Shown: in pieces, positions 1 to 64,000 of the stretch | How positions within the stretch are numbered: position 1 is the first letter of the stretch | Layout: each line of letters opens with the position of its first letter | From: Myxococcus sp. RHSTA-1-4 | Lineage (GTDB): Bacteria > Myxococcota > Myxococcia > Myxococcales > Myxococcaceae | Direction of reading: 5' to 3' | DNA: 64,000 nt | Assembly: GCF_020037125.1 (NCBI RefSeq) | Contig: NZ_JAIQDG010000005.1 | Span: 248,001-312,000, forward strand | Made by a program: the position numbers and the translations under genes | The notes under the pieces: model-generated | What the model was told of the DNA's origin: nothing | The model's input: only the letters and a program-made list of their open reading frames with translations | The model's database searches: none

Positions 1-41
1 GACGGCTCGGTCATACGCCGGGGGTCCTTGATGTCTGTCAT
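1..41 (-). CDS. Partial CDS, 5' end only, unknown product
   Basis: An ATG at position 41 on the minus strand follows a good AGGGAGGA ribosome-binding site seven bases upstream. It opens a frame of 13 codons (MTDIKDPRRMTEP) that runs off the left edge. It is divergent from the gene starting at 108. Too little protein is visible to assign a family. Confidence 0.45.
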   Translation of the reverse strand, partial: MTDIKDPRRMTEP

Positions 42-107
42 GATGGGTTCCTCCCTTCGTGGAACATGGTCAGCCATGTGAGGATGGGGGCCGCACGGGA
101 GGCAGAC

Positions 108-494
108 ATGTCCACGAAGAAGGGAGCCCTCCACCGGCTCCTCGCCGGTACGGGACAGCTCGTGGGGAACGTCGTGGGCGGGGTGATGACGCTGGCCCTC
201 GTCCTCCGCCCCGACCGCGCGGGGAGCGAGCGGGCCCGGAAGAACGCGGACGTCCTCATCGCCGCCTGCCGGGCCTTCCAGGCGAAGCACGGCCGCCTCC
301 CCGAGACACTGGAGGAACTGGTCCCCGGCTTCCTGCCCGCGCTCCCACCCGCGAAGTTCGACGGGCCGCACTTCGGCTTCACCTACGACGTGAGCTCCGG
401 CTCGACACGCCACGTCCTGGGCTGGACCGAGGTGATGCCCTTCGGGCGCCCCTTCTACGTGTTCGAGGAGGACCGGTGGGGGTACCTGGATTGA
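108..494 (+). CDS. Hypothetical protein with a hydrophobic segment
   Basis: 128 residues. I chose ATG 108 because GGGAGG lies six bases upstream; an in-frame ATG at 66 would add 14 residues and has no such site. Residues about 15-32 are hydrophobic and glycine-rich (LVGNVVGGVMTLALVL), probably a single membrane segment or uncleaved signal. A soluble part follows with the phrase LPETLEELVPGFLP, a pattern often seen after the first helix of pseudopilin-like and related small myxobacterial envelope proteins. I do not recognise a defined family. No neighbour is clearly linked: the gene upstream is divergent and about 330 bases of apparently non-coding DNA follow. Confidence 0.6.
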   Translation: MSTKKGALHRLLAGTGQLVGNVVGGVMTLALVLRPDRAGSERARKNADVLIAACRAFQAKHGRLPETLEELVPGFLPALPPAKFDGPHFGFTYDVSSGSTRHVLGWTEVMPFGRPFYVFEEDRWGYLD

Positions 495-821
495 GGGGCC
501 CGACGGGCGCGCGGAGACGGGAACGACAGACAGCCAACGCCCGGCGCGAGTTCCACGACGTGGGAGCTCGCTCTCTCACCCATGCGCCTCGGCCTGCGAC
601 CCGAGCATGACGAGGTCCTCCACCCTACATCAGCGGGCGCGGCGCTCCAGTTTCTCGCCGACGATGGGCGGTCGTCGCGACCCCATCACGCAGCCGGATC
701 GAGCTCGGGCCTCGCTCCCTCAACCAGGGTGCGCGTCAACAACTGCAAAGGCCCGTGGAATCTGAAAGCGGCGGCACATCATTCGGGGAAACCTACTCGC
801 GCCTCGTTCCCGACGCTGAGG
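495..821. other. Gene-poor stretch
   Basis: No convincing gene. The one plus-strand frame with an ATG (582-839) has no ribosome-binding site, no recognisable motif and unbiased codon use. It ends inside the inverted repeat that follows. Confidence 0.5.
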
Positions 822-919
822 CTAACCCGCTTCAGGTAAGTCGGTGAACCGTGCTCGGAGGGAAGGAGGGTGACTCCTCCAAGGCACCTGCCTTAACTGA
901 CTATGCTGAAGCGGGTTAG
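822..919. repeat. 98-bp element bounded by a 14-bp perfect inverted repeat
   Basis: CTAACCCGCTTCAG at 822-835 is matched exactly by its reverse complement at 906-919. After a three-base mismatch the arms pair again over AGTC-N-GT, so the imperfect arms reach about 27 bases. The interior of roughly 70 bases has a small GGAG/CTCC hairpin and no gene. This looks like a MITE or the joined ends of a lost transposon. No target-site duplication is obvious. It abuts the 3' end of the Ig-like gene remnant. Confidence 0.4.
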
Positions 920-1346
920 AACCCATTGAGCGCGAAGAGGCGTTGGTTACGGGCCGAACCCGGCAAGGCTGGTAGCTGATGACCGAGACGACGTGGGCGA
1001 GGTCCGGCGTCGCTTTCCTCCTGGCTCGCGTGTTCTGCACATTCGCCGGTCGCCGCGCTGAACCGGGTCCCGGCGGGCACCAGCGCGAGCGACAGGGTGA
1101 CCTCGTCGCCGTCGGGATCGTCGGCGCCAACAAGAATCCACCGCTTCGCCCTCGTGCCCGACGAGCCGCCCGCTCGGGATGCCGGGCCGGAAAACCGGAG
1201 GATCGACCGGACGCACGAGGAGGGAGACTGTCCGAAACGGAATCGAAAACTACCACCCGGACGTGGAAGAGGAAGGTGGCGGTGCCGTTCCGGTTCAGCT
1301 CGGGCACGTAGGTGCGGTGCGCGCCGGAGCCCGAAAGCGTGACGTG
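914..1346 (-). pseudogene. Remnant of an Ig/cadherin-like repeat protein
   Basis: Read on the minus strand, one frame gives DPDGDEVTLSLALVPAGTRF followed by SAATGE, the signature of putative-Ig/cadherin-like domains of large adhesins. Upstream, in another frame, lies HVTLSGSGAHRTYVPELNRN followed by GTATF, which is the same kind of domain. The two pieces are in different frames and no start codon or signal sequence is present, so a frameshift separates them. The frame ends in a TAA that lies inside the neighbouring inverted repeat, as if that element or a deletion had cut the gene. The remaining fragment is probably not functional. Confidence 0.45.
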
Positions 1347-1373
1347 GGCGGGTGGCCGTTAGATGCGAAATCC

Positions 1374-3389
1374 CTAGGTCGACCGGCGCTCGCCGATGCG
1401 CCACTTGAGAACGGGCGACGCCTCGCCGCCGGATTCGATCTGCTCCAGGAAGAACGATTCGAACTTGCTCCCCGCGGCGTCGAAGATGACGAGGTTCCTC
1501 CGGGCCCGCGTGATGCCGGTGTAGACGATCTCGGGCGAGTCGTCGGGCATCAGGATGCAGAACACCGTCTCGGCCTCGTGGCCCTTGAAGCTGTGCGTCG
1601 TGGAGAGCTTCAGGACTCCGGAGTTCTGGAAGAAGAAGACCTTCTTGCGTCTGCGGATGCCCTTCAGGATCGCGCAGGCGTCGTCGAACTCCTTGCGGTC
1701 CTCGGGCGCCACCTGCGACCCCTCGCACTGCCTGGCCATCTCGAAGAACTTGCGCCGAGGAGTGCTCTCGCCATGGCTCGCTTCATCGAGCTCGAGACCA
1801 TCCTCGAACGAGATCTTGGTCTTCTCGGTCTTCGTGAGCTCCTCATTGAGCGGGAAGAGAGCGTCGACCCTCGAGGCGATGATCGCCACGTCGTTCGGGT
1901 GAAGCTCGTGCACGCGAATGTACTCGCGAATCTTGCTCAGCACCGAGGATGCGTCGTAGCTCGAGCCGTAGCGCTGGTAGGTCAGGAGGTCGAAGATCAG
2001 GCTCGCCTGCTCCTCACGGACGTCGTAAATCTCGGAGTCGACGTCTTTCGGTGCCAGGTACCGTTCGTGAAAGCCCTTCAGGAGCTTGACGAGGCGCGCG
2101 TCCTGACCGGAGCGGTAGGACCGGGTCAGCTTCTGCCAGCGCCCGAAGCCCCGGAGGGCGGACTGCTCCTTCCGGTCGTAGATGTTCTGACTCCGGTCCC
2201 CGAAGAGCGTCAGCTCGCCGTCGGCGGCCAGGAACCTGTCCTTGACGAACTGGATCCAGTCCAGCTCGTAGTCCTGCGTCTCGTCGATCAGGATGGTCTT
2301 GAACTTCGGCACGGCATCGCCATGGATCAAGGCGGATAGGACGCCGAGCGTCGGGGCGTCCAGCGTTTCGAAGTTCGGCCTCGAGTCATCGTGGATGCCA
2401 AGCTCGTCCAGCGTGGACGAGATGAGCCCATGCAGATGCGTGATCCGGTAGTGGGTGTCGGCGCCGTGCTTCAGCTGCCGGCCGATCGCGTCCCGGATGA
2501 AGTGGCCGAGCGTGATGTTGAAATACAGGATGAGGACGTGATCGCGATGCCGCTCGTATGCGTTGATGGCACGCTGCGCGAGGATGGTCGTCTTGCCGCA
2601 GCCGGCGACGCCCCTGATCTTCGAGAGCCCGGGCTTGCTGGCCGTCAGCGGACGCTGGTCCGCGTCGAAGACCACCGGGACACCCTGCCGCACGACGAAG
2701 GTGGGCGGGGCCAGTCGGCGCTTGAAGTCGGCGTAGATCTCGTCCGTGAAGAGGTCGTCCTTCTTCATCAGGGAGACCTTCCGGACGTCCCGCTCGAGCG
2801 AATCGCGCGCCCACGACATGCCCTCGTCGCGTGAGAGCTGGCCTCGCTTGTCCTGGAGGTAGCCGAGCTTCTTCTCGTAGGAACCGTGGTCGGTGATCGA
2901 TCCGTTCTTCTTCCTCCGGTTCAGCTCGTCGATCTCGCCTGCCAGCTCCGTCCGGGCCGGCGCGTAGAACCGCTCCAGTCGCTTCCGGTCGACGTGGAAG
3001 TAGACGAAGGGCCGGACGACCCGGAAGAAGTTCCGGTCGGTGAGGTCGTGGAGGCCGAGCACCGGCAGGTGAAGATCGAACAGGCGCTTCTTGTAGCGAA
3101 ACACCTGCTTATGAGGCGAGAGCAGCGGCGCCTCGTCGCAGCTCCACTTGTTGTGGGCGTCGACGCGGTAGCTCTCCAGGTTCCAGTCCTTCACCTCGAT
3201 GATAGCGGCGCCGCATCCCTTCTTGAGGACGATGACGTCGGGCCGATCGCCGTCCAGGAACGGGTTGAAGAAGACCTCGTGGTGGTCGTCGAGGACCTGG
3301 CTGAGAACCGTGACCAGATGCAACTCGCCCGGCGTCGGCGGTGTGGTCAGCCTGCGGATGTTCTCGAGCGGAGGAAACAGGATGGCCAT
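1374..3389 (-). CDS. NERD nuclease-domain UvrD-like SF1 helicase
   Basis: 671 residues, starting at ATG 3389 with AAGGAAGG just upstream; the frame stays open further but upstream codons look non-coding. Residues about 20-140 form a NERD-type nuclease-related domain: RPDVIVLKKG then AIIEVKDWNL gives the D...ExK core. From about residue 260 comes a UvrD-like helicase: Walker A GVAGCGKTT (260-268), Walker B ILIDETQDYE, motif V STTHSFKGHEAET and motif VI YTGITRARR. NERD-helicase proteins act on DNA and some belong to phage-defence systems, but a housekeeping repair role is equally possible. It is the last and only apparently intact gene of a three-gene run on this strand; the two genes upstream are both broken. 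Confidence 0.88.
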   Translation of the reverse strand: MAILFPPLENIRRLTTPPTPGELHLVTVLSQVLDDHHEVFFNPFLDGDRPDVIVLKKGCGAAIIEVKDWNLESYRVDAHNKWSCDEAPLLSPHKQVFRYKKRLFDLHLPVLGLHDLTDRNFFRVVRPFVYFHVDRKRLERFYAPARTELAGEIDELNRRKKNGSITDHGSYEKKLGYLQDKRGQLSRDEGMSWARDSLERDVRKVSLMKKDDLFTDEIYADFKRRLAPPTFVVRQGVPVVFDADQRPLTASKPGLSKIRGVAGCGKTTILAQRAINAYERHRDHVLILYFNITLGHFIRDAIGRQLKHGADTHYRITHLHGLISSTLDELGIHDDSRPNFETLDAPTLGVLSALIHGDAVPKFKTILIDETQDYELDWIQFVKDRFLAADGELTLFGDRSQNIYDRKEQSALRGFGRWQKLTRSYRSGQDARLVKLLKGFHERYLAPKDVDSEIYDVREEQASLIFDLLTYQRYGSSYDASSVLSKIREYIRVHELHPNDVAIIASRVDALFPLNEELTKTEKTKISFEDGLELDEASHGESTPRRKFFEMARQCEGSQVAPEDRKEFDDACAILKGIRRRKKVFFFQNSGVLKLSTTHSFKGHEAETVFCILMPDDSPEIVYTGITRARRNLVIFDAAGSKFESFFLEQIESGGEASPVLKWRIGERRST

Positions 3390-3450
3390 CACGGACCTTC
3401 CTTGGGCGAGTGGTGGGTCGGGCCTCGTGGCCCGGAGCGTATCATCGGGC

Positions 3451-3742
3451 TCAGTGTCTCCAGCACGTGGTGATGATCGTGTCGTCCGAGGCGACGACGA
3501 TGTAGGTGTCACGAAAGCGATCGAATCGCTTCGCCTCGGTCCCGACGTAGGCGCAGAACTTCCGTCAGCTGCGCTTCGAGAAGAAGTACCAGGTCGCACC
3601 GCCGCCCGCGTCCCGGTGGTCGCCCCACGCCAGCAGCGCGTCGACGATGAACCCCAGGGATTGCTCGCTGCTGTGCGCGGACAGCGGCGTGCCTGGAGAA
3701 ACCGGACGCCAGTCGGCTCGGGGGCGTGGGTTCGTTACGCAT
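3451..3742 (-). pseudogene. Disrupted small protein gene (frameshift plus TGA)
   Basis: An ATG at 3742 overlaps the TAA of the upstream gene (ATGCGTAA), a coupled arrangement, and starts MRNEPTPPSR. Near 3690 the coding sense appears to move to another frame, reading TPLSAHSSEQSLGFIVDALL then WYFFSKRS. That frame meets TGA at 3565-3567 and continues after it, in the same frame, as RKFCAYVGTEAKRFDRFRDT then YIVVASDDTIITT to a final stop at 3451. The protein-like quality on both sides of the stop suggests one gene of about 95 codons with two lesions. The family is unknown; the C-terminal part is reminiscent of small RNase-like or toxin-like proteins, which is only an impression. Confidence 0.45.
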
Positions 3743-4682
3743 CGCCGGACTCCGTCTTGTGAGAAGGCGACTTCACGAGTTCGCTCATCCGGACGGCGCG
3801 AAGGTAGGGGTTGGGCCTCGCCTCCTCCTCCGCCCGGACGGCGGCCACCCGGTCCCGGAGCCACGAGAGGCGCTGCTCGGCATGGTCGGTGCCCACGAGG
3901 TCGGCTGGCACCTCGTGGAGGCCGATTCTTCCGCTCTGCAGAGCCGCGGCCACGTCCTCGTCGCCGCACGCGGCCTCAAGCGCGATCTCGGGACACACGG
4001 AGTAGGAGAACCCGAATTCGTGCCACTCGTCGAAGCCGCCCTCCTCGCCGGCCTCCGCGAACCACTCCTTCACGTGGTGCTCGAACGGGTTCCACTGGCC
4101 GAAGGGGTCGACGTGCTTCTGGAAGTGCGGAGGCTGAACGCCGGGATCGTCCATCCACCGGCCGAAGACGTCCTTGGCCTGGATGGACCTCTCCTCGTCC
4201 ACCGCAAAGGCGGCGAACGCATCGGTGTAGCTTTCCGGAAGCGTCCCGGTCTCCGCATGGGCGGCGCGGAGGGCTGCGAGTTTCCTGGCGCGCCGTCGAA
4301 GGCTGTCCTCCGCGACCATCGTGAAGAGCAGGGGAGCCAGTTCCACGATCGTGGTCTGCTTCACGCGGTACCGATCTACGACGAGCGAGAAGGCGTTTCG
4401 AAAGCGGTTGTCCAGCCGGAACGAGACCTGGGACCGCGCCCGGGGGTCACGGGGGGGGCTGGTGGCTCCCGGCTCCGCCTCGGAGGTCAGCTCCGCATCC
4501 TCGATGCCGAGTGCGGGCGCAAGGCAGCGGAGCGTCTCGGCCTAGACTTGCTTCATGGAAGTCGACCTCTCGATTCGGTGAATCGTGGCCTTGTCGACGG
4601 CGGACTTCTCCGCCAGGTCGACCAAGCTGAGGTGCTTCTTCTGCCGCCAGTATTTCAGTCGCAACGGGTTGATCTTGGGCAT
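3735..4682 (-). pseudogene. XRE-family regulator with C-terminal extension, interrupted by TAG
   Basis: ATG 4682 is preceded by AAAGGAG and begins a helix-turn-helix domain of the XRE type (LRLKYWRQKKHLSLVDLAEK then SAVDKATIHRIERS). Codon 47, at 4542-4544, is TAG. Directly after it the same frame continues with protein-like sequence (AETLRCLAPALGIEDAEL) and stays open for another 268 codons to TAA at 3735. The full frame would be 315 residues: HTH, a linker, and an acidic C-terminal region of unknown family (EWHEFGFSYSVCPEIALEAA). The simplest reading is one nonsense mutation (for example CAG or CGG to TAG) in a regulator that sat upstream of the small protein and NERD helicase. The C-terminal part may still be translated from an internal ATG (4364). 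Confidence 0.6.
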
Positions 4683-4772
4683 GTGCCGCTCCTTTGTGTT
4701 AGTCTATTATTCTACATTGACGTTAATGCGCGGAGCCAATGGCTGCTGAGGCCCCGGCTCGCGGGAGCAGGC

Positions 4773-5402
4773 ATGAGAAGACCGTGGGTTGCTGCCCTCG
4801 TGGTGGGTTGGCTCGTGTCGTGCGCCAGCAACCCGATTGGTCCTGTCGAGGGCACGGACTATGGGTTCAGAGAAGGCTTCGTCTGGGTACGGGGACCCTG
4901 GGAAGCGATCACCCCGTCAACGGACGTGGACGTGGTGATCGACCAACTCTGCCCCGCCGTCATGCGGCTTCCTCGCGCCCAGGGCCGAGAGTACGGGCAG
5001 GAGTATTGCGGTGCCATCTACTCCCTGGGTAACGGCGCCTACCACGCCAGCATTCCCTCCACGCTGGGCCCCCTGCTCAAAGCCATCCCGGAGCGGCAGA
5101 AACGCTGCAAGCCGCCGCGCTACGTGGACGACCCGAGAGGAAGAACCGTCGTGCTCGCGGACTACCACAGCCACCCGTGGGCCGACTCGCGCATGTCCCC
5201 GGAGGACCGGTTGGAGGCCCGGCAGCGTTTCAGCATCCGCATCCAGTTCGACACGAAGTGCCGGGTGATGAAGCTGGTTCCCTACGTCGGCGAGATGCGC
5301 CCCGGGGAGTTGTACGAGCGGCGCGACCAGCGCTGGGCGCTAATCGGCATCATCAAGCCCGAGCATAAAGCGGACGGCATCATCACCGAAGTCAGCGAAT
5401 AG
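4773..5402 (+). CDS. Lipoprotein with a JAMM/MPN-type metal-binding motif
   Basis: 209 residues. The N-terminus MRRPWVAALVVGWLVSCASN is a lipoprotein signal with lipobox LVSC, which fixes the start at ATG 4773. Residues 132-145 read HSHPWADSRMSPED, which fits the JAMM consensus (His-x-His, seven residues, Ser, two residues, Asp) of zinc isopeptidases such as JAB/MPN+ proteins. JAMM enzymes cut isopeptide or peptide bonds in the cytoplasm, so an exported lipoprotein with the motif is unusual; a peptidoglycan or envelope substrate is a guess. It lies 14 bases upstream of another lipoprotein gene, likely one operon. Short alternative: the motif is fortuitous and the fold different. Confidence 0.7.
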   Translation: MRRPWVAALVVGWLVSCASNPIGPVEGTDYGFREGFVWVRGPWEAITPSTDVDVVIDQLCPAVMRLPRAQGREYGQEYCGAIYSLGNGAYHASIPSTLGPLLKAIPERQKRCKPPRYVDDPRGRTVVLADYHSHPWADSRMSPEDRLEARQRFSIRIQFDTKCRVMKLVPYVGEMRPGELYERRDQRWALIGIIKPEHKADGIITEVSE

Positions 5403-5416
5403 CCCCTGGAGACACC

Positions 5417-5836
5417 ATGACGCGCGGACTTCTCCTACCCCTGTGCCTGCTGCTTCCAGCGTGTGCCCTGTTCCAGCGTTCCTCCCGTCCGCCCCACGCC
5501 CCTCCCGAGGAGGCGGCGCGCGTGCAGTTCCCCCTGGACCTGCCGGCGGAGACCCGGACCACCCTGCCCGGCGGGCTGGTGACGGCCATGCAGCTCGCCC
5601 TGGACGACTTCATGCCGTTGGACGTGAAGCCCCACAAGGGCGCCACCGAGGAGGAAATCTGCCTCTACCAGCGCGAGTCCTATGACGTGGTGGCGTCCCC
5701 CGGCCCCGAGGGCATCACCTTCGTTCGAGTCACGCTGCGGCCCAACGTCTGCGAGAAGTACGACCCCATCATGGACATGGGAGCGACGTACGCCGTGGAC
5801 GTGGCCGGACGGCGCATCCTCGCGGTGCAGCACTGA
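5417..5836 (+). CDS. Small lipoprotein, unknown function
   Basis: 139 residues. The signal MTRGLLLPLCLLLPACALF carries lipobox LLPAC. The mature part has no domain that I recognise; it contains two further cysteines (ICLYQRE and NVCEKYDP) that could form a disulfide. The 14-base gap after the JAMM-motif lipoprotein suggests co-transcription and perhaps a shared role at the envelope. Confidence 0.75.
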   Translation: MTRGLLLPLCLLLPACALFQRSSRPPHAPPEEAARVQFPLDLPAETRTTLPGGLVTAMQLALDDFMPLDVKPHKGATEEEICLYQRESYDVVASPGPEGITFVRVTLRPNVCEKYDPIMDMGATYAVDVAGRRILAVQH

Positions 5837-5910
5837 CCGCCGGGTTCCATTCCACCCGGACCGGGCGGCCATGAGCAGGCGCGGAGGCGTTTGGGCTAAC
5901 GTCCTCCGCC

Positions 5911-8900
5911 ATGCACCTCCCGCGCCTGTCCACCGCCTTGCTGCTGACGTGCCTCGCCGTCGCCGGCTGCAACCGCGACTCCGGCTCGAAGTCCACCCCA
6001 CCCACGACGCCCGAGACTCCCGCCCGGGCCTCACTGTCCCCCGAGTTCGAGAAGGCCGGACTCGTGGCGCCGAAGACGGCGCCGGGCCAGCCCGACCCCG
6101 GAGAGGTGGACCTCGCGGAGCTGCGTGACTCCGTCGCCGACCCCGTGGTCCTCAGCGAGGCGCAGATCGCCGAGCTGAGCCGCACCAGGCTCGCCCAGCG
6201 GCCGCCCGGGGACGGTGACCGGGATGAGGGCGCCGTCCAGGAGGAGGTGGAGTACGACGACGGCCACCGGCCCAGGCCCGCGATGGCCCCCATGCCCACG
6301 GGCACGCCTCCGCCTCCACCTCCCAGTCCCGCCGAGGACGGTATCGAGAGCGGTGTCCAAGGGGGAGTCGTCGGCGGCGTCGTCGGTGGCGTCTTGGGCG
6401 AAAGGATTGGCGGAGAGATGGCCCAGCGGCCTGGGTCCGGAGGCGCGCGCGCGGAAGCCGAGGCGATGCGGGAGCGGGCCGTGGCGATGGAGCGGAGGGA
6501 CAGCCCCCGGACGCTCGAACAGAAGCGCATGAACGTCATCCAGATCATCAAGGGTGGCGGGGGCGCGGCGGAGCCGGCCTCGGGCAAGCCGGAGCCCGCC
6601 GAGGACCTCCCCACCCCGGTGCTGCCCAAGGTGGAGGCCGCCCCCCGCGCGGCCAAGGTGCTCGTCATGGGCGAGGACGGCCGCTACACGCCCCTCAAGA
6701 CGCGCGCCGTCCGCGTGGTGACGTACATCCAGGGCTCCCGCGCCCGCACCGTGGTGGACCACCTCTTCGAGAACGACACGAACCGCAACCTCGAAGGCAC
6801 CTTCTATTACCCGCTGCCCGGGGGCGCGGCCGTCGCCGGCTTCGCGCTCTACTCCGGCTCCGTGGCCGTCAACGCGCCCTCCCTCTTCCAGTCCACGGAG
6901 CTGCTGCCGCCGCTGGGCAATGAGTCGGCCCGGGCGGAGGAGCTGGGAGCCTCGGCCCCTCCGAGCCCGAAGGGCGCGAGGTACGCCTGGGGCGAGCGCC
7001 AGGAGGCCCGCGTCGTGGAGCAGAAGCGCGCCCGCGAGGTCTACGAGGAGATTGTCCGCAACAACGTGGACCCGGCCCTGCTGGAGTGGGCCGGCGCCTC
7101 CACCTTCAGCGCCCGCGTCTTCCCCCTGCCGCCCAGGTCTCTCAAGCGCGTGGTCATCGCCTATGAGCAGACGCTCCTCTTCGACGGCGAGCGCCTGCGC
7201 TACACGTGGCCGCTCCCGGCTGGCGCCGGCAAGGACCTCCAGGTGTCCGCGCGCCTGCATGTGGACCCGCGCCACGCGGGCGAGGTGAAGGTGCAGCCCG
7301 AGCCCGCCGCCGCGCCTCGCACGCTGGGCCCGTGGCGCGCGTATGACTTCCCGAAGCTGCAAGGGGACGGCGCGCTCGCGGCGGCGCTCACCCCGAAGCA
7401 CGCGGAGGCGGACGTGCTGGTGGGACGTGATGCGGCGGGCCTGCAGGGCCAGGCCTTCCACGCCCGCGTGCGGCTGCCGGCCCGGCTCACCTCGGAGGCC
7501 GAGGGCCCCGCCACCGGACGCGCCGTGCTGGTGGTGGACACCTCGCTGTCCATCGAGGACGGCAATGCCTGGGCGCTCCAGGCCGCCACCCTGCGCGCCC
7601 TGCTGGAGAAGGACTCCACGCTGAAGGAGTACGCGGTGCTCCTCTTCGACGTGCGCCCGCGCTGGCTGCACGGGACGGGCTGGCGCCCCAATGACGCCGG
7701 CCACCGGAAGGAGACCTTCGCCGAGTTGGAGCGCGTCTTCCTCGAGGGCGCGTCCCACGTGGACGGCATGCTGGCCGAACTGGACCGGGCGGGCGGCGAG
7801 TGGCTCCAACCCGCGAAGCCCGGCGAGCGCGTGACGGCCTTCCTCCTGTCCGACGGCAACGCCACCTGGGGGCAGAGCACGGTGGAGTCGCTCGTCTCGC
7901 GCCACCCCAGCGCGGAGGCGCTCCGCTGGGTGACGTACCGCTTCGGCGAGGCCGCGGTGAACACGGACCTGTTCGACGCGCTGGCCCGGGCCAGCCGGGG
8001 CCGGGTGGTGAGCGTGCTGTCCGGCTCGGAGGTGGACGCGGCGGCCCGGGCCCACCGCGCCGCGCCCGTGGTGCTGGAGCGCGTGGAGGTGAAGGGCGCC
8101 GCCGTGAAGGACCTGGTCGTCGCGGGACGGCCCCACCTCGTCTTCCCGGGCCAGGAGCTGCAGGTGGCGGGACGGCTCCCCGAGGATGGCGCCGCGGAGC
8201 TGGAGGTGGTGACTCGCGCCAATGGCGAGGAGCGCCTCCTGCGCGTGCCGCTGCCCCGCGACGAGGACAGCCCCTTCGCCCCCCGGGCGTGGGCGGAGCT
8301 GTTCGTCGCGAGGCTGGTGGCCCTGGACGACGAGCGGCTGGACCGGATGGTGGTGGCGCTCAGCCAGCACTACCGGCTGGCCAACGCGCGGGCGTCCATG
8401 CTCGTGCTGGAGTCCGAGGCCGACTACCAGCGCTACTCCATCAACGACGAGCGCGTGGAGCTGACCGACCTGGAGGCGCTGCGCCGGCGCGAGGAGGACC
8501 AGCGCCGCGACCGGCTCCAGGGCATCGCGCTGGATGAGGTGCCGGCGTCCGGCCAGGCCGTGGTGAAGGGGCTGGGCGCGCACCGGGCCGCGCTGTCCGC
8601 CCTGCTCGAGCGCCAGCCGCTGCGCGACGACCCCTACGCCGGTGGCGACGCGCGGCTCCAGGCGGAGCAGACGTACCGCCAGGCCCGCCGCGCCAACAAG
8701 GACGACGTCATGGTGTACGAGGCCGTGGCCCGCAGGCGCGCCTTCGCCGGGGACACCTGGGGCGCGCTGCGGGCGCTGTCCTCGCCCGTGGAGCTGCGCC
8801 CGAAGGACGCGGAGGCGCTGCGGCTCGTGGGCTACGGACTGCTGGCCATGGGGCAGTACCCCGCGGCGGCGGAGCTGTTCGAGCACGTGCGGCTGAACCG

Positions 8901-9597
8901 GCCATTCGAGGGACAGGCCTTCCTGGAGGAGGCGCTCGCGCTGGATGCGGCGGGGCGCTACTCGGAGGCCGCGAGGAACTATGAAATCGTCCTCGCCCGC
9001 TCCTGGAACCGGCACCGGGCCGAGCTGCGCACCGTGGCGGCGCACCACTACGCGAGGATGCTGTGGGCGCTGGCGCGTCACCCCCGCTCGGAGCCCGTGG
9101 CACCGGTGCTCCGGGCCCGGCTGGCGGAGCTGGAGACGAAGGACATGGAGGACGGGGTGGAGCCTGGACGGGTGAGGCTGTCGTCCATCGACTACCAGCT
9201 CACCACGCACTGGAACTCGGACAGCACGGACATCGACCTGTGGGTCATCGAGCCGAACGGCGAGCGCTGCTTCTACCAGCACAAGCAGACGCGGCTGGGT
9301 GGGCGACTCTTCTGGGACATCACCGATGGCCTGGGGCCGGAGCTGTACCACGCCCGCAAGGCGGCTCCGGGGCCGTACCACGTGGTGGTGCACTACTACG
9401 GCAACCGCTCCGCGCGGTACGTGGTGCCCACCGCGCTGCTGCTCGTCAGCGACCGGGGCGTGTTTGGCGAGGAGGCTCCCCACCGGCGCCGCTTCCAGCT
9501 CCGCATCCTCCCCAAGGACAACGCCCGGCTGCTGCTGCGGCGGGAGGAGCTCGTTCCGGCGGAGAAGGCACAGGTGAGCACGCAGTCGGCTCCGTGA
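5911..9597 (+). CDS. Giant lipoprotein with VIT, vWA, TPR-like and DUF2135 domains
   Basis: 1228 residues. Lipoprotein signal with lipobox VAGC (Cys20), then about 200 residues rich in proline, glycine and acidic residues. A VIT domain spans about 246-435 (the ITIH/LPS-type domain: [20 protein letters not shown]), and a von Willebrand A domain starts near 538 with VLVVDTSLS, which keeps the DxSxS half of the MIDAS metal site. Residues about 910-1060 are helical and repeat-like (TPR-type). A C-terminal DUF2135 (YfaP-like) domain at about 1090-1190 contains [12 protein letters not shown] and [15 protein letters not shown]-vWA proteins mediate adhesion or assembly outside the cell. No strong ribosome-binding site is visible before ATG 5911. 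Confidence 0.85.
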
Positions 9598-9603
9598 GGA
9601 GGA

Positions 9604-10173
9604 CTACACCTCCGTGAACTTCATGCCGGTGGCGCCGGTGCGCTCCAGCGCGTCCTTGATGTCCTCCGAGACGACGAGGACGACCGGCCAACCCCATGGG
9701 CGGAAGATCTTCGCGTCGCCCACCCGGGACTTGTCGATGCGCATGCCGACGACGTTCCGGTACTCACCGGCTCGCTCGGGCTGATCGTTCTCGTCCTCGG
9801 GTATCCAGCGCTGGACATGCTCCGAGGCCTGGTCGTCAATGCAGTCCACCAAGCGGGCGACATTGACGAGGACGTAGGGCTCGGGTTGCCCCTCGACCTG
9901 GATGGGAAACGTCTGGATGTCCCCGGGGGCGAGGGCGGTGAGCACGGAGGCCACTCGCGGGTGGACGACCGGGACGGCTCCCGCGTCCGCACATGAATAA
10001 TCAAGCGCTTTGCCTGGACGGAAGAGCCCAACCCGCAGCGGCTCTTCCACGGACGCGGGTTTCCCCTCCATGAAGAGCCAGCTCCCTGAATCCACCCCCT
10101 TGCCATCAACAGGGGTGTCAAGGTACCAGCGCCCAGGGATGTAGAGATTTTCCATCAAGTCAAAATAGCGCAT
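9604..10173 (-). CDS. Imm11-type immunity protein (DUF1629 family)
   Basis: 189 residues. I prefer ATG 10173 (MRYFDLMENLYIPGRWYL) over the in-frame GTG at 10185, because the GGGAGG site sits 12 bases before the ATG but touches the GTG. The sequence has the Imm11/DUF1629 hallmarks: the N-terminal RYFDLMENLYIPGRW motif, VARLVDCIDDQASE, and a C-terminal VSEDIKDALERTGATGMKF. Proteins of this family neutralise polymorphic toxins and in myxobacteria lie directly downstream of toxin genes. Here it starts 18 bases after the AHH nuclease remnant on the same strand, which supports an immunity role. Confidence 0.85.
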   Translation of the reverse strand: MRYFDLMENLYIPGRWYLDTPVDGKGVDSGSWLFMEGKPASVEEPLRVGLFRPGKALDYSCADAGAVPVVHPRVASVLTALAPGDIQTFPIQVEGQPEPYVLVNVARLVDCIDDQASEHVQRWIPEDENDQPERAGEYRNVVGMRIDKSRVGDAKIFRPWGWPVVLVVSEDIKDALERTGATGMKFTEV

Positions 10174-10191
10174 TGGCGTTGCCACCCTCCC

Positions 10192-10845
10192 TTAGTCCTC
10201 CGTGATGAGCCGCCGCAACCTGCTGCCGCGTGTCATGAGTTCACGCGCAATCTTCTGGAGCTCACCCGTCAAGATCTCCCGACAGCTTGCTTCTGTGCGA
10301 CACCTACTCGTTGCTCGCTCGACTCGTCGGTAGACCTCCTGATGATACGCAGCAGGGTGAGGGCCCTCATGGCCCCGGATTCGAATGCGATTCGCGGGGT
10401 CGCTCCTCAGCGACATCCCTGCTTTTCGAAAGATCTTCTCGAACAGGGGCGTCCACGGCCCGCCTTCTGCCTCGGAGACGGAGTTCTTGTCCGTGCAGAT
10501 GTGATGCACGGTCCCATCCGGGTCCCCCTGAATGCCGCCCGAGCCCAGCGCCACCATGGCCACCGCGTTGGGCGCGAGGCTGATGACGATACCCTCCCCC
10601 ACCACCGCCACCGCGCTCACCTGCGCGATAGCCGCCAGCCTCACGCCGACCTGCGATGCACTCAGCGCCGACGCTTCCGTGAAGCTCGGCAGCAGGGGCA
10701 ACCGCGAGGAGAGCCATGAAACGCCTCCCGCCGTGCCCTTCCCCACCACCAGCGCCACCGCGAGCACGAAGACACGTGCGCCCTCGGTGCCCCCCCCGTC
10801 CGAAGCGCGCCCCAATGCACAGTGTAACGCGGAGAACAGCTCCAT
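10192..10845 (-). CDS. N-terminally truncated SitA-like toxin with AHH nuclease domain
   Basis: The C-terminal 100 residues match the AHH/HNH nuclease pattern: HHICTDKNSV, then WTPLFEKIFRKAGMSLRSDP and GHEGPHPAAYHQEVYRRV. Before it comes RVFVLAVALVV, SRLPLLPSF, SQVGVRLAAIAQVSAVAVV and ISLAPNAVAMVAL, which I remember as the middle of SitA5-family lipoprotein toxins of myxobacteria. Those proteins are about 450-500 residues with a lipoprotein signal; here only about 217 residues remain and there is no signal peptide. ATG 10845 is a provisional start without a good ribosome-binding site; the frame continues upstream to 11010 but looks non-coding. SitA toxins pass between kin by TraA-mediated outer-membrane exchange, so loss of the N-terminus would stop delivery. 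The immunity partner is retained downstream. Confidence 0.65.
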   Translation of the reverse strand: MELFSALHCALGRASDGGGTEGARVFVLAVALVVGKGTAGGVSWLSSRLPLLPSFTEASALSASQVGVRLAAIAQVSAVAVVGEGIVISLAPNAVAMVALGSGGIQGDPDGTVHHICTDKNSVSEAEGGPWTPLFEKIFRKAGMSLRSDPANRIRIRGHEGPHPAAYHQEVYRRVERATSRCRTEASCREILTGELQKIARELMTRGSRLRRLITED

Positions 10846-11029
10846 CCGCGCCAACGGACGCGCCTCCGTTCGAGGCGGCGGAGCCTCCGCCGCGGCACAC
10901 CGGTCCTCCGCTGGCCCGGAGGAAAACACCGGCCCGGCCCCGCGGGCACATCCCGCTCCGGGTGACGCGTCTCTATTCAGGTGCGCTGCCGCACGCACCT
11001 GCCCCGCCACCCCGAATCAAGGAGCTTTC

Positions 11030-11464
11030 ATGATGGCCGCCCCCACCCCCATGCCGACCAACTCCCCCTCTTCCATGCCCATGATGGGGATGAGCCCCAT
11101 GCCCATGATGATGCCCATGGGCATGAACCCCATGATGGGCATGCCTCCCATGATGCCCATGGGCATGAACCCCATGATGGGCACGCCTCCCATGATGCCC
11201 ATGGGCATGAACCCGATGATGCCCATGGGCATGGGCATGCCGATGATGATGCCCATGATGATGCGTCAGATGGCGCCGATGATGGTCCGGATGACGTGCG
11301 AGATGGGTAGGGACGGCATGGTGTGCAAGATGATGCCGATGGAAGGTCAGGACATGGCGATGGTGAAGGAGTGCTGTGACGCCATGAACGCCATGATGAC
11401 CATGGGCGCGCCGGTGATGATGATGGTCAACGGCATGCCGATGATGGTGGGCACGTCCCGCTAG
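11030..11464 (+). CDS. Methionine-rich low-complexity protein
   Basis: 144 residues from ATG 11030, with AAGGAG six bases upstream. 58 residues (40%) are methionine, arranged as PMGMNPMMG and PPMMPMGMN repeats over residues about 15-80. The C-terminal third is less repetitive and has four cysteines (TCEMGRDGMVCKM, KECCDAMNAM). There is no signal peptide or homology that I recognise. Methionine-rich arrays bind Cu(I) in copper proteins or scavenge oxidants, so metal handling is possible but unproven. It is convergent with the XRE-cupin gene (10-base gap) and divergent from the truncated toxin gene. Confidence 0.7.
   Translation: MMAAPTPMPTNSPSSMPMMGMSPMPMMMPMGMNPMMGMPPMMPMGMNPMMGTPPMMPMGMNPMMPMGMGMPMMMPMMMRQMAPMMVRMTCEMGRDGMVCKMMPMEGQDMAMVKECCDAMNAMMTMGAPVMMMVNGMPMMVGTSR
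11114..11221 (+). repeat. 42-bp tandem repeat inside the Met-rich gene
   Basis: Units at 11114-11155 and 11156-11197 differ by one base (ATG/ACG), and a third, partial unit covers 11198-11221. Each encodes PMGMNPMMG(M/T)PPMM. The repeat keeps the reading frame, so array length can change without frameshift. Confidence 0.85.
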
Positions 11465-11474
11465 CGGGCCCGCC

Positions 11475-12221
11475 TCAGCCGACTTCCTCGGCGTACGTCA
11501 TCACCAGGTACATCTGCACCTCGTCCGCCCCCACGTTCCGGTAGACGTGGGGCCGGTCGGCCTCGAAGAGGATGGCGTCACCGGCCGCCAGCAGGTGGCG
11601 CTCCGTCCCGACCTCCAGCTCCAGCGTGCCGCGAGTGACGATGAGGTTCTCCACCGTCCCCGGAGGATGCGGCTCGGCCCGCTCCTCGCCGTTGCCCTTC
11701 AGCAGCAGCTCGTAGAACTCCACCCGCCGAGGCTCGTCGAACGGAAAGAGTGCCCGGGACACGAAGCGCCCGTCATGCGACGTGAGCCGCTTGGCCTCCC
11801 GCGCCCGCATCAGCCGCGTCCCCGCGCCACCCGTCATGCTGATGAGCGCGGAGAACGGCACGTCCAGCGCCCGGGCAATCTTCCACAGCACGTTGATGGT
11901 GGGAGCGCTCTGGCCCAGCTCAATCTGTCCCAGCATCGCCCGGCTGACGCCGGAGGCCTTCGCCAGCCGCTCCAGCGACAGCCCGCGCTGGCTGCGCAGC
12001 CGGCGCAGGTTCTTCCCCACCACGGGCGCCAGGTCCTGGTCCGACTCCGGGGGCGCTGACTCGTAGGTCCACGCCTGCTCCCCATCCGGGGGAGCCGCCT
12101 GGGAAGGGGGTGACTGCTCGGTGGCCGAAGGGGAACCCGCGGGGGCTTCTCTCGCTTCACGGCGGCCGCGCTCGGACGCGCCCGCTGCCCGCCGCCGCGT
12201 GTTCTCCCGAACCGACTTCAT
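11475..12221 (-). CDS. XRE-family regulator with C-terminal cupin domain
   Basis: 248 residues. ATG 12221 overlaps the TGA of the small upstream gene (ATGA), which decides the start. An N-terminal 70-residue low-complexity tail rich in Ala, Ser and Pro precedes a helix-turn-helix (GKNLRRLRSQRGLSLERLAK then SGVSRAMLGQIE) at about residues 70-130. A cupin follows at about 165-245 (EPHPPGTVENLIVTRGTLEL then AGDAILFEADRPHVYRN). XRE-cupin proteins are usually local repressors that sense a small molecule in the cupin. The palindromes at 12377-12415 are plausible operators for autoregulation. Confidence 0.88.
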   Translation of the reverse strand: MKSVRENTRRRAAGASERGRREAREAPAGSPSATEQSPPSQAAPPDGEQAWTYESAPPESDQDLAPVVGKNLRRLRSQRGLSLERLAKASGVSRAMLGQIELGQSAPTINVLWKIARALDVPFSALISMTGGAGTRLMRAREAKRLTSHDGRFVSRALFPFDEPRRVEFYELLLKGNGEERAEPHPPGTVENLIVTRGTLELEVGTERHLLAAGDAILFEADRPHVYRNVGADEVQMYLVMTYAEEVG

Positions 12222-12349
12222 ACCGGCCACACTACAACCCACACCCATACCGGCATCCAGGGCCGCACCGGCGCGGGGCGCATCATCTGACACTGCGCGG
12301 TCTCACGCTTCTTGCGGAAGTCCTGCAGGTCGATGACCGCTGCGCTCAT
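12218..12349 (-). CDS. 43-residue protein coupled to the XRE-cupin regulator
   Basis: ATG 12349 has GAAGAGG at good distance. The peptide starts MSAAVIDLQDFRKKRE and ends in a tryptophan- and valine-rich hydrophobic stretch (RPWMPVWVWVVVWPV). Its TGA overlaps the regulator ATG by the ATGA arrangement, so translation of the two is probably coupled. The hydrophobic tail may anchor it in the membrane or serve as a leader. Family unknown. Expression is likely governed by the palindromes 28-66 bases upstream. Confidence 0.65.
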   Translation of the reverse strand: MSAAVIDLQDFRKKRETAQCQMMRPAPVRPWMPVWVWVVVWPV

Positions 12350-12376
12350 GGTGGCCTCTTCGTTACCGGACGAATG

Positions 12377-12415
12377 TCCGTCAAAACGGATGAGAGGAAT
12401 ATCCGTTATGACGGA
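12377..12415. promoter_or_regulatory. Paired palindromic operators TCCGT-N4-ACGGA
   Basis: Two 14-bp palindromes, TCCGTcaaaACGGA (12377-12390) and TCCGTtatgACGGA (12402-12415), have centres 25 bases apart. They lie between the end of the downstream membrane-protein gene and the start of the 43-residue gene. Two identical half-site patterns at this spacing suggest binding of two repressor dimers, most likely the XRE-cupin protein. Confidence 0.65.
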
Positions 12416-12443
12416 CGAATCGTCAAGGCAACGGAAAGTGCCG

Positions 12444-13118
12444 TCACGCCGGGTGATGCTCGGTGGAGTAGGCCCAGAGCTCGATGGGCGTCGCGTAGTA
12501 GATCCACCCGAAGAAGCCGCTGACGGCCGAGCGGTCGGGCGGCCGGAAGTACGGCTTCTCGCGGGCACCGAGCAGCTTCAGCAGGCCGCCCACCGTCACC
12601 GTCCAGAGCACCTGCAGCGTGAAGGTGAGGACATAGGAGAGCGCCACGAACGGGAGGTAGAGGGGCCCGAGGATGCGCGCCTGCAGCACGTGGACCTTCT
12701 CGTGGTTGCCCGCGCCCCCCAGGTTCACCGTGCCCAGCGTCTGGAGCACGTCATGGCCGAAGCCCGTGCCGGTGCCCGAGGCCTTGTAGACGACCCAGCC
12801 CCCGCCCTCGGAGTCCTTCCGCGACAGGTCTCCGAACCACGGGTAGATGAGGTTGCCGAACACGAAGCCGAACAGGGTGTTGGGCAGGCTCCACGTCGCG
12901 TCCACCAGCAGCTCCAGCCACCCCTGGCGAGCGTCCAGGTCATAGCTGCCCAGCACGCCCGCCTGCAGGCCGTAGCCTCCGCCCAGGAGCAGGCCGATGA
13001 GCACCGCCACCCCGGCGGGCAGCGCGCCTCCCGTGAGCAGGCTGACGAGCAGCAACATCAGCACGGACACGACGGCGAACAGCACGAACGTCAGGAAGCC
13101 TCGCAGGACCTTCGACAT
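12444..13118 (-). CDS. Polytopic membrane protein with HEKVH motif
   Basis: 224 residues. Two hydrophobic segments at about 5-27 and 33-53, one near 75-95, and two around 150-185 (LYLPFVALSYVLTFTLQVLW). Residues 139-143 read HEKVH in the context GNHEKVHVLQARILGPLY, which fits a HExxH zinc-protease motif at a membrane interface, but the rest does not match a peptidase family that I recognise. It is in the same direction as the XRE operon, whose promoter lies just downstream of it. Function unknown. Confidence 0.7.
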   Translation of the reverse strand: MSKVLRGFLTFVLFAVVSVLMLLLVSLLTGGALPAGVAVLIGLLLGGGYGLQAGVLGSYDLDARQGWLELLVDATWSLPNTLFGFVFGNLIYPWFGDLSRKDSEGGGWVVYKASGTGTGFGHDVLQTLGTVNLGGAGNHEKVHVLQARILGPLYLPFVALSYVLTFTLQVLWTVTVGGLLKLLGAREKPYFRPPDRSAVSGFFGWIYYATPIELWAYSTEHHPA

Positions 13119-13199
13119 GAAGTGGGACTCCTCCAGTGAGGGCCCACCCGGCGGGCCCTGGGTTCACGGGGAGGAGGCGCGGTCCGCGCGATGTGACGT

Positions 13200-14114
13200 T
13201 CAGAAGGTGAAGCCCCCACCGGCATAGGGGCCGTGCAGGCGCTCCTGGTGCGAGATGCCATCCACCACGCCCATGTCGTCCAGGAAGAGGCCGCGCCAGC
13301 CCCCGCGCAGCACGAAGGCGCCCAGGTGCAGGGCCAGCCCGGCAGTGCCGTCGAGCTGCCGGTAGGGCAGCGGCGTGAGCTGCGCCCGCGCCTCCACGTC
13401 CAGCGGCCCCAGCACGCACGCCTCGATGGAGAGCGCCACGCTGGGACCAATGAGGGTGACGTCCGGCGCGCGCGCGGTGCTCACCCCGGCCTCCACCCGG
13501 AACCGCGCCTGCTCATGGACGTAGAGCGCGTGGCTCACGTGCGCCTCCACCAGCGTGAGCCGGTCCGTGCCGCTCGTCCCGTCGTCCGCGGGCAGCGCCA
13601 GCCGGAGCACGTGCGCGTCCACGCCGAAGCGCCGGCCCTCCATACCCAGGAACATGTCCGCCCCACCTGCCTCGCCCCTGAGCACCAGGCCCTGCGCGCC
13701 CATGCGCAGCGAAAGCGGCACCGCGTGCCGGCGCTCCCCGCGCTCGCCGCGCGCGAGCCCGGCCTCCGGCTCGCCCTCCTGGTGCGTGCCGCCGTGGGCG
13801 ATGGCGTGGGCCATCCCCTCCAGCATCGCCTGGAACAGGGCCCCCAGCAGCGCCTCGGCCAGCCCCCGTCCCGCCTCCGAGCAGCAGCCGTCACCGTCCG
13901 GCGACTCCGCGGCCTGGGAACGTCGCTCCTTCCGCGAGTCCTCGTCGTCGTCCTTGTCGTCCTCGTCGTCCTCCACGCCGATGGCGGTGGCCTCGTGGGC
14001 CCCCTCCTTCGACGTGTCCGAAGTGGAGCGCTTGCCGAAGCGCGCCTCCGCGCCGGGCGCGAAGACGAGGCTGACGGCGAGCACCGCACACAGCAGGGCC
14101 CTGGGTGACGGCAT
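13200..14114 (-). CDS. Secreted protein with acidic linker, probable outer-membrane protein
   Basis: 304 residues. ATG 14114 has GGAGG upstream and opens a clear signal peptide (PRALLCAVLAVSLVFAPGAE). Residues about 40-70 are a highly charged run of Asp, Glu, Lys and Arg (GVEDDEDDKDDDEDSRKE). The C-terminal 170 residues alternate hydrophobic and polar residues and end in an aromatic (GGGFTF), a pattern compatible with a small beta-barrel. No named family recognised. It lies 80 bases upstream of the HEKVH membrane protein on the same strand. Confidence 0.7.
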   Translation of the reverse strand: MPSPRALLCAVLAVSLVFAPGAEARFGKRSTSDTSKEGAHEATAIGVEDDEDDKDDDEDSRKERRSQAAESPDGDGCCSEAGRGLAEALLGALFQAMLEGMAHAIAHGGTHQEGEPEAGLARGERGERRHAVPLSLRMGAQGLVLRGEAGGADMFLGMEGRRFGVDAHVLRLALPADDGTSGTDRLTLVEAHVSHALYVHEQARFRVEAGVSTARAPDVTLIGPSVALSIEACVLGPLDVEARAQLTPLPYRQLDGTAGLALHLGAFVLRGGWRGLFLDDMGVVDGISHQERLHGPYAGGGFTF

Positions 14115-14219
14115 GTCCCCCTCCGATGGCGCGTCCCACCACCGGCCCGGCGGGAACCGGCTCCGCACGAGTGAGGGGCGGGGCCACCGGAGACACTAGC
14201 ACGGGCGGGCGGCTCCGCC

Positions 14220-14345
14220 TCAGCGCCCGCCGGACGCGCCCTCGCGGAAGGTGTCACACGCCTGGACGGTGCCCTGCGCCATGCCCCGGCGGAACCCGTA
14301 CACGCGCTGCTCGGAGGTGCCGCGGGTGAAGGACTCGGGCACGAC
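14220..14345 (-). pseudogene. C-terminal remnant of a YpfJ-type neutral zinc metallopeptidase
   Basis: The last 41 codons of a minus-strand frame read VVPESFTRGTSEQRVYGFRR then GMAQGTVQACDTF. This is the conserved C-terminus of the neutral zinc metallopeptidase family (YpfJ: PDSFTHGxSxQR...WF+xG...CDTF). No catalytic HExxH part lies upstream; instead the M16 gene ends 60 bases away. It is best read as the stump of a deleted gene. Confidence 0.5.
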
Positions 14346-14404
14346 GCGGCCCCGCCCCCCCCCTCGCCCGCGTGAGCGCACGGCAGGCGAGGAGGCACGG
14401 GCCG

Positions 14405-17161
14405 CTACGGCACCGACAGGGCCTGGAGCGTGGCGCGCGCCCGGCCCTCGTCGGCGGTGACGGACACCACCAGCCGCTGGAGGCAGCCGGCGAACTCCTG
14501 GCGGAGCGCCTCCGCCGTCACCGCCTGGATATGGGCGGGCCGCCGCGCCACCGCCTCGTGGGAGAAGCCCCGCACGCGCGCGTCCAGCAGCGCGTCCACC
14601 CACGCGTCCGTGGAGATGAAGGACACCGCCTGACGCGCGAGCAGCCGCGTGCGGGCCTGCTCCAGGTCCTCGGAGGAGATCTCCTTCGCGTACGAGCCGA
14701 GCGTCTTGCGGACGAAGCCCACGCTCTCATCCAGGCGCGCCGCGTCCACCATGCCCTGCATCATCAGGTGGGCCGCCCCACCCCGCGCCAGCCAGGGGCT
14801 GACGTGGAAGCCGTACGTGGCTCCGCGCTGGGAGCGCATCTCGTGGTAGGCGCGCACGTCCATCAACTCCGCCATCAGCGCGTAGCGCGCCTCCGACTCG
14901 GGCGTCGCGGCCGGCAGCCGGCACGCCACCTGGAGCTGTCCCTGGGTCGCCCCGGGGCGCGGGGTGAGCAGGGCCTTCGGGAGCGAGGAGGCGGCGGGCA
15001 GCTCCGGCGTTCCCGGCGGGTCCACCGGGGTGGGCTCGCCCCGGCTCCAGCCCCCCAGGTACTTGCGCGCCAGCGCCTCGACCTCCTTCACGTCGAACTC
15101 ACCCGCGATGACCGCCACCGCGTTGCCCGGACGGTAGACCTCCTCGATCCAGTCATTCGCCTCGGACCAGGACACCTTCGCCATCTCCGCGCCGGTGGCC
15201 TCGCGTGCGTAGGGGTGCGTGCCGTAGAGCGCGCGCAGCAGGGCGCGCTCCGCCAGCACCTCCGGACGCGTGTCCACGGCCTCGCGCCAGGGCAGCGCCT
15301 GCTCGCGCAGGAAGCGCACCACGTACTCCGAGGTGCGGGTGCTGGAGAGCTGCTCGGCCATCATCGCCAGCATGTTGCCGACATTGCCGGCGGTGCCCGA
15401 CAGCCCGACGCGGAGGTGGTCCCGCTCGAACTCGCTGGAGCCGTGCAGGCCCCAGTCGCCGGGGCGGCCCTCGAAGTAGGACTCGCGGAACGAGCCCCAG
15501 GCGACCAGGTCCGCCACGCCGGGCTTCGCGCCATGGGTACGGCCGCCGCCGAGCGCCACGCCCACCCGAACCACCGGCAGGCCCGGCCTCGGGGCGAGCA
15601 GCACCTCCATGCCGTTGTCGAGCTTCAGGACATGCACCGGCCCGGAAGAAGCCGTGAGCACGGAGGGAGGGAGCGGCTCCATGGGAGCGGCCGGCTCGTC
15701 CGAGGGCGGAAGCGCCGCGAGGCCGGGCTCCACCGCCGCCCCGCCACTCTCCCCGGGCTTCACGAGGATGACGCGGGCGCGCTCCCGCTGCAGCCACTTG
15801 TAGGAGAAGTCCGTCACCTGGCTGCCGCCGAGCGCCATCAGCGCCATCTGCGAGCGGGTGTAGCTGCGCACGTCGAGCGTGAAGTGGGTGAGCAGGGCCC
15901 GGTGGACGGTGCGCGCCAGGAGGTTCTCTGACTCCAGCACCATGCCCGTCACGACGCCGCGGCGCGTGTCCTGGAAGTCGAACTCACGCCCGAGCACGCC
16001 CGCCGCGTCGACGGACGACGCCCAGGCCCGATGCACCTGGTCCAGCACCTTCTCCGCCGAGCGCTCCGGATGGTCGCCCTTGGTGAGCAACACGCGGACC
16101 AGCAGCAGCGAGGCGCGCGTGCCGGACACCACGTTGGTGGTGACGGCGGCGATGTCGCCGTCGCTGCGCAGCGACTCCCACAGGCGGGGGCCGAGGCTGG
16201 AGTCGACGAAGTCGTGGACGGCGCTGGCCTCGTCGAAGCCGCGAGGCAGGACCCAGGAGATGTACAGCTCGGGCGAGGAGACCGCGGCCTCGTACACCGG
16301 CAGCGACTTCGGGGCCGGCGCGACGGGCGGCTCGGTCCGCTCCGCGGGAAGGCGCGCGCTGAGCGCCAGCGGCGCGCCCGTGCCCCCCCAGGCGGCGGGC
16401 AGGTTCTCCTGGAGGAGCGGCTCGATGGAGGCCAGGTCCACGTCCCCGGCGATGACCAGCGTCACGTTGTCCGGCCGGTAGTGCGCCCTCGCGAAGCGCT
16501 GCGCATCCGACAGGGTGAGGGCCGACAGCGACTCGTGCGTGCCGATGAGCGGCCGCGAATAGGGGTGGCCCGCGGGGAAGGAGGCCGCGTGCACCCAGCT
16601 CAGCACCTGGCCCACGTAGCCCGTCTCGTTGCGCTGGCGCAGCTCGCTGCGCACCACCTCGCGCTCCACCGCGAACACCTCCGGGGTGACGCCCGCGAGG
16701 GGCGCGGCCAGCGCCTGCCCCTGCATCTTCAGCAGCGCGGGCAGGGACTCCTTCGCGGCGAGCGCCTCATAGAAGGTGTAGTCCATGCTGGTCGCCGCGT
16801 TGGAGTGGCCCACGCCGGCCGCCTCCAGGCGCGCCTGGATGGAGGGGCCGCCCCCATGGCGGGAGCGGAACACCATGTGCTCCACCACGTGCGCCAGGCC
16901 TTCCTTGCCCGCCGGGTCGCTGGAGCCGCCGGTGCCCACCACGGCGACCACCGCCACCACCGGCGAGCGGCTGTCCTGCTCCACCACCACGCGGAGCCCC
17001 GACGGCATGCGGAAGTCGCGCAGCGGGAAGGACACGTCGCGCATGACCACCTGCCCCCGGGGCGGCAACGTGGCGCACGCGCCCAGCGTCAGGGCGAGGA
17101 GGACGAGGGCAGCGGCACGGGGCCGGAATGCCAGAGAACGGACCGAGGGCTTGGGAGTCAT
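14405..17161 (-). CDS. M16-family zinc metallopeptidase lipoprotein, two-domain
   Basis: 918 residues from ATG 17161, which is followed by a lipoprotein signal (ALVLLALTLGACAT). The first M16 domain has the inverted zinc motif HVVEH (His91, Glu94, His95) followed by NAATSMDYTFYEAL. The second half (from about 510) has the M16 fold without that motif (PRPGLPVVRVGVALGGGRTH), as usual for the partner domain. Such proteins degrade short, unfolded peptides, here probably in the periplasm or outer membrane. A hairpin upstream separates it from the GMC oxidoreductase gene, so it likely has its own promoter. Confidence 0.92.
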   Translation of the reverse strand: MTPKPSVRSLAFRPRAAALVLLALTLGACATLPPRGQVVMRDVSFPLRDFRMPSGLRVVVEQDSRSPVVAVVAVVGTGGSSDPAGKEGLAHVVEHMVFRSRHGGGPSIQARLEAAGVGHSNAATSMDYTFYEALAAKESLPALLKMQGQALAAPLAGVTPEVFAVEREVVRSELRQRNETGYVGQVLSWVHAASFPAGHPYSRPLIGTHESLSALTLSDAQRFARAHYRPDNVTLVIAGDVDLASIEPLLQENLPAAWGGTGAPLALSARLPAERTEPPVAPAPKSLPVYEAAVSSPELYISWVLPRGFDEASAVHDFVDSSLGPRLWESLRSDGDIAAVTTNVVSGTRASLLLVRVLLTKGDHPERSAEKVLDQVHRAWASSVDAAGVLGREFDFQDTRRGVVTGMVLESENLLARTVHRALLTHFTLDVRSYTRSQMALMALGGSQVTDFSYKWLQRERARVILVKPGESGGAAVEPGLAALPPSDEPAAPMEPLPPSVLTASSGPVHVLKLDNGMEVLLAPRPGLPVVRVGVALGGGRTHGAKPGVADLVAWGSFRESYFEGRPGDWGLHGSSEFERDHLRVGLSGTAGNVGNMLAMMAEQLSSTRTSEYVVRFLREQALPWREAVDTRPEVLAERALLRALYGTHPYAREATGAEMAKVSWSEANDWIEEVYRPGNAVAVIAGEFDVKEVEALARKYLGGWSRGEPTPVDPPGTPELPAASSLPKALLTPRPGATQGQLQVACRLPAATPESEARYALMAELMDVRAYHEMRSQRGATYGFHVSPWLARGGAAHLMMQGMVDAARLDESVGFVRKTLGSYAKEISSEDLEQARTRLLARQAVSFISTDAWVDALLDARVRGFSHEAVARRPAHIQAVTAEALRQEFAGCLQRLVVSVTADEGRARATLQALSVP

Positions 17162-17255
17162 GCGGGCTCCAATGGGGCCCTGGGAAAGGCACACCGGGCC
17201 ACACCGGCCCGCCCCCCCAGGCGAGAGTGATTCGCGACCGTACGGCCCCGGCTTC

Positions 17256-17280
17256 AAAGCCTGACATCCCGTCAGGCTTT
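17256..17280 (-). terminator. Rho-independent-like hairpin after the GMC gene
   Basis: AAAGCCTGAC (17256-17265) and GTCAGGCTTT (17271-17280) form a perfect 10-bp stem with a five-base loop. It lies 100 bases past the GMC stop codon and 95 bases before the M16 start. Confidence 0.6.
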
Positions 17281-17381
17281 CCGCGCCAGGGACAGCCAAC
17301 GGCCCCGGCGCATAGCACCTTTTCGCGGCCCCCGCCAAGGCACCTGGAGTCCAGGTCCGGATGAGAGGTTTTGGCGGCCCG

Positions 17382-18944
17382 TCAGCTCCGCCCGCCCACC
17401 GCGGCGGCGACGTGCTGGCTGCCCCAGTGCGCGATGCCGAGGATGGTCTCCATGGGGTTGACGCCCAGCGCGGTGGGGAACACCGAGCCGTCCACCACGA
17501 AGAGATTGTCCGCGTCCCAGTAGCGCAGCGTGCTGTCCACCACGCTCGTCTTCGGACTGCCGCCCATGGCGCAGCCGCCCATCTGGTGGGCGCTGGCCAC
17601 CCGGCACCGCAGCGGCTCGTACGGCGCCCGGTCCAGGAGCTCCACGTCCTTCTCGCTCCGCATCACCACCGGCGCCGAGTGGGGGCTGATGACCTCCTCC
17701 GCGCCCGCGGCGAACTGCAGGCGCGCGGACACCTTGAGCGCCTCGCGGAAGCCCTCCCAGTGGAAGGGCGTGAGCGGGTACTCCACCTTCAGCCGCGCGT
17801 ACTCGCCCTCGCCGCGCAGTGACACCGTGCCGCCGTCGTCACCGGGCTGCACCCCGTCCAGGGTGATGGAGATGACGGCGTTGGCATACGGCAGCCGCTC
17901 CATCATCTCCTGGTGGGTGGCGCCGAAGCCCGGCGTCGTCACCGAGGCCAGCACGGGGTGGATGGGCGGCACCTCCATGAGCCAGCCCAGCTTCCCCGGG
18001 CCCCGGTCGATGAACTGCCGCGAGTAGACGGTGAGCGGCGCGCCGAAGAAGGCCTCCACCCGCTCCCGGAAGCGGCCCGTGGAGACGACCACCGGGTGCA
18101 GGAAGAAGCGCTTGCCCACCAGGCCCCGCGCGGAGAGCCCGCTGCGCAGCAGCAGCGCCGGCGAGTTGATGGCGCCGCCGCACACCGCCGTCACCTTCGG
18201 CTTCACCGTCAGCCGCCGGCCCGTGGGCCGGTCCGTGCGCGGGTCCAGCACGTCCGCGTGCACCGCCACCACGCGCATCCCCTCCATCTCCAGCTTGCGC
18301 GCGCTGACGTTGGCGAACAGGCGCATCCCCTGCTCCACCGCGTCCGGAATCAGCGTCACCAGCATGGACTGCTTCGCGTCCGTGGGGCAGCCCATGCCGC
18401 ACGTGCCCAGGGAGGCGCAATTCCTCACATTGCGCTTCACCGTGCCCCGGCTGTAGCCGAGCTTGCCCAATCCCTCCCAGAGGAGCTGGTTGTTGCGGTT
18501 GGCCCGCTCAATGGGCCAGTCGCGGATGTTCAGCCGCTCCTCCAGCCAGTCCCAGTGCGGCGCCAGCGTGGCGGTGTCCAGGCCCTTCACGCCGTGCACG
18601 TCGCGCCAGCGCTCGAGGATTTCCGGAGGGGTGCGGAAGCTGGCGCACCAGTTGACGGTGGTGCCTCCACCCACGGCGCGCCCCTGGAGGATGCTGATGG
18701 CCAGGTCGTCCGTGGCCCGGTTTGCCAGCTCCTGGTACAGCGTCGTGTACGCCGTGGCCTCCTTCATGTCGAAGTCGCGGCGGGTGCGGTAGCCGCCCTC
18801 CTCCAGCATCACCACGTCCAGGCCACGCCGCGCCAGCTCGTGGCCGAGCACGCCGCCTCCCGCGCCGCTCCCCACCACGCATACGTCACAGGTGACGACG
18901 CGGTCCTCCGTCAATTCCTCTCCCGTGAAGATGCGGCCGCTCAT
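17382..18944 (-). CDS. GMC-family FAD-dependent oxidoreductase
   Basis: 520 residues from ATG 18944. The Rossmann FAD motif VVGSGAGGGVLGHELARRGL lies near residues 23-45. The GMC C-terminal region has SAHQMGGCAMG with the active-site His, then VVDGSVFPTALGVNPMETI. A cysteine cluster NCASLGTCGMGCP lies between them. These enzymes oxidise alcohols or sugars. The start codon overlaps the stop of the Tat-exported upstream protein (ATGA), which is the usual two-gene arrangement of gluconate-dehydrogenase-like complexes; no cytochrome c subunit is present here. Confidence 0.9.
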   Translation of the reverse strand: MSGRIFTGEELTEDRVVTCDVCVVGSGAGGGVLGHELARRGLDVVMLEEGGYRTRRDFDMKEATAYTTLYQELANRATDDLAISILQGRAVGGGTTVNWCASFRTPPEILERWRDVHGVKGLDTATLAPHWDWLEERLNIRDWPIERANRNNQLLWEGLGKLGYSRGTVKRNVRNCASLGTCGMGCPTDAKQSMLVTLIPDAVEQGMRLFANVSARKLEMEGMRVVAVHADVLDPRTDRPTGRRLTVKPKVTAVCGGAINSPALLLRSGLSARGLVGKRFFLHPVVVSTGRFRERVEAFFGAPLTVYSRQFIDRGPGKLGWLMEVPPIHPVLASVTTPGFGATHQEMMERLPYANAVISITLDGVQPGDDGGTVSLRGEGEYARLKVEYPLTPFHWEGFREALKVSARLQFAAGAEEVISPHSAPVVMRSEKDVELLDRAPYEPLRCRVASAHQMGGCAMGGSPKTSVVDSTLRYWDADNLFVVDGSVFPTALGVNPMETILGIAHWGSQHVAAAVGGRS

Positions 18945-19537
18945 GGCGTGGAACCCTCCTTCGAGGACAGGGGCCGGGGTCCGTCTCCCTTCCACACCGG
19001 CGCGTTCGGGTCATGGAAGCCCTCCGGCACGAAGTAGCCGGTGGCCGCCGACGCGGCCGGGTGCATGTAGTACGCGCTGTACACCAGCGCGCGCAGCGCA
19101 TGGTGGCCCGTGCGCAGCACCACGAGCGGCGAGTCGCGCCATTCATCGAAGGCGGCGTCCTGCGCCTCGGGCGACAGCCGCGAGAAGGGGGTGACGCGGC
19201 CGGAGACGAGGAAGCCGGCGAGCGCGTTCTCGAAGAGGCCCAGCAGTTGCTTCACCTCCTTCGCCACCGCCGGGTCTCCCCTCGCGAGCAGCCCGTCCGC
19301 CGTGAAGGCCACGCGCGCCGTGTCCGCGTCCGGCCAGCCCTGGCGCGGCGGAAAGGCCCGGCGGGCCAGGGCCTGGAGCGTGGCGTACTCGCGCGGACCG
19401 AGCACCTTCAGCCCCTCGGGAGGCAGGGGCAGCGACAACCCCTCGCGCGTGGCCAGGAGGCCGCTGCCTCCCAGCGCCAGCACCGCGCCTCCCAGGAGCC
19501 CTCGTTTGAGCAGACCACGGCGTGACAGCGAGGCCAT
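18941..19537 (-). CDS. Tat-exported small subunit, gluconate 2-dehydrogenase subunit 3-like
   Basis: 198 residues. ATG 19537 is preceded by GGGAGGGG. The N-terminus has a twin-arginine signal (SRRGLLKR, then a hydrophobic stretch). The mature part resembles the gluconate 2-dehydrogenase subunit 3 family (LARRAFPPRQGWPDADTARV, VVLRTGHHALRALVYSAYY). It probably escorts or partners the GMC oxidoreductase, with which it overlaps by four bases. The oxidoreductase lacks its own signal and may be carried through Tat with it. Confidence 0.85.
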   Translation of the reverse strand: MASLSRRGLLKRGLLGGAVLALGGSGLLATREGLSLPLPPEGLKVLGPREYATLQALARRAFPPRQGWPDADTARVAFTADGLLARGDPAVAKEVKQLLGLFENALAGFLVSGRVTPFSRLSPEAQDAAFDEWRDSPLVVLRTGHHALRALVYSAYYMHPAASAATGYFVPEGFHDPNAPVWKGDGPRPLSSKEGSTP

Positions 19538-19622
19538 CTCATTCCCCTCCCTCAGAGAAAGCGCATGCGTGACTCTGGAGGAAGAGCGTGGCCCATTGCA
19601 CGACGCGTCGCGATATGGAGGC

Positions 19623-19970
19623 TCACGCGTCCAGCAGGGCCCGCAGGTCCTCCGGAATGGGCATGGGGGTGAGGATGCCCACGTTGGCCCCACCGGTATT
19701 GCCGAGCGGCGCCCGGCCCAGCCACGAGCCGGGCCCGGCGACCAGGATGCGGGCGGCCTGTCCCAGCAGCTCGCGCGCGTCGCGCCGCCTCCAGCCAAAG
19801 GCGAACATCCGGCAGTGCACCCAGACGTGGGGGCCCGCGTACGCCTGGCTGAGGACGTGGGCGCGCTCGAGGTGGCGCCAGGCGCGGGCGAGGTCTCCCC
19901 GCGCTTCGGTTTCGGTGGCTTCGCGCAGCTCCGCCTCGAAGGCGGCACGCAGCTTCGGCTTCATCGGCAT
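19623..19970 (-). CDS. DUF3703 family protein
   Basis: 115 residues from ATG 19970, with GGAGGGA upstream. The family pattern is clear: ARAWRHLERAHVLSQAYAGP, FGWRRRDARELLGQ, and a C-terminal GSWLGRAPLGNTGGANVGIL. Function of the family is unknown. It lies 60 bases downstream of the AraC regulator gene and 85 bases upstream of the Tat/GMC pair, all on one strand, so it may share a transcript with either. Confidence 0.85.
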   Translation of the reverse strand: MPMKPKLRAAFEAELREATETEARGDLARAWRHLERAHVLSQAYAGPHVWVHCRMFAFGWRRRDARELLGQAARILVAGPGSWLGRAPLGNTGGANVGILTPMPIPEDLRALLDA

Positions 19971-20031
19971 GACTCCCTCCTGTATGCGCGCACAGTCGCT
20001 CGGGAGCGGGCCGCGGGCTTGTAAGAACTCG

Positions 20032-20808
20032 CTACTCCGGAGGCGGGAGGACCCAGTCGACCACGCCGGCGATTTCGGACGGGGTGATGCCGAAGGTGCG
20101 GCGGAAGGCGTGGCTGAGGTGCGCGCTGTCGGTGAAGCCCGCCGCGTGCGCCGCCTGTGTGAGGGTGGCGCCCTTCCGCAGGTCCCCGGCGGCGCGCTGG
20201 AGGCGCAGCCAGAGGACGTAGGGCCGCAGCGGCAGCCCCACCTCCGCGCCGAACAGGTGCGACAGCCGCCCGGCGGACAGCCCCACGCGCGGGGCGAGCG
20301 CGGACAGGCGCACGTCCTCCTCCAGCACCTCCGGCAGCAGGCGCAGCAGCTTCTTGATGGCCGGATGCGAGGGAGGAGGCGCCCCGGTGTCGGCCTGGAG
20401 CGCCTGGAGCAGGGCCTGCGCGAGCGCCTCGGACTCCGCCCAGCGCCGTGGCGGGGACTGTACGGCGCAGGTCCGGAGGGGCTCCCCCGCGTAACGCCAG
20501 GCGTCCGCCTCCGCGCCGATGCCCAGCGTCCGCAGCCGGCGGCCCACGAGGTCGTCCGGGTTGACGTGCAGGAGCACCACGGAGCCCGCACCGCCGACGA
20601 CGGTGTGCTCGACGTCCGGCGGAATGACGGACGCGTGACAAGTGACTACCCGCTGCCCCCGGTCCCGGAGCGCCACCGGCTCACCCAGCGAGAGGAGAAT
20701 CTGGAAGGAGTGGTGCGCGTGCGGGCGCGTCTCGCCCAGCGGCCCGACGTACATCAGGCGCAGGGAACCGAAGAAGAGCCGTCCCTTCCAGGTCGGGATC
20801 CTGCTCAC
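20032..20808 (-). CDS. AraC-family transcriptional regulator
   Basis: 258 residues. I chose GTG 20808 (read MSRIPTWKGR); no strong ribosome-binding site decides it, and a GTG 30 bases upstream is possible. The N-terminus is an effector-binding cupin-like domain (GETRPHAHHSFQILLSL, HASVIPPDVEHTVVGG). The C-terminal AraC helix-turn-helix pair spans about 165-250 (LSALAPRVGLSAGRLSHLFG, AAHAAGFTDSAHLSHAFRR, FGITPSEI). It likely controls the adjacent DUF3703 and GMC genes or itself. Confidence 0.9.
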   Translation of the reverse strand: MSRIPTWKGRLFFGSLRLMYVGPLGETRPHAHHSFQILLSLGEPVALRDRGQRVVTCHASVIPPDVEHTVVGGAGSVVLLHVNPDDLVGRRLRTLGIGAEADAWRYAGEPLRTCAVQSPPRRWAESEALAQALLQALQADTGAPPPSHPAIKKLLRLLPEVLEEDVRLSALAPRVGLSAGRLSHLFGAEVGLPLRPYVLWLRLQRAAGDLRKGATLTQAAHAAGFTDSAHLSHAFRRTFGITPSEIAGVVDWVLPPPE

Positions 20809-20927
20809 GCTCGGCTTTCGCTCGGACAGGGGCCGCACGGCGGACCAGCATCGCGGCCACCCTCCAGGCGCGCAATGAAAGCTTGAGCGGGGCGACACCT
20901 TCCTGACCGGTCCCTGAGCCCCCGTGC

Positions 20928-20953
20928 GGCGAGCGGCGCCGGGGCCGCTCGCC
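20928..20953 (-). terminator. GC-rich hairpin after the ChaN-like gene
   Basis: GGCGAGCGGC (20928-20937) pairs perfectly with GCCGCTCGCC (20944-20953) across a six-base loop, just past the stop of the gene ending at 20964. No U-tract, so its termination strength is uncertain. Confidence 0.45.
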
Positions 20954-20963
20954 GGGGACGGCG

Positions 20964-21851
20964 TCAGGGCGTGGGGCTCGCCGTGGAGGTGCTGACCGCG
21001 GGAGGCGAGGCCGTCAGCGCGCCGACGCCGTAGACGCCGTCGTAGCGGCCCTTCAGCTCGTCCTTCATGAGGACGATGCGCGGCGTGGCCGCGTGCTCGG
21101 CGTAGCGGGGCCTCGCCGGGTGCACCTTGCAGTCCGCCTCGGTCCTGCCCATGCAGGCCCACAGGCTCCCTTCCAGGTACGCCATGTCGAGCGTCACCAG
21201 CCCAGGCTCCGAGGCGAGCAGGTGGTTGGCCATGAAGCGCAGCTCCGGGTCCCATGGCGCGCCCTTGTCACGGCGGGCGTGGAGGTTGCCGGTGAGCACG
21301 ATGAACGTCTCGCCGGGAGCCTGGGCCCGCTCCTGGAGCAGACGTTCCGCCATGCTGGCGTCGCGGTCCTTGCCTCCGACGGCGCCCACGTCGAAGACGC
21401 GCACCGTGACGGGCAGGCCCGCGCGCCTCAGCTCGCGCAGCCGGGCCAGCGCCTGGAGCATGGCCTCGCTGCTGCGCCCGTCGCGCATCTGCTGGGACCA
21501 GAACTCCCCCGAGGTGAGCGGCTGCATGGCGCCGTCCTCGCTCGCGAGGAACGCGTCGATGCGCGGCTGCTCGGCCACCGGCAGCTCCAGCTCCACCCGC
21601 ACCGGCTGGCCCGCCGCGGCCGCGTGGCATGCCAGGGCGGCGGTGAAGGCCGGAGCTTCCTTCGTGCCATGCATCTCCCCGAGGATGACGAAGGCCGCGG
21701 GCTTCAGCAGCGCCTCCATTCCGGGAATGGCGGGGCCACAGTCCACCTTCGCGGCCGTGGAGGGCTCCGCGGACGGGGCGGGGGTATGCGTTGTCTTGCA
21801 ACCCCCCAGCAGCGTGGCGGCGAGCAACAGGTGAGGCAGTGGAACTCTCAT
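20964..21851 (-). CDS. ChaN/TraB/EreA-superfamily lipoprotein
   Basis: 295 residues. The signal ends in lipobox LLGGC; AAGGAG lies upstream of ATG 21851. Two motifs place it near the ChaN/EreA/TraB superfamily: FVILGEMHGTKEAPAF (residues about 53-68) and VLTGNLHARRDKG (about 190). These His/Glu sites bind haem iron or catalyse hydrolysis in relatives. Substrate unknown. A hairpin follows the gene, so it is probably a single-gene unit. Confidence 0.75.
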   Translation of the reverse strand: MRVPLPHLLLAATLLGGCKTTHTPAPSAEPSTAAKVDCGPAIPGMEALLKPAAFVILGEMHGTKEAPAFTAALACHAAAAGQPVRVELELPVAEQPRIDAFLASEDGAMQPLTSGEFWSQQMRDGRSSEAMLQALARLRELRRAGLPVTVRVFDVGAVGGKDRDASMAERLLQERAQAPGETFIVLTGNLHARRDKGAPWDPELRFMANHLLASEPGLVTLDMAYLEGSLWACMGRTEADCKVHPARPRYAEHAATPRIVLMKDELKGRYDGVYGVGALTASPPAVSTSTASPTP

Positions 21852-21981
21852 GGGGTATGGGACTCCTTGGGGAGCGAATGCCTCTCAAATCCTGACAGGG
21901 ATGGACTCTCGGATACAACGGCCTCTGGAATGCATTTGCACTCCATGGGCTCCAGCATCGCCGTGACGTGTGATGCCCGAC

Positions 21982-22878
21982 TCAGGGGGCCGGCGCGGAC
22001 TCCGGCTTCGGCAGGTCCGCGTCCTTCAGCACCTTCCCGCGTGGCTTGCGCGGCGTCTCGTCCTCGTAGCCCTCGACGACCAGCGCGCTCAGGTCGAACG
22101 GAATCCCCTTCGCGCGCTCCTGCTTCTCCGCGCGGGATTCCAGCGCCGCGCGTGGCTGCTTCTCCGGGTAGGCCAGCCCCACCAGGATGCGGTTGGAGCT
22201 GCCCCGCACGTCGAACGTGTAGAGCTGCTGGAAGCCCGCGTGCCACGTGCGAACCATGGAGTCGAAGCGCGTGTTGGGTGGGAATTCCCAGACATTGCCC
22301 ACCACCGCGCCCTTCTCCGCCAGCCGCGCCCGCACCGCCGCGAGGAACTCCACCGTCGCCAGGTGCTCGGGGATGCTGTCCGGACCGTACGCGTCCAGGA
22401 AGACGAGGTCATACGGAGGGCCCGCCGCCTCCACGAAGCCCCGCCCGTCCGCCACGTGCGCGCGCAGGCGCTCGTCCTCCCGGAAGCCGAAGTATTCCTT
22501 CGCCACCGCCACCACGTCCGGGTCGATGTCCACCACGTCGATGTGCGCCCCGGGCACCACCGCGCGCAGGAACATGGGCATCGCCCCACCGCCCAGCCCC
22601 ACCACCAGGATGCGCTTCGGCTCAGGCACGAAGGCCAGCCCCACCATGGACACCCGCGTGTAGGGCAACTCCAGCCTCAGCGGCTGCCCCGGCCACACCA
22701 CGCTCTGCAGCGCTCCCGTCTGGTCGAACTGGAGGTAGCGCCGCCCCTCCGCGTCCTGGGTCACGGAGATGAACGTATAGGGCGATTGCTTCTCGTAGAG
22801 GACGGAGCGCGAACCGGAGGCCGAGCACGCCAGCAACACCAGCCCCATCAGCAACAGTCGAGGGGTGACGCGCCGCAT
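21982..22878 (-). CDS. Spermidine-synthase-like protein with lipoprotein signal
   Basis: 298 residues from ATG 22878 with GGAAGGAG upstream. The N-terminus is a lipoprotein signal (LLLMGLVLLACSAS). The remainder is a spermidine-synthase/methyltransferase Rossmann domain: ILVVGLGGGAMPMFLRAV (SAM-binding motif I), DVVDIDPDVVAVAKEYFGF, DGRGFVEAAGPPYDLVFLDA then YGPDSIPEHL. The cytoplasmic cofactor makes an exported enzyme unexpected; either the domain binds another ligand or it faces the cytoplasm. Divergent from the HelD-like gene, with a 91-base AT-richer spacer. Confidence 0.82.
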   Translation of the reverse strand: MRRVTPRLLLMGLVLLACSASGSRSVLYEKQSPYTFISVTQDAEGRRYLQFDQTGALQSVVWPGQPLRLELPYTRVSMVGLAFVPEPKRILVVGLGGGAMPMFLRAVVPGAHIDVVDIDPDVVAVAKEYFGFREDERLRAHVADGRGFVEAAGPPYDLVFLDAYGPDSIPEHLATVEFLAAVRARLAEKGAVVGNVWEFPPNTRFDSMVRTWHAGFQQLYTFDVRGSSNRILVGLAYPEKQPRAALESRAEKQERAKGIPFDLSALVVEGYEDETPRKPRGKVLKDADLPKPESAPAP

Positions 22879-22969
22879 GTCCGCTCCTTCCAGGTGCCAA
22901 TAAAGTAGCAATTCCCCCAGGAAAAACAACGGGTTGACCTGCACGCCCCCAGGGTTCACCTTGCCGCGC

Positions 22970-25093
22970 ATGAGTGACGTCCATGGCAGCCTTCCGGAGC
23001 ACGCCCGCGCCATCATCGCCGAGGAGGAGGCGCTGCTCGCCCGCGTCCAGGCGACGCTGGAGACCGCGCGCCACAAGGCGCTGCGCGGGCCGGACACCCG
23101 GGGACTGGTCGCCCAGTTGCAGGTGCTGCGCGACGACGCGGCCACCGCCTCCGTCGCGGACCTGCCCCACCTCTTCGCGCAGATGAACCAGGCCCGCTCG
23201 CTCATGGAGCGCCAGGAGTCCGCGCGCCTGCCGGACGCCCAGGCCCCCTACTTCGCGCACCTGCGCCTGGACGGCGCGGGCGGCCCGCGCGACTACCTGC
23301 TGGGCCGCACCACCTTCGCGGACGTGGGCGCCGGCGTGCGCATCATCGACTGGCGCTTCGCCCCCGTGGCCCGCGTCTTCTATTGCTACGAGGAGGGCGA
23401 CTCCTACGAGGAGTACTTCGGAGAGCGGCTGGCCGAGGGCACCGTCGAGACGCGCCGGCTGGTCGTCATCGAGCGCGGCGTGCTCACGCGCATCATCTGC
23501 GGGGCGATGGTGCTGGAGCGCGCCCCCGGCGGCGAGTGGCACTCCGTGGGCCGAGACCTCACCGCGCTCCAGTCCGGCGGCACCGGCGCCGCCGCGAGAC
23601 CGGAGTTCCTCGGCACCGGCAAGGGTGCCCGCCGCATCGACGATGCCTTCGGCGTCACCGCGCTGCTCGACGCCGAGCAGTACGAGGCCGTCAGCACCGG
23701 CCCGGACCGGCCGCTGCTGGTGCTGGGCAGCGCGGGTAGCGGCAAGACGACGGTGGCCCTGCACCGGCTGGCGAAGATTGCCTTCGACGACGCGCAGACC
23801 TACCCGCAGTCCCGGATGAAGCTCATCGTCCCCGAGGAGGGACTGGCCCGGCTGTCCCGCCGCCTGCTGGCGCCGCTCGGCCTGGGCGGCGTGGCCGTGC
23901 AGACGCGGGACACGTGGCTGCTCGCGGCGGCGCGCCAGGCCTTCGACGTGCCCGGCATCAAGCTGTGGAACGACACGCCGCCGCTGGTGTCCCGCCTCAA
24001 GCGGCACCCCGTCCTGCGGCGCGCGCTGGCCGCCCGCATCGGCGTGCCGAAGACTGCGGCGGGCACCACGCTGGAGAAGCTGCGCAAGCGGCTGGCGGAC
24101 GCCTACTTCGACCGGCGCTTCCTGGAGTCCGTGGTGGAGGCCGCCCGCGGCGAGATTCCGCGCACCGCCATCGACGAGACGCTGGAGCACACGCGCCTGC
24201 AGCACGCCACGTCCCTGGCGAAGGAGTTGAAGGACATCACGGACCCCGAGCGGCTCATCACCGTGGACGGCAAGGCCATCGAAGAGGACACGCCCTACGC
24301 GCTGGCCGGCACCGTGGACCTGGACGACCTGCCCATCCTCATGTTCCTCAAGGCGCAGCACGGCCCGCTCGGGCTGGACAGGCTGGCGCACGTCGTCCTG
24401 GACGAGGCGGAGGACTTCTCCCTCTTCGAGCTGTTCGTCGTGAGCCGGCTCCTGGGCAAGGGCAAGAGCTGCACGCTCGCGGGAGACGAGATGCAGCAGA
24501 CGGATGCCGGCTTCGCGGGGTGGCCCTCGGTCCTCAACGAGCTGGACATCCGCGACGCCGCCACGTGCCGGCTCCAGGTCGCCTACCGCTGCCCCCAGCC
24601 GGTGGTGGAGCTGGCGCGGCGGGTGCTGGGCACCCAGGCCCCGGAGGCCCCCAATCACACCGGCCGCCCGGGCGCCCCCGTGGGCTTCCACCACTTCCCG
24701 GACGAGGCCCAGGCACAGCTCTTCATCGGCGAGGCGCTGAGGGACCTCGTCACCCGCGAGCCGCACGCGTCGGTGGGCGTCATCGCCAGCAGCCCGGAGT
24801 CCGCCCAGGCCGTCTACCGCGTCGTCTCGGACATGCCGTGGGCCCGCTACGTGAGCGACGGCGAGTTCACCTTCGAGCCCGGCGTGGACATCACCGACGT
24901 GGGCAGCGTGAAGGGCCTGGAGTTCGACTACGTCATCCTCCCGGACGTGACGGCGCGGGCCTGGCCGGTGGACGACGAGTCGCGGCGCCGCCTGCACGTG
25001 GCGATTACGCGCACCTCACACCAGCTCTGGGTGGTGTCCTCCGGCGTCCGCTCCCACCTCATCGCGCCTTCTGGCGCGGCAGCTCCACGGTGA
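22970..25093 (+). CDS. HelD-like UvrD-family helicase
   Basis: 707 residues from ATG 22970. There is no ribosome-binding site; a TTGACC at 22934 may belong to a promoter. The N-terminal 100 residues are predicted coiled coil (IIAEEEALLARVQATLETAR), as in HelD proteins that remove stalled RNA polymerase. Walker A is GSAGSGKTT (about 253-261), Walker B HVVLDEAEDFSLFE, motif V GSVKGLEFDYVILPDV and motif VI LHVAITRTSHQL. Size and layout fit HelD rather than UvrD. Its 3' end overlaps the convergent histidine kinase gene by 35 bases. Confidence 0.85.
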   Translation: MSDVHGSLPEHARAIIAEEEALLARVQATLETARHKALRGPDTRGLVAQLQVLRDDAATASVADLPHLFAQMNQARSLMERQESARLPDAQAPYFAHLRLDGAGGPRDYLLGRTTFADVGAGVRIIDWRFAPVARVFYCYEEGDSYEEYFGERLAEGTVETRRLVVIERGVLTRIICGAMVLERAPGGEWHSVGRDLTALQSGGTGAAARPEFLGTGKGARRIDDAFGVTALLDAEQYEAVSTGPDRPLLVLGSAGSGKTTVALHRLAKIAFDDAQTYPQSRMKLIVPEEGLARLSRRLLAPLGLGGVAVQTRDTWLLAAARQAFDVPGIKLWNDTPPLVSRLKRHPVLRRALAARIGVPKTAAGTTLEKLRKRLADAYFDRRFLESVVEAARGEIPRTAIDETLEHTRLQHATSLAKELKDITDPERLITVDGKAIEEDTPYALAGTVDLDDLPILMFLKAQHGPLGLDRLAHVVLDEAEDFSLFELFVVSRLLGKGKSCTLAGDEMQQTDAGFAGWPSVLNELDIRDAATCRLQVAYRCPQPVVELARRVLGTQAPEAPNHTGRPGAPVGFHHFPDEAQAQLFIGEALRDLVTREPHASVGVIASSPESAQAVYRVVSDMPWARYVSDGEFTFEPGVDITDVGSVKGLEFDYVILPDVTARAWPVDDESRRRLHVAITRTSHQLWVVSSGVRSHLIAPSGAAAPR

Positions 25094-26756
25094 ACGTGGA
25101 GCCCCGGCCCGGCGCGCTCTCCACCAGGATGCGGCCCTCCAGCGCGTCCACAATCTGCTTCACAATCCAGAGCCCCAGCCCCAACCCGCCGTAGTGCCGC
25201 TCACTGGCCAGCCGCTCGAAGCGCTGGAAGAGGCGGGCCTGCCCCTCCGGAGGGATGCCGACGCCCTCGTCGCGCACCACCAGCCAGGCCCGCTCGGCGT
25301 CCGCGCCCACCCGCAGCTCGATGGGCCGGCCCCGGCCGTACTTGATGGCATTGGACAGGAGGTTCTGGAACACCTGCTCCAGCCGCAGCCGGTCCCAGGA
25401 GCCCGTGGCGGGGCCCGGCGCGTCCAGGCGCAGCTCGCAGCCCGCCCGCGACAGGTCCTCCGAGAAGCGAGGCACCATCTCCCGCGCGAGCGCCGCCAGG
25501 TCCAGCTCCTCGCGCTCCAGCCGCAGCCGGCCGGCGGTGATGCGGGACACGTCCAGCAGCTCGCGCACCAGGCTGGACAGGCGCGAGAGCTGCCGCTGCA
25601 CGGCCACCACCTTCGCGCCCAGGGCTTCCGGTGGCGTGGCGGCGGAGCGCGACTCCAAATCCCTGCGCAGCGCCTGGACGTTGAGGGTGAGCGAGGTGAG
25701 GGGCGTGTTCAGCTCGTGGGACGCGACGGAGAGAAACGTGTCGCGCGCGCGCACGGCGTCCTGCGCCTCCATGTAGAGCCGCCCGTTGTCCAGCGACGCG
25801 GCCGCGCGCCGCGCCAGGTCCTCCGCGAGCCGCACGTCCGCCTGCGTGTAGCGGCGCACGGCATCCGTGTTGACGAGCGTGAGCGCCCCCAGCACCCGGC
25901 CGCGGCTGATGAGCGGGACGGAGATGTAGCTCTTCACCCCCAGCGCCAGGGTGGCCTGGAGCCGCTCCGGGTCGCCGGCCAGCGCCTGCTCGAGGAGCGC
26001 GGGCTGCAGCTCCGGCACGAACTCCGTGACGCCCACCCGCAGCACGCGGCCGATGCCGCCCGCGTCGTCCATGCGGAGCGGGTAGCGGGCATGAAAGGCC
26101 TGGGTGAGCTCCACCTGGTCCGGGCGCACACAGGCCATGGCGATGCGGCGCACCTGCCCGTCCGGTCCGGGGATGTCCACGCAGCACCCGTCCGCCAGCG
26201 TGGGGACGGCCAGGTGGGCCATGCGCTGGAGGATCTGCTCCTGCTCCAGCGACGACGCCAGCACCTCGCTGGCCTGGGCCAGGAAGGCGGCATGGCGCTG
26301 CGCGCGCCGGGTCTCGTCATACAGGCCGCGGAGCGTCGCCTCCTGCTTCTTCTCGGCGGTGATTTCCCGGGAGAAGACGTACACGCGCCCATGGCCCCGC
26401 AGCAGCCGCTTCACGAACCAGCGTTCCCTCTGCGCGACGTGGCACTCGAACTCCTCCGCCACGCCCGTCGCCGCCACCCGGCGGAAGCGCTCCTGGAACG
26501 TGGCGCCCAGCATGTCCGGGTACAGCTCCCACAGCACCCGCCCGAGCTGGTCCAGCCGCGACCTGCCGAAGGCCCGTTCCATGGCGGGATTGACGTAGAG
26601 GCACACCGCGTCCGCGGAGCAGACGGCGACGCTCTCCGGGAGCTGGTCGAGCAGGACGGTGTCGATGCCCGCCACGTCCGGCTCTCGGGAGTCGGCGCTG
26701 GCGGGGCCCTGTCCGGTCAAGGGATGTTCCACGCTGTTGGTGAGGGTACGGGCCAC
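25059..26756 (-). CDS. PAS-GAF sensor histidine kinase
   Basis: 565 residues from GTG 26756 (a GTG 24 bases downstream is an alternative; neither has a strong ribosome-binding site). PAS domain at about 35-130 (ESVAVCSADAVCLYVNPAME), GAF domain at about 165-315 (LATLALGVKSYISVPLISRG region), HisKA box ASHELNTPLTSL with the phosphorylated His near residue 346, then HATPase_c (NLLSNAIKYGRG, DEGVGIPPEG, GGLGLGLWIVKQI). No membrane segment is evident, so it is a cytoplasmic sensor. No response regulator adjoins it. Confidence 0.92.
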   Translation of the reverse strand: MARTLTNSVEHPLTGQGPASADSREPDVAGIDTVLLDQLPESVAVCSADAVCLYVNPAMERAFGRSRLDQLGRVLWELYPDMLGATFQERFRRVAATGVAEEFECHVAQRERWFVKRLLRGHGRVYVFSREITAEKKQEATLRGLYDETRRAQRHAAFLAQASEVLASSLEQEQILQRMAHLAVPTLADGCCVDIPGPDGQVRRIAMACVRPDQVELTQAFHARYPLRMDDAGGIGRVLRVGVTEFVPELQPALLEQALAGDPERLQATLALGVKSYISVPLISRGRVLGALTLVNTDAVRRYTQADVRLAEDLARRAAASLDNGRLYMEAQDAVRARDTFLSVASHELNTPLTSLTLNVQALRRDLESRSAATPPEALGAKVVAVQRQLSRLSSLVRELLDVSRITAGRLRLEREELDLAALAREMVPRFSEDLSRAGCELRLDAPGPATGSWDRLRLEQVFQNLLSNAIKYGRGRPIELRVGADAERAWLVVRDEGVGIPPEGQARLFQRFERLASERHYGGLGLGLWIVKQIVDALEGRILVESAPGRGSTFTVELPRQKAR

Positions 26757-26909
26757 GGCGTTCGGTCCCGTCGCTTAACATTTCCCCCCCACGCCCCCTA
26801 CTCCCGCCGGCCGCGCATCTGCTCGGCACCCAACACTCCCGTGACGCCGGGTGAAGGGGCGGCCGGGCGGGCGGACACCAGCGGGGCCGATGCTCCACGG
26901 GCCCCGCGC

Positions 26910-27602
26910 TCAGGGCGTCTGCTGGCCCTGGCGCCACGCCTCGCGGCGCTGCTCCTGGACCTGCCTGCGCGCCAGCGCGTCCTGCTCCTGCCCCGGCAGC
27001 TCCGCGAGGCGGGTGCGGTGCATGTTGATGCTCAGCTCGTACAGGCCCCGCTCCTGCTCGGGCAGCTGCTCGCCGTACTCGGCGAGCACCGTGGCGGCGA
27101 AGGTGATGAAGTCCTCCGACACGCGGCGGCGGTGCTCGTAGTACTGGCGCACCTCCTCCTCCGTGGCCGAGCCCGAGAGCACCTTGCCGTAGAGGTCGTT
27201 CCAGCGCCGCGCGTCGTCCTCGCGCCGCTTCAGGACCTCCGGGTCCTTGGTGGGCGCGCCCAGCTCCCAGTAGAGGTTGTCCGGCAGCTTCGCCCGGAGC
27301 GCCTCCAGGTCCACGGGGTGAATCTGGGGCACACCCTCGGCCGGCGGGGGCTCCGGCGCGCGCGGGGCGTCCGGGACCGCGCCGCTCCCCGCCACGGCGG
27401 TGGGAGCCGCGGCCCCCGGCGGAGGCTCGCTGGGAGCGGACGGCGTCACCGGCGCGTCCGCCCGCGCGGTGGCGGGAGCGGGCGTCGCCACCTCCGGGGC
27501 CGCGGGCTGCCGGACGAAGAGCAGCACGGCAAGTCCAACTCCGACGACGGCGCCCGTCGCGGCAATCCACGGCAAGCCCTTCCACCGAGCGTTCGCGGCC
27601 AT
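26910..27602 (-). CDS. Membrane-anchored hypothetical protein
   Basis: 230 residues from ATG 27602. One N-terminal transmembrane segment (ATGAVVGVGLAVLLFVRQ), a long Ala/Pro-rich linker (residues about 30-85), and a charged helical domain (KRREDDARRWNDLYGKVLSG, LARRQVQEQRREAWRQ) that would sit outside the inner membrane. No family recognised. Divergent from the pectinacetylesterase gene across about 220 bases. Confidence 0.7.
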   Translation of the reverse strand: MAANARWKGLPWIAATGAVVGVGLAVLLFVRQPAAPEVATPAPATARADAPVTPSAPSEPPPGAAAPTAVAGSGAVPDAPRAPEPPPAEGVPQIHPVDLEALRAKLPDNLYWELGAPTKDPEVLKRREDDARRWNDLYGKVLSGSATEEEVRQYYEHRRRVSEDFITFAATVLAEYGEQLPEQERGLYELSINMHRTRLAELPGQEQDALARRQVQEQRREAWRQGQQTP

Positions 27603-27824
27603 GCCGCCCGAATACCGCGCGCCGCGCGCACCTGGCAACCCGCCGCCCACGGCGACACAGGCGATTCGAGGCACGCCGCCCGTGCCGCAATGCATCACAA
27701 ACAGATGCCGCAACGCATCACGACCTGTTGTGTCCCATGAAACATGAAACAGCCACAAAGTCGCTGACTCTGTTGCAATTGCCTTATATAGACCTGGATT
27801 CCCACCAAACCCGGAGGTTCCTGA

Positions 27825-29135
27825 ATGAAACGCCTTCTCCTGGCCTGTTTGATGGCCGTAGCGCTGGTGCCCGGTGCGGCCCGCGCGGAGGTCATCGTCT
27901 CCACCATCGTCGAAGTGCTCGTGGATGGAGGCAACAACTACAACTGGGAGAAGGTGGAGCTCCCGGGCACGAAGTGTGGCAACGGCTCCCAGTACAAGTT
28001 CTGGGTGCACCGCACCGGCTCGCCGAACCTGCTCTTCCTCCTGGAGGGCGGTGGCGCGTGCTGGGACTACGAGACGTGCAGCGGGCGCGCGGGCGTGCTG
28101 GGCGCCGCCAACCCCAACGGCCTCAGCGACAGCTACATCACCGACTTCACGGCGAAGTACGTGTCGCCGCTCGTGAATGGCGCGGACCCGGGCCTGCCGG
28201 GCCGTAGCCGCACGGACCTCGTGACGAAGGGCTGGAACATCGTCTACATGCCGTACTGCACGGGTGACGTGCACGTCGGCAACAACGTGGTGACCTACAC
28301 GGACTCCACGGGGCAGAACCCGCCGCTGACGTGGCACCACTCCGGCTACACCAACACGATGGCGGTGGCCAACTGGACGCGCACGCAGTTCCCCAACCTC
28401 CAGAAGTTCCTGATGACGGGCTACAGCGCGGGCGGCACCGCCACGTCGGCCGGCTACTACTTCGTGCGCAAGGCCATCAACCCGGCGCGCGGCTACCTGC
28501 TCAACGACTCGGGCCCCATCTTCCTGGCGCCCAACGTCGACTACCGCTCGCGCGCGCTGCACGAGAAGATTCGCCAGTCCTGGAACCTGAACTCCGTCTT
28601 CGGCCTGCTGCCGGCCACGTTCAACCAGAACGACTTCGGCAGCATCAACCGCATGGTGGCGCAGGAGTTCCCCAACGACCAGCTCGCCTACACGGGCTAC
28701 ACGCGCGACTACAACTACTCGCGCTTCTCGTATGAGCGCTTCCACACGCCCAACGACCAGGAGTCCGTGCTCGGCTACTGGAAGGTGGACCAGGACAACC
28801 TCGTCAACGAGCTGAAGCTCTACAACAACTTCAGCTACTTCATCCCGCACCACCGCGCCATCAACTCCAGCCACTGCAGCACCATCATCACCTTCATCGG
28901 CGCGCACGCCTGCCAGAAGATGGAGAAGAAGCGGTACTGGTACGAGTACCTCGAGCTCCCGTGGGGCCAGACGTACAAGTGCTACAGCGAGTTCGTGCCG
29001 ATGGAGACGTTCCTCTCGCGGTGGATCAACAACAACGAGCGCATCCGCATCTACGAGCCGCCCAACGGGTACAACAACGAGGACCCCGGCATGCAGATTG
29101 TCGCGCCGCTCATCAACGGCGCGCTGGGCGGGTAA
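27825..29135 (+). CDS. Secreted pectinacetylesterase-family (Notum-like) hydrolase
   Basis: 436 residues with a classical signal peptide ([18 protein letters not shown]). The family motifs are [17 protein letters not shown], the nucleophile elbow GYSAGG with Ser201, LNDSGPIFL, and SSHCS with the likely catalytic His350. PAE/Notum proteins remove acetyl or acyl groups from pectin or proteins. In a soil predator a role in polysaccharide or prey-surface deacylation is likely but inferred. The upstream 140 bases are AT-rich (TTATATA at 27784-27790). A strong hairpin follows the gene. Confidence 0.9.
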
Positions 29136-29173
29136 CCCACCGCTCGCTCGTTTGACTGGAGCCGCATGACGGA

Positions 29174-29199
29174 GCGGGGCGCCCTGCCAGGCGTCCCGC
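29174..29199 (+). terminator. Hairpin terminator after the pectinacetylesterase gene
   Basis: GCGGGGCGCC (29174-29183) pairs with GGCGTCCCGC (29190-29199) with one G-T wobble; a T-containing stretch follows. It sits 39 bases past the stop codon. Confidence 0.5.
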
Positions 29200-29259
29200 T
29201 TCGTGCGTTTCAGGGCCCCTGGCGTCCCCCTCGGCATGGCGGTAGACCCGGGCCACGTC

Positions 29260-30312
29260 ATGGACAACCTCACCCACGGGCTGCTCGGGCTCGCGCTCGG
29301 CGCGCTGCGCCGCCCGGACACACGCCCCGGCGCGGCCGGGCGCGCCACGCCCACGGACCGCGCCGTGCTGGTGGCCGCCGTGCTCGCCTCGGAACTGCCG
29401 GACCTGGACACGCTGCTGGCGCGCGGCGACGCGGTGACGGTGGCCCTCCAGGCCCACCGGGGGCTGTCGCACTCGCTCTTCTTCGCCCCGGTGGTGGCGC
29501 TCGGGGCCACCCTGGGCGCGTGCGCCCTCTTCCGGGGCGCGCGGGTGCGCCCCGTGTTCCTGGCCAGCCTCGTCTCCGTCCTCTTCGCGCACCTGCTGCC
29601 GGACCTGTGGACGGGCTGGGGGACACGGGTGCTGCTGCCCATCTCCGACGCCCGCCTCAGCCTCGACTGGACGATGGTGGTGGACCCCTGGGTGACGCTG
29701 CCGCTGGTGGTGGGGGCCGCCGTGGCGTGGCGCCGGCGCGCGTCATGGCGGCGGGCGCTGCTGGTGGGCCTGGCGTGCTCGGCCGCCTACGTGGGCGCGC
29801 GCGTGACGTCCTGGGGCGTGCTGACGCGGCGTGTGGAGGCCGCCTACCCCTCGGCCCGGGCCGTGCGCGTCTTCCCCCTGCCCTTCTCCGTGGGCAGCTG
29901 GCGCTATGTGGCCACCCTGCCCGGTGGGGTGCTCGCCGCGGGTGAGGTGCCCCTGGCCGGCGCCCCCCGCGAGGCGCGCCGCGTGGACGCCTCCGAGGCG
30001 GCGCTGCCCGAGGACGTACGCGCGGTGCCGCCCGTGCGCGAGGCGCTCGCATGGGCCCGCTTCCCCGTCGTCACCCTGGCCTCCCTGGACGACGGAGCCG
30101 GAGGCCGCGAGGTGCGCATCAACGACCTGCGCTACCACCTGCGCGGCGAGCCCACGCTCGGCTTCGTCATCCGCCTGGACGCGGCCAACCAGGTGACACA
30201 CGCGCGGATGGAGCGCGGGGGCAGCGCGAGCGAGCTGCTGCGCCGGTGGCGGGGCGAAGCGGCGCCGCCTTCCCGGACGAATGGCGCCGGCGCGAGCGCA
30301 CCCGCGCCGTAG
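29260..30312 (+). CDS. YdjM-family metal-dependent membrane hydrolase
   Basis: 350 residues. I chose ATG 29260 because MDNLTHGLLGLALGAL is the standard N-terminus of the family; an upstream ATG at 29236 is possible. Histidines and acids typical of the family are visible: NLTHGLLG, SELPDLDTLL, HRGLSHSLFF, FAHLLPDLWTGWGTRVLLP. About four to five transmembrane helices in the first 200 residues are followed by a soluble tail. YdjM-type proteins are membrane-bound and often DNA-damage inducible. Function here unknown. It is convergent with the DUF1552 gene across a bidirectional hairpin. Confidence 0.85.
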   Translation: MDNLTHGLLGLALGALRRPDTRPGAAGRATPTDRAVLVAAVLASELPDLDTLLARGDAVTVALQAHRGLSHSLFFAPVVALGATLGACALFRGARVRPVFLASLVSVLFAHLLPDLWTGWGTRVLLPISDARLSLDWTMVVDPWVTLPLVVGAAVAWRRRASWRRALLVGLACSAAYVGARVTSWGVLTRRVEAAYPSARAVRVFPLPFSVGSWRYVATLPGGVLAAGEVPLAGAPREARRVDASEAALPEDVRAVPPVREALAWARFPVVTLASLDDGAGGREVRINDLRYHLRGEPTLGFVIRLDAANQVTHARMERGGSASELLRRWRGEAAPPSRTNGAGASAPAP

Positions 30313-30326
30313 CGCGGAAACGACGA

Positions 30327-30366
30327 AGGCCCCGGAGGAAGGAGTCTCGTCCTTCCCACGGGGCCT
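30327..30366. terminator. Bidirectional terminator
   Basis: Nested stems AGGCCCC/GGGGCCT and GGAAGGA/TCCTTCC around a GTCTCG loop sit between two convergent genes (YdjM-like and DUF1552). Confidence 0.7.
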
Positions 30367-30414
30367 CCAGTCACCGCGCGACGGACAGGCCGCCGCGCGG
30401 GGCTCGGCTCGGGC

Positions 30415-31851
30415 TCAGGTGAGGCCCGCCATCGGACCGATGTAGTCCGGGTGGCCGAAGGTGTTCACATTCACACCGAAGGCATTGGCGATGGACACCA
30501 GCAGCCTGTTGTGCGGCACCGCATCCCGCAGCGGGGTGCCGGGGCCCTGCCAGCCGGACAGGGGGTCGGAGCCCAGCGGGCGCACGCGCAGGAAGCGGCC
30601 CATGCGGAACTTGCCTCCCGCGCCGCCGGCCAGCACGGTGGGGACGCGCACGTTCATGTGGCCCGCCGCGTCGCCCAGCTCGTTGCCCCAGAGGATGAGC
30701 GTGTTGTCCAGGGCGGTGCCGCTGCCCTCCTGCACCGAGGCGAGCTGCGTCATGAGGTACGCCACCTGCTCGGCGTACCAGCGCTGCACCGTCACCATCT
30801 TCGTGCGGATGTCCGTGCGCAGCGGCTCCTGGGTGACGTCCAGCCGGTGCGCCAGGTCGTTGTGCACGTCCTCATTGATGCCGAGCCACGGCATGGACGG
30901 GCCCGGAATCGTCAGCGTCACCACGCGCGTCAAATCACACGCGAAGGCCCGGACGATGAGGTCCAGGTGCAGCCGCGTCAGCGTCGGCATGTTGGTGAGG
31001 TTGCCGAGCTGGTCCACGCCGTAGGCCGGAGGCGCGGTGCCGCCACTGCACGCCTGGTCGGCGGGCACCGGCGTGGGCGACGGGGTGGGCGAGGTGCTGA
31101 GCGTGCCCAGGCGGCGCTCGATGTCCCGGAGCGCCTCCAGGTGCGCCTCCAGCTTCTGGCGCTCCTCGGCGGCGAGCTTGTCGCGCAGGCGGGTGGCGTC
31201 GCGGATGAGGAAGTCCACCACGCTCCTGCGGCGCGCGACGGCCCTGACCGCCTCCTCGGGGTCCGCGGCCGGCGCCGGCGCGTTGCCGAAGAGGCGCTGG
31301 TAGAGGGCGGCCGGGTCGCGCTCGAAGGGCACGCGCGAGCCGTTCGCCGTGAAGCTGATGCTGTTGTAGACGTGCTGGCCGCCGAACTGCTCCCAGGCGT
31401 TGAGCTGGATGGAGCGGAACCGGGTGGCACCGCCGATGGCGTTGCCCAGCACCTGGTCCAGCGAGGCGCTCTGCGGCAGGTCGTCACCGCTGGCGGTGCT
31501 GACCTTGCTGCCGGTGAGGAAGGTGACGGGCGCGCCCTCGTGGCCCGTCAGGCCGTGCTCGTACAGCACCTTGTAGTCCACGCCGTCCAGCACCAGCAGC
31601 CTGGAGCGGTGCGCCTGGAGCGGGGCCAGCATGGAGTTGGGGAAGTCGAGGTTGAAGTCCAACTCGCCGCCCTGGGGGTTCCAGTACTCCGGCATGCACC
31701 CGTGGGGCGTGAAGATGGCGATGAAGCGCAGCGGAGGCGTGGTGCTCTGGGCGTGCGCGTCGGTGGTGCCGAGCAGGTTGGCCAGCGGGAGCGCCGCGGC
31801 CGAGCCGGCCAGCGTCTTGAGCAGGGAGCGTCGGGAAAGTTCGCGGAGCAT
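30415..31851 (-). CDS. DUF1552 family protein with Tat signal
   Basis: 478 residues. A twin-arginine signal (LSRRSLLKTLAGSAAALPLA) is followed by DUF1552: FIAIFTPHGCMPEYWNPQGG, LLVLDGVDYKVLYEHGLTGH, and ILWGNELGDAAGHMN near the C-terminus. The DUF1552 and DUF1592 proteins are almost always encoded together in myxobacteria and planctomycetes. They are exported and of unknown biochemical role. The start lies five bases after the stop of the upstream DUF1592 gene, so they form one operon. Confidence 0.92.
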   Translation of the reverse strand: MLRELSRRSLLKTLAGSAAALPLANLLGTTDAHAQSTTPPLRFIAIFTPHGCMPEYWNPQGGELDFNLDFPNSMLAPLQAHRSRLLVLDGVDYKVLYEHGLTGHEGAPVTFLTGSKVSTASGDDLPQSASLDQVLGNAIGGATRFRSIQLNAWEQFGGQHVYNSISFTANGSRVPFERDPAALYQRLFGNAPAPAADPEEAVRAVARRRSVVDFLIRDATRLRDKLAAEERQKLEAHLEALRDIERRLGTLSTSPTPSPTPVPADQACSGGTAPPAYGVDQLGNLTNMPTLTRLHLDLIVRAFACDLTRVVTLTIPGPSMPWLGINEDVHNDLAHRLDVTQEPLRTDIRTKMVTVQRWYAEQVAYLMTQLASVQEGSGTALDNTLILWGNELGDAAGHMNVRVPTVLAGGAGGKFRMGRFLRVRPLGSDPLSGWQGPGTPLRDAVPHNRLLVSIANAFGVNVNTFGHPDYIGPMAGLT

Positions 31852-31856
31852 GGTGG

Positions 31857-33455
31857 CTACTCGTTGGCGGTACGCCGGTGGGTGAAGTAGGGCGAGCGCA
31901 CGAGACTCACGAGCGCGTCACCCAGTTGGAGCCGCGGGTTGGCCTTGAACGCGGCGCGCATGTCGGCGAGGAGCTGCTCGTCGACCGGAGTCTCTTCACG
32001 GCCCATGGCGTAGCGGAAGATCTGGAGGGGAACGCAGTTGGCCACGTCCTCGCTGTTGGCGAGCCAGCGGGCCAGCTCGCCGCCCCCGGTGAAGGTGAAG
32101 GTGCCGGCGGAGTAGTCCACCGAGCCGCTGGCATCCACGGTGAGGCCGTTCTCCTGCGTGCGGTGCTTGCCCAGGCCGTCGAAGTTCTCGAAGCCGAAGC
32201 CCACCGGGTCCAGCCGCCTGTGGCAGCCCTGGCAGGAGGGGCTGCTGCTGTGGGCGGCGAAGCGCGCGCGGGTGGTGGTGTCGTCCGCGACGGCGGGGGG
32301 GATGATGACGATGCTCGGCGGAGGCGGCGGGATGTCCTGGCACAGCAGGCGGGTGAGGACGAACTTGCCGCGGCGGATGGGCGAGCTGGAGTCGAACAGC
32401 GAATACGTCGCCAGCACGCTGGCATGGGTGAGGATGCCCGCGCGCTCGGGCGGCAGCGGCACGCGGCCCGTCGTGCCGTTGGGCGTGCTCGTCGTGCCGT
32501 AGAACGCCGACATGCGGCCGTCCGCGAAGGTGTAGTTCGCGCTCAGCAGCTCCTTCACGGAGCCGCCCTCGTTGGCCAGCACGTGGTCGATGAAGGTGCG
32601 CGTCTCGGCGCGGCTGGAGTCCTTGAACGCCGCGCTGAAGAAGGGGAAGACCTGGTTGTTCTTGTTGATGTTGGCCAGGCCGGTGATGCCCAGCCACTCG
32701 GTGATGAAGTGGTGGAGGCGCTTCTGCGCCGCCGGGGTGGCCAGCAGCCGGCGCGCCTGCGCCTCACGCTGCTCCGCCGTCTGGAGCTCCCCGGCCTCCG
32801 CCGCGGCACGCAGCGCCTCGTCGGGAGGGGCGGCGGTGAGGGCGTAGGACAGCGCCGAGGCCACCTCGTGCTGGGTCAGCCGCACGACCTTGCCGGCGCC
32901 CTGGCCGGGCTCGCCCAGCTCCGTGCGGTAGAGGAAGGAGGCCGAGGAGAAGAGGCCCTGGAGGAAGAGCTGGTGGGCGGTCTGCGGGGCCGCGACCTTT
33001 CGGAGCTCCCGCCAGAAGTTGAGCAGCTCCGCCCGGTCCTCATCGGTGAGGGGCCGGCGGAAGGTGCGGCTGGCCACGTCGTAGAGGATGGCCATCGTGC
33101 ACGCCTCATCGTCCGTGGGGCACTGCACGTGGATGTTCAGGGAGCGGAAGGCATACACCGACGCGTTGATCGCGGCATTGTCCATCTGGTCCGCGAGCAG
33201 CGACGTCACCTGGAGCCGGTCGTGCGTGCTGAAACCGAGGATGGTGTCCTCGGGCGCGAAGGTGGCGCTCAGCGGCGGCATCCCCGGGACGACCGAGGCA
33301 AGGCTGTTGTCGTACTCAACCCGGGTCAGCCGGCGCACTCGCACCGGGGAGGCTTCGGAGACCTCGGGCGGTGGGCCTTGCGGCTCTGGCTTGTCGGAGC
33401 AGGATGCGGCCGCTAGCAGCAGCGCCGCGGGGAGACTGAATCGGAGAATTCGCAT
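31857..33455 (-). CDS. DUF1592/DUF1588-family lipoprotein with CxxCH motif
   Basis: 532 residues from ATG 33455. Lipoprotein signal LLLAAASCSD. The order of conserved blocks is that of DUF1587/1595/1592/1588/1585 proteins: RRLTRVEYDNSLASVVPGMP, SRTFRRPLTDEDRAELLNFW, ITEWLGITGL, RRGKFVLTRLLCQDIPPPPP, and PSCQGCHRRLDPVGFGFENF, which contains a CxxCH haem-c attachment site. A periplasmic cytochrome-like role is suggested, partnered by DUF1552. No independent promoter is apparent between the two genes. Confidence 0.92.
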   Translation of the reverse strand: MRILRFSLPAALLLAAASCSDKPEPQGPPPEVSEASPVRVRRLTRVEYDNSLASVVPGMPPLSATFAPEDTILGFSTHDRLQVTSLLADQMDNAAINASVYAFRSLNIHVQCPTDDEACTMAILYDVASRTFRRPLTDEDRAELLNFWRELRKVAAPQTAHQLFLQGLFSSASFLYRTELGEPGQGAGKVVRLTQHEVASALSYALTAAPPDEALRAAAEAGELQTAEQREAQARRLLATPAAQKRLHHFITEWLGITGLANINKNNQVFPFFSAAFKDSSRAETRTFIDHVLANEGGSVKELLSANYTFADGRMSAFYGTTSTPNGTTGRVPLPPERAGILTHASVLATYSLFDSSSPIRRGKFVLTRLLCQDIPPPPPSIVIIPPAVADDTTTRARFAAHSSSPSCQGCHRRLDPVGFGFENFDGLGKHRTQENGLTVDASGSVDYSAGTFTFTGGGELARWLANSEDVANCVPLQIFRYAMGREETPVDEQLLADMRAAFKANPRLQLGDALVSLVRSPYFTHRRTANE

Positions 33456-33804
33456 ACGAGAGACACCCTCTGGCCTGCGACTCCCAGAAAACCCCCTCCG
33501 GAGTGCAGGCACGATGACAACTGTAACTGGTCCCCCCGTCGCGACCGGTGATGATTTCATGACCGCGAGCGGAAGGCTTCACCCTTTCAGCAGCACTGCT
33601 GCATTTCGCCCTCGCTACCGGAGACACGCCAACCATCTTCTAGGAGTCCAGGAAATGCGGAGCTGCTGCGCCGTACAGGCACCCACGTACCGGCACCCGC
33701 TTCCACGGCGTGGCAGAGGGTACGCGCGGCCCCGGAGCGCGCGCGAAGCCTGCTCGCGGAGCAGGAAGGCGAGCACGGGCGTGAGCGGGGCGGCCTCGCG
33801 CGCG
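33456..33804. other. Intergenic region upstream of the DUF1592 gene
   Basis: About 350 bases without a gene that I can support. It must hold the promoter of the DUF1592/DUF1552 operon. A small AGCAGCACTGCTGC palindrome lies at about 33588-33602. The part next to rpiA is GC-rich and featureless. Confidence 0.5.
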
Positions 33805-34518
33805 TCAGCCCGAGCGGGCGCGGTGCTCCACGCCCCCGGGGCCGGCCACCACGAGGTCCGTCGTCAGCGACAGGAACAGGCCATGCCCCACCACGCCCGC
33901 GCGCGCGTCCAGGCGCGAGGCCAGCTCCTCCGGGCGGTGGAGGGGGCCGAAGCCACAGTCGAGCACGAGGTTGCCCTGGTCCGTGTGGAAGGGCGCGCCG
34001 TCCGCGCCCCGCCGCGGGGTGACGCGCGCGCCGAGCGACTCCAGGAACAGCGCCTGCGAGCGCCAGCCGAAGGGAAGCACCTCCACCGGCAGCGGCCAGC
34101 GCGTGCCGAGCCGCGGTGACAGCTTGCCCGCGTCCACCACGATGACGACCCGCCGGCTGGCCTGCGCGACAATCTTCTCCCGCAGCAACGCCCCTCCCCC
34201 ACCCTTGATGAGCGAGAGGTCCGGGGCCACTTCATCCGCCCCGTCCACGGTGACGTCCAGCACGGGGTGCTCCTCCAGCGTGGTGAGGGGCACGCCCAGC
34301 CCGCGCGCCAGCGCCTCCGTCCCGCGCGAGGTGGGGACACCCAGCACGTCCGTGAGCCGCCCCTCCGCGCGCGCTTCCGCCAGCCGCTGCACCGCGAAGG
34401 CGGCGGTGCTCCCCGTGCCCAGGCCCACCACCATGCCCGGACGGAAGAACGCGTCCACCGCCCAGGCGGCGGCCTCTCGCTTGTAACGGATGGTGTCGCC
34501 GCCGGATTCGTGGCTCAT
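33805..34518 (-). CDS. rpiA: Ribose-5-phosphate isomerase A
   Basis: 237 residues from ATG 34518 with GAGAGG upstream. It interconverts ribose 5-phosphate and ribulose 5-phosphate in the pentose phosphate pathway. Hallmarks are [19 protein letters not shown], the catalytic DGADEV loop, [11 protein letters not shown] and VVDAGKLS. Length fits the family (about 220-235). It appears to be a single-gene unit with hairpin-containing flanks. Confidence 0.95.
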
Positions 34519-34693
34519 GCCTCTCGAAGGTACACCCCGCCGCCGCGTGTCCACGGAGAGGCCTGGCAAGCGATTGGAATCACCCCTGGCGTGTGAGGCT
34601 TCACATCCCGTCCCTGACGCACCAGGCCGTAAGCCGGTGAAGGGAGGGCCGCCCCCGCTTCCGGGCCATGGAAGGAAGCGCCAGAAACAGGAA

Positions 34694-34725
34694 GAGCCCG
34701 GCGCGTGTCACCGCGGCCCGGGCTC
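34694..34725 (-). terminator. Terminator of the beta-barrel protein gene
   Basis: GAGCCCGG (34694-34701) and CCGGGCTC (34718-34725) form an 8-bp stem. On the minus strand it is followed by TTCCTGTTTCTGG, downstream of the gene ending at 34782. Confidence 0.6.
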
Positions 34726-34781
34726 CTCCCAGCCAGTGAAGTCACCGGGGCCACGCGGCGCGGCGCGGCCCCGAGGACGAA

Positions 34782-35537
34782 CTACATGTTGTAGGTGCCG
34801 CGGACGCCGAGGATGAGCAGGCCGTACGGGCCGTCATCCACCGGGCTCAGGGGGCCCTCGACGGTGATGCCGCCGGCCGCCGGGGGCAGGGTCACCGCCT
34901 GGGTGCCCGCGCGCACGGTGTACCGGGCATAGGTGGCGTTGAGGTAGGGCCCGAAGGAGAGGGACTCCCCGGCCTTCCACTTACCGCCCACGGTGAAGTT
35001 GATGTACTCCGGGCCGCGCGTCTTGCTGTCGATGTCCAGGCCCACGCCGGTCGGCTGGGTGCCCTCGATGGTGGTGTTCAGCAGGACGATGCCGAAGCCG
35101 AGCCCCACGAAGGGGTCGAACGTGGCGTCGGGCGAGAAGTGGTACTGCACCTGGGGCCCGAGGCGAAGCTGGTTCGTGGAACAGTCGAAGCCCTCCGGGC
35201 AGGAGTACGGGTTGGTCTTGGTCAGAATGTGCGCGTACTGGCCGAACGCACCGATGAACCACCGGGAATTGATGCGGTAGCCCAGGTCCAGCACGAAGGC
35301 GATACCACCGTTGGCCGCGTCGCTGAGCTTCACGTCACCCACCGTGCCGTCGAGCCGCAGGCCGTTCTTGTAGACGTAGCCCGCGCCCACCTGGAAGCCG
35401 AGCCCCACGCCGACCTCCAGCCCACTGATTTCGCTGGACGTTGTCGTCGCCGCCGTCGCCTCGGTGTCCTGAGCGCTCGCCGCCGAGGACGCCAGCGCGG
35501 CCGTGACTGCCAGGGCCCTAAACAGCCTTCCCGTCAT
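34782..35537 (-). CDS. Outer-membrane beta-barrel protein
   Basis: 251 residues from ATG 35537 with AGGGAGGGG upstream. Signal peptide (LAVTAALASSAASA), then alternating amphipathic strands (EVGVGLGFQVGAGYVYKNGL, FVGLGFGIVLLNTT, FGPYLNATYARYTVRAG) typical of OmpA/OmpW-like barrels, with two cysteines in one loop (SCPEGFDCS). No named family is certain. It is transcribed divergently from a LysR regulator with a palindrome between, so that regulator may control it. Confidence 0.78.
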   Translation of the reverse strand: MTGRLFRALAVTAALASSAASAQDTEATAATTTSSEISGLEVGVGLGFQVGAGYVYKNGLRLDGTVGDVKLSDAANGGIAFVLDLGYRINSRWFIGAFGQYAHILTKTNPYSCPEGFDCSTNQLRLGPQVQYHFSPDATFDPFVGLGFGIVLLNTTIEGTQPTGVGLDIDSKTRGPEYINFTVGGKWKAGESLSFGPYLNATYARYTVRAGTQAVTLPPAAGGITVEGPLSPVDDGPYGLLILGVRGTYNM

Positions 35538-35568
35538 ATACCCCTCCCTACAGGTGAAGCTTTGACTC

Positions 35569-35581
35569 TAGGACAGTCCTA
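35569..35581. promoter_or_regulatory. T-N11-A palindrome in the barrel/LysR intergenic region
   Basis: TAGGACAGTCCTA is a perfect 13-bp palindrome that also fits the T-N11-A consensus of LysR operators. It lies 32 bases upstream of the barrel gene start and 114 bases upstream of the LysR start. Confidence 0.55.
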
Positions 35582-35694
35582 ATGACGCAAGTAAGGCGCA
35601 CTGCGTCGAAGCCATGCAGTCAGTCTGGACCTGGGGAAACCCCGTAGAGAACAAAGCGCTGCCCACGACTGTGCGGGAATCAGACAATGTCCCC

Positions 35695-36576
35695 ATGAAC
35701 GTCACCCTGGAGCAGGCCCGCGCCCTGGATGCCCTCGCGCGCCATGGCACCTTCGCCGCGGCGGCCGGTGCGCTGCGCAAGGGGCACACCGCGGTGCTGT
35801 ACGCGCTGCGCACGCTGGAGGAGCAGACGGAGCTGACGCTGCTGGACCGGCGCGGCTACCGCACCCGGCTGACGCCCGCGGGTGAGCGGGTGCTGGAGCA
35901 CTGCCGGAAGCTGCTGGCGGCGGAGCGGGAGCTGGAGGCCGCGTGCGCGGAGATCCGCTCCGGCTGGGAGCCCACGCTGCGCATCGTCTTCGACGGTGTC
36001 TTCCCCGCGGAGCCGCTGCTGCGAATCGTGAAGGAGCTGCGCGCGGAAGGAGCGGGCACGCGCTTCCACGTGTCCGCGGAGTTCCTCGCCGGCGTGGAGG
36101 CGGCCTTCGCGCGGGAGGAGGCGGACCTGATGGTGTCCGTGATTCCGCCCACGCTGCCGGGGCTGCGCACCTACCGGCTGCCGGAGCTGAAGGCGGTGCT
36201 GGTGGCCCACCGCTCGCACCCGCTGGCGAAGAGGCGCGGGGTGCTGAAGGACGAGGAGCTGGCGGAGCACCTGCTCCTCACCGTGCACGGCTCGGACCCG
36301 CGGCTGCAGCTCAGCACCGCTTCCCTGGAGACGCGCTCCACGGTGCACCTCAACGACTTCGCGGCGAAGAAGGTCGCCATCATGGAGGGGCTGGGCTACG
36401 GGTGGCTGCCGGAGCACCTGGTGACACGCGAGCTGCGCCGGGGCGAGCTGAAGGCGCTGAAGCTGGCCCGCGGTTCCACGCATGCGTTCCAGCCGCAGCT
36501 CCACCACCGCACCGGCGTGAAGCCGGGCCGCGCCGCGCGCCGCGTGGTCCAGGTCCTCACCGGGGTGGAGCCGTGA
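35695..36576 (+). CDS. LysR-family transcriptional regulator
   Basis: 293 residues. The N-terminal winged HTH (LEQARALDALARHGTFAAAA, HTAVLYALRTLEEQ, LLDRRGYRTRLTPAGERVL) and a periplasmic-binding-like effector domain (LRIVFDGVFPAEPLLRIVKE, LPELKAVLVAHRSHPLAKR) are clear. The ATG start 35695 matches family alignment. It is 14 bases upstream of an ArsC-like gene, likely one operon. It probably recognises the palindrome at 35569-35581 and controls the divergent barrel gene and itself. Confidence 0.92.
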   Translation: MNVTLEQARALDALARHGTFAAAAGALRKGHTAVLYALRTLEEQTELTLLDRRGYRTRLTPAGERVLEHCRKLLAAERELEAACAEIRSGWEPTLRIVFDGVFPAEPLLRIVKELRAEGAGTRFHVSAEFLAGVEAAFAREEADLMVSVIPPTLPGLRTYRLPELKAVLVAHRSHPLAKRRGVLKDEELAEHLLLTVHGSDPRLQLSTASLETRSTVHLNDFAAKKVAIMEGLGYGWLPEHLVTRELRRGELKALKLARGSTHAFQPQLHHRTGVKPGRAARRVVQVLTGVEP

Positions 36577-36590
36577 TAGGAGCCGCGCCC

Positions 36591-36959
36591 ATGCCGAACG
36601 AAGTCCTGGTACTCGCCTACTCCGGCTGTGACACCTGCCGGAAGGCGCTGAAGTGGTTGAAGGAGCAGGGCGTGGCCCACCAGGTCCGCCCCATCGTCGA
36701 CATGCCGCCCACCGTGGCCGAGCTGGAGCAGTGGATTCCCCGCAGCGGGGTGTCCGTGCGCAAGTGGCTCAACACCAGCGGCCAGAGCTACCGCGCGCTG
36801 GGCAAGGCGAAGGTCGACGCGGCTTCGGACGCGGAGCTCGTCTCCTGGCTGGCCGCCGACGGGAAGCTCGTCAAGCGCCCCGTGGCCGTCACCGGCGGTG
36901 CCGTCCTCGTCGGCTTCCAGCCGGAGGCCTGGGCGCGCGTGCTCACCGCCGCCCGCTGA
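36591..36959 (+). CDS. ArsC/YffB-family thioredoxin-fold protein
   Basis: 122 residues from ATG 36591 with AGGAG upstream. The N-terminal CDTCRKAL is the CxxC active site of the ArsC/Spx/YffB thioredoxin-fold family, and IPRSGVSVRKWLNTSGQSYR matches the family core. It may be a glutathione-dependent or thiol reductase rather than a true arsenate reductase: no arsenic genes are nearby. Co-transcribed with the LysR gene. Confidence 0.88.
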   Translation: MPNEVLVLAYSGCDTCRKALKWLKEQGVAHQVRPIVDMPPTVAELEQWIPRSGVSVRKWLNTSGQSYRALGKAKVDAASDAELVSWLAADGKLVKRPVAVTGGAVLVGFQPEAWARVLTAAR

Positions 36960-37048
36960 GCACATGCCTTGAGGACGGGCGGGGGAGCGAGCCCCCGGCG
37001 TGCCGTCGCTCGCGGGAAGGGGGCTGGAGTGAAGACTCCTTTCCTACC

Positions 37049-37930
37049 ATGGAGACCGGTGCGAGACGTCCGCTCGGAGAAATCCTCCTGGAATTGGGAG
37101 TGCTCAACCGCGCCCAGCTCCGTGTGGGACTGGTGCATCATCACGAGACGCACGTCCCGCTCGGGCGGGCGCTGGTGCGCGAGGGGCTCTGCTCGGAGGC
37201 CGACGTCCTCCGGGGACTCGCCGCGCAGCTCGGCGTGGAGGCCGTGGACCTGGAGCGCGCGCTGCCCTCCCCCACCGTGGCCGCGCTCATCCCCACGCGC
37301 ATCGCGCGGCAGTACCGGGCCGTCCCCCTGCGGGTGGAGCGCGTCCAGCTCGAGCAGGGGGAGCGCGAGGTCCTCCACATCGCCCTGCCCGCGCCCGTGT
37401 CGCTGGAGGCCGTGGACGCCGTGCGCGCCGTGTCCGGCATGCCCCGCGTCGAGGCGCACGTCGCCTCGGACACCGCGCTGACCCGCGCGCTCGCCAGGGT
37501 GTACGGCATCGAGGAGCCGCCCGAGCCACCCGCCGTCCCCACCCCGTCTCCCGGCGGGCCCCTGCTACTCTACGGCTGGCCTCCCGTCACCGCAGTCCTC
37601 ATCTCCCGGCAGCTCGCGAGGCACGGCATCACCGCCAAGGTGGCCAGCCCGCTGGAGGTGCTGCACACCGGGCCCGACGACATCGTGCTCGCGCCCATCC
37701 AGGCCATGGAGGGACTGCTGGCCGGAGAGGTCCACATCTCCGGCTCGCTCATCGTCCACGGCACGTCGGACGACGAGGGCTTCGAGCGGGCGCGCAAGCT
37801 CGGAGCGCGCGGCTACCTCGCCAATCCTCGCGACGAGCAGCTCCTGCTGCGTGCCATCCGCAGGCTCCGCTCCGAGGGCGCCCCGGGCCCCCTTGCCGGA
37901 GGCCCGGACTCCGCGCCGCCGTCGCACTGA
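37049..37930 (+). CDS. GspE/MshE N-terminal-domain protein with receiver-like tail
   Basis: 293 residues from ATG 37049; no clear ribosome-binding site. Residues about 7-150 form a GspE/PilB N-terminal (MshEN) domain with its two repeats: RPLGEILLELGVLNRAQLRV and VPLGRALVREGLCSEADVLR. The pattern RxLGxxLxxxG is that of c-di-GMP-binding MshEN domains. There is no ATPase domain; instead a flexible proline-rich linker leads to a degenerate receiver-like fold (LLYGWPPVTAVLISRQLARH). It may be a c-di-GMP-responsive adaptor for motility or secretion. Confidence 0.75.
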   Translation: METGARRPLGEILLELGVLNRAQLRVGLVHHHETHVPLGRALVREGLCSEADVLRGLAAQLGVEAVDLERALPSPTVAALIPTRIARQYRAVPLRVERVQLEQGEREVLHIALPAPVSLEAVDAVRAVSGMPRVEAHVASDTALTRALARVYGIEEPPEPPAVPTPSPGGPLLLYGWPPVTAVLISRQLARHGITAKVASPLEVLHTGPDDIVLAPIQAMEGLLAGEVHISGSLIVHGTSDDEGFERARKLGARGYLANPRDEQLLLRAIRRLRSEGAPGPLAGGPDSAPPSH

Positions 37931-37951
37931 CGCGCCCGCCGGCTTCCGCCG

Positions 37952-38770
37952 CTACCCCTGCCGCACCAGCCCCAGCACGCCCAGCACCTCCGGGTACACC
38001 TTGCTGGCGAAGTAGCGCCCGCCGGCGACGGTGAAGTGGACGCCATCCTCCATGCGCAGCCGCATCGGCTTGCGGTAGCCGTCGACGCGGGCGTGGACGA
38101 GCGCACGTCCCCTGGCGTCCGTGAAGAACGGGCGCGTGTCCAGGTGCAGGGTGTCCTGATGGGCGGAGACGACCTCGCGCTGGAGGCCGCGGATGAGCCC
38201 CAGCTTCCGCTCGAAGCGCTTCAGGCCGGTGGCCGGCAGCTCCAGCCAGACAATCTTCCGGCCCGGCGCCGAGAGGACCTTCACGAACGCCTCCAGCCGC
38301 TCGCGGTAGGCCTGCTCCCACTCGGGCCGGCCCCACTGGATGGGCTTGCCGCCCTTCCCGTCCTGCAGCGACTGCCCGTCATTGCCTCCGAGGATGACCA
38401 CCACGACATCCGGCTTGTGGCGCTCCACCTCCTGCTGGCCCACCGTCATCCAGTCGAAGAAGTCGGGGCGGGCCAGCCCCGTGGAGGACTTCGCGCGCCG
38501 GGCCGCGCGGATGCGCGGGTGCGCTTCCAGCTGGGCCTGCAGGTACTCGCCAAAGCCGGTGGCGATGAGGCTGTCTCCCAGCAGCAGCACGGTGTGCGTG
38601 CGCTCCGCGGCGGGCGGGGACGGGCTGGCCGCCGCCGGAGCGGCCGGCAACACGGGGGCGGCGCGGACGGTGTCGGGTGGGGAGCCGCCGTCCACTCCGG
38701 ACGAGGCCAGCACGGGGGCGGAGGTGAGCAGGGAGACGAGGATGAGCGCGCGAGCGAGACGGTTCCGCAT
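37952..38770 (-). CDS. Secreted SGNH/GDSL hydrolase (DUF459-like)
   Basis: 272 residues. Signal peptide (ALILVSLLTSAPVLASS), then an Ala/Pro-rich spacer. SGNH blocks: LLLGDSLIATGFG (nucleophile Ser in GDSL), VVVVILGGNDGQSL (GxND), and DGVHFTVAGGRYFA (DxxH). Such enzymes hydrolyse acyl esters; DUF459 proteins act on cell-envelope polysaccharides. It is convergent with the MshEN-domain gene (21-base gap). Confidence 0.88.
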   Translation of the reverse strand: MRNRLARALILVSLLTSAPVLASSGVDGGSPPDTVRAAPVLPAAPAAASPSPPAAERTHTVLLLGDSLIATGFGEYLQAQLEAHPRIRAARRAKSSTGLARPDFFDWMTVGQQEVERHKPDVVVVILGGNDGQSLQDGKGGKPIQWGRPEWEQAYRERLEAFVKVLSAPGRKIVWLELPATGLKRFERKLGLIRGLQREVVSAHQDTLHLDTRPFFTDARGRALVHARVDGYRKPMRLRMEDGVHFTVAGGRYFASKVYPEVLGVLGLVRQG

Positions 38771-38901
38771 GAGCGGCCGAACGCTAGCGGCCGGACGCGG
38801 TCAGGTACATCCCCCTCGCGTCTCACCTGCCCACCGCGGCGGGAGGCACACACGGTGGGTGGCAGGGGGCCTTCACGGCATGGAGGGCCGGACGCCCCTG
38901 C

Positions 38902-39696
38902 TCAGGCGGCGCTGCCCGACACCACGGAGCGGGGGAGGCGCGTGGGCTCGGTGTGGGACTCCCTGGGCGCCAGGGCCTCCAGCCAGGGCCTCAGCAGCCG
39001 GGCACACTCGTCGGGGTGGGTGAAGTAGGGCACGTGGCCCGCGCCGCGCAGCAGGTGCCGGGGTGTGCCCACCGGGAGCGACGCACACAACCGCTCCAGC
39101 GTGGACGGAGGCACCAGCACGTCGCGGTCCCCCTGGATGCACACGCAGGAGACGGAAAGCCTTCGCAGCTCCGGAGGGGGCGGCTCACCGCCGATGGCCA
39201 GGGCGCGGTGCCAGGTCGTGCTCCGCTCCAGCTTCGTGGTGGGCACCACCTCGGAGACCTGGTCGAGAGGCACCGGCCTCCACGCGGCGAGCCCCGCCGC
39301 GACGATTCCGGGCCTGCCCCATACGGCGATGGGGCCCATCATCCCGATGACGCGCCCGCGCACGCCCAACTGCGAGGGGCGGATGAAGGACCCCAGGAAG
39401 GCCACGCCCCGCGCCGCGCCGGCCGCCGCCAGGTGCGCCGCCACCATGCCACCAAAGGAGCTGGCCACCACCGCGTCCATGCCCCCGGCGGCCCGCAGCA
39501 CCTGCCGCGCCAGCTCACCCGCGCCGCACGCCGCGTGCTCCCCTTCCGGGTACTCCACCAGGACGGGCCGGGCCAGGGAGGCGAGCTGCCCGGCGAGCGC
39601 CCGGAAGCCGGAGCCCCTGGCGCCCAGACCTGGAAGCAGGAGCACCCTCGGGCCCCTGCCCCGTCCCAACTCCGTGAGCTGCACTTCTCGACGCAT
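38902..39696 (-). CDS. Alpha/beta hydrolase
   Basis: 264 residues. The catalytic triad is readable: ASSFGG (nucleophile Ser), GDRDVLVPPSTL (Asp) and GAGHVPYFTHP (His); the oxyanion region is LLLPGLGARGSGF. Substrate unknown. No signal peptide is seen, so it is probably cytoplasmic. It lies downstream (about 130 bases from the SGNH start) on the same strand, without obvious coupling. Confidence 0.88.
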   Translation of the reverse strand: MRREVQLTELGRGRGPRVLLLPGLGARGSGFRALAGQLASLARPVLVEYPEGEHAACGAGELARQVLRAAGGMDAVVASSFGGMVAAHLAAAGAARGVAFLGSFIRPSQLGVRGRVIGMMGPIAVWGRPGIVAAGLAAWRPVPLDQVSEVVPTTKLERSTTWHRALAIGGEPPPPELRRLSVSCVCIQGDRDVLVPPSTLERLCASLPVGTPRHLLRGAGHVPYFTHPDECARLLRPWLEALAPRESHTEPTRLPRSVVSGSAA

Positions 39697-39804
39697 GTCA
39701 TTCCCTCGCGAACGCGGCGGGGAACACCGCGAGCGCGCCGTTTTCTGCCCGGCCCACCCTCCAGCATGCTCCTCCGGCGGGCGGGCGCAACCCTCCCTCC
39801 CGCC

Positions 39805-40569
39805 TCATGAGCGGGAGGGAGAGAGGCCGGCCGCGCGGTCCAGGCCGAGGAAGGCCCGGGTGCGCTCGTGCCGTGGGCTGTCGAGCACCCGGGCCGGGGG
39901 GCCCTCCTCGATGATGCGTCCGCCATGCAACACCAGCATCCGCGAGGCCAGCTCGCGCGCGAAGCGCATCTCGTGCGTCACCACCACCAGGGTGAGCCCG
40001 TCCGCGCGCAGCCGGGCCAGCAGGTCCACCAGCTCGCCCACGCGCTCCGGGTCCAGCGCGCTGGTGGGCTCGTCCAGCAGCAGCGCCTCCGGCTCCATCG
40101 CCAGCGCGCGGGCGATGGCCACCCGCTGCTGCTCACCGCCGGACAGCTCGGAGGGGTACGCGTCCTCGCGGTGGGACAGCCCCACCTTCGCCAGCAGCGC
40201 CCGGCCCTGCTCGCGGGCCTCCCTCCGGCCCAGGCCCTTCACGTACACCGGCGCCTCCATCACGTTGCCCAGCGCCGTGCGGTGCGCGAACAGGTGCCAC
40301 TGCTGGAAGACGAAGCCCACCCGTCGGCGGATGTTCCACACCTGCTCGCCGCGCGCGCGCGCCGCGCCCGGGCCCAGCACGTCTCCGCCCACCCGCACGG
40401 AGCCCTCGTCGAAGGGCTCCAGCCCGTTGAGGCACCGCAGCAGCGTGCTCTTGCCGCCGCCGGAGGGGCCCACCAGCGCCACCACCTCGCCCGGGCCAAA
40501 GGCCGCGCTGATGCCGTCCAGCACCGTGCGGCCCTCATAGCGCTTGCTCAGGTCCTTCACTTCAATCAT
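39805..40569 (-). CDS. Polar amino acid ABC transporter, ATP-binding protein
   Basis: 254 residues. Walker A GPSGGGKST, Q-loop VFQQWHLFAHRTALGNVMEA, signature LSGGEQQRVAIARALA, Walker B LLLDEPTSALDPE, switch HEMRFARE. The GlnQ/HisP subtype imports polar amino acids. The ATG overlaps the stop of the fused binding-protein/permease gene (ATGA), so the two proteins are made together and form the transporter. Confidence 0.95.
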   Translation of the reverse strand: MIEVKDLSKRYEGRTVLDGISAAFGPGEVVALVGPSGGGKSTLLRCLNGLEPFDEGSVRVGGDVLGPGAARARGEQVWNIRRRVGFVFQQWHLFAHRTALGNVMEAPVYVKGLGRREAREQGRALLAKVGLSHREDAYPSELSGGEQQRVAIARALAMEPEALLLDEPTSALDPERVGELVDLLARLRADGLTLVVVTHEMRFARELASRMLVLHGGRIIEEGPPARVLDSPRHERTRAFLGLDRAAGLSPSRS

Positions 40570-42065
40570 CCGCGCTCCAGCCTCGCTTCCAGCCGCCTGG
40601 CCAGGCGGGACAGGGGGTAGCTCATCGCCAGGTACAGGAGCGCGCACAGCGCTCCGGGCAGCAGCCAGCTCCGAACATCCACCGCCGTAATCGTCATCCG
40701 CTTGGTCAGCTCCACCACGGAGATGACGGACACCAGGGAGCTGTCCTTGAGCAGCGCGATGAAGTCGTTGGTGACGCCCGGCAGCGCCACGCGGAACGCC
40801 TGGGGCATGACCACCCGCCGCACGGCCAGCCGCGTGTGCATGCCCAGCGCGAGCGCCGCCTCGAACTGCCCGCGCGGCACGGCCTGCACGCCGGCCCGGT
40901 ACACCTCCGACTCGTAGGCCGCGTAGTTCAGCCCCAGGCCGAGCACCGCCGCGCTGAGCGCGTCCAGCCTCAGCACGCCCGCCAGCCCGTAATAGAGGAC
41001 GTAGAGCTGCAACAGCACGGGAGTCCCCCGGAACAGCTCCACGTAGACGGTGGCCAGCCGGCCCGCCCAGCCGGGCCCGTACAGCCGCACCAGGGCCAGC
41101 CCCACGCCCAGGGGAATGGCGAGCGCCATGGCGCCCACGGACACCAGCAGCGTCACCACGGCCGCCTGGAGGAACAGCACGAGCTGCCCCCAGCCCAGGT
41201 GTGTGGTGCGCGTGTCCGCCAGCACCTCGCGCGTCTGCGCGTCCGTCCAGTCCACCATGCGCTGCTGGGCCGCGCTGTCGATGCCCCAGCGCCGGAAGAT
41301 GGCGCGCAGCTCGCCCGAGCGGGCGATGCGGACCAGCGCCTCGTCCAGGGCCGCGCGCAGATCCTCCTCCCCGGGCCGCACGGCGATGGCGTAGTAGCCC
41401 TCGCCCACGTCCCCCACCACCCGCAGGCCCGGGCGCGGCTGGCCGTAGCGCTGCGCGATGATGTCGTCCATCAGCACGCCGTCCACCCGCCCCTGCTCCA
41501 GGTCGATGTAGGGCTCCTCCACGCCCTCGTACGGCACCGCCTCCACGCCGCTGCGCAGGAGCAGCTCCCACGCCTGCGAGTTGGCCAGCGTGCCCACGCG
41601 CCGGCCCCGGAGCGACTCCAGCCGGGTGACGCTCGCGTCGTCCTTCCGGGCCAGCAGCCGCAGGTTGAAGATGAAGTAGGGCCGGGTGAAGAGGACGCGG
41701 CCAGCGCGCGCGGGGGTGATTTCAATCCCGTTCAGCGCCACGTCGAACGAGCCGCGCTCCAGCGACGGGATGAGGTTGGACCAGTCGTTCTGGACGAACC
41801 GGGCGCGCACGCCCAACTCCCGCGCCAGCGCCTCCGCCAGCTCCACCTCGAAGCCGCGCATGCGGCCCGGCTCGTCCGGGTCCTCCATGGCATACGGCTC
41901 TCCGCCCTGGGCGTCCGCGCCCCACCTCAGCACGCCCGCGCGCCGAACCCGCTCCAGGCCCGAGCCTTCCTCCGTGCCACATGACAGCAGCGCGAGCGCC
42001 AACAGCACCCACCCACAGGCCGGGAGGAGGACGGGCCTTCGCGCCCGGAACGGGAACTCGCGCAT
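40566..42065 (-). CDS. Fused substrate-binding protein and permease of an amino-acid ABC transporter
   Basis: 499 residues. A lipoprotein signal (LLALALLSC) begins a periplasmic SBP domain at about 30-265 (GFEVELAEALARELGVRARF, FTRPYFIFNLRLLARKDD, DDIIAQRYGQP). A permease domain starts near 295 with several transmembrane helices, including ELFRGTPVLLQLYVLYYG and LAAL-type EAA-loop sequence GMHTRLAVRRVVMPQAFRVA. Fusions of SBP to permease are known in Gram-positive and some other bacteria. Here it works with the ATPase encoded just downstream. Confidence 0.93.
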   Translation of the reverse strand: MREFPFRARRPVLLPACGWVLLALALLSCGTEEGSGLERVRRAGVLRWGADAQGGEPYAMEDPDEPGRMRGFEVELAEALARELGVRARFVQNDWSNLIPSLERGSFDVALNGIEITPARAGRVLFTRPYFIFNLRLLARKDDASVTRLESLRGRRVGTLANSQAWELLLRSGVEAVPYEGVEEPYIDLEQGRVDGVLMDDIIAQRYGQPRPGLRVVGDVGEGYYAIAVRPGEEDLRAALDEALVRIARSGELRAIFRRWGIDSAAQQRMVDWTDAQTREVLADTRTTHLGWGQLVLFLQAAVVTLLVSVGAMALAIPLGVGLALVRLYGPGWAGRLATVYVELFRGTPVLLQLYVLYYGLAGVLRLDALSAAVLGLGLNYAAYESEVYRAGVQAVPRGQFEAALALGMHTRLAVRRVVMPQAFRVALPGVTNDFIALLKDSSLVSVISVVELTKRMTITAVDVRSWLLPGALCALLYLAMSYPLSRLARRLEARLERG

Positions 42066-42165
42066 CGGACGTGCTGGCCCTCCAGTGAGGCGAACCGCCG
42101 CCCCCTTTTAGCCCCCACGTCCCCGGCAAGCCATGTTCAGGCCGCGCGTTGCGCCGGCTCGGAAC

Positions 42166-42450
42166 CTAGATGGGGTTGGGGTCGCCCGTGGTCTCGTGCT
42201 TGGGGTCGCTGGCGGGCGCGTCCCCGCCCTCCATCGCCGTCACGCCGCGCTCCGCGCAGCGGACGTCCACCGTCTCCCCCGACACTTCCTCCGCCGTCAG
42301 CTCCCGTGCCTCGGGCCGCGGCTCGCCTTCCGCCTGAGCAGCAGGGACACAGGAGGCGCCATCCACGAGCTCCGCCGGGCCGGGGCGGTCCTCCCCACAG
42401 GCCGCGACCAGGAACAACCAGCAGACCGACACAATCGTTTTCTTCATCAT
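42166..42450 (-). CDS. Small lipoprotein, unknown function
   Basis: 94 residues from ATG 42450 (a second ATG follows). Signal with lipobox VAAC. The mature part is acidic, with two cysteines (ASCVPAAQ, VRCAERG) that could pair. No family recognised. Divergent from the response regulator gene across 266 bases. Confidence 0.65.
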   Translation of the reverse strand: MMKKTIVSVCWLFLVAACGEDRPGPAELVDGASCVPAAQAEGEPRPEARELTAEEVSGETVDVRCAERGVTAMEGGDAPASDPKHETTGDPNPI

Positions 42451-42716
42451 TTCGAGAAGCCCCCCTTTGTGGGAACGAACTCTGACGCAGTCCCACGACG
42501 CGCCTGACGCTCGCCCGGCTGGCCTCGCGCCCCGCATCCGGGGGGAATAACGCCCACCTCCCCGCTTCCTTCTCCGGTGGGAGCGTAAAAACACGCACGA
42601 GCCGCGCTCCCACCCTGTCGCAGGTGCGCGAGTGACCCATCGACAGCGGCATCACAGACCGGGGGCATTTCGCATGGCCCTCCGTTACAGTGGCCACCAG
42701 AGGAGCCGACGCTGTC

Positions 42717-43409
42717 ATGGAAGCATTCAAGCTGCTGGTGGTGGACGACGAACCGCAGGTGGCGCACGCGCTGCGCCGGCTGTTCCGCAGAGAGGGCTTC
42801 GACGTCCAGGTGGCCTTCAGCGGCGCCGAGGCCTTGGAGCGTCTCAAGGAGTTCAGCCCGGACATCGTCCTGACGGACTTCCGGATGCCGGGGATGACGG
42901 GCAGCGAGCTGCTCCAGCGCGTCAAGCGCAGCCATCCCCTGGCGCTGCGGCTCATCATCTCCGGCTACGCGGACTTCAAGTCGGTGGTGGCGTCGGTGAA
43001 CGAAGGGGAGATCTGCCGCTTCATCAGCAAGCCCTGGGACGACGCGGAGCTGGTGTCGTACCTCACGGGGCTGCTGCGCCAGCGCGAGACGATGGCGCAG
43101 TTATACGCCCCCTTCCGCGCGGCCTCGGGCGTGAGCGCGGAGGTGGGCATGTCCGATGCCTCCATGGTGCTGAAGGTGCAGATGGCGGACCCGGCCTTCC
43201 CGGCGGAGCAGGCCCTCTCCATCATCGAGCGCTTCGCGGGCGTGCTGGCCGCTGACAGCCTGAAGGTGGTGGGCGGGCTGCTGGAGCGCTACGGCGGGCG
43301 GCTGTCGTTCGTCGCCGAGGTGGGCGGCCCCCAGCGGCTGCGCCTGGAGCTGCCGGTGCGCGCGGAGGAGACGGACGCGTCGACGCGAACCGGCCTGGGC
43401 GACGCATGA
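42717..43409 (+). CDS. Response regulator with a non-DNA-binding C-terminal region
   Basis: 230 residues from ATG 42717. A receiver domain (VVDDEPQVAHALRRL, Asp54 in LTDFRMPGMTG, KPW at about 106) is followed by a C-terminal part with no helix-turn-helix, HD or GGDEF that I can see. The gene overlaps the downstream histidine kinase by four bases (ATGA), so they form a two-component pair. The C-terminus contains VGGLLERYGGRLSFVAEVGG, of unknown family. Confidence 0.85.
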   Translation: MEAFKLLVVDDEPQVAHALRRLFRREGFDVQVAFSGAEALERLKEFSPDIVLTDFRMPGMTGSELLQRVKRSHPLALRLIISGYADFKSVVASVNEGEICRFISKPWDDAELVSYLTGLLRQRETMAQLYAPFRAASGVSAEVGMSDASMVLKVQMADPAFPAEQALSIIERFAGVLAADSLKVVGGLLERYGGRLSFVAEVGGPQRLRLELPVRAEETDASTRTGLGDA

Positions 43410-44773
43410 CGCAGCAGCAGCTCCCCACGCCCATCGCCCCGGAGGCCGACGCGGCGTGGATGAACGCCCGGCTCAAGCACTTCACGCTGGCCGCCTGCAT
43501 CCTCATCCACCTGCTGCTCATCTACGCCCTGTGGGGACGGTGGGAGCGCATCGCCCTGGTGACGGCGGTGTTCCTGGCGGTGACGGGCATCAACATCGTG
43601 CTCGCGCAGCGCTTCTTCTCCCAGCACACCCGGACCGCGGAGTCCCTGCGCTTCGTGGTGAACATGCTTGCCAACGTCATCTACGGCCTGGCCAGTGACT
43701 GGGCGCTGCCCATGTGGCTGTACCTGCCGCTCAACGCCCTGTGGGTGGACCGCTTCGCGGACCCGCGCGCGCGGCTGCGCCTGGCCGTGTCCCTGGCGCT
43801 GGTGGCCGTCGTGGCCCTGGTGGACGGGTGCCCTCCCCTGGTGCCCGCCTGCTTCGTGCTGGTGTCGCTGCTCGTCTACTTCATCTCCGAGGGGCGCGTC
43901 CTCCTCACCCACCAGGCGCTGCAGAGCCTGGCGCGGCAGCACGAGGAGCTGGAGCGGGCGCACAAGCAGCTCGACGTGGCCCACCACCGGGCGCGAGAGC
44001 AGGAGCGGCTCACCAGCCTGGGCATGCTGGCGGCCGGAGTGGCGCACGAAATCAACAACCCGATGAGCTACGTGAAGAGCAACGTCAACTCGCTCTTCCA
44101 CGACCTCCGGGCGTGCGACGACCTGCCGCCGGAGCTTCGTGAGTACGTGGATGACGTGCTGCCCGCCACGCTGGACGGCATCCGCCGGGTGACGGCCATC
44201 GTCGCGGACCTGCGCCGCTTCGCGCGCGGGGACCCGGAGGCCGTGGTGGAGTACGACCTCAACCAGGAGGTGGCCGTCGCGCTGCGCATCGCCCGCGGAC
44301 AGCTCGGCCCCCAGTGCGAGGTGACGCTGGACCTGAAGGACCTGCCGCGCCTGCTCGGCCACCCGGGACAGATTGCCCAGGTGGTGGTCAACCTGCTGAT
44401 GAACGCGGCGCAGGCCATGCCGGAGGGCGGGCGCATCCTCCTGTCCACGCGCATGGAGGGCGAGGAGGCGGTGCTGGAGGTGCGCGACACCGGCGTGGGC
44501 ATGGCGCCGGAGGTGCGCGCGCGGCTCTTCGAGCCCTTCTTCACCACCAAGTCACCCGGTGAGGGAACGGGTATGGGCCTGGCCGTGGTGCACGGCATCG
44601 TCACCGCGCACAGCGGCCGCATCCAGGTGGACAGCGCCCCGGGCCAGGGCGCCACCTTCACCATCCACCTGCCGCGCGTTCCATCGCTGGCGCTGGGGCT
44701 CCCGGGGGCGATGGACGGTGGCATGCCCTCCCTGGGGCCCCTCACGGCGCGCACACGAACGGATGCCGCCTGA
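43406..44773 (+). CDS. Membrane sensor histidine kinase
   Basis: 455 residues. Four to five transmembrane helices occupy residues about 28-170 (LAACILIHLLLIYALWG, LALVAVVALVDGCPPLVPAC). A coiled coil leads to HisKA with GVAHEINNPMSYVKSN (His214) and HATPase_c (VVNLLMNAAQAMPEGG, DTGVGMAPEV, GTGMGLAVVHGIV). The ATG overlaps the response regulator stop, so the two are coupled. The input is probably sensed in the membrane domain. Confidence 0.93.
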   Translation: MTQQQLPTPIAPEADAAWMNARLKHFTLAACILIHLLLIYALWGRWERIALVTAVFLAVTGINIVLAQRFFSQHTRTAESLRFVVNMLANVIYGLASDWALPMWLYLPLNALWVDRFADPRARLRLAVSLALVAVVALVDGCPPLVPACFVLVSLLVYFISEGRVLLTHQALQSLARQHEELERAHKQLDVAHHRAREQERLTSLGMLAAGVAHEINNPMSYVKSNVNSLFHDLRACDDLPPELREYVDDVLPATLDGIRRVTAIVADLRRFARGDPEAVVEYDLNQEVAVALRIARGQLGPQCEVTLDLKDLPRLLGHPGQIAQVVVNLLMNAAQAMPEGGRILLSTRMEGEEAVLEVRDTGVGMAPEVRARLFEPFFTTKSPGEGTGMGLAVVHGIVTAHSGRIQVDSAPGQGATFTIHLPRVPSLALGLPGAMDGGMPSLGPLTARTRTDAA

Positions 44774-44799
44774 GGGCGCGCGCGGCTAGGCTGCGCGCC

Positions 44800-46035
44800 A
44801 TGTCGACGACGACTCCGCCCGCCTTCTCCAGCCGCTTCGAGCCCCGGTACGTGGAAGACCCGTACCCGCTCTACGCGAGGCTGCGCGAGGAGGCCCCCGT
44901 CCAGTTCAGCGAGGAGCTCCACCTGTGGGTGGTCTCCCGCTACGAGGACGTGAAGACGGTGCTGATGAACCCCGGCGACTTCCTGTCCGCCAACGCCTTC
45001 CGCAACCCCGTGCCGCCCGCGCCCGAGGTGCTGGCGGCGCTGGCGGAGTGCTACCCGCAGGTGCCGGCGCTCGTGGACGACGACCCGCCCAACCACACAC
45101 GCATGCGCGTCATCGTCACCAAGGCCCTGGCGCCCCACCGCGTCTCCGCCATGGAGGCCCGGGTGCGTGCCATCGCCACGGAGCTGGTGGACGCCTTCGC
45201 GCGCGAGGGCCGGGCGGACCTCGTCGAGCGGCTGGCCTACCCCCTGCCCGCGCGGGTCATCGGCGCCATCCTCGGGCTGCCGGACTCGGACCTGGAGCGG
45301 CTCAAGGCGTGGACGGAGGACCTGTCCACGCTCTCCGCGGGCAACGCCCCCGTCCCCCGGCAGGTGGAGTGCGCACGCGGGCTCGTGGCCGTGCAGAAGT
45401 ACCTCGCGGGCCACATCGCCAAGCGGCGGAGCGCGCCGGGGGACGACGTCATCAGCGCGCTCATCGAGGCGCGGTACGAGGACACGCCCCCGCTGAGCGA
45501 CGTGGAGCTCATCAGCCTGCTGTCCATGCTGCACTTCGCCGGGCACGAGACGACGGCCAACCTGCTCGGCAACGTGCTGGTGATGTTGCTGAGGGAGCCG
45601 GAGCGGCTGCGGGCGGTGCGGGAGGACTCGCGCCTCATCCCGCTCGCCATCGAGGAGGGGCTGCGCCTGGACTCGCCCGTGCAGGGCATGATGCGCACCA
45701 CGCGGCGCGCGGTGACGCTGGGCGGCGTGGAGGTGCCCGAGGGCGCGCGGCTGCTCATCCTCTTCGCCTCCGCCAACCGGGACGGCGCCGCCTTCCACGA
45801 GCCGGACCGCGCCGACCCGCACCGCCCGGACGTGGGCCGGCACCTGGGCTTCGGGCAGGGCATCCACTACTGCATCGGCGCGCCGCTCGCCCGCCTGGAG
45901 GTGCGCATCGCCCTGGAGCTGCTGCTGCAACGGCTGCCCGGCCTGCGGCTGGCGCCGGGCCCCTCCGTCCAGTACGTGCCCAACTTCCTGCACCGCGGCC
46001 CCCGGCGGCTCCTCGTGGAGTGGGACCCGGCCTGA
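44800..46035 (+). CDS. Cytochrome P450
   Basis: 411 residues. Signature features: I-helix AGHETTANLL, K-helix EEGLRLDSP (ExxR), and haem loop FGQGIHYCIGAPLARLE with ligand Cys358. It is a class I soluble bacterial P450; no ferredoxin gene adjoins it, so electron donors must be encoded elsewhere. Substrate unknown; it lies alone between the kinase gene and the AlaX gene and may not belong to a biosynthetic cluster. Confidence 0.95.
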   Translation: MSTTTPPAFSSRFEPRYVEDPYPLYARLREEAPVQFSEELHLWVVSRYEDVKTVLMNPGDFLSANAFRNPVPPAPEVLAALAECYPQVPALVDDDPPNHTRMRVIVTKALAPHRVSAMEARVRAIATELVDAFAREGRADLVERLAYPLPARVIGAILGLPDSDLERLKAWTEDLSTLSAGNAPVPRQVECARGLVAVQKYLAGHIAKRRSAPGDDVISALIEARYEDTPPLSDVELISLLSMLHFAGHETTANLLGNVLVMLLREPERLRAVREDSRLIPLAIEEGLRLDSPVQGMMRTTRRAVTLGGVEVPEGARLLILFASANRDGAAFHEPDRADPHRPDVGRHLGFGQGIHYCIGAPLARLEVRIALELLLQRLPGLRLAPGPSVQYVPNFLHRGPRRLLVEWDPA

Positions 46036-46091
46036 AGCCGGGCCCCGCGCCCCTCTGGCTTCAGCGCGCCCGTGTTATCCCCTTCCACGTC

Positions 46092-47294
46092 ATGTCCCCC
46101 ACCGAGCGCCTCTACCACGCCGACCCCTTCCTCCACCGCTTCACCGCCCGCGTCGCCGGGCACGGCACCTGGAATGGCGCGCCCTCCGTCGTGCTGGAGC
46201 GCACCGCCTTCTACCCGGAGGCGGGCGGGCAGATGGGCGACCGGGGCATGCTCGGCGGCCTGCCCGTGCGGGACGTGCAGGTGGACGACGCCGGCACCGT
46301 CCATCACCTGCTCGACGTACCGGAGGGCACCCCGCTGCCCGGGCCCGGCACCGAGCTGGAGGGCGAGGTGGACCGCGCCCGCCGCCGGGTGAACATGGCG
46401 CTGCACACCGGCCAGCACATGCTGTCACGCGCGCTGGTGGACGTGGCGGGGGCGGCCACCGTGTCCTCCCGCCTGGGCGAGACGCTGTGCACCATCGACA
46501 CGGACCAGGACACCCTGGACGAGCGGCAGGTGGCCGAGGCGGAGGCGCGCGTCAACGCCGTCATCGACGAGGACCTCCCCATCCGCGCCTTCTTCCCCAC
46601 GCCGGAGGAGCTCGCCGCGCTGCCGCTGCGCCGCGCGCCCAAGGTGACGGCCAACATCCGCGTCATCCAGATTGGCGACTTCGACGTGTCCCCTTGCGGA
46701 GGCACGCACTGCACGCGCACCGGCCAGGTGGGACTGGTGCGGGTGCTGGGCGTGGAGCGCTACAAGGGCAAGGGCCGCGTCCTCTTCTCCGCGGGCCCCC
46801 GCGCCCGGCGCGAGCTGTGGGAGGAGGCCGGCACGCTGCGCGCCATGGCACGCGCCTTCACCTGTGGCCCCCTGGAGGTGCCGGCCGCGGTGGACAAGCT
46901 GCGCCGCGAGCTGACCGAGGCCCGCGAGGCCCTGGGCGCCGCCCGCGCGCGCCTGGCCGAGCACACCGCGGCGGAGCTGGCCGCCGCGCTGGCGGCGTCC
47001 CCGGACAAGCGCGTGGTGGCGGTGCTCGACGGCGCCGGGCCCGAGCAGCTCCGCGCCGTGGCCGCGCGCCTCACGTCGCGGCCGGAGTCCGTGGTGCTGC
47101 TCGCCGGCCGTGTCCCCGACGGCATGCCCGTCCTCATCGCCCGGGGCGCCGGCTCCACCTTCGGGTGCGGCGCCTTCCTCAAGAAGGCCGCCGAGGCCGC
47201 GGGAGGCCGGGGTGGAGGCCGCCCCGAGCACGCGGAGGGACGTCTCCCGCCCGGCACCGACTGGCCCGCCCTCGTGGCCTCGCTGCTGTCCTGA
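46092..47294 (+). CDS. Alanyl-tRNA editing protein (AlaX type)
   Basis: 400 residues. It hydrolyses Ser- or Gly-tRNA(Ala) in trans. Zinc site motifs HTGQHMLSRAL (His105, His109) and SPCGGTHC (Cys202, His206) are intact. The C-terminal part is a DHHA1-like domain (GAGSTFGCGAFLKKAAEAAG then GRGGGRPEHAEG), so this is the long AlaX-L form with both domains. Confidence 0.9.
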   Translation: MSPTERLYHADPFLHRFTARVAGHGTWNGAPSVVLERTAFYPEAGGQMGDRGMLGGLPVRDVQVDDAGTVHHLLDVPEGTPLPGPGTELEGEVDRARRRVNMALHTGQHMLSRALVDVAGAATVSSRLGETLCTIDTDQDTLDERQVAEAEARVNAVIDEDLPIRAFFPTPEELAALPLRRAPKVTANIRVIQIGDFDVSPCGGTHCTRTGQVGLVRVLGVERYKGKGRVLFSAGPRARRELWEEAGTLRAMARAFTCGPLEVPAAVDKLRRELTEAREALGAARARLAEHTAAELAAALAASPDKRVVAVLDGAGPEQLRAVAARLTSRPESVVLLAGRVPDGMPVLIARGAGSTFGCGAFLKKAAEAAGGRGGGRPEHAEGRLPPGTDWPALVASLLS

Positions 47295-47353
47295 TCTCCG
47301 AGCCCCCCTCCCCGGGCCCGGGAAAGGGCCCTCGCGCTCTCCTGGCCGGGTCT

Positions 47354-47370
47354 GTAACACCCCGTGTTAT
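47354..47370. promoter_or_regulatory. Inverted repeat GTAACAC-ccc-GTGTTAT upstream of the sigma operon
   Basis: A 7-bp imperfect inverted repeat lies about 105 bases upstream of the sigma factor gene, in the only AT-richer stretch of the gap after AlaX. TGTAAC is also close to ECF -35 elements. It may be the promoter or operator of the sigma/CHAT operon. Confidence 0.35.
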
Positions 47371-47474
47371 ACGATTTCACCGAAGGGATTTCCCCGAGCA
47401 CGTTCTCCCCGTGCGCAGGGGGTGCTCCATTGGTGGAACGGCATGAAGTCATGGGAGCAAGGGGCGGCGCGACG

Positions 47475-48023
47475 ATGGAAGAAGGGCTCCACCGCCAGTT
47501 CGATGAGTTCGCGCGCGTACGGCGCCCGGGCCTGTTGAAAATCGCCCGTCGTTTGTGCGCGGGGGGAGGCATCGACCCGGAGGACCTCGTGCAGGAGACG
47601 CTGGAGCGCGCATACCGCCACTTCGACCGGCTGGCCGGAGAGAGCGCGGGGGCGGTGAGCGTGTGGCTGAGCACCACGCTGAGCAACCGCTTCCTGGACC
47701 ACTGCCGGCGGCGGCGCACCGAGGTGCTGGGGGCGCCGGCCCTGCGCGTGGTGCAGGGGGACTCGACGGGAGAGCCGGTACCGCTGGAGCAGTGGGAGCT
47801 CGTAACGAGGGACGCCTTCCTGCGGGCCATCGACCAGCTCCGCCCGCCCCAGGTGCGCGAGGCGTACCGGCTGCACGCCTCGGGGCTGCGCTACCGGGCC
47901 ATTGCCGAGCAGCTCCGCGCGCCCGAGGGGACGGTGGGCCGGTGGCTCTCCGAGGCACGGCAGGCCCTGCGGGAGCTGCTGGCGCCCGGCGAGGCCTCGC
48001 GCGAAGGCAGGGCAGAATCATGA
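47475..48023 (+). CDS. ECF-type RNA polymerase sigma factor
   Basis: 182 residues from ATG 47475; an in-frame ATG at 47451 is an alternative. Region 2 is DPEDLVQETLERAYRHFDRL and region 4 reads YRAIAEQLRAPEGTVGRWLS then EARQALRELL, the helix-turn-helix for the -35 element. Short length and lack of regions 1 and 3 define an ECF sigma factor. Its TGA overlaps the ATG of the CHAT anti-sigma gene (ATGA), so they are coupled and the partner is probably its cognate inhibitor. Confidence 0.93.
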   Translation: MEEGLHRQFDEFARVRRPGLLKIARRLCAGGGIDPEDLVQETLERAYRHFDRLAGESAGAVSVWLSTTLSNRFLDHCRRRRTEVLGAPALRVVQGDSTGEPVPLEQWELVTRDAFLRAIDQLRPPQVREAYRLHASGLRYRAIAEQLRAPEGTVGRWLSEARQALRELLAPGEASREGRAES

Positions 48024-50968
48024 GTGAGCTCTGCGGCAACCTGGAGCGCTTCGTCGACGGCGAGCTGGCACCGGTGGACGCGGAGAACTTCCGCCACCAC
48101 CTCACGCGCTGTGAGCGGTGCGAGGCGCGGATGAAGGAACTGGTCGCGATGGAGCTGCTCGCCGACGACGCGGTAGGCGCCAGCGCCGGGCCGGCCTCCG
48201 ACGTCGTGCGCGGGCCATCCGACTGGCGCCGCAAGACGTGGCTGATGGTGGTGCCCCTGGCGCTGGCCGCCGGCGTCGCAACGCTGGTGCTGATGCCGCG
48301 CACGGACTCTCTGCCCGGCACTCCCGAGGCGTTCCTCGCCCAGGCCTCCACGCGCGGGCTGGAGGCGCGGGTGACGCATCCGGGCGCGGACCGGTACAGG
48401 CCCTACGAGGTGATGCGCAGCGAGGGCGCGGCCACGCAGCCGCTGCCCATGCGCGAGATGGCCCTGATGGAGGAAGCCGGGGACCACCGTGGCGTCGCCG
48501 TGGCCTTCCTGCTGCGCGGGGAGCTGGGACAGGCCTCCGCCCACCTCGACAAGCTGCCCTCCTCGCCGGACGCGGACACGGACCGGGCGGTGCTGGCGCT
48601 CCAGCGGGGCGCTCCGGAGGAGGCCCTGGCCCTGCTGGAGCGTGCGCTGAAGGAGCGGCCCCAGCATCCGCAGGCGCTGTGGAACCGGGGGCTCGCGCTG
48701 CGAGCGCTCGGCCTGTGGCTGAAGGCGGCGGAGTCCTTCGAGCAGGTGGCCGCGCTGAAGGAGCCGGGCTGGAGCCAGGAAGGGGCGGAACGGGCCCGGC
48801 AGCTTCGAGAGAAGGCCGAGCAGGAGCGCAAGGACTGGAATGGCACGAAGCAGGACTGCGACCGCATGGTGGCCGGCGAGGCGCTCCTCTCCGAAGAACA
48901 GGTGGACGCCCGCCCCGGCCTGTCCCGGCTGTGCTTCTACGACGCCCTGCGCGCGGCCAGCTCCGCCGAGCGCGTGGAGACACTGCGCCCCCTGGCCGTG
49001 TGGCTCGACCGGAAGGACGGGGGCACCCACCTGGAGGACGCCGTGCGCCGCGCCGCCCGGCGGGACTTCGCCGCGAGGGCGCCCCTGGCCGCGGACTACG
49101 TCCGGCTCACGCGGGGGGACATGAAGCCCGCGGAGCTGGAGCCCTTCCTCGCGAGGCTGCGCGATGCCCGGCAGGAGGACATCCTCCTGGGGGCGCTGCT
49201 GTTCGTGAAGGACGCGCGGCGGTCCGAGGCGGAGTACCGCGCGCTGGCGATGGACACGAGGGACCCGTGGTTCGCGCTCCTCACGGAGGAGCAGCAGTCC
49301 CAGGCGGACGTGCTGCGCGGACAGACGACGCGGGCGAAGGAGCGGCTGACCACCGCGCTGCGGGCGTGCGGCACCGGCGGTGGCGGTGCGCTGAACTACC
49401 GCTGCCTGGAGCTGCAGCGGCAGCTCGCGCACGTGGAGTCCCTCCTCCACCGCCCCGTGGACGCTCGTGCGCGGGCCCTATCCGCGCTGGAGCGCGCCCG
49501 GAGCGGGAAGGAGTGGGCCAAGGAGCTGCGGCTCATCCAGCACCTGGGACAGATTGCTCGCTCACATGGAGACCTCTCCCTGGCGCGCGCGTACATGGAG
49601 GACGCCCTGCTGCGCATGCCCGAACCCTGTTCGGACCCGAACCTGACCGAGGCGGCCCATACCAATCTCGCTCTCGCGTTCTACCGCATCCACGACTTCG
49701 CAAGCGCCCGCGAGCAGCTCGACCACGTGGCGCGTTGTGGCCAGCCTCCCTCCCTGCCGCGCGCCTTCGTCCTCGCCGACCTGGCCCACACGCCCTACCG
49801 GCGTGAGGGGGACGCGGAGCTGCTCGCCCGGGGGCTGGAGTCCCTGCGTGCCTCGGGTCCCCCGCAGTCCGGCGTGGGGCCCCTGCTGAGCCACATCGAG
49901 GGACGCTTCGTCATCGAACAGGACCGGCGGCGGGGGCAGGAACTGCTGCGCCAGGCCATCACCGAGGCCCTGCCGCTGCTCGGCTCGGATGGAGACGCCC
50001 GGAAGGCCCGCGCCTACAGCTACACCTCCCTCATCCTGGACGCCACGAAGCATGGCGAGTTGGAGCGCGCGCTGAACCTCTTCGCCGAGGAGCGCGCCCT
50101 GCCGGCGACGGAGAAGTGCACCCTCGGCGTCACCGTGGATGACGAACGCACGGCGGTGGTGGCGCGCGACGCGGGTGGGCGGCTCGTGGGCGGCTTCAGC
50201 ACGGGCCGGAGGGAGCCGCTGTCGACGGTGGAGGGGCTGGTGCCCACGAACATCGTGGACGCGCTACGTGTCTGCCCCAGCGTGGACGTGCTGGCCCGCC
50301 CTCCCGTCCAGGGACAGGCGGGGCTGCTGCCGCCGGAAATCGCCTGGACGTACCGGGTCGGTGCCCCACCCTCCAACCCCGTGGAGCTGCCCACACGGCG
50401 GTTGGTGGTGGCGGATGTCGTCTCGCCCGCGGAGCTTCGCATGCCTACGCTCCGCACCTGGAGCGCGCGTGAGCCGGAGGACGGGGCCTTCACCATGCTG
50501 ACGGGCCCGGCGGCGACGCCGTCACGCGTCTTGGCGGCCATGCGTGATGCGACCGAGGTGCAGATCCACGCCCATGGCATCGTCGACCCGGACGTGGCCG
50601 ACGGCTCCCTGCTGGTGCTCTCGCCCGAGGTCGATGGCGGGCGCTACGCGCTGACGGCGTCAGACCTCCAGGGGCAGCGGCTCCAGGGCCGGCCCGTGGT
50701 GTTGCTCGCGGCCTGCCACGCGGCCTACAGCAAGGAATACTTCCACGAGACCTTCGGCCTGCCCGTCTCCTTCATCGAGGCGGGCGCGAGAGCCGTCCTC
50801 GCCGCCACGCGGGAGATTCCCGACGCGGAGGTGTCGGAGTTCTTCGAGCCGGTACTCGCGCGCATCCGCGAGGGAGCGCCCGCCGCCATCGTGCTCCGGG
50901 ACGCCCGCCAGGATTGGCTGCGCGGCCGCCCCGGCTCCTGGGTGCTGCAGGTCCTCCTTTTCGAGTAG
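48020..50968 (+). CDS. Zinc-finger anti-sigma factor fused to TPRs and a CHAT protease domain
   Basis: 982 residues. The N-terminus is an anti-sigma zinc-finger (ZAS/zf-HC2): Cys5, then HHLTRCERC with His27, Cys31 and Cys34. One transmembrane segment follows (TWLMVVPLALAAGVATLVLM, residues 73-92). A long helical region, about 100-640, contains TPR-like repeats (LALLERALKERPQHPQALWN then RGLALRALG). The C-terminal CHAT domain (caspase-HetF-associated) starts about 690 and has the dyad His852 in IHAHGIVD and Cys899 in LLAACHAAY. CHAT enzymes are caspase-like peptidases. The anti-sigma part would be cytoplasmic and the CHAT part on the other side of the membrane unless the topology differs. It likely restrains the upstream sigma factor. 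Confidence 0.9.
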   Translation: MSELCGNLERFVDGELAPVDAENFRHHLTRCERCEARMKELVAMELLADDAVGASAGPASDVVRGPSDWRRKTWLMVVPLALAAGVATLVLMPRTDSLPGTPEAFLAQASTRGLEARVTHPGADRYRPYEVMRSEGAATQPLPMREMALMEEAGDHRGVAVAFLLRGELGQASAHLDKLPSSPDADTDRAVLALQRGAPEEALALLERALKERPQHPQALWNRGLALRALGLWLKAAESFEQVAALKEPGWSQEGAERARQLREKAEQERKDWNGTKQDCDRMVAGEALLSEEQVDARPGLSRLCFYDALRAASSAERVETLRPLAVWLDRKDGGTHLEDAVRRAARRDFAARAPLAADYVRLTRGDMKPAELEPFLARLRDARQEDILLGALLFVKDARRSEAEYRALAMDTRDPWFALLTEEQQSQADVLRGQTTRAKERLTTALRACGTGGGGALNYRCLELQRQLAHVESLLHRPVDARARALSALERARSGKEWAKELRLIQHLGQIARSHGDLSLARAYMEDALLRMPEPCSDPNLTEAAHTNLALAFYRIHDFASAREQLDHVARCGQPPSLPRAFVLADLAHTPYRREGDAELLARGLESLRASGPPQSGVGPLLSHIEGRFVIEQDRRRGQELLRQAITEALPLLGSDGDARKARAYSYTSLILDATKHGELERALNLFAEERALPATEKCTLGVTVDDERTAVVARDAGGRLVGGFSTGRREPLSTVEGLVPTNIVDALRVCPSVDVLARPPVQGQAGLLPPEIAWTYRVGAPPSNPVELPTRRLVVADVVSPAELRMPTLRTWSAREPEDGAFTMLTGPAATPSRVLAAMRDATEVQIHAHGIVDPDVADGSLLVLSPEVDGGRYALTASDLQGQRLQGRPVVLLAACHAAYSKEYFHETFGLPVSFIEAGARAVLAATREIPDAEVSEFFEPVLARIREGAPAAIVLRDARQDWLRGRPGSWVLQVLLFE

Positions 50969-51004
50969 TCGTTTCTGTTTCTCCCCAACCCCGAGTTCGA
51001 CACC

Positions 51005-51550
51005 ATGAAGAATCGCCTCCTGCTCCTCCCCGCGCTGCTGGCCCTCTCGGCGTGCCGCCACATACCTACTCGCGAACCCATGCCCTCCCTGGAGGAAATA
51101 CGGCGGGAGGCCCCTCCGGGCGGACTCGTCCGGGTCACTCTCCGCGACAAGCACCAACCCCTTCGCGCCAGCAGCTACCTGGTGGATGTGCGCCAGGACA
51201 AGATTGTCGCCCGGCTCGACAGCCCGACGGCCCAGCAACTGGAAGCCCAGGACGCGCCCATGAAGACCGGGTCGCAGGACTCGGGGACGTTCGTTATCGC
51301 CACGCTCGAGATGTCCACTGAGTGCAAGCCGGCCGAGGAGACTGAGGACCAGACGGGCTGCCCCCCCGACCCGGGCGCGTGGAATGGCGACCCGATTGGA
51401 GGCACGGGCGGTGGCGGAGACCCCACGGGTGGCGACCCGTTCCGGCCCGTCCTCAACCTGGCGGCGCGGACCTTCTGGTCCATCAGCCAGAGCGGACTGC
51501 CCTACCAGATGAAGCCCGTGCAGGTCAGGGTTCCGACGCAGGCCAGGTAG
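51005..51550 (+). CDS. Lipoprotein of the sigma/CHAT operon
   Basis: 181 residues. Signal with lipobox LSAC. A region near residues 38-65 (GLVRVTLRDKHQPLRASSYL) and another rich in glycine (GDPIGGTGGGGDPTGGD) are followed by a hydrophobic stretch. No family recognised. The gap after the CHAT gene is 36 bases, so it probably belongs to the same operon and could be a sensor or a target of the CHAT protease at the envelope. Confidence 0.75.
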   Translation: MKNRLLLLPALLALSACRHIPTREPMPSLEEIRREAPPGGLVRVTLRDKHQPLRASSYLVDVRQDKIVARLDSPTAQQLEAQDAPMKTGSQDSGTFVIATLEMSTECKPAEETEDQTGCPPDPGAWNGDPIGGTGGGGDPTGGDPFRPVLNLAARTFWSISQSGLPYQMKPVQVRVPTQAR

Positions 51551-51560
51551 AAGCCCTCGG

Positions 51561-54500
51561 CTACTCCCTTCCGCCCTCCGCAGTGGGGGCGGAAGGGGCG
51601 AGCCCGGCCAGTGTCTCCACGTAGGTGGCGGCCACGCGCAGGAAGCGGGCGCCCCGGACGCCAGAGAGGTACTGCCGCTTCATGGCGCGCGTGGAGCCCA
51701 CGTAGAACATGGCCCGGCGGATGCGCTCGTTCTCCCGGGCGTTGCGCTCGCGGGCTCCGGCCATCCAGTTCTCCACCGTGTCCAGCGCGTCCAGGCCGGC
51801 GAAGAAGACGATGGGGCACTCGTGCCCCTTGCAGGAGAACACCGTGGTGGCGCGCACGTGGTCCACGCCGCTGACGCGGAAGTCCGCCACGTCCCGGCCG
51901 CCCTTGCCGCCATAGGCCTCCGCGGGCACGCCGGCGCGGGCGAGCGCCTCCGTGTATTGCGAGGGCATGACGGGGGCCACCACCAGGATGTCTCCGGGGT
52001 GGACGCCCTCCTCGCGGATGAGGCGGGCAATCTCCTTCGCCACCTGCCGCGCCTCGCTGGCGCTGGAGGCGAAGCCGCGCACCTGGGGCAGCACGCCGCC
52101 GCGCTCGGTGGACTGGACGCGGAAGAGTCCCTCCAGCGTCTCCTCCGGGAGCCAGAGGAGCCCCTCGCGGGCCAGCTCGCCCACCTTCATGTACTCGCGC
52201 ATGCCGGGCTCGCTCACCTGATGCTGGCGCAGCGGGTCCAGCACCACGTTGAAGGCCACGTCGAGGATGTCGCGGGTGGCGCGGAACGTCTCCTTGAGGA
52301 CGCGGGTGCGGCCCCGGAAGGACAGCCCCTCCGGGAGCTGCTCCTTCAGCGCGTCGATGGGAATCTGCCCATAGACGTTCTGCGAGTCGTCCATGAACAA
52401 CTGGAAGCAGCGCACCTGCCGGCCGTCCGGCAGCGTGTGCGGGCGCACCAGCCCGTGGAGGGTGGCCAGCGCCTTCGCGTTCATGTCCTGCGCCTCGTCC
52501 ACGAAGACGGCGTCGAAGCTCCCGGGCTCCGGGGCCCGCAGCGCGCCCACGTGCCGCACCGTCACCCGGGAGCGCAGCTCGCGCGCCCGCTCCCGGCCCG
52601 CGCGCTGGACGAGCGCCTCCGTGAGCAGCTTCTGCACCAGCGGCGCCAGCGCCCGGTTGAAGAAGGAGACCAGCACCTGCGTCTCCTCGTGCTCCAGCAG
52701 GTAGCGCGCCACCCAGTGCGCCAGCACGTACGTCTTGCCGCTGCCCGCCACGCCGCGCACCAGGTGGTGGCCGTCGTCGAAGCGCCGCTCGAAGAGGGAC
52801 ACCTGCTCATGCGTGAAGAGGGGCCGGGCCGGACGCGAGCCCTCGATTTCGCCGCCCAGGCTGGCCGGCACCGCGGGCGGCGGCGGTGGAGGCGGCGGCG
52901 GGCGCTGCGGCAGGGGCAGCGGCTCCAGGCGCAGGGGCTCGGCGTCGAGGACGCGCAGGCGGGGCAGCAACGCGAGGAAGCGCTGGGGAATGGTGGCGGC
53001 GCGGGCCTCGTCGCGCGAGGCGAGCACCAGCAGGTAGTCCCGCGCGCGGCTGGCGGCCACGTTGAGCATGGGCACCAGCGTGTGCGGCGGGAAGGGCCGG
53101 CCCCCGGCCACGGTGTCCACCAGCACCACGTCATATTGGGTGCCCTGCTGGCGGTGGATGGTGGATGCGCTGAAGACATTCCCGCGCAGGCCGGCGGCGT
53201 TGCCCAGCCGGCGCACCAGCGCGGCCTGGGCGCGGTACGGCGTGACACACAGGACGCTGAGCCCCGAGCGCACCGCCTCCTTCGCCAGGGACACGGCCAG
53301 GTTGGCGGACAGCTCGCGCTGATAGCCGGAGCCCGTCTCGCCCCGCCCGTGGGTGAGCTGGCGCGCGTCGCGGGAGAGGCTGTCCAGCACCACCCAGCCG
53401 GCGCGCGTGGCGGCGAAGGCGGCCACCGGGGCGGGCCTCTCCGCGCGGGCCTTGACGATGTCGCCGTCCTCCAGCGCGCCGCCGTAGCAGAAGTGGCTCA
53501 CCACCCGGGCGATGTCCGGGTGCATGCGGTGCTGGGTGCGCAAGAGCAGCACGTCCGGCCGCGCCGCGTCCTTCACCGCGTCCTCCAGGTGCGACAGGGC
53601 GCTGGCGCGCAGCCACTTCTGCGTCTCCTTCCCGGAGCCCTCGGCGGCGCGGCTCACCGGGCCAATCTGCTTCGGGTCTCCGGCGAGCGTCACCCGCTCC
53701 GCCAGGGGCCCCAGCAGCGCGGTGGCGGCGCGAGTCACCATGCCGGCCTCGTCCACCACCAGCCTCGCGAAGGTCTGCTTCCCCTCCAGCTCCGACACCA
53801 GCCGCAGGGCGCGGTGCACGGTGAGCACCATCAGCGGGCAGTCGCCCTTCTCCGCCTCCTTCAGCGTGGGGTCCTTCACCTTGCCGCGCAGGCCACGCAG
53901 CTCCGCCTGGAGCTTCGCCAGCTCGTGCGCGGGGCCGCCCCGCACGCGCTGCAGCATCAGCTCGCGCTCGCGCTCCTCGATGCTCGCCCGGAGCTTGCCG
54001 CCCTTCTGGCTGTCCTCGACGACGACGGTGGGCAGCTTCGCCAGCGACTCGCTCGCTCCGGTGCCGCCACGGAAGATGCAGCGCGGCGAGCGCAGGGGGA
54101 TGGGCTCCCGCTCCAGCAGCGCGCTGACGCGCATCACCAGCTCATCCGCGGCGCGGTTGGTGGGGGCCACCGCGAGGATGCGCTCCCCGGGGAACGCGCG
54201 CAGCGAGCGGGCGATGAGGTCCGCGACGGCCGTCGTCTTGCCCGTGCCCGGCGGGCCCCAGATACAGCCCCAGGGCTGGCTCCACAGCCGGTCCGCCGGC
54301 AGCCGCTCCGCCTCCTTCGCGGTGAGCTCCGGCGCGGGCTGCTCGCCGCACGCGCGGCGCAGCGACTGCGTGAGCGCGGGCTGCCGCTCCTCGTACGCAG
54401 AGGCGGCCTTGCACAGCGCCTCCGCGAAGTCATAGGGGCGGTAGGCCCAGCGCTCCGCGGACAGCGCGCGGCGGTCCACGTCGTCGCCATGGTTCGGCGC

Positions 54501-55133
54501 GGCGAAGACGCGGCCGGACTCGAAGTCCAGGTGGACGATGTCGCCGCCGAAGACACACTCCTCGCCCTGGAAGCCGAGCAGCGAGCCTCCCGACCAGTCC
54601 GGGTCCGCCGCCGGCCGGGGGATGAGGGACAGCACGCCGGGTGACTGGAGGCCCACCTCGCGCACATCCTGCAGCCGCTGCGCGCGGTACTGGCTGCGCT
54701 CGGCCAGGAGCGCCTCACGCAGGTCCTCCGGGAGGTACGCGGGAGGTGTCCACGCCTCGCGGCGCTTTCCAGCGGACACCGCGGCCTGCATGGCCTCGCG
54801 CTCGGCCTGGGTGGCCTCCGCGGGCGCGGCGAGGTCCACCGAGGGCACGCCGTCCGGGTCCGCCTCCCGAGCCCGCGCGGCCTTCTTCAACCGGGCGAGC
54901 GCCAGCATCGGGTTGGGCGAGCGAGGAGTGTCCGCGGACAAAGCGGGCTGACGCGCCGGTGCCCCGCCCTGCCCTCTCGCCTCCGCGAGCCTGTTGCGAG
55001 GAGCGGCCCCGGGACGCACGGCCCCTCCGTCCGCGGGCGCATCGTCGTACTCGACGTGCAGCTCGCGGCCGGAGTCCCCCGCCGACGGCGCTTCGCGCTC
55101 CTCGGCGGCTTCGTCGTGGGTCCGGTGAATCAT
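51561..55133 (-). CDS. Fusion of Upf1-like and UvrD-like SF1 helicases
   Basis: 1190 residues from ATG 55133 (the start is uncertain; no strong ribosome-binding site). First helicase: Walker A GPPGTGKTT (about residue 292), LVVDEAGMVTRAATALL, QHRMHPDIARVV, and NVAASRARDYLLVLA, which is the Upf1/DNA2 (SF1B) type. A proline-rich linker follows (QRPPPPPPPPP). Second helicase: Walker A GVAGSGKTY (about residue 793), VFVDEAQDMNAKALATLHGL, KETFRATRDILDV, FSCKGHECPIVFF and FYVGSTRAMKRQ, the UvrD (SF1A) type. Both ATPases look complete. Tandem SF1B-SF1A polypeptides are unusual. It is convergent with the sigma/CHAT operon (gap about 10 bases) and divergent from the EcsC gene. Confidence 0.88.
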   Translation of the reverse strand: MIHRTHDEAAEEREAPSAGDSGRELHVEYDDAPADGGAVRPGAAPRNRLAEARGQGGAPARQPALSADTPRSPNPMLALARLKKAARAREADPDGVPSVDLAAPAEATQAEREAMQAAVSAGKRREAWTPPAYLPEDLREALLAERSQYRAQRLQDVREVGLQSPGVLSLIPRPAADPDWSGGSLLGFQGEECVFGGDIVHLDFESGRVFAAPNHGDDVDRRALSAERWAYRPYDFAEALCKAASAYEERQPALTQSLRRACGEQPAPELTAKEAERLPADRLWSQPWGCIWGPPGTGKTTAVADLIARSLRAFPGERILAVAPTNRAADELVMRVSALLEREPIPLRSPRCIFRGGTGASESLAKLPTVVVEDSQKGGKLRASIEERERELMLQRVRGGPAHELAKLQAELRGLRGKVKDPTLKEAEKGDCPLMVLTVHRALRLVSELEGKQTFARLVVDEAGMVTRAATALLGPLAERVTLAGDPKQIGPVSRAAEGSGKETQKWLRASALSHLEDAVKDAARPDVLLLRTQHRMHPDIARVVSHFCYGGALEDGDIVKARAERPAPVAAFAATRAGWVVLDSLSRDARQLTHGRGETGSGYQRELSANLAVSLAKEAVRSGLSVLCVTPYRAQAALVRRLGNAAGLRGNVFSASTIHRQQGTQYDVVLVDTVAGGRPFPPHTLVPMLNVAASRARDYLLVLASRDEARAATIPQRFLALLPRLRVLDAEPLRLEPLPLPQRPPPPPPPPPAVPASLGGEIEGSRPARPLFTHEQVSLFERRFDDGHHLVRGVAGSGKTYVLAHWVARYLLEHEETQVLVSFFNRALAPLVQKLLTEALVQRAGRERARELRSRVTVRHVGALRAPEPGSFDAVFVDEAQDMNAKALATLHGLVRPHTLPDGRQVRCFQLFMDDSQNVYGQIPIDALKEQLPEGLSFRGRTRVLKETFRATRDILDVAFNVVLDPLRQHQVSEPGMREYMKVGELAREGLLWLPEETLEGLFRVQSTERGGVLPQVRGFASSASEARQVAKEIARLIREEGVHPGDILVVAPVMPSQYTEALARAGVPAEAYGGKGGRDVADFRVSGVDHVRATTVFSCKGHECPIVFFAGLDALDTVENWMAGARERNARENERIRRAMFYVGSTRAMKRQYLSGVRGARFLRVAATYVETLAGLAPSAPTAEGGRE

Positions 55134-55338
55134 CGGGGAAGGCGTCGGTTCCCCCGGCCCTCCTCCGGGCACAGGGGGCGCGAAGGTAGGGGAGGCCTGG
55201 ATCCGCGTCAATGCGCCCGGCCCCATGGCACACCGGGTGCACACGGCGCGTGACTTGACAGCCGCGACAGCCCTCCGCGAGCGTCGTGACCGAGACCGGG
55301 TGTGAAGCCCGGCCCGCCATGCCCACAGGGGGGCCACC

Positions 55339-56064
55339 ATGAAGGAAGTCGAGGACCAGGAGCAGGGACGCAAGCTCCTGACAGCCGTCGAGCGCATTCT
55401 CGCGGACACCGACAGCCTCGTCGCGCTGTCGAAGCAGGAGCTGGGCAAGGCCCGGGAGAAGAAGCTGCCCAGCGAGGATGCCGTGCGCGACGCCGCGGCG
55501 CTCGAGGTGGTGCGGCACTTCTCCAACCGCTCCGCCATCTCCGGAGGGCTGGCGGCGCTTCCCGGCCTGGTCCCGGGCGCGGGCACCGTGGTGGCCGCGC
55601 TGGGCGGGACGCTCGCGGACATGTGCATGATGCTCAAGTTCGAGGTGGAGATGGCCCTGGTCCTCAGCCACCTCTACGGCTACGACATCACCCGCGACGA
55701 GGAGCGGCAGCTCGCGTTCCTCCTCGCCTCGGTGAGCACCTACGACGCGAAGCGCGAGCGCAACACGGTGATGGACCTCGCGGAGACGCAGGGCATCGCC
55801 TTCTGGAAGTACGCGCCGCGCGAGGCGTCGAAGATGCTGGTGAGCGTGATGACGAAGATTGCGCTCCTGTCCGTGTCCAAGGGCCTGCTGCGCGCGCTGC
55901 CGCTGGTGGGCATCGCCGTGGGCTCGTCCATGAACAAGGTGCTCACCAACCGCGTGGGGGAGCGCTGCATGCGCGAGCTGAAGAAGCGCCGCGAGCTGTC
56001 CCCTCCCGAGAGCGCCGAAACCTCCGACTCCGTGGTGGATGCCCATGTCCGCAAGTCCGGCTGA
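55339..56064 (+). CDS. EcsC-family protein
   Basis: 241 residues. The EcsC core (SGGLAALPGLVPGAGTVVAA, LADMCMMLKFEVEMALVLSH, YGYDI) with hydrophobic segments is clear, and the C-terminal half contains another (LLRALPLVGIAVGSSMNKVL). EcsC-like proteins are associated with membrane-bound proteases in other bacteria. The gene overlaps the M48 peptidase gene by 26 bases, which supports a joint role. Confidence 0.85.
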   Translation: MKEVEDQEQGRKLLTAVERILADTDSLVALSKQELGKAREKKLPSEDAVRDAAALEVVRHFSNRSAISGGLAALPGLVPGAGTVVAALGGTLADMCMMLKFEVEMALVLSHLYGYDITRDEERQLAFLLASVSTYDAKRERNTVMDLAETQGIAFWKYAPREASKMLVSVMTKIALLSVSKGLLRALPLVGIAVGSSMNKVLTNRVGERCMRELKKRRELSPPESAETSDSVVDAHVRKSG

Positions 56065-57112
56065 CCCCCAGGGGTACGACTCCCCGGCCCTGCGCGCCGA
56101 GCTGGTGGCCACGCTCTGGCCGGACGCCGACAAGGTGCCGGCCCGGCTGCTGGAGTGCCGCCACTGCGGGCGCCGCAACCGCGTCCGTGTGTCCGCCGCC
56201 GTCCTGGATGCCGCGAGCTGCGAGTGCGGCGCCTGCGGCAAGGCCCTGTTCATCCCGCCCGATGCGCCGCTGACGAACATCAGCTCCATGGCCTACGAGC
56301 ACCCCCTGGACCGCGCGACGCTCGTGGCGCTCAAGGCCCTGCCGGGCTTCTCCACGGTGATGCGCTGGGTGCTGTCCAACGTGGGCGAGCGCAGCATGCG
56401 GCTGATGAACCTGTCCACGTCGGTGCGCTGTGGAGAGGACCAGTTCCCGGAGCTGGTGGCGCTGCTGGACCTGGCGCGCCTGCGCCTGGACATCCCCTAC
56501 CAGCCCTCGCTGTTCCTGAGCGAGTCGCCCTATGCCAACGCCGCCACCTTCGGAGTCGAGGAGCCGACGGTGATGGTGCACGCCTCGCTGCTGGACCACC
56601 TGGACGACCCGCAGGTGGTGGCCGTGCTGGCGCACGAGCTGGGACACCTGCATGCGGACCACGTCCTCTACCGCTCCCTGGCGGTGGTGCTGGCGGGTGG
56701 CAGCCAGATGCTGGGCAGCGTGGGGCGGCTGTTGAGCTTCCCGTTGCAGAAGGCGCTCTACAAGTGGATGCGCTGCTCGGAGCTGACGGCGGACCGCGCC
56801 GGGCTCCTGGGCTGCCGGGACGTGGCCGCCTCCCTCGGCGTGCTGATGCGGCTGGCGGGAGGCCACCGGCCCGGGACGGTGAACCGGACGAAGATGCGGC
56901 TGGCGCCCTTCGTGAGACAGGCGCGCGAGCTGGCGAAGCTGGAGGAGTCGAGCTGGTTCGACGGGCTGCTGGCGACGCTGATGACGATGGACTCCAGCCA
57001 CCCCTTCATCGCCTGGCGGGTGATGCACCTGCTGGACTGGGTGGAGAACGGCAACTACCTGGACATCCTCGCCGGGCACTACGACCGGGTGAAGCGCCCC
57101 GTGGCGGCCTGA
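56039..57112 (+). CDS. M48-family metallopeptidase with zinc ribbon
   Basis: 357 residues from ATG 56039 (a second ATG lies six bases downstream). A CxxC zinc-ribbon pair ([17 protein letters not shown]) is followed by an M48-type HELGH motif (His199, Glu200, His203) in [13 protein letters not shown], and [10 protein letters not shown] with the third zinc ligand. Family members cleave membrane or unfolded proteins. Signal peptide absent. The 26-base overlap with EcsC suggests translation coupling and a shared complex. Confidence 0.9.
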
Positions 57113-57153
57113 TTCCGCCACCAGGACGGGGCTGGTTGCCGGGCAGCGGGGCG

Positions 57154-57177
57154 GGGTGTCCATGTGGGTGGACACCC
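57154..57177 (+). terminator. Hairpin after the M48 gene
   Basis: GGGTGTCC (57154-57161) and GGACACCC (57170-57177) form a perfect 8-bp stem with an eight-base loop, 41 bases past the M48 stop. No U-tract. Confidence 0.45.
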
Positions 57178-57248
57178 TCCCCCACGCCGGGTTTGCATCC
57201 GAAGCCCCAGGGTGTTTAGGGAGCAGCACTCGCAGCCCGCGCACCGAC

Positions 57249-59288
57249 ATGCCCCCCCAGACCCGCTACGCCCATCCCTTCCTGCCCATCACCCGCGCCG
57301 ACATGCAGGCCCGGGGCTGGGAGCAGTGCGACATCATCATCGTGACGGGGGACGCGTACGTGGACCACCCGGCCTTCGGGCCGGTGCTCATCGCCCGCTT
57401 CCTGGAGGGCCGGGGCTTCAAGGTGGGGCTCCTCCCCCAGCCGGACTGGCACTCGGCCGAGCCCTTCAAGGCGCTGGGCCCGCCGCGCCTCTTCTTCGGG
57501 GTGGCCGCCGGCAACCTGGACTCGATGCTCAACCGGCTGACGGCCCAGAAGAAGAACCGCTCGGAGGACCAGTACAGCCCCGGCGGCCGCACCAGCTGCC
57601 GGCCGGACCGCGCCACCATCGTCTACGCGCAGCGCTGCCGCGAGGCCTACCCGGACGTCCCCATCATCCTGGGCGGAATCGAAGCCAGCCTGCGCCGCAT
57701 CGCCCACTATGACTACTGGAGCGACAAGGTGCGCCGCTCCATCCTCTTCGACTCCAAGGCGGACCTGCTCGTCTTCGGCATGGGCGAGCGCCCCATCATG
57801 GAGGTGGCGGACCGGATGCGCCGTGGCGAGCGCATCCAGGACCTCCGCGACGTGCGCGGCACCGCGTACATCATCAACGACGAGGAGATGCGCGCCCACG
57901 AGGCGGACCCGGCGAAGCGCGCCGCGGACCGCAAGACGGTGGTGCTGCCCCCATACGAGACGGTGGTGGCGGACAAGCACGCCTTCGCGGTGATGAGCCG
58001 CGACTTCCAGATGGAGACCAACCCGGGCAACGCGCGGCCGCTCGCGCAGCGCCACGGCAACCGCGCCATCTACATGAACCCGCCCGCGCTCCCCCTGGAG
58101 GACGGCGTGGGCGCCCCGGGCCCCGAGGGGCGCTCGGTGGCCATGGACGAGCTGTACGATTTGCCCTTCAACCGCGTCCCCCACCCCATCTACAAGGACG
58201 AGGGCATCCCCGCCTACGAGACGGTGAAGCACTCCATCGTCCTGATGCGCGGGTGCTTCGGCGGCTGCACCTTCTGCTCGATTACGGAGCACGAGGGCCG
58301 CGTCATCCAGAGCCGCTCCGCGGAGAGCGTGCTGCGCGAGGTGCGCGCGCTGCGGCGCATGGGTGACTTCCGGGGAACGATTACGGACCTCGGTGGCCCC
58401 ACGGCCAACATGTACAAGCTCAAGTGCAAGAGCGAGGACATCGAGAAGCGGTGCCGCAAGCTGTCCTGTGTCCACCCGGGCGTGTGTGAAAACCTCCAGA
58501 CGGACCACGGGCCGCTCATCGACCTGATGCGGGACGTGCGCGAGGAGGAAGGCGTCAAGCACGTCTTCATCGCCAGCGGCGTCCGGTACGACCTGGCGGA
58601 GCGCTCGCCGGAGTACGTGAAGGAGCTGGCCGCGCACCACGTGGGCGGGCAGCTCTCCGTGGCGCCCGAGCACGTGTCCCCTCGCGTGCTGGAGAAGATG
58701 AAGAAGCCCGGCATCGAGAGCTTCGAGCGCTTCCAGCGGATGTTCGCCTGCGCCAGCGAGGAGGCCGGAAAGGAGCAGTACGACATTCCCTACTTCATCA
58801 GCGGCCACCCGGGCTCCACGCTGGAGGACATGGTGGAGCTGGCGCTGTGGCTGAAGAAGAACGGGAAGCGGCCCCGGCAGGTGCAGGACTTCATCCCCAC
58901 GCCCATGGCCATGGCGACGGCCATGTACTACTCGGGCCTGGACCCGCTGAAGATGGAGCCCGTCTACACGGCGCAGGGCCTGCGCGAGAAGCGGATGCAG
59001 AAGGCGCTGCTGCTCTACTGGAACCCGGAGCAGTGGCCGCTGGCACGCGAGGCGCTGAAGCAGGCCGGCCGCGAGGACCTCATCGGCCGTGGCCCGCACG
59101 CGCTGGTGCCCCCGGAGACGCCCGCCGAGGCGGCCCGCCGCCAGCGCGCCGGGCAGCGGGACGACGAGGACGGGCCCCGCGAGCCGAGGAGCCCCGCCCC
59201 CCGGCAGCACTCCGGGCCCCGTCCCGGGGGACCGGGCGGCCCGGGACGTGGCGGCGCTCGCAGGCCCGGAGGTCCGCGTCCCCGCTGA
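57249..59288 (+). CDS. ygiQ: YgiQ-family radical SAM protein
   Basis: 679 residues from ATG 57249; the family N-terminus [18 protein letters not shown] decides the start. Radical SAM cluster [12 protein letters not shown] (Cys336, Cys340, Cys343), N-terminal domain with [20 protein letters not shown] and C-terminal ETNPGN...[14 protein letters not shown] pattern. The protein carries a long Arg/Pro/Gly-rich tail (residues about 615-679) typical of high-GC actinobacterial and myxobacterial versions. The exact chemistry is not known. It appears to be monocistronic. Confidence 0.93.
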
Positions 59289-59328
59289 AGGTCTGGCAGA
59301 CTCGCGCGCCTTCCTTCAGGAGGGCGGA

Positions 59329-60051
59329 ATGCGTCGCGCGAGCAGGTGGCTGGGACTGGGCTGTGTGCTGGGGTTGATGAGCGGGTGCTCCTCGCTGTCG
59401 AAGGGGGTCGCCCCCAAAGCGCCGCCGGAGGCCGCGGCTCCGTCGGAGCAGAAGCCCACCTGCCCCGAGAGCATCGCGGATGAGCTGAACCTGGAGCTGG
59501 GCTTCCGGCCCCGGCTCGCCGCCCGCACGTGGCTGCCGGCGCTGACCTTCGAGCACCTTGGCTTCCAGCCGAAGGAGGTGGTGAAGCCCGCCTTCCAGCG
59601 GGAGGTGACGCTGGCATCAGGGCCGCTGCAGGTGTTCGGCTTGATGGAGCACAGCGCCACCGGCGCGGAGGGTGGCGGCTCCCTGGTGCTGGCGCGCCCA
59701 CACGCGGGCGGCTACTGCGTGGTGAATAGCTGGTCCACCTGGCAGCCGTCGCACGTGGGCCTGTCGCTCGCCGACACCTGGACGTCCCCGGATGGGAAGC
59801 GGTCCATCTTCCTGGTGAAGATGGACATGAGCGAGTCCCCGGACGGGCCCCAGACGCGCTGGGTGACGCTGGGCACGGATGGTGGGCGCATGTGGATTGC
59901 CCTGGGCGCCCCGCCGGAGCACCAGCTCATCGTCCCGGCGGTGACGCTCACCCCGAAGGGGAAGGACCTCTACCTCGACATCAAGCAGCGCTACGTCACC
60001 CGGCTGCGGCTGGGCGAGGACGGGCGCTTCATCATGCCGGCCAACCATTGA
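59329..60051 (+). CDS. Lipoprotein, unknown function
   Basis: 240 residues. AGGAGGGCGGA precedes ATG 59329. Signal with lipobox LMSGC. The mature part contains ELNLELGFRPRLAARTWLPA and VFGLMEHSATGAEGGGSLVL and resembles other myxobacterial exported proteins with no annotated domain. It starts 40 bases after the YgiQ gene, possibly on the same transcript. Confidence 0.75.
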   Translation: MRRASRWLGLGCVLGLMSGCSSLSKGVAPKAPPEAAAPSEQKPTCPESIADELNLELGFRPRLAARTWLPALTFEHLGFQPKEVVKPAFQREVTLASGPLQVFGLMEHSATGAEGGGSLVLARPHAGGYCVVNSWSTWQPSHVGLSLADTWTSPDGKRSIFLVKMDMSESPDGPQTRWVTLGTDGGRMWIALGAPPEHQLIVPAVTLTPKGKDLYLDIKQRYVTRLRLGEDGRFIMPANH

Positions 60052-60119
60052 CGGGACGGCCCGCGCCCCGGAATCGGGAGATTGAATAAACCGCCGGCAA
60101 TTTCGTCGGGGGGCGCACC

Positions 60120-60737
60120 ATGCTCTCCCTGCTCGCCATGTTGTGGTTGGCCTCCACACCCGTGGAGGCCCCCAAGCTTCCCGCACCGCGGCCCCCTCCT
60201 CCCGAGTGCCTGTCCTCTCAGGGGCGGACCGTGTGCGGGTACCAGTGCAAATCGAGCGGAACGAATACGGCGTGTGCCCGGACGCCGTATGGGGTGTGTC
60301 AGGTCCTGGCCGGTATCGTCCACTGCTGGGACCCACCGAAGGTGGTCATCCACCACCCGGCCGGCCCGAGCGAAAAGCCCGAGTGCATGGAGAGCCGCGG
60401 CAAGGTGGCCTGTGGCTACAACTGCCGGCTCTTCAATGGAGAGGTGGCCTGCAACCAGACGCCCTACGGCGTGTGCAGCACCCACTTCCACCAGCTCGTC
60501 TGCTGGGACCCGCCGGAGAGCGTCATCCACGAGTTCGGCGCGAAGACGCCCGAGCCCCGCTGCCTCAACGCCTCCGAGGCGGTGAGCTGTGGCTACGACT
60601 GCAAGGCCACTCGCGCGGAGGTGCGGTGCGCCAGCACGCCCAACGGGGTGTGCCGGCTCGACAACAACCGCTTCACCTGCTTCGACCCGCCGTCACTGCT
60701 TCACTGCGACCACAGCTCGCCGCCGCCCGCGGACTGA
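60120..60737 (+). CDS. Secreted protein of three identical-spacing six-cysteine repeats
   Basis: 205 residues. A short signal peptide (LLAMLWLASTPVEA) leads to three repeats with cysteines at 30-39-43-52-60-69, 89-98-102-111-119-128 and 148-157-161-170-178-187. The spacing C-x8-C-x3-C-x8-C-x7-C-x8-C is exactly conserved in all three, with the shared words CGYxC and TP(Y/N)GVC and a terminal C(W/F)DPP. Each repeat probably folds with three disulfides. I do not recognise the family. The next gene lies about 180 bases downstream. Confidence 0.75.
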   Translation: MLSLLAMLWLASTPVEAPKLPAPRPPPPECLSSQGRTVCGYQCKSSGTNTACARTPYGVCQVLAGIVHCWDPPKVVIHHPAGPSEKPECMESRGKVACGYNCRLFNGEVACNQTPYGVCSTHFHQLVCWDPPESVIHEFGAKTPEPRCLNASEAVSCGYDCKATRAEVRCASTPNGVCRLDNNRFTCFDPPSLLHCDHSSPPPAD

Positions 60738-60913
60738 CACGGCGTGGGCTACCTTCGCGGTGGCCTCGCCGGAGTACTGCGAGCCCATGCAATGGGATGC
60801 TCGGAGCCCCAACCACCGGGAGCCCGGGACGCGGCAACCCGCCGGGCACCATCACATGGGAATGGAAGCCCTCGCTGTGGCACCATGGCACCACGTCGGG
60901 CGGCCGTCGGGTC

Positions 60914-62068
60914 ATGACTTCTCCGGGGAATCTCCAGCAACACAGCACCCAGGACTGGGGCGCGCCGCGCGGCGTCCTGCCATGGGGCGCGCTGATGCTC
61001 GCGCTCGGCCTCGCGTGCTCACGGAATCCTCCGCCCCCGCTCACCCATGAGGCCTACGTGTGGCAGCGGGACTGGAGCCCGGAGCTGAGCGGAGCCCTCG
61101 CGGAGGCGCCTCCGGAGCTGGGCGCGCTGCGAGTGCTGGCCCGCGAGCGCTCGGGCTCCGCGCGAACCCCGGTGGACATCGGCGTGGACGTGGAGTCCCT
61201 GGCGCGCTCCGGCCGCGAGGTGGTGGCGGTGATGCGGGTGGATGGCACGGCGCCGCTCGACGGAATCTCCCTGGAAGAAGTCGCCGTCCACGCCCGCGCC
61301 TGGAAGGCCCGCGGCGTGCGAGTCCGCGGCCTCGAGGTGGACCACGACTGCGCCACCCCCGCCCTGCCCCGCTACGCGGACTGGCTGGAGCATGAACGGG
61401 CGCTCCTCCAGGGCCAGGGCCTGACGCTCTCCATCACCGCGCTGCCCACCTGGGCCTCCTCGCCGGAGGTGAAGCGGCTGGCCTCCATCCCCGATGACGT
61501 CGTCCTCCAGGTCCACGCGGTGCGCGCCCCCACGCTCTTCACCCCCGAGGAGGCACAACGCTTCGTGGAGTCCTGGTCGAAGGCCACCGGCCGCGCCTTC
61601 CGCGTCGCGCTGCCCACCTACCGCGTGCGGCTGCGCGACGGGACGCGCCTGTCCGCGGAGCCCCGCGAGGTCGCCCGCCTCCTGGCCCTGCTGCGCGAGC
61701 GCCCCGTGCCCGGTGTGACGGGCATCCTCTGGTTCCGGCTCGGCCACCGGGGAGACCCGGACGCGTGGAGCCCGTCCACGCTGCAGGCGGTGGTGCGCGG
61801 AGAACCGCTGACACCGCGCCTCACGCCCCGGCTGGTGGACGCGGGCGGGGGCACACGGGACATCGTCATCGAGAACACCGGCCGCGTGGACGCGGAAGCG
61901 CCCGCGCGCCTCACCCTCAATGGAAACCTGGAGGTCCTGGATGGCGTGGGCGGTTATGCCCCGCACGGGGCCTCCCTCGTGGCGCGCACGCCTCCCCGCC
62001 TGCGCGCCGGCGAGCGACGCGTGGTCGGCTTCGTGCGGGGAACCGAGGTGTCACTTGCCGTGCCGTAG
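60914..62068 (+). CDS. DUF3142 family lipoprotein
   Basis: 384 residues. ATG 60914 gives a long N-region and a hydrophobic stretch ending in lipobox LGLAC. The body matches DUF3142: EAYVWQRDWSPELSGALAEA near the N-terminus, VEVDHDCATPALPRYADWL-like sequence (GLEVDHDCATPALPRYADWL), LPTYRVRLRDG and VPGVTGILWFRLGHRGDPDA. The family is a predicted TIM-barrel glycosidase-like group. It overlaps the downstream TTG-started gene by 14 bases. Confidence 0.82.
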   Translation: MTSPGNLQQHSTQDWGAPRGVLPWGALMLALGLACSRNPPPPLTHEAYVWQRDWSPELSGALAEAPPELGALRVLARERSGSARTPVDIGVDVESLARSGREVVAVMRVDGTAPLDGISLEEVAVHARAWKARGVRVRGLEVDHDCATPALPRYADWLEHERALLQGQGLTLSITALPTWASSPEVKRLASIPDDVVLQVHAVRAPTLFTPEEAQRFVESWSKATGRAFRVALPTYRVRLRDGTRLSAEPREVARLLALLRERPVPGVTGILWFRLGHRGDPDAWSPSTLQAVVRGEPLTPRLTPRLVDAGGGTRDIVIENTGRVDAEAPARLTLNGNLEVLDGVGGYAPHGASLVARTPPRLRAGERRVVGFVRGTEVSLAVP

Positions 62069-64000
62069 CCTGTTCGCGTCCCTGGTCGTCCTCCTGCTGC
62101 TCGCGCCCGTGCGCGATGCAGACGCTTGCGGCCCCGACTTCCCGCCCGACCTGCTGACGGACAGGGCCGGCACCCTGGCGGAGTTGCCGGATGGGCGCTT
62201 CTCACTCGAGGCCTCCCGGCTGCTGCCGAAGCCGGCGGACACCTTCCAGGTGGTGGAGTCCTCGGAGCCGGAAGACGCCCGGACGGGAGGCGGCGCCCGC
62301 GAGACGGCGCTGTACGCCGAAGGCGCGAAGGCGTGGCATGCCGGAGACCTGGAGCAGGCGCGAGCCCGCTTCCAGGACGTGCTCTCGCTGCCTCCGGAAG
62401 AGCGCCGCCGCTTCTCCACCTTCGCCGCGTTCATGCTGGCGCGGACGTCAGGGGCCGGATTCCAGCACGAGGCGCGGCCCCGCTTCGCCGAGGTGCGAGA
62501 GCTGGCCCGGCAGGGCTTCGACGACCCGCTGGGGCTGGCGGTGGCGAGCCTTGGCGAGGAGGCGCGCCTCCTGCTCGACCAGGGCGATGATGCCGGCGCC
62601 ATCCGGCTCTACGCGGAGCAGGCCGCGCACGGGAGCGGCTCCGCGACGACGTCGCTGCTGCTGGTGGCGCGGGCGCTCAGCCGGAACGAGGCCCGCCTCC
62701 GCGAGGCGTTGAAGGACCCGCTGGCCCAGCGGCTGATGGCGACCTTCGCCTGGACGCGCGGCCAGGAGTGGCAGTGGGCGGACGACGGAGCATCCGTCGG
62801 CCTGCAGCGCCTGCTGGACGCGCTCGCGTCCGTGCCCGGCGTGGCGGGAGCGGACCGGCTGGCGGCGGCCGCGTGGCGCGTGGGCCGCTTCGACCTCGCG
62901 GAGCGCTTCGCGGGCCAGGAGCACACCCCGCTGGATGCGTGGGTGAAGGCGAAGCTGGCCCTGCGCCGGGGAGACCGGACGGCGGCGGAGCAGCACCTCG
63001 CGGAGGCCACCCAGGGACTGCCCGAGGCGGAGGACTGGTCGGGCGACGGCGAGTGGTACCCCCAGCGTCCCCGGGCGCGCGCGGAGGGGGAGCGGGCCCT
63101 GCTCGCCCTCATGCAGGGGGACTTCACCCGGTCCGCGGAGCAGGTGGCGGCGAGCTGCTCCTGGGCGGACATGGCGTACGTGGCCGAGCGCGTGCTCACT
63201 GTGGAGGAGCTGAAGCGCTTCGTGGCGGCGTACACCCCTGAGGCGGATGCGCGGTGCAAGCCCGAGCTGGCGAACCTCTGGGACGACGACGCCCGGGAGG
63301 GAACGAACAGCCTGACCCGGCGGCTGCGCCTGCTGCTCGCCCGGCGCCTGCTGCGCACGGGCGCGGGCGCGGAGGCACTGGAGTACTTCCGGGGCACGCC
63401 GTTCGAGCAGCCGGCACGCCAGTACCTGGACGCCCGGGAGCGCGCCCGCGCGGCGGACAACGAGATTGACCGCGCCAGGGCCCTCTTCGACGCGGCACTG
63501 CTCGCGCGCCGGGCGGGGATGGAAATCCTGGGCACCGAGGCCGCGCCGGACTGGGCGCAGACCGACGGCATGTATGACAGGGGCGAGTACGACGGGCCGC
63601 CCGAGCTGCCGCCCGAGCAGGACACCGTCCGCCGGAAGATGGCGGAGCTGCCCCTCGTCTCGGCCTCCGAGCAACAGCGGCTGACCGCCCATGCGCCGCC
63701 GCACGCGTTCCGCTTCCACTACCGCTCCACGGCGGCGGACCTCGCCGAGCAGGCCGCCGCGCTGGTGCCTCCGCGCAGCCAGGCGTATGCGGTGCTGCTC
63801 TGCCACGCGGCGCGCTTCACCGCGTCCAATGAGCCGGAGCGCGGCAAGCGCCTCTGGCGCATGTACGTGAAGAACGGAGCGCTGCGCGCCGGCGAGGACA
63901 TGCTCTTCGGCCAGGAGTGCCCGGAGCCCGACTTCGAGCGGGCGCGGGCACAGCAACCGAAGCTCTCCCTCCCCTGGAAGGGAATGCGGCGCCGCACGCT
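62055..64000 (+). CDS. Repeat-rich exported protein, TTG start, 3' end beyond window
   Basis: At least 648 residues; the frame stays open to the window edge. The start is TTG 62055, chosen because GAGGTG lies just upstream and the frame begins with a signal peptide (SLFASLVVLLLLAPVRDADA). No ATG occurs at the 5' end. The protein is helical and TPR/Sel1-like (EGAKAWHAGDLEQARARFQD, AIRLYAEQAAHGSG, ALRRGDRTAAEQHLAEA). It overlaps the DUF3142 gene by 14 bases, so the two are coupled. Function unknown. Confidence 0.8.
   Translation, partial: MPCRSLFASLVVLLLLAPVRDADACGPDFPPDLLTDRAGTLAELPDGRFSLEASRLLPKPADTFQVVESSEPEDARTGGGARETALYAEGAKAWHAGDLEQARARFQDVLSLPPEERRRFSTFAAFMLARTSGAGFQHEARPRFAEVRELARQGFDDPLGLAVASLGEEARLLLDQGDDAGAIRLYAEQAAHGSGSATTSLLLVARALSRNEARLREALKDPLAQRLMATFAWTRGQEWQWADDGASVGLQRLLDALASVPGVAGADRLAAAAWRVGRFDLAERFAGQEHTPLDAWVKAKLALRRGDRTAAEQHLAEATQGLPEAEDWSGDGEWYPQRPRARAEGERALLALMQGDFTRSAEQVAASCSWADMAYVAERVLTVEELKRFVAAYTPEADARCKPELANLWDDDAREGTNSLTRRLRLLLARRLLRTGAGAEALEYFRGTPFEQPARQYLDARERARAADNEIDRARALFDAALLARRAGMEILGTEAAPDWAQTDGMYDRGEYDGPPELPPEQDTVRRKMAELPLVSASEQQRLTAHAPPHAFRFHYRSTAADLAEQAAALVPPRSQAYAVLLCHAARFTASNEPERGKRLWRMYVKNGALRAGEDMLFGQECPEPDFERARAQQPKLSLPWKGMRRRT

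Follow-up and report, generated by a model that had tools for sequence, protein, structure and literature searches.

The protein P0001, encoded in the 64,000-nucleotide stretch of DNA analysed here (the window), is, judged from its sequence and structure model, a paralogue of DdvA and a member of the DdvA-type transmembrane TPR-CHAT anti-sigma factors. The architecture is already known, since DdvA of Myxococcus xanthus shares the layout and its structures have been solved (8ROT/8RW5); the useful additions beyond DdvA are the link to a lipoprotein and the occurrence of split systems. We propose, with about even confidence, that the locus encodes a DdvA-type switch, in which a periplasmic cut by CHAT starts the release of a membrane-held sigma factor and the lipoprotein co-senses an envelope signal. 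The locus comprises the following features:

47381..47404, + strand: candidate autoregulatory ECF promoter, CGAAGRGA-N12-CGTT
47433..48023, + strand: ECF sigma factor gene (Pfam Sigma70_r2 and r4_2; start placed by 26-way alignment)
48020..50968, + strand: transmembrane TPR-CHAT anti-sigma factor P0001, 982 aa
48041..48121, + strand: zinc anti-sigma domain, residues 8-34, predicted cytoplasmic
48236..48295, + strand: transmembrane segment, residues about 73-92
48449..50092, + strand: TPR-like helical array, residues about 144-691, predicted periplasmic (Pfam TPRs and model helices)
48788..48790, + strand: inferred exchange boundary near residue 257 (allele trees)
50492..50926, + strand: CHAT domain, residues 825-969 (Pfam and fold)
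50573..50575, + strand: codon of the predicted catalytic His852
50714..50716, + strand: codon of the predicted catalytic Cys899
51005..51550, + strand: lipoprotein with lipobox LSAC, likely partner of the ectodomain

The sigma and TPR-CHAT genes overlap by ATGA at 48020-48023, and the lipoprotein gene begins 36 bases past the stop of the main gene, both as the sequence-only reading had described. That reading had also recognized the sigma gene, which Pfam supports with two models above their curated cut-offs, and had started it at ATG 47475; this codon is absent from eight of the 26 orthologous upstream regions, whereas GTGGA at 47433 is conserved in all 26 and follows a purine-rich stretch that by eye resembles a ribosome-binding site. 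The gene thus probably starts at GTG 47433, giving 196 aa. An orthologue of P0001 with 61-79% identity is present in 25 of the 26 other genomes of the genus, and the suggested search for the same gene order found the sigma gene directly upstream in 25/25 of these. A lipobox ORF lies directly downstream in 26/26 orthologues, window included, by ORF search (tblastn with the window lipoprotein found 24 of the 25 and missed L032). Such constancy on both sides argues that the operon arrangement is not due to chance.

The promoter candidate has fixed spacing upstream of 26/26 orthologues, the same regions that served to derive the motif; 0.02 matches would be expected by chance in the window. The sigma factor would drive its own operon from this conserved promoter. 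With the final C, the motif gave one match in the genome vs two for a reversed control pattern; without it, 29 sites were found in 11 genomes (11 of them at this operon) vs 12 for the control. The strict promoter motif indicated no regulon beyond the operon.

The domains named beforehand for the 982-residue protein (an anti-sigma zinc finger, one strong hydrophobic segment, TPRs and CHAT with H852 and C899) are all present. The zinc domain scores above the curated cut-off of zf-HC2, has H27, C31 and C34, plus C5, as likely ligands, and matches the DdvA domain chain 8rlz_A. It is followed by a transmembrane segment of hydropathy 2.27. More K and R stand on its N-terminal than on its C-terminal side in 57 of the 63 family members that have the anti-sigma domain, with a tie in six and a reversal in none. 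The cysteines of the ectodomain occur as expected for periplasmic disulfides: positions 280 and 305 are both cysteine in 26/92 members and neither in 66/92, 537 and 573 both in 82/92 and neither in 10/92, and 700 and 752 are present in 92/92. Hydropathy, charge bias and the co-varying cysteine pairs together predict that the TPRs and CHAT are periplasmic. The zinc anti-sigma domain, single transmembrane helix and outside C-terminal part predicted here are those of a DdvA-type protein. Among members lacking the anti-sigma domain the bias is as expected in 14/29, equal in 12 and reversed in three; this weak bias makes their topology less sure.

Three TPR models pass their curated Pfam cut-offs and further ones fall below theirs, while CHAT scores 59.9 bits against a cut-off of 24. 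In the structure model (pLDDT 88.4), H852 and C899 stand directly after strands 846-850 and 893-897, as in the CHAT peptidase fold (clan CD). CHAT-centred structure matches include separase and gingipain; these are telling, whereas the Z of about 17 between the whole protein and separase is not telling alone, because unrelated TPR proteins such as LGN reach a Z of 17.5. Loss of the active-site residues in homologues had been set beforehand as a refutation test of the switch; H852, G853 and C899 are invariant in 92/92 near-complete members (95/95 with three fragments) and in 51/51 rows of a second, overlapping set.

The relation to DdvA is close over the whole length: phmmer gives an E of 4e-128 over residues 3-982, and the P0001 model superposes on 8rot_A with a Z of 46.5 (865 residues, 3.6 A, 36% identity). 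Entry 8rot is titled 'transmembrane anti-sigma factor DdvA' and the title of 8rw5 says 'dimeric'. That the locus is ddvA itself was rejected, as P0001 falls in a starred clade of 14 rows and DdvA in another; genome G007 holds both DdvA and, at a different place (C5:456162-459086), a P0001 orthologue. Among 12 genomes searched, one carries a DdvA copy (100% over the 399 residues used), and other matches reached at most 44%. Membership of a recognised defence system is unsupported, PADLOC giving no match at E 0.01 for P0001-P0003. A literature search by title or start of abstract returned no paper on this locus; the key DdvA papers lay outside its reach, and no first report is claimed.

A contig scan with the protein alone as query gave no matches; with alignment A1, 79 loci were kept out of 127 relatives. 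After the fragments L045_0, L046_0 and L047_1 (the last being part of a gene counted elsewhere) were dropped from 95, the family set held 92 near-complete members, 63 with and 29 without the anti-sigma domain; L166 was left out for internal stops. Copy numbers per genome are lower bounds (at most the best 13 candidates per genome, and at most the best five in the class-wide search), and the members are related, so that counts are not independent events. The tree omits 23 of 93 rows as near copies or for speed and carries long-branch warnings for DdvA and others.

All 63 members that carry the anti-sigma domain have the sigma gene directly upstream, as seen by tblastn for 62 and by eye for L102. 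No upstream sigma was detected for the 29 others by tblastn with the window sigma as query at E 1e-3, a search that could miss a divergent sigma, since it missed that of L102. The 22 of these 29 that entered the tree form three clades. In one, a sigma gene occurs nearby in nine of ten tree members by tblastn and, for L014, through the adjoining locus L016; at L016 and L208 the gene after this sigma gene encodes an anti-sigma factor that has TPRs and lacks CHAT. On this gene content, the clade is one in which TPR-CHAT and sigma/anti-sigma appear as separate neighbouring genes. The two related clades have TPR-CHAT without the anti-sigma domain and no sigma gene detected nearby, so in them CHAT may have a task other than sigma release.

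Allele comparisons suggest how the lipoprotein is connected to the switch. The sigma factor and the N-terminus of P0001 group with the flanking gene, and the ectodomain (from about residue 257) and the lipoprotein do not; the lipoprotein alleles track the ectodomain, against the tree of the other parts. The small lipoprotein thus seems to be exchanged together with the sensor part, and this co-inheritance makes it the likely sensing partner. In L027 the ectodomain diverges strongly, with 41-70% in blocks of residues 261-824. The allele trees are quick and use a simple model, with a long-branch warning for that of the lipoprotein, and the alignments were already known when allele groups A and B were named, so the AU p-values are optimistic. 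Ancestral alleles retained for long in several lineages would mimic such exchange.

In the proposed mechanism, the N-terminal zinc domain would tether its cognate ECF sigma factor to the inner membrane. A single transmembrane helix would connect it to the TPR-CHAT ectodomain in the periplasm, which, like that of DdvA, probably forms a dimer. This ectodomain and the lipoprotein of the next gene may sense an envelope signal, upon which the His852-Cys899 dyad would cut periplasmically; the likeliest site is the juxtamembrane linker of the other subunit. Release of the sigma factor would then fall to a site-2 protease of the RseP type and to cytoplasmic proteases. A first periplasmic cut by CHAT, preceding intramembrane proteolysis, is possible. 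A 2024 paper reportedly describes DdvA as a transmembrane dimer with possible autoproteolysis in trans before RseP, and it partly shaped this proposal. The genome has candidate M50-type proteases, whose presence proves nothing, as 14/14 control genomes also have M50 proteases.

The one-polypeptide switch of the sequence-only reading keeps its sigma/anti-sigma pair and its TPR-CHAT fusion, whose modelled fold matches that of Craspase, and very probably loses the direct cut of the anti-sigma part by CHAT. Such a cut has a model in Craspase, where Csx30, an inhibitor of a sigma factor, is the substrate of the TPR-CHAT protease and relief of inhibition is favoured by the authors (PMC10028731), and the TPR-CHAT folds match; nevertheless, the transmembrane segment with its positive-inside bias and the co-varying cysteine pairs predict that the two domains lie on opposite sides of the membrane, and we regard cleavage within one polypeptide as highly improbable. 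A better candidate, though well short of an even chance, is that CHAT has a different periplasmic target, either the lipoprotein or a foreign protein, that an ordinary site-1 protease removes the anti-sigma factor, and that the fusion puts the amount of protease under sigma control. It would suit the 29/92 members with TPR-CHAT and no anti-sigma domain, whose three clades indicate an ectodomain able to work without being an anti-sigma factor; a segment with a hydropathy of at least 1.6 is seen at the N-terminus of 26 of them, and L014, alone in its clade, has a lipobox-like N-terminal cysteine. However, the split clade still lies near a sigma gene followed by a TPR anti-sigma gene, which argues that protease and anti-sigma factor are kept together.

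Slightly less probable still is CHAT as a non-proteolytic sensing scaffold, in which a bound ligand or lipoprotein would alter the dimer so that host proteases can reach the linker. Ectodomains that can vary strongly among orthologues, as sensors do (L027), agree with it, and the invariant dyad could be retained for structure; yet His852 and Cys899 are kept in every member, although under one fifth of CHAT positions match the window residue in at least 97% of members. The preferred periplasmic switch may also be extended, unlikely as we consider this fuller form, to three parts: the lipoprotein holds or triggers the ectodomain (cf. securin-separase) and CHAT is a built-in site-1 protease cutting the dimer partner, with parallel switches per cell, exchanged ectodomain-lipoprotein cassettes and some split systems working in trans.

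The paralogue family of P0001 offers a genetic handle on DdvA-kind switches: a neighbouring lipoprotein shares the inheritance of the ectodomain, some members are natural chimeras with their boundary close to residue 257, and others occur in nature as split systems. With these, direct tests of which partner does the sensing and of what the CHAT dyad does become feasible in M. xanthus.

Anti-sigma factors such as those of the RseA/DegS/RseP system and of the FecR/RsgI type are likewise single-pass proteins that bind sigma through a domain in the cytoplasm and have their sensor outside, but they are not known to carry CHAT, and the first cut is made by DegS or by a different self-cleavage. DdvA shares with P0001 the zinc domain (PDB 8RLZ), one transmembrane segment, the TPR-CHAT ectodomain, the His and Cys dyad and the fold, and ddvS and ddvA (L206) also run sigma then anti-sigma, the genes touching by one base. 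It differs in having 36% identity to P0001 and a separate clade (with the long-branch warning), and ddvA is followed by a small gene in which no lipobox is apparent by eye, along with genes for a C25-like peptidase and for CBASS, instead of a lipoprotein gene. The external signal that inactivates DdvA was stated as unknown in a 2015 paper (PMC4374960). Craspase TPR-CHAT (Csx29) has the same fold (Z up to 19.8; 19.2 for the CHAT-centred match over model residues 671-982) and also couples a CHAT protease to an ECF-like sigma factor (CASP-sigma; PMC10028731). Craspase is RNA-guided and has its protease separate from the sigma inhibitor Csx30, whereas P0001 is membrane-bound, predicted periplasmic and fused to its anti-sigma domain.

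In the window, an ECF sigma factor gene, the gene of the 982-residue protein P0001 and a lipoprotein gene lie in one row (G000:C90), as the sequence-only reading had described:

48020-50968, main protein gene (P0001), its start inside the sigma stop (ATGA 48020-48023)
51005-51550, lipoprotein gene
51561-55637, opposite strand, large gene downstream of the operon, helicase-like by reading (not family-searched)

Pfam assigned sigma regions 2 and 4 to the upstream gene, and a zf-HC2 anti-sigma domain (8-34, the zinc domain), TPRs and a CHAT domain (825-969) to P0001, which, with the ATGA overlap, confirms that observation. For the sigma gene, GTG 47433, kept in 26/26 orthologous upstream regions, seems a better placed start than ATG 47475, absent in 8 of the 26. 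A promoter-like element with fixed spacing precedes the operon in all 26 orthologues, which suggests that the sigma factor may autoregulate its own operon through this putative promoter; motif scans of genomes found no wider regulon from the element.

The host genome (11.2 Mb) contains 15 CHAT matches. P0001 matches nine places in it, and at least 4 to 13 places in each of 26 other genomes of the genus, for which the best 13 candidates per genome were scored. An orthologue at 61–79% identity is present in 25 of these 26, the exception being G019 (best 44%). Across the class, 67 of 147 genomes yielded a match with E no higher than 1e-15; apart from one (G056), these genomes are of the same family, and by record titles the relatives belong to Myxococcus, Pyxidicoccus, Corallococcus, Hyalangium, Archangium and Citreicoccus. 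A record titled Comamonas sp. KCTC 72670 (L130) has this myxobacterial operon and its flank, and is probably a mislabelled assembly. His852, Gly853 and Cys899 are invariant in the 92 near-complete family members.

The zinc domain occurs in 63 of the 92 members, and a sigma gene lies just upstream in all 63 (62 detected by tblastn, and L102 by reading its translation), with an ATGA overlap in 49 and GTGA in four. In the 29 members without the zinc domain, tblastn with the window's sigma factor, which a divergent sigma could escape, detected no upstream sigma gene. The 22 of these put in the tree form three clades, in one of which the sigma gene lies downstream within the fetched stretch in nine of ten tree members, and in the neighbouring locus L016 for the tenth (L014). 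Near such split TPR-CHAT genes, where read, the sigma gene is followed by a zinc-domain protein with TPRs and without CHAT (L016; L208, 468 aa). In 11 of 12 genomes (not G033), by hand comparison of places from two genome searches, an open frame of 487–640 aa matching the N-terminal part of DdvA, a transmembrane anti-sigma factor of Myxococcus xanthus, lies within about 6 kb of the split-type TPR-CHAT gene; a Cupin_8/JmjC-like gene stands between the two in the one case put to Pfam (L210). TPR-CHAT genes near sigma and CHAT-less anti-sigma genes thus indicate that the protease and the anti-sigma factor can be encoded by different genes.

CHAT-less paralogues that have the zinc domain and TPRs occur at L016, L017 and L208:4976-6382, in each case behind a sigma gene, and the L017 open frame stops about 290 residues past the zinc-domain start. 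Cupin_8/JmjC-like genes (L210:6864-7871, L214:11689-12738) adjoin two TPR-CHAT genes without the anti-sigma domain.

P0001 has a single hydrophobic segment (about 73-92) between the zinc domain and the remainder, and no ectodomain segment with hydropathy of at least 1.8 was found in any of the 92 members. K/R residues are in excess on the N side in 57 of the 63 zinc-domain members, equal in six and reversed in none. Ectodomain Cys 280/305 are both present in 26 members and both absent in 66, and Cys 537/573 both present in 82 and both absent in 10; Cys 700, Cys 752 and Cys 462 occur in 92/92, and Cys 450 in 91/92. Pairwise gain and loss, among relatives that are not independent, is the pattern that periplasmic disulfides would give. 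Because of the one hydrophobic segment, the K/R bias and the paired cysteines, the CHAT and anti-sigma domains are predicted on opposite sides of the membrane, which argues against direct CHAT cleavage of the anti-sigma part, as had been proposed from the sequence alone.

An open frame with a lipobox lies 0-36 bases downstream of the anti-sigma gene in all 26 orthologues, the window's included, and downstream in 7/7 tested members of one clade without the zinc domain; none was found downstream of four other paralogues tested. Among the orthologues, ectodomain and lipoprotein occur as two allele types, in groups named after the data were seen. The flanking gene (51561-55637) groups seven genomes (the window's, G002, G010, G012, G020, G022 and G026; support 100), as do the sigma factor plus residues 1-260 (support 97); ectodomain (261-982) and lipoprotein place G002, G012, G020 and G026 with the type seen in G007 and related genomes, with support 100 in both cases. 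In AU tests of these groups, chosen after seeing the data, the ectodomain (2e-6) and the lipoprotein (7e-9) each rejected the seven-genome group, and the flanking gene (1e-4) and sigma plus N-terminus (3e-41) each rejected the allele grouping. Identity of the window to its nearest genome, G012, is 94 for the flanking gene, 91 for sigma, 84 for the N-terminus, 60 for the ectodomain and 38 for the lipoprotein. Compared along the protein, G012 and G010 show a change at residue 257, equalled in strength by 0/5000 shuffles. By these comparisons ectodomain and lipoprotein are inherited together, which is the best evidence for joint working, and the lipoprotein is likely a new partner of the ectodomain.

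In Pyxidicoccus fallax (L027/L111), sigma, N-terminus and flanking gene are much closer to their counterparts in the window than are ectodomain and lipoprotein, as if the latter two had been exchanged. A lipoprotein gene at L213:10513-11151, behind a TPR-CHAT gene without the zinc domain, encodes a similar DPK...PI stretch, a likeness to this operon's lipoproteins judged by eye only.

The domain make-up, conservation, gene order and joint inheritance are shown by the analysis. We propose that the zinc domain of P0001 would bind the sigma factor, that the protein may form a dimer, and that its ectodomain would sense together with the lipoprotein. CHAT, presumably on the periplasmic side, would make a cut there, and an RseP-type protease would make a second one; M50-family genes are present in the host genome, and equally in 14/14 control genomes. 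The likely lipoprotein partner and the natural split and exchanged versions make this mechanism testable.

The best solved relative of P0001 is DdvA (8rot_B, E 4e-128, full length). An AlphaFold2 model of P0001 (51-row alignment, pLDDT 88.4, pTM 0.83) resembles 8rot_A with Z 46.5 over 865 residues (36% identity, 3.6 A); its match to 8rw5, an entry that bears the title 'dimeric transmembrane anti-sigma factor DdvA', has Z 45.7. The model also resembles the Craspase TPR-CHAT (Z 19.8), separase (17.2), gingipain RgpB (16.8) and SAVED-CHAT (16.1). Since TPR proteins such as LGN reach Z 17.5 among the same matches, the telling ones for the model are those centred on CHAT (7y9x_B 671-982, 5fc2_B 679-982, 4ief_D 683-982). 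Behind ddvA (L206) and behind a DdvA-like paralogue of the host genome (L012) lie Peptidase_C25-matching, gingipain-like genes (L206:9770-11191 and L211:3663-5387), each preceded by a smaller gene without Pfam match. In G007, ddvA adjoins SAVED-CHAT, cyclase and E1-E2 genes, which agrees with the control of an antiphage island by DdvS, the sigma factor of DdvA, as stated in PMC12288465. P0001 differs from DdvA in falling in another clade, and G007 has both genes. The system in the window is real and conserved, and belongs to the DdvA kind.
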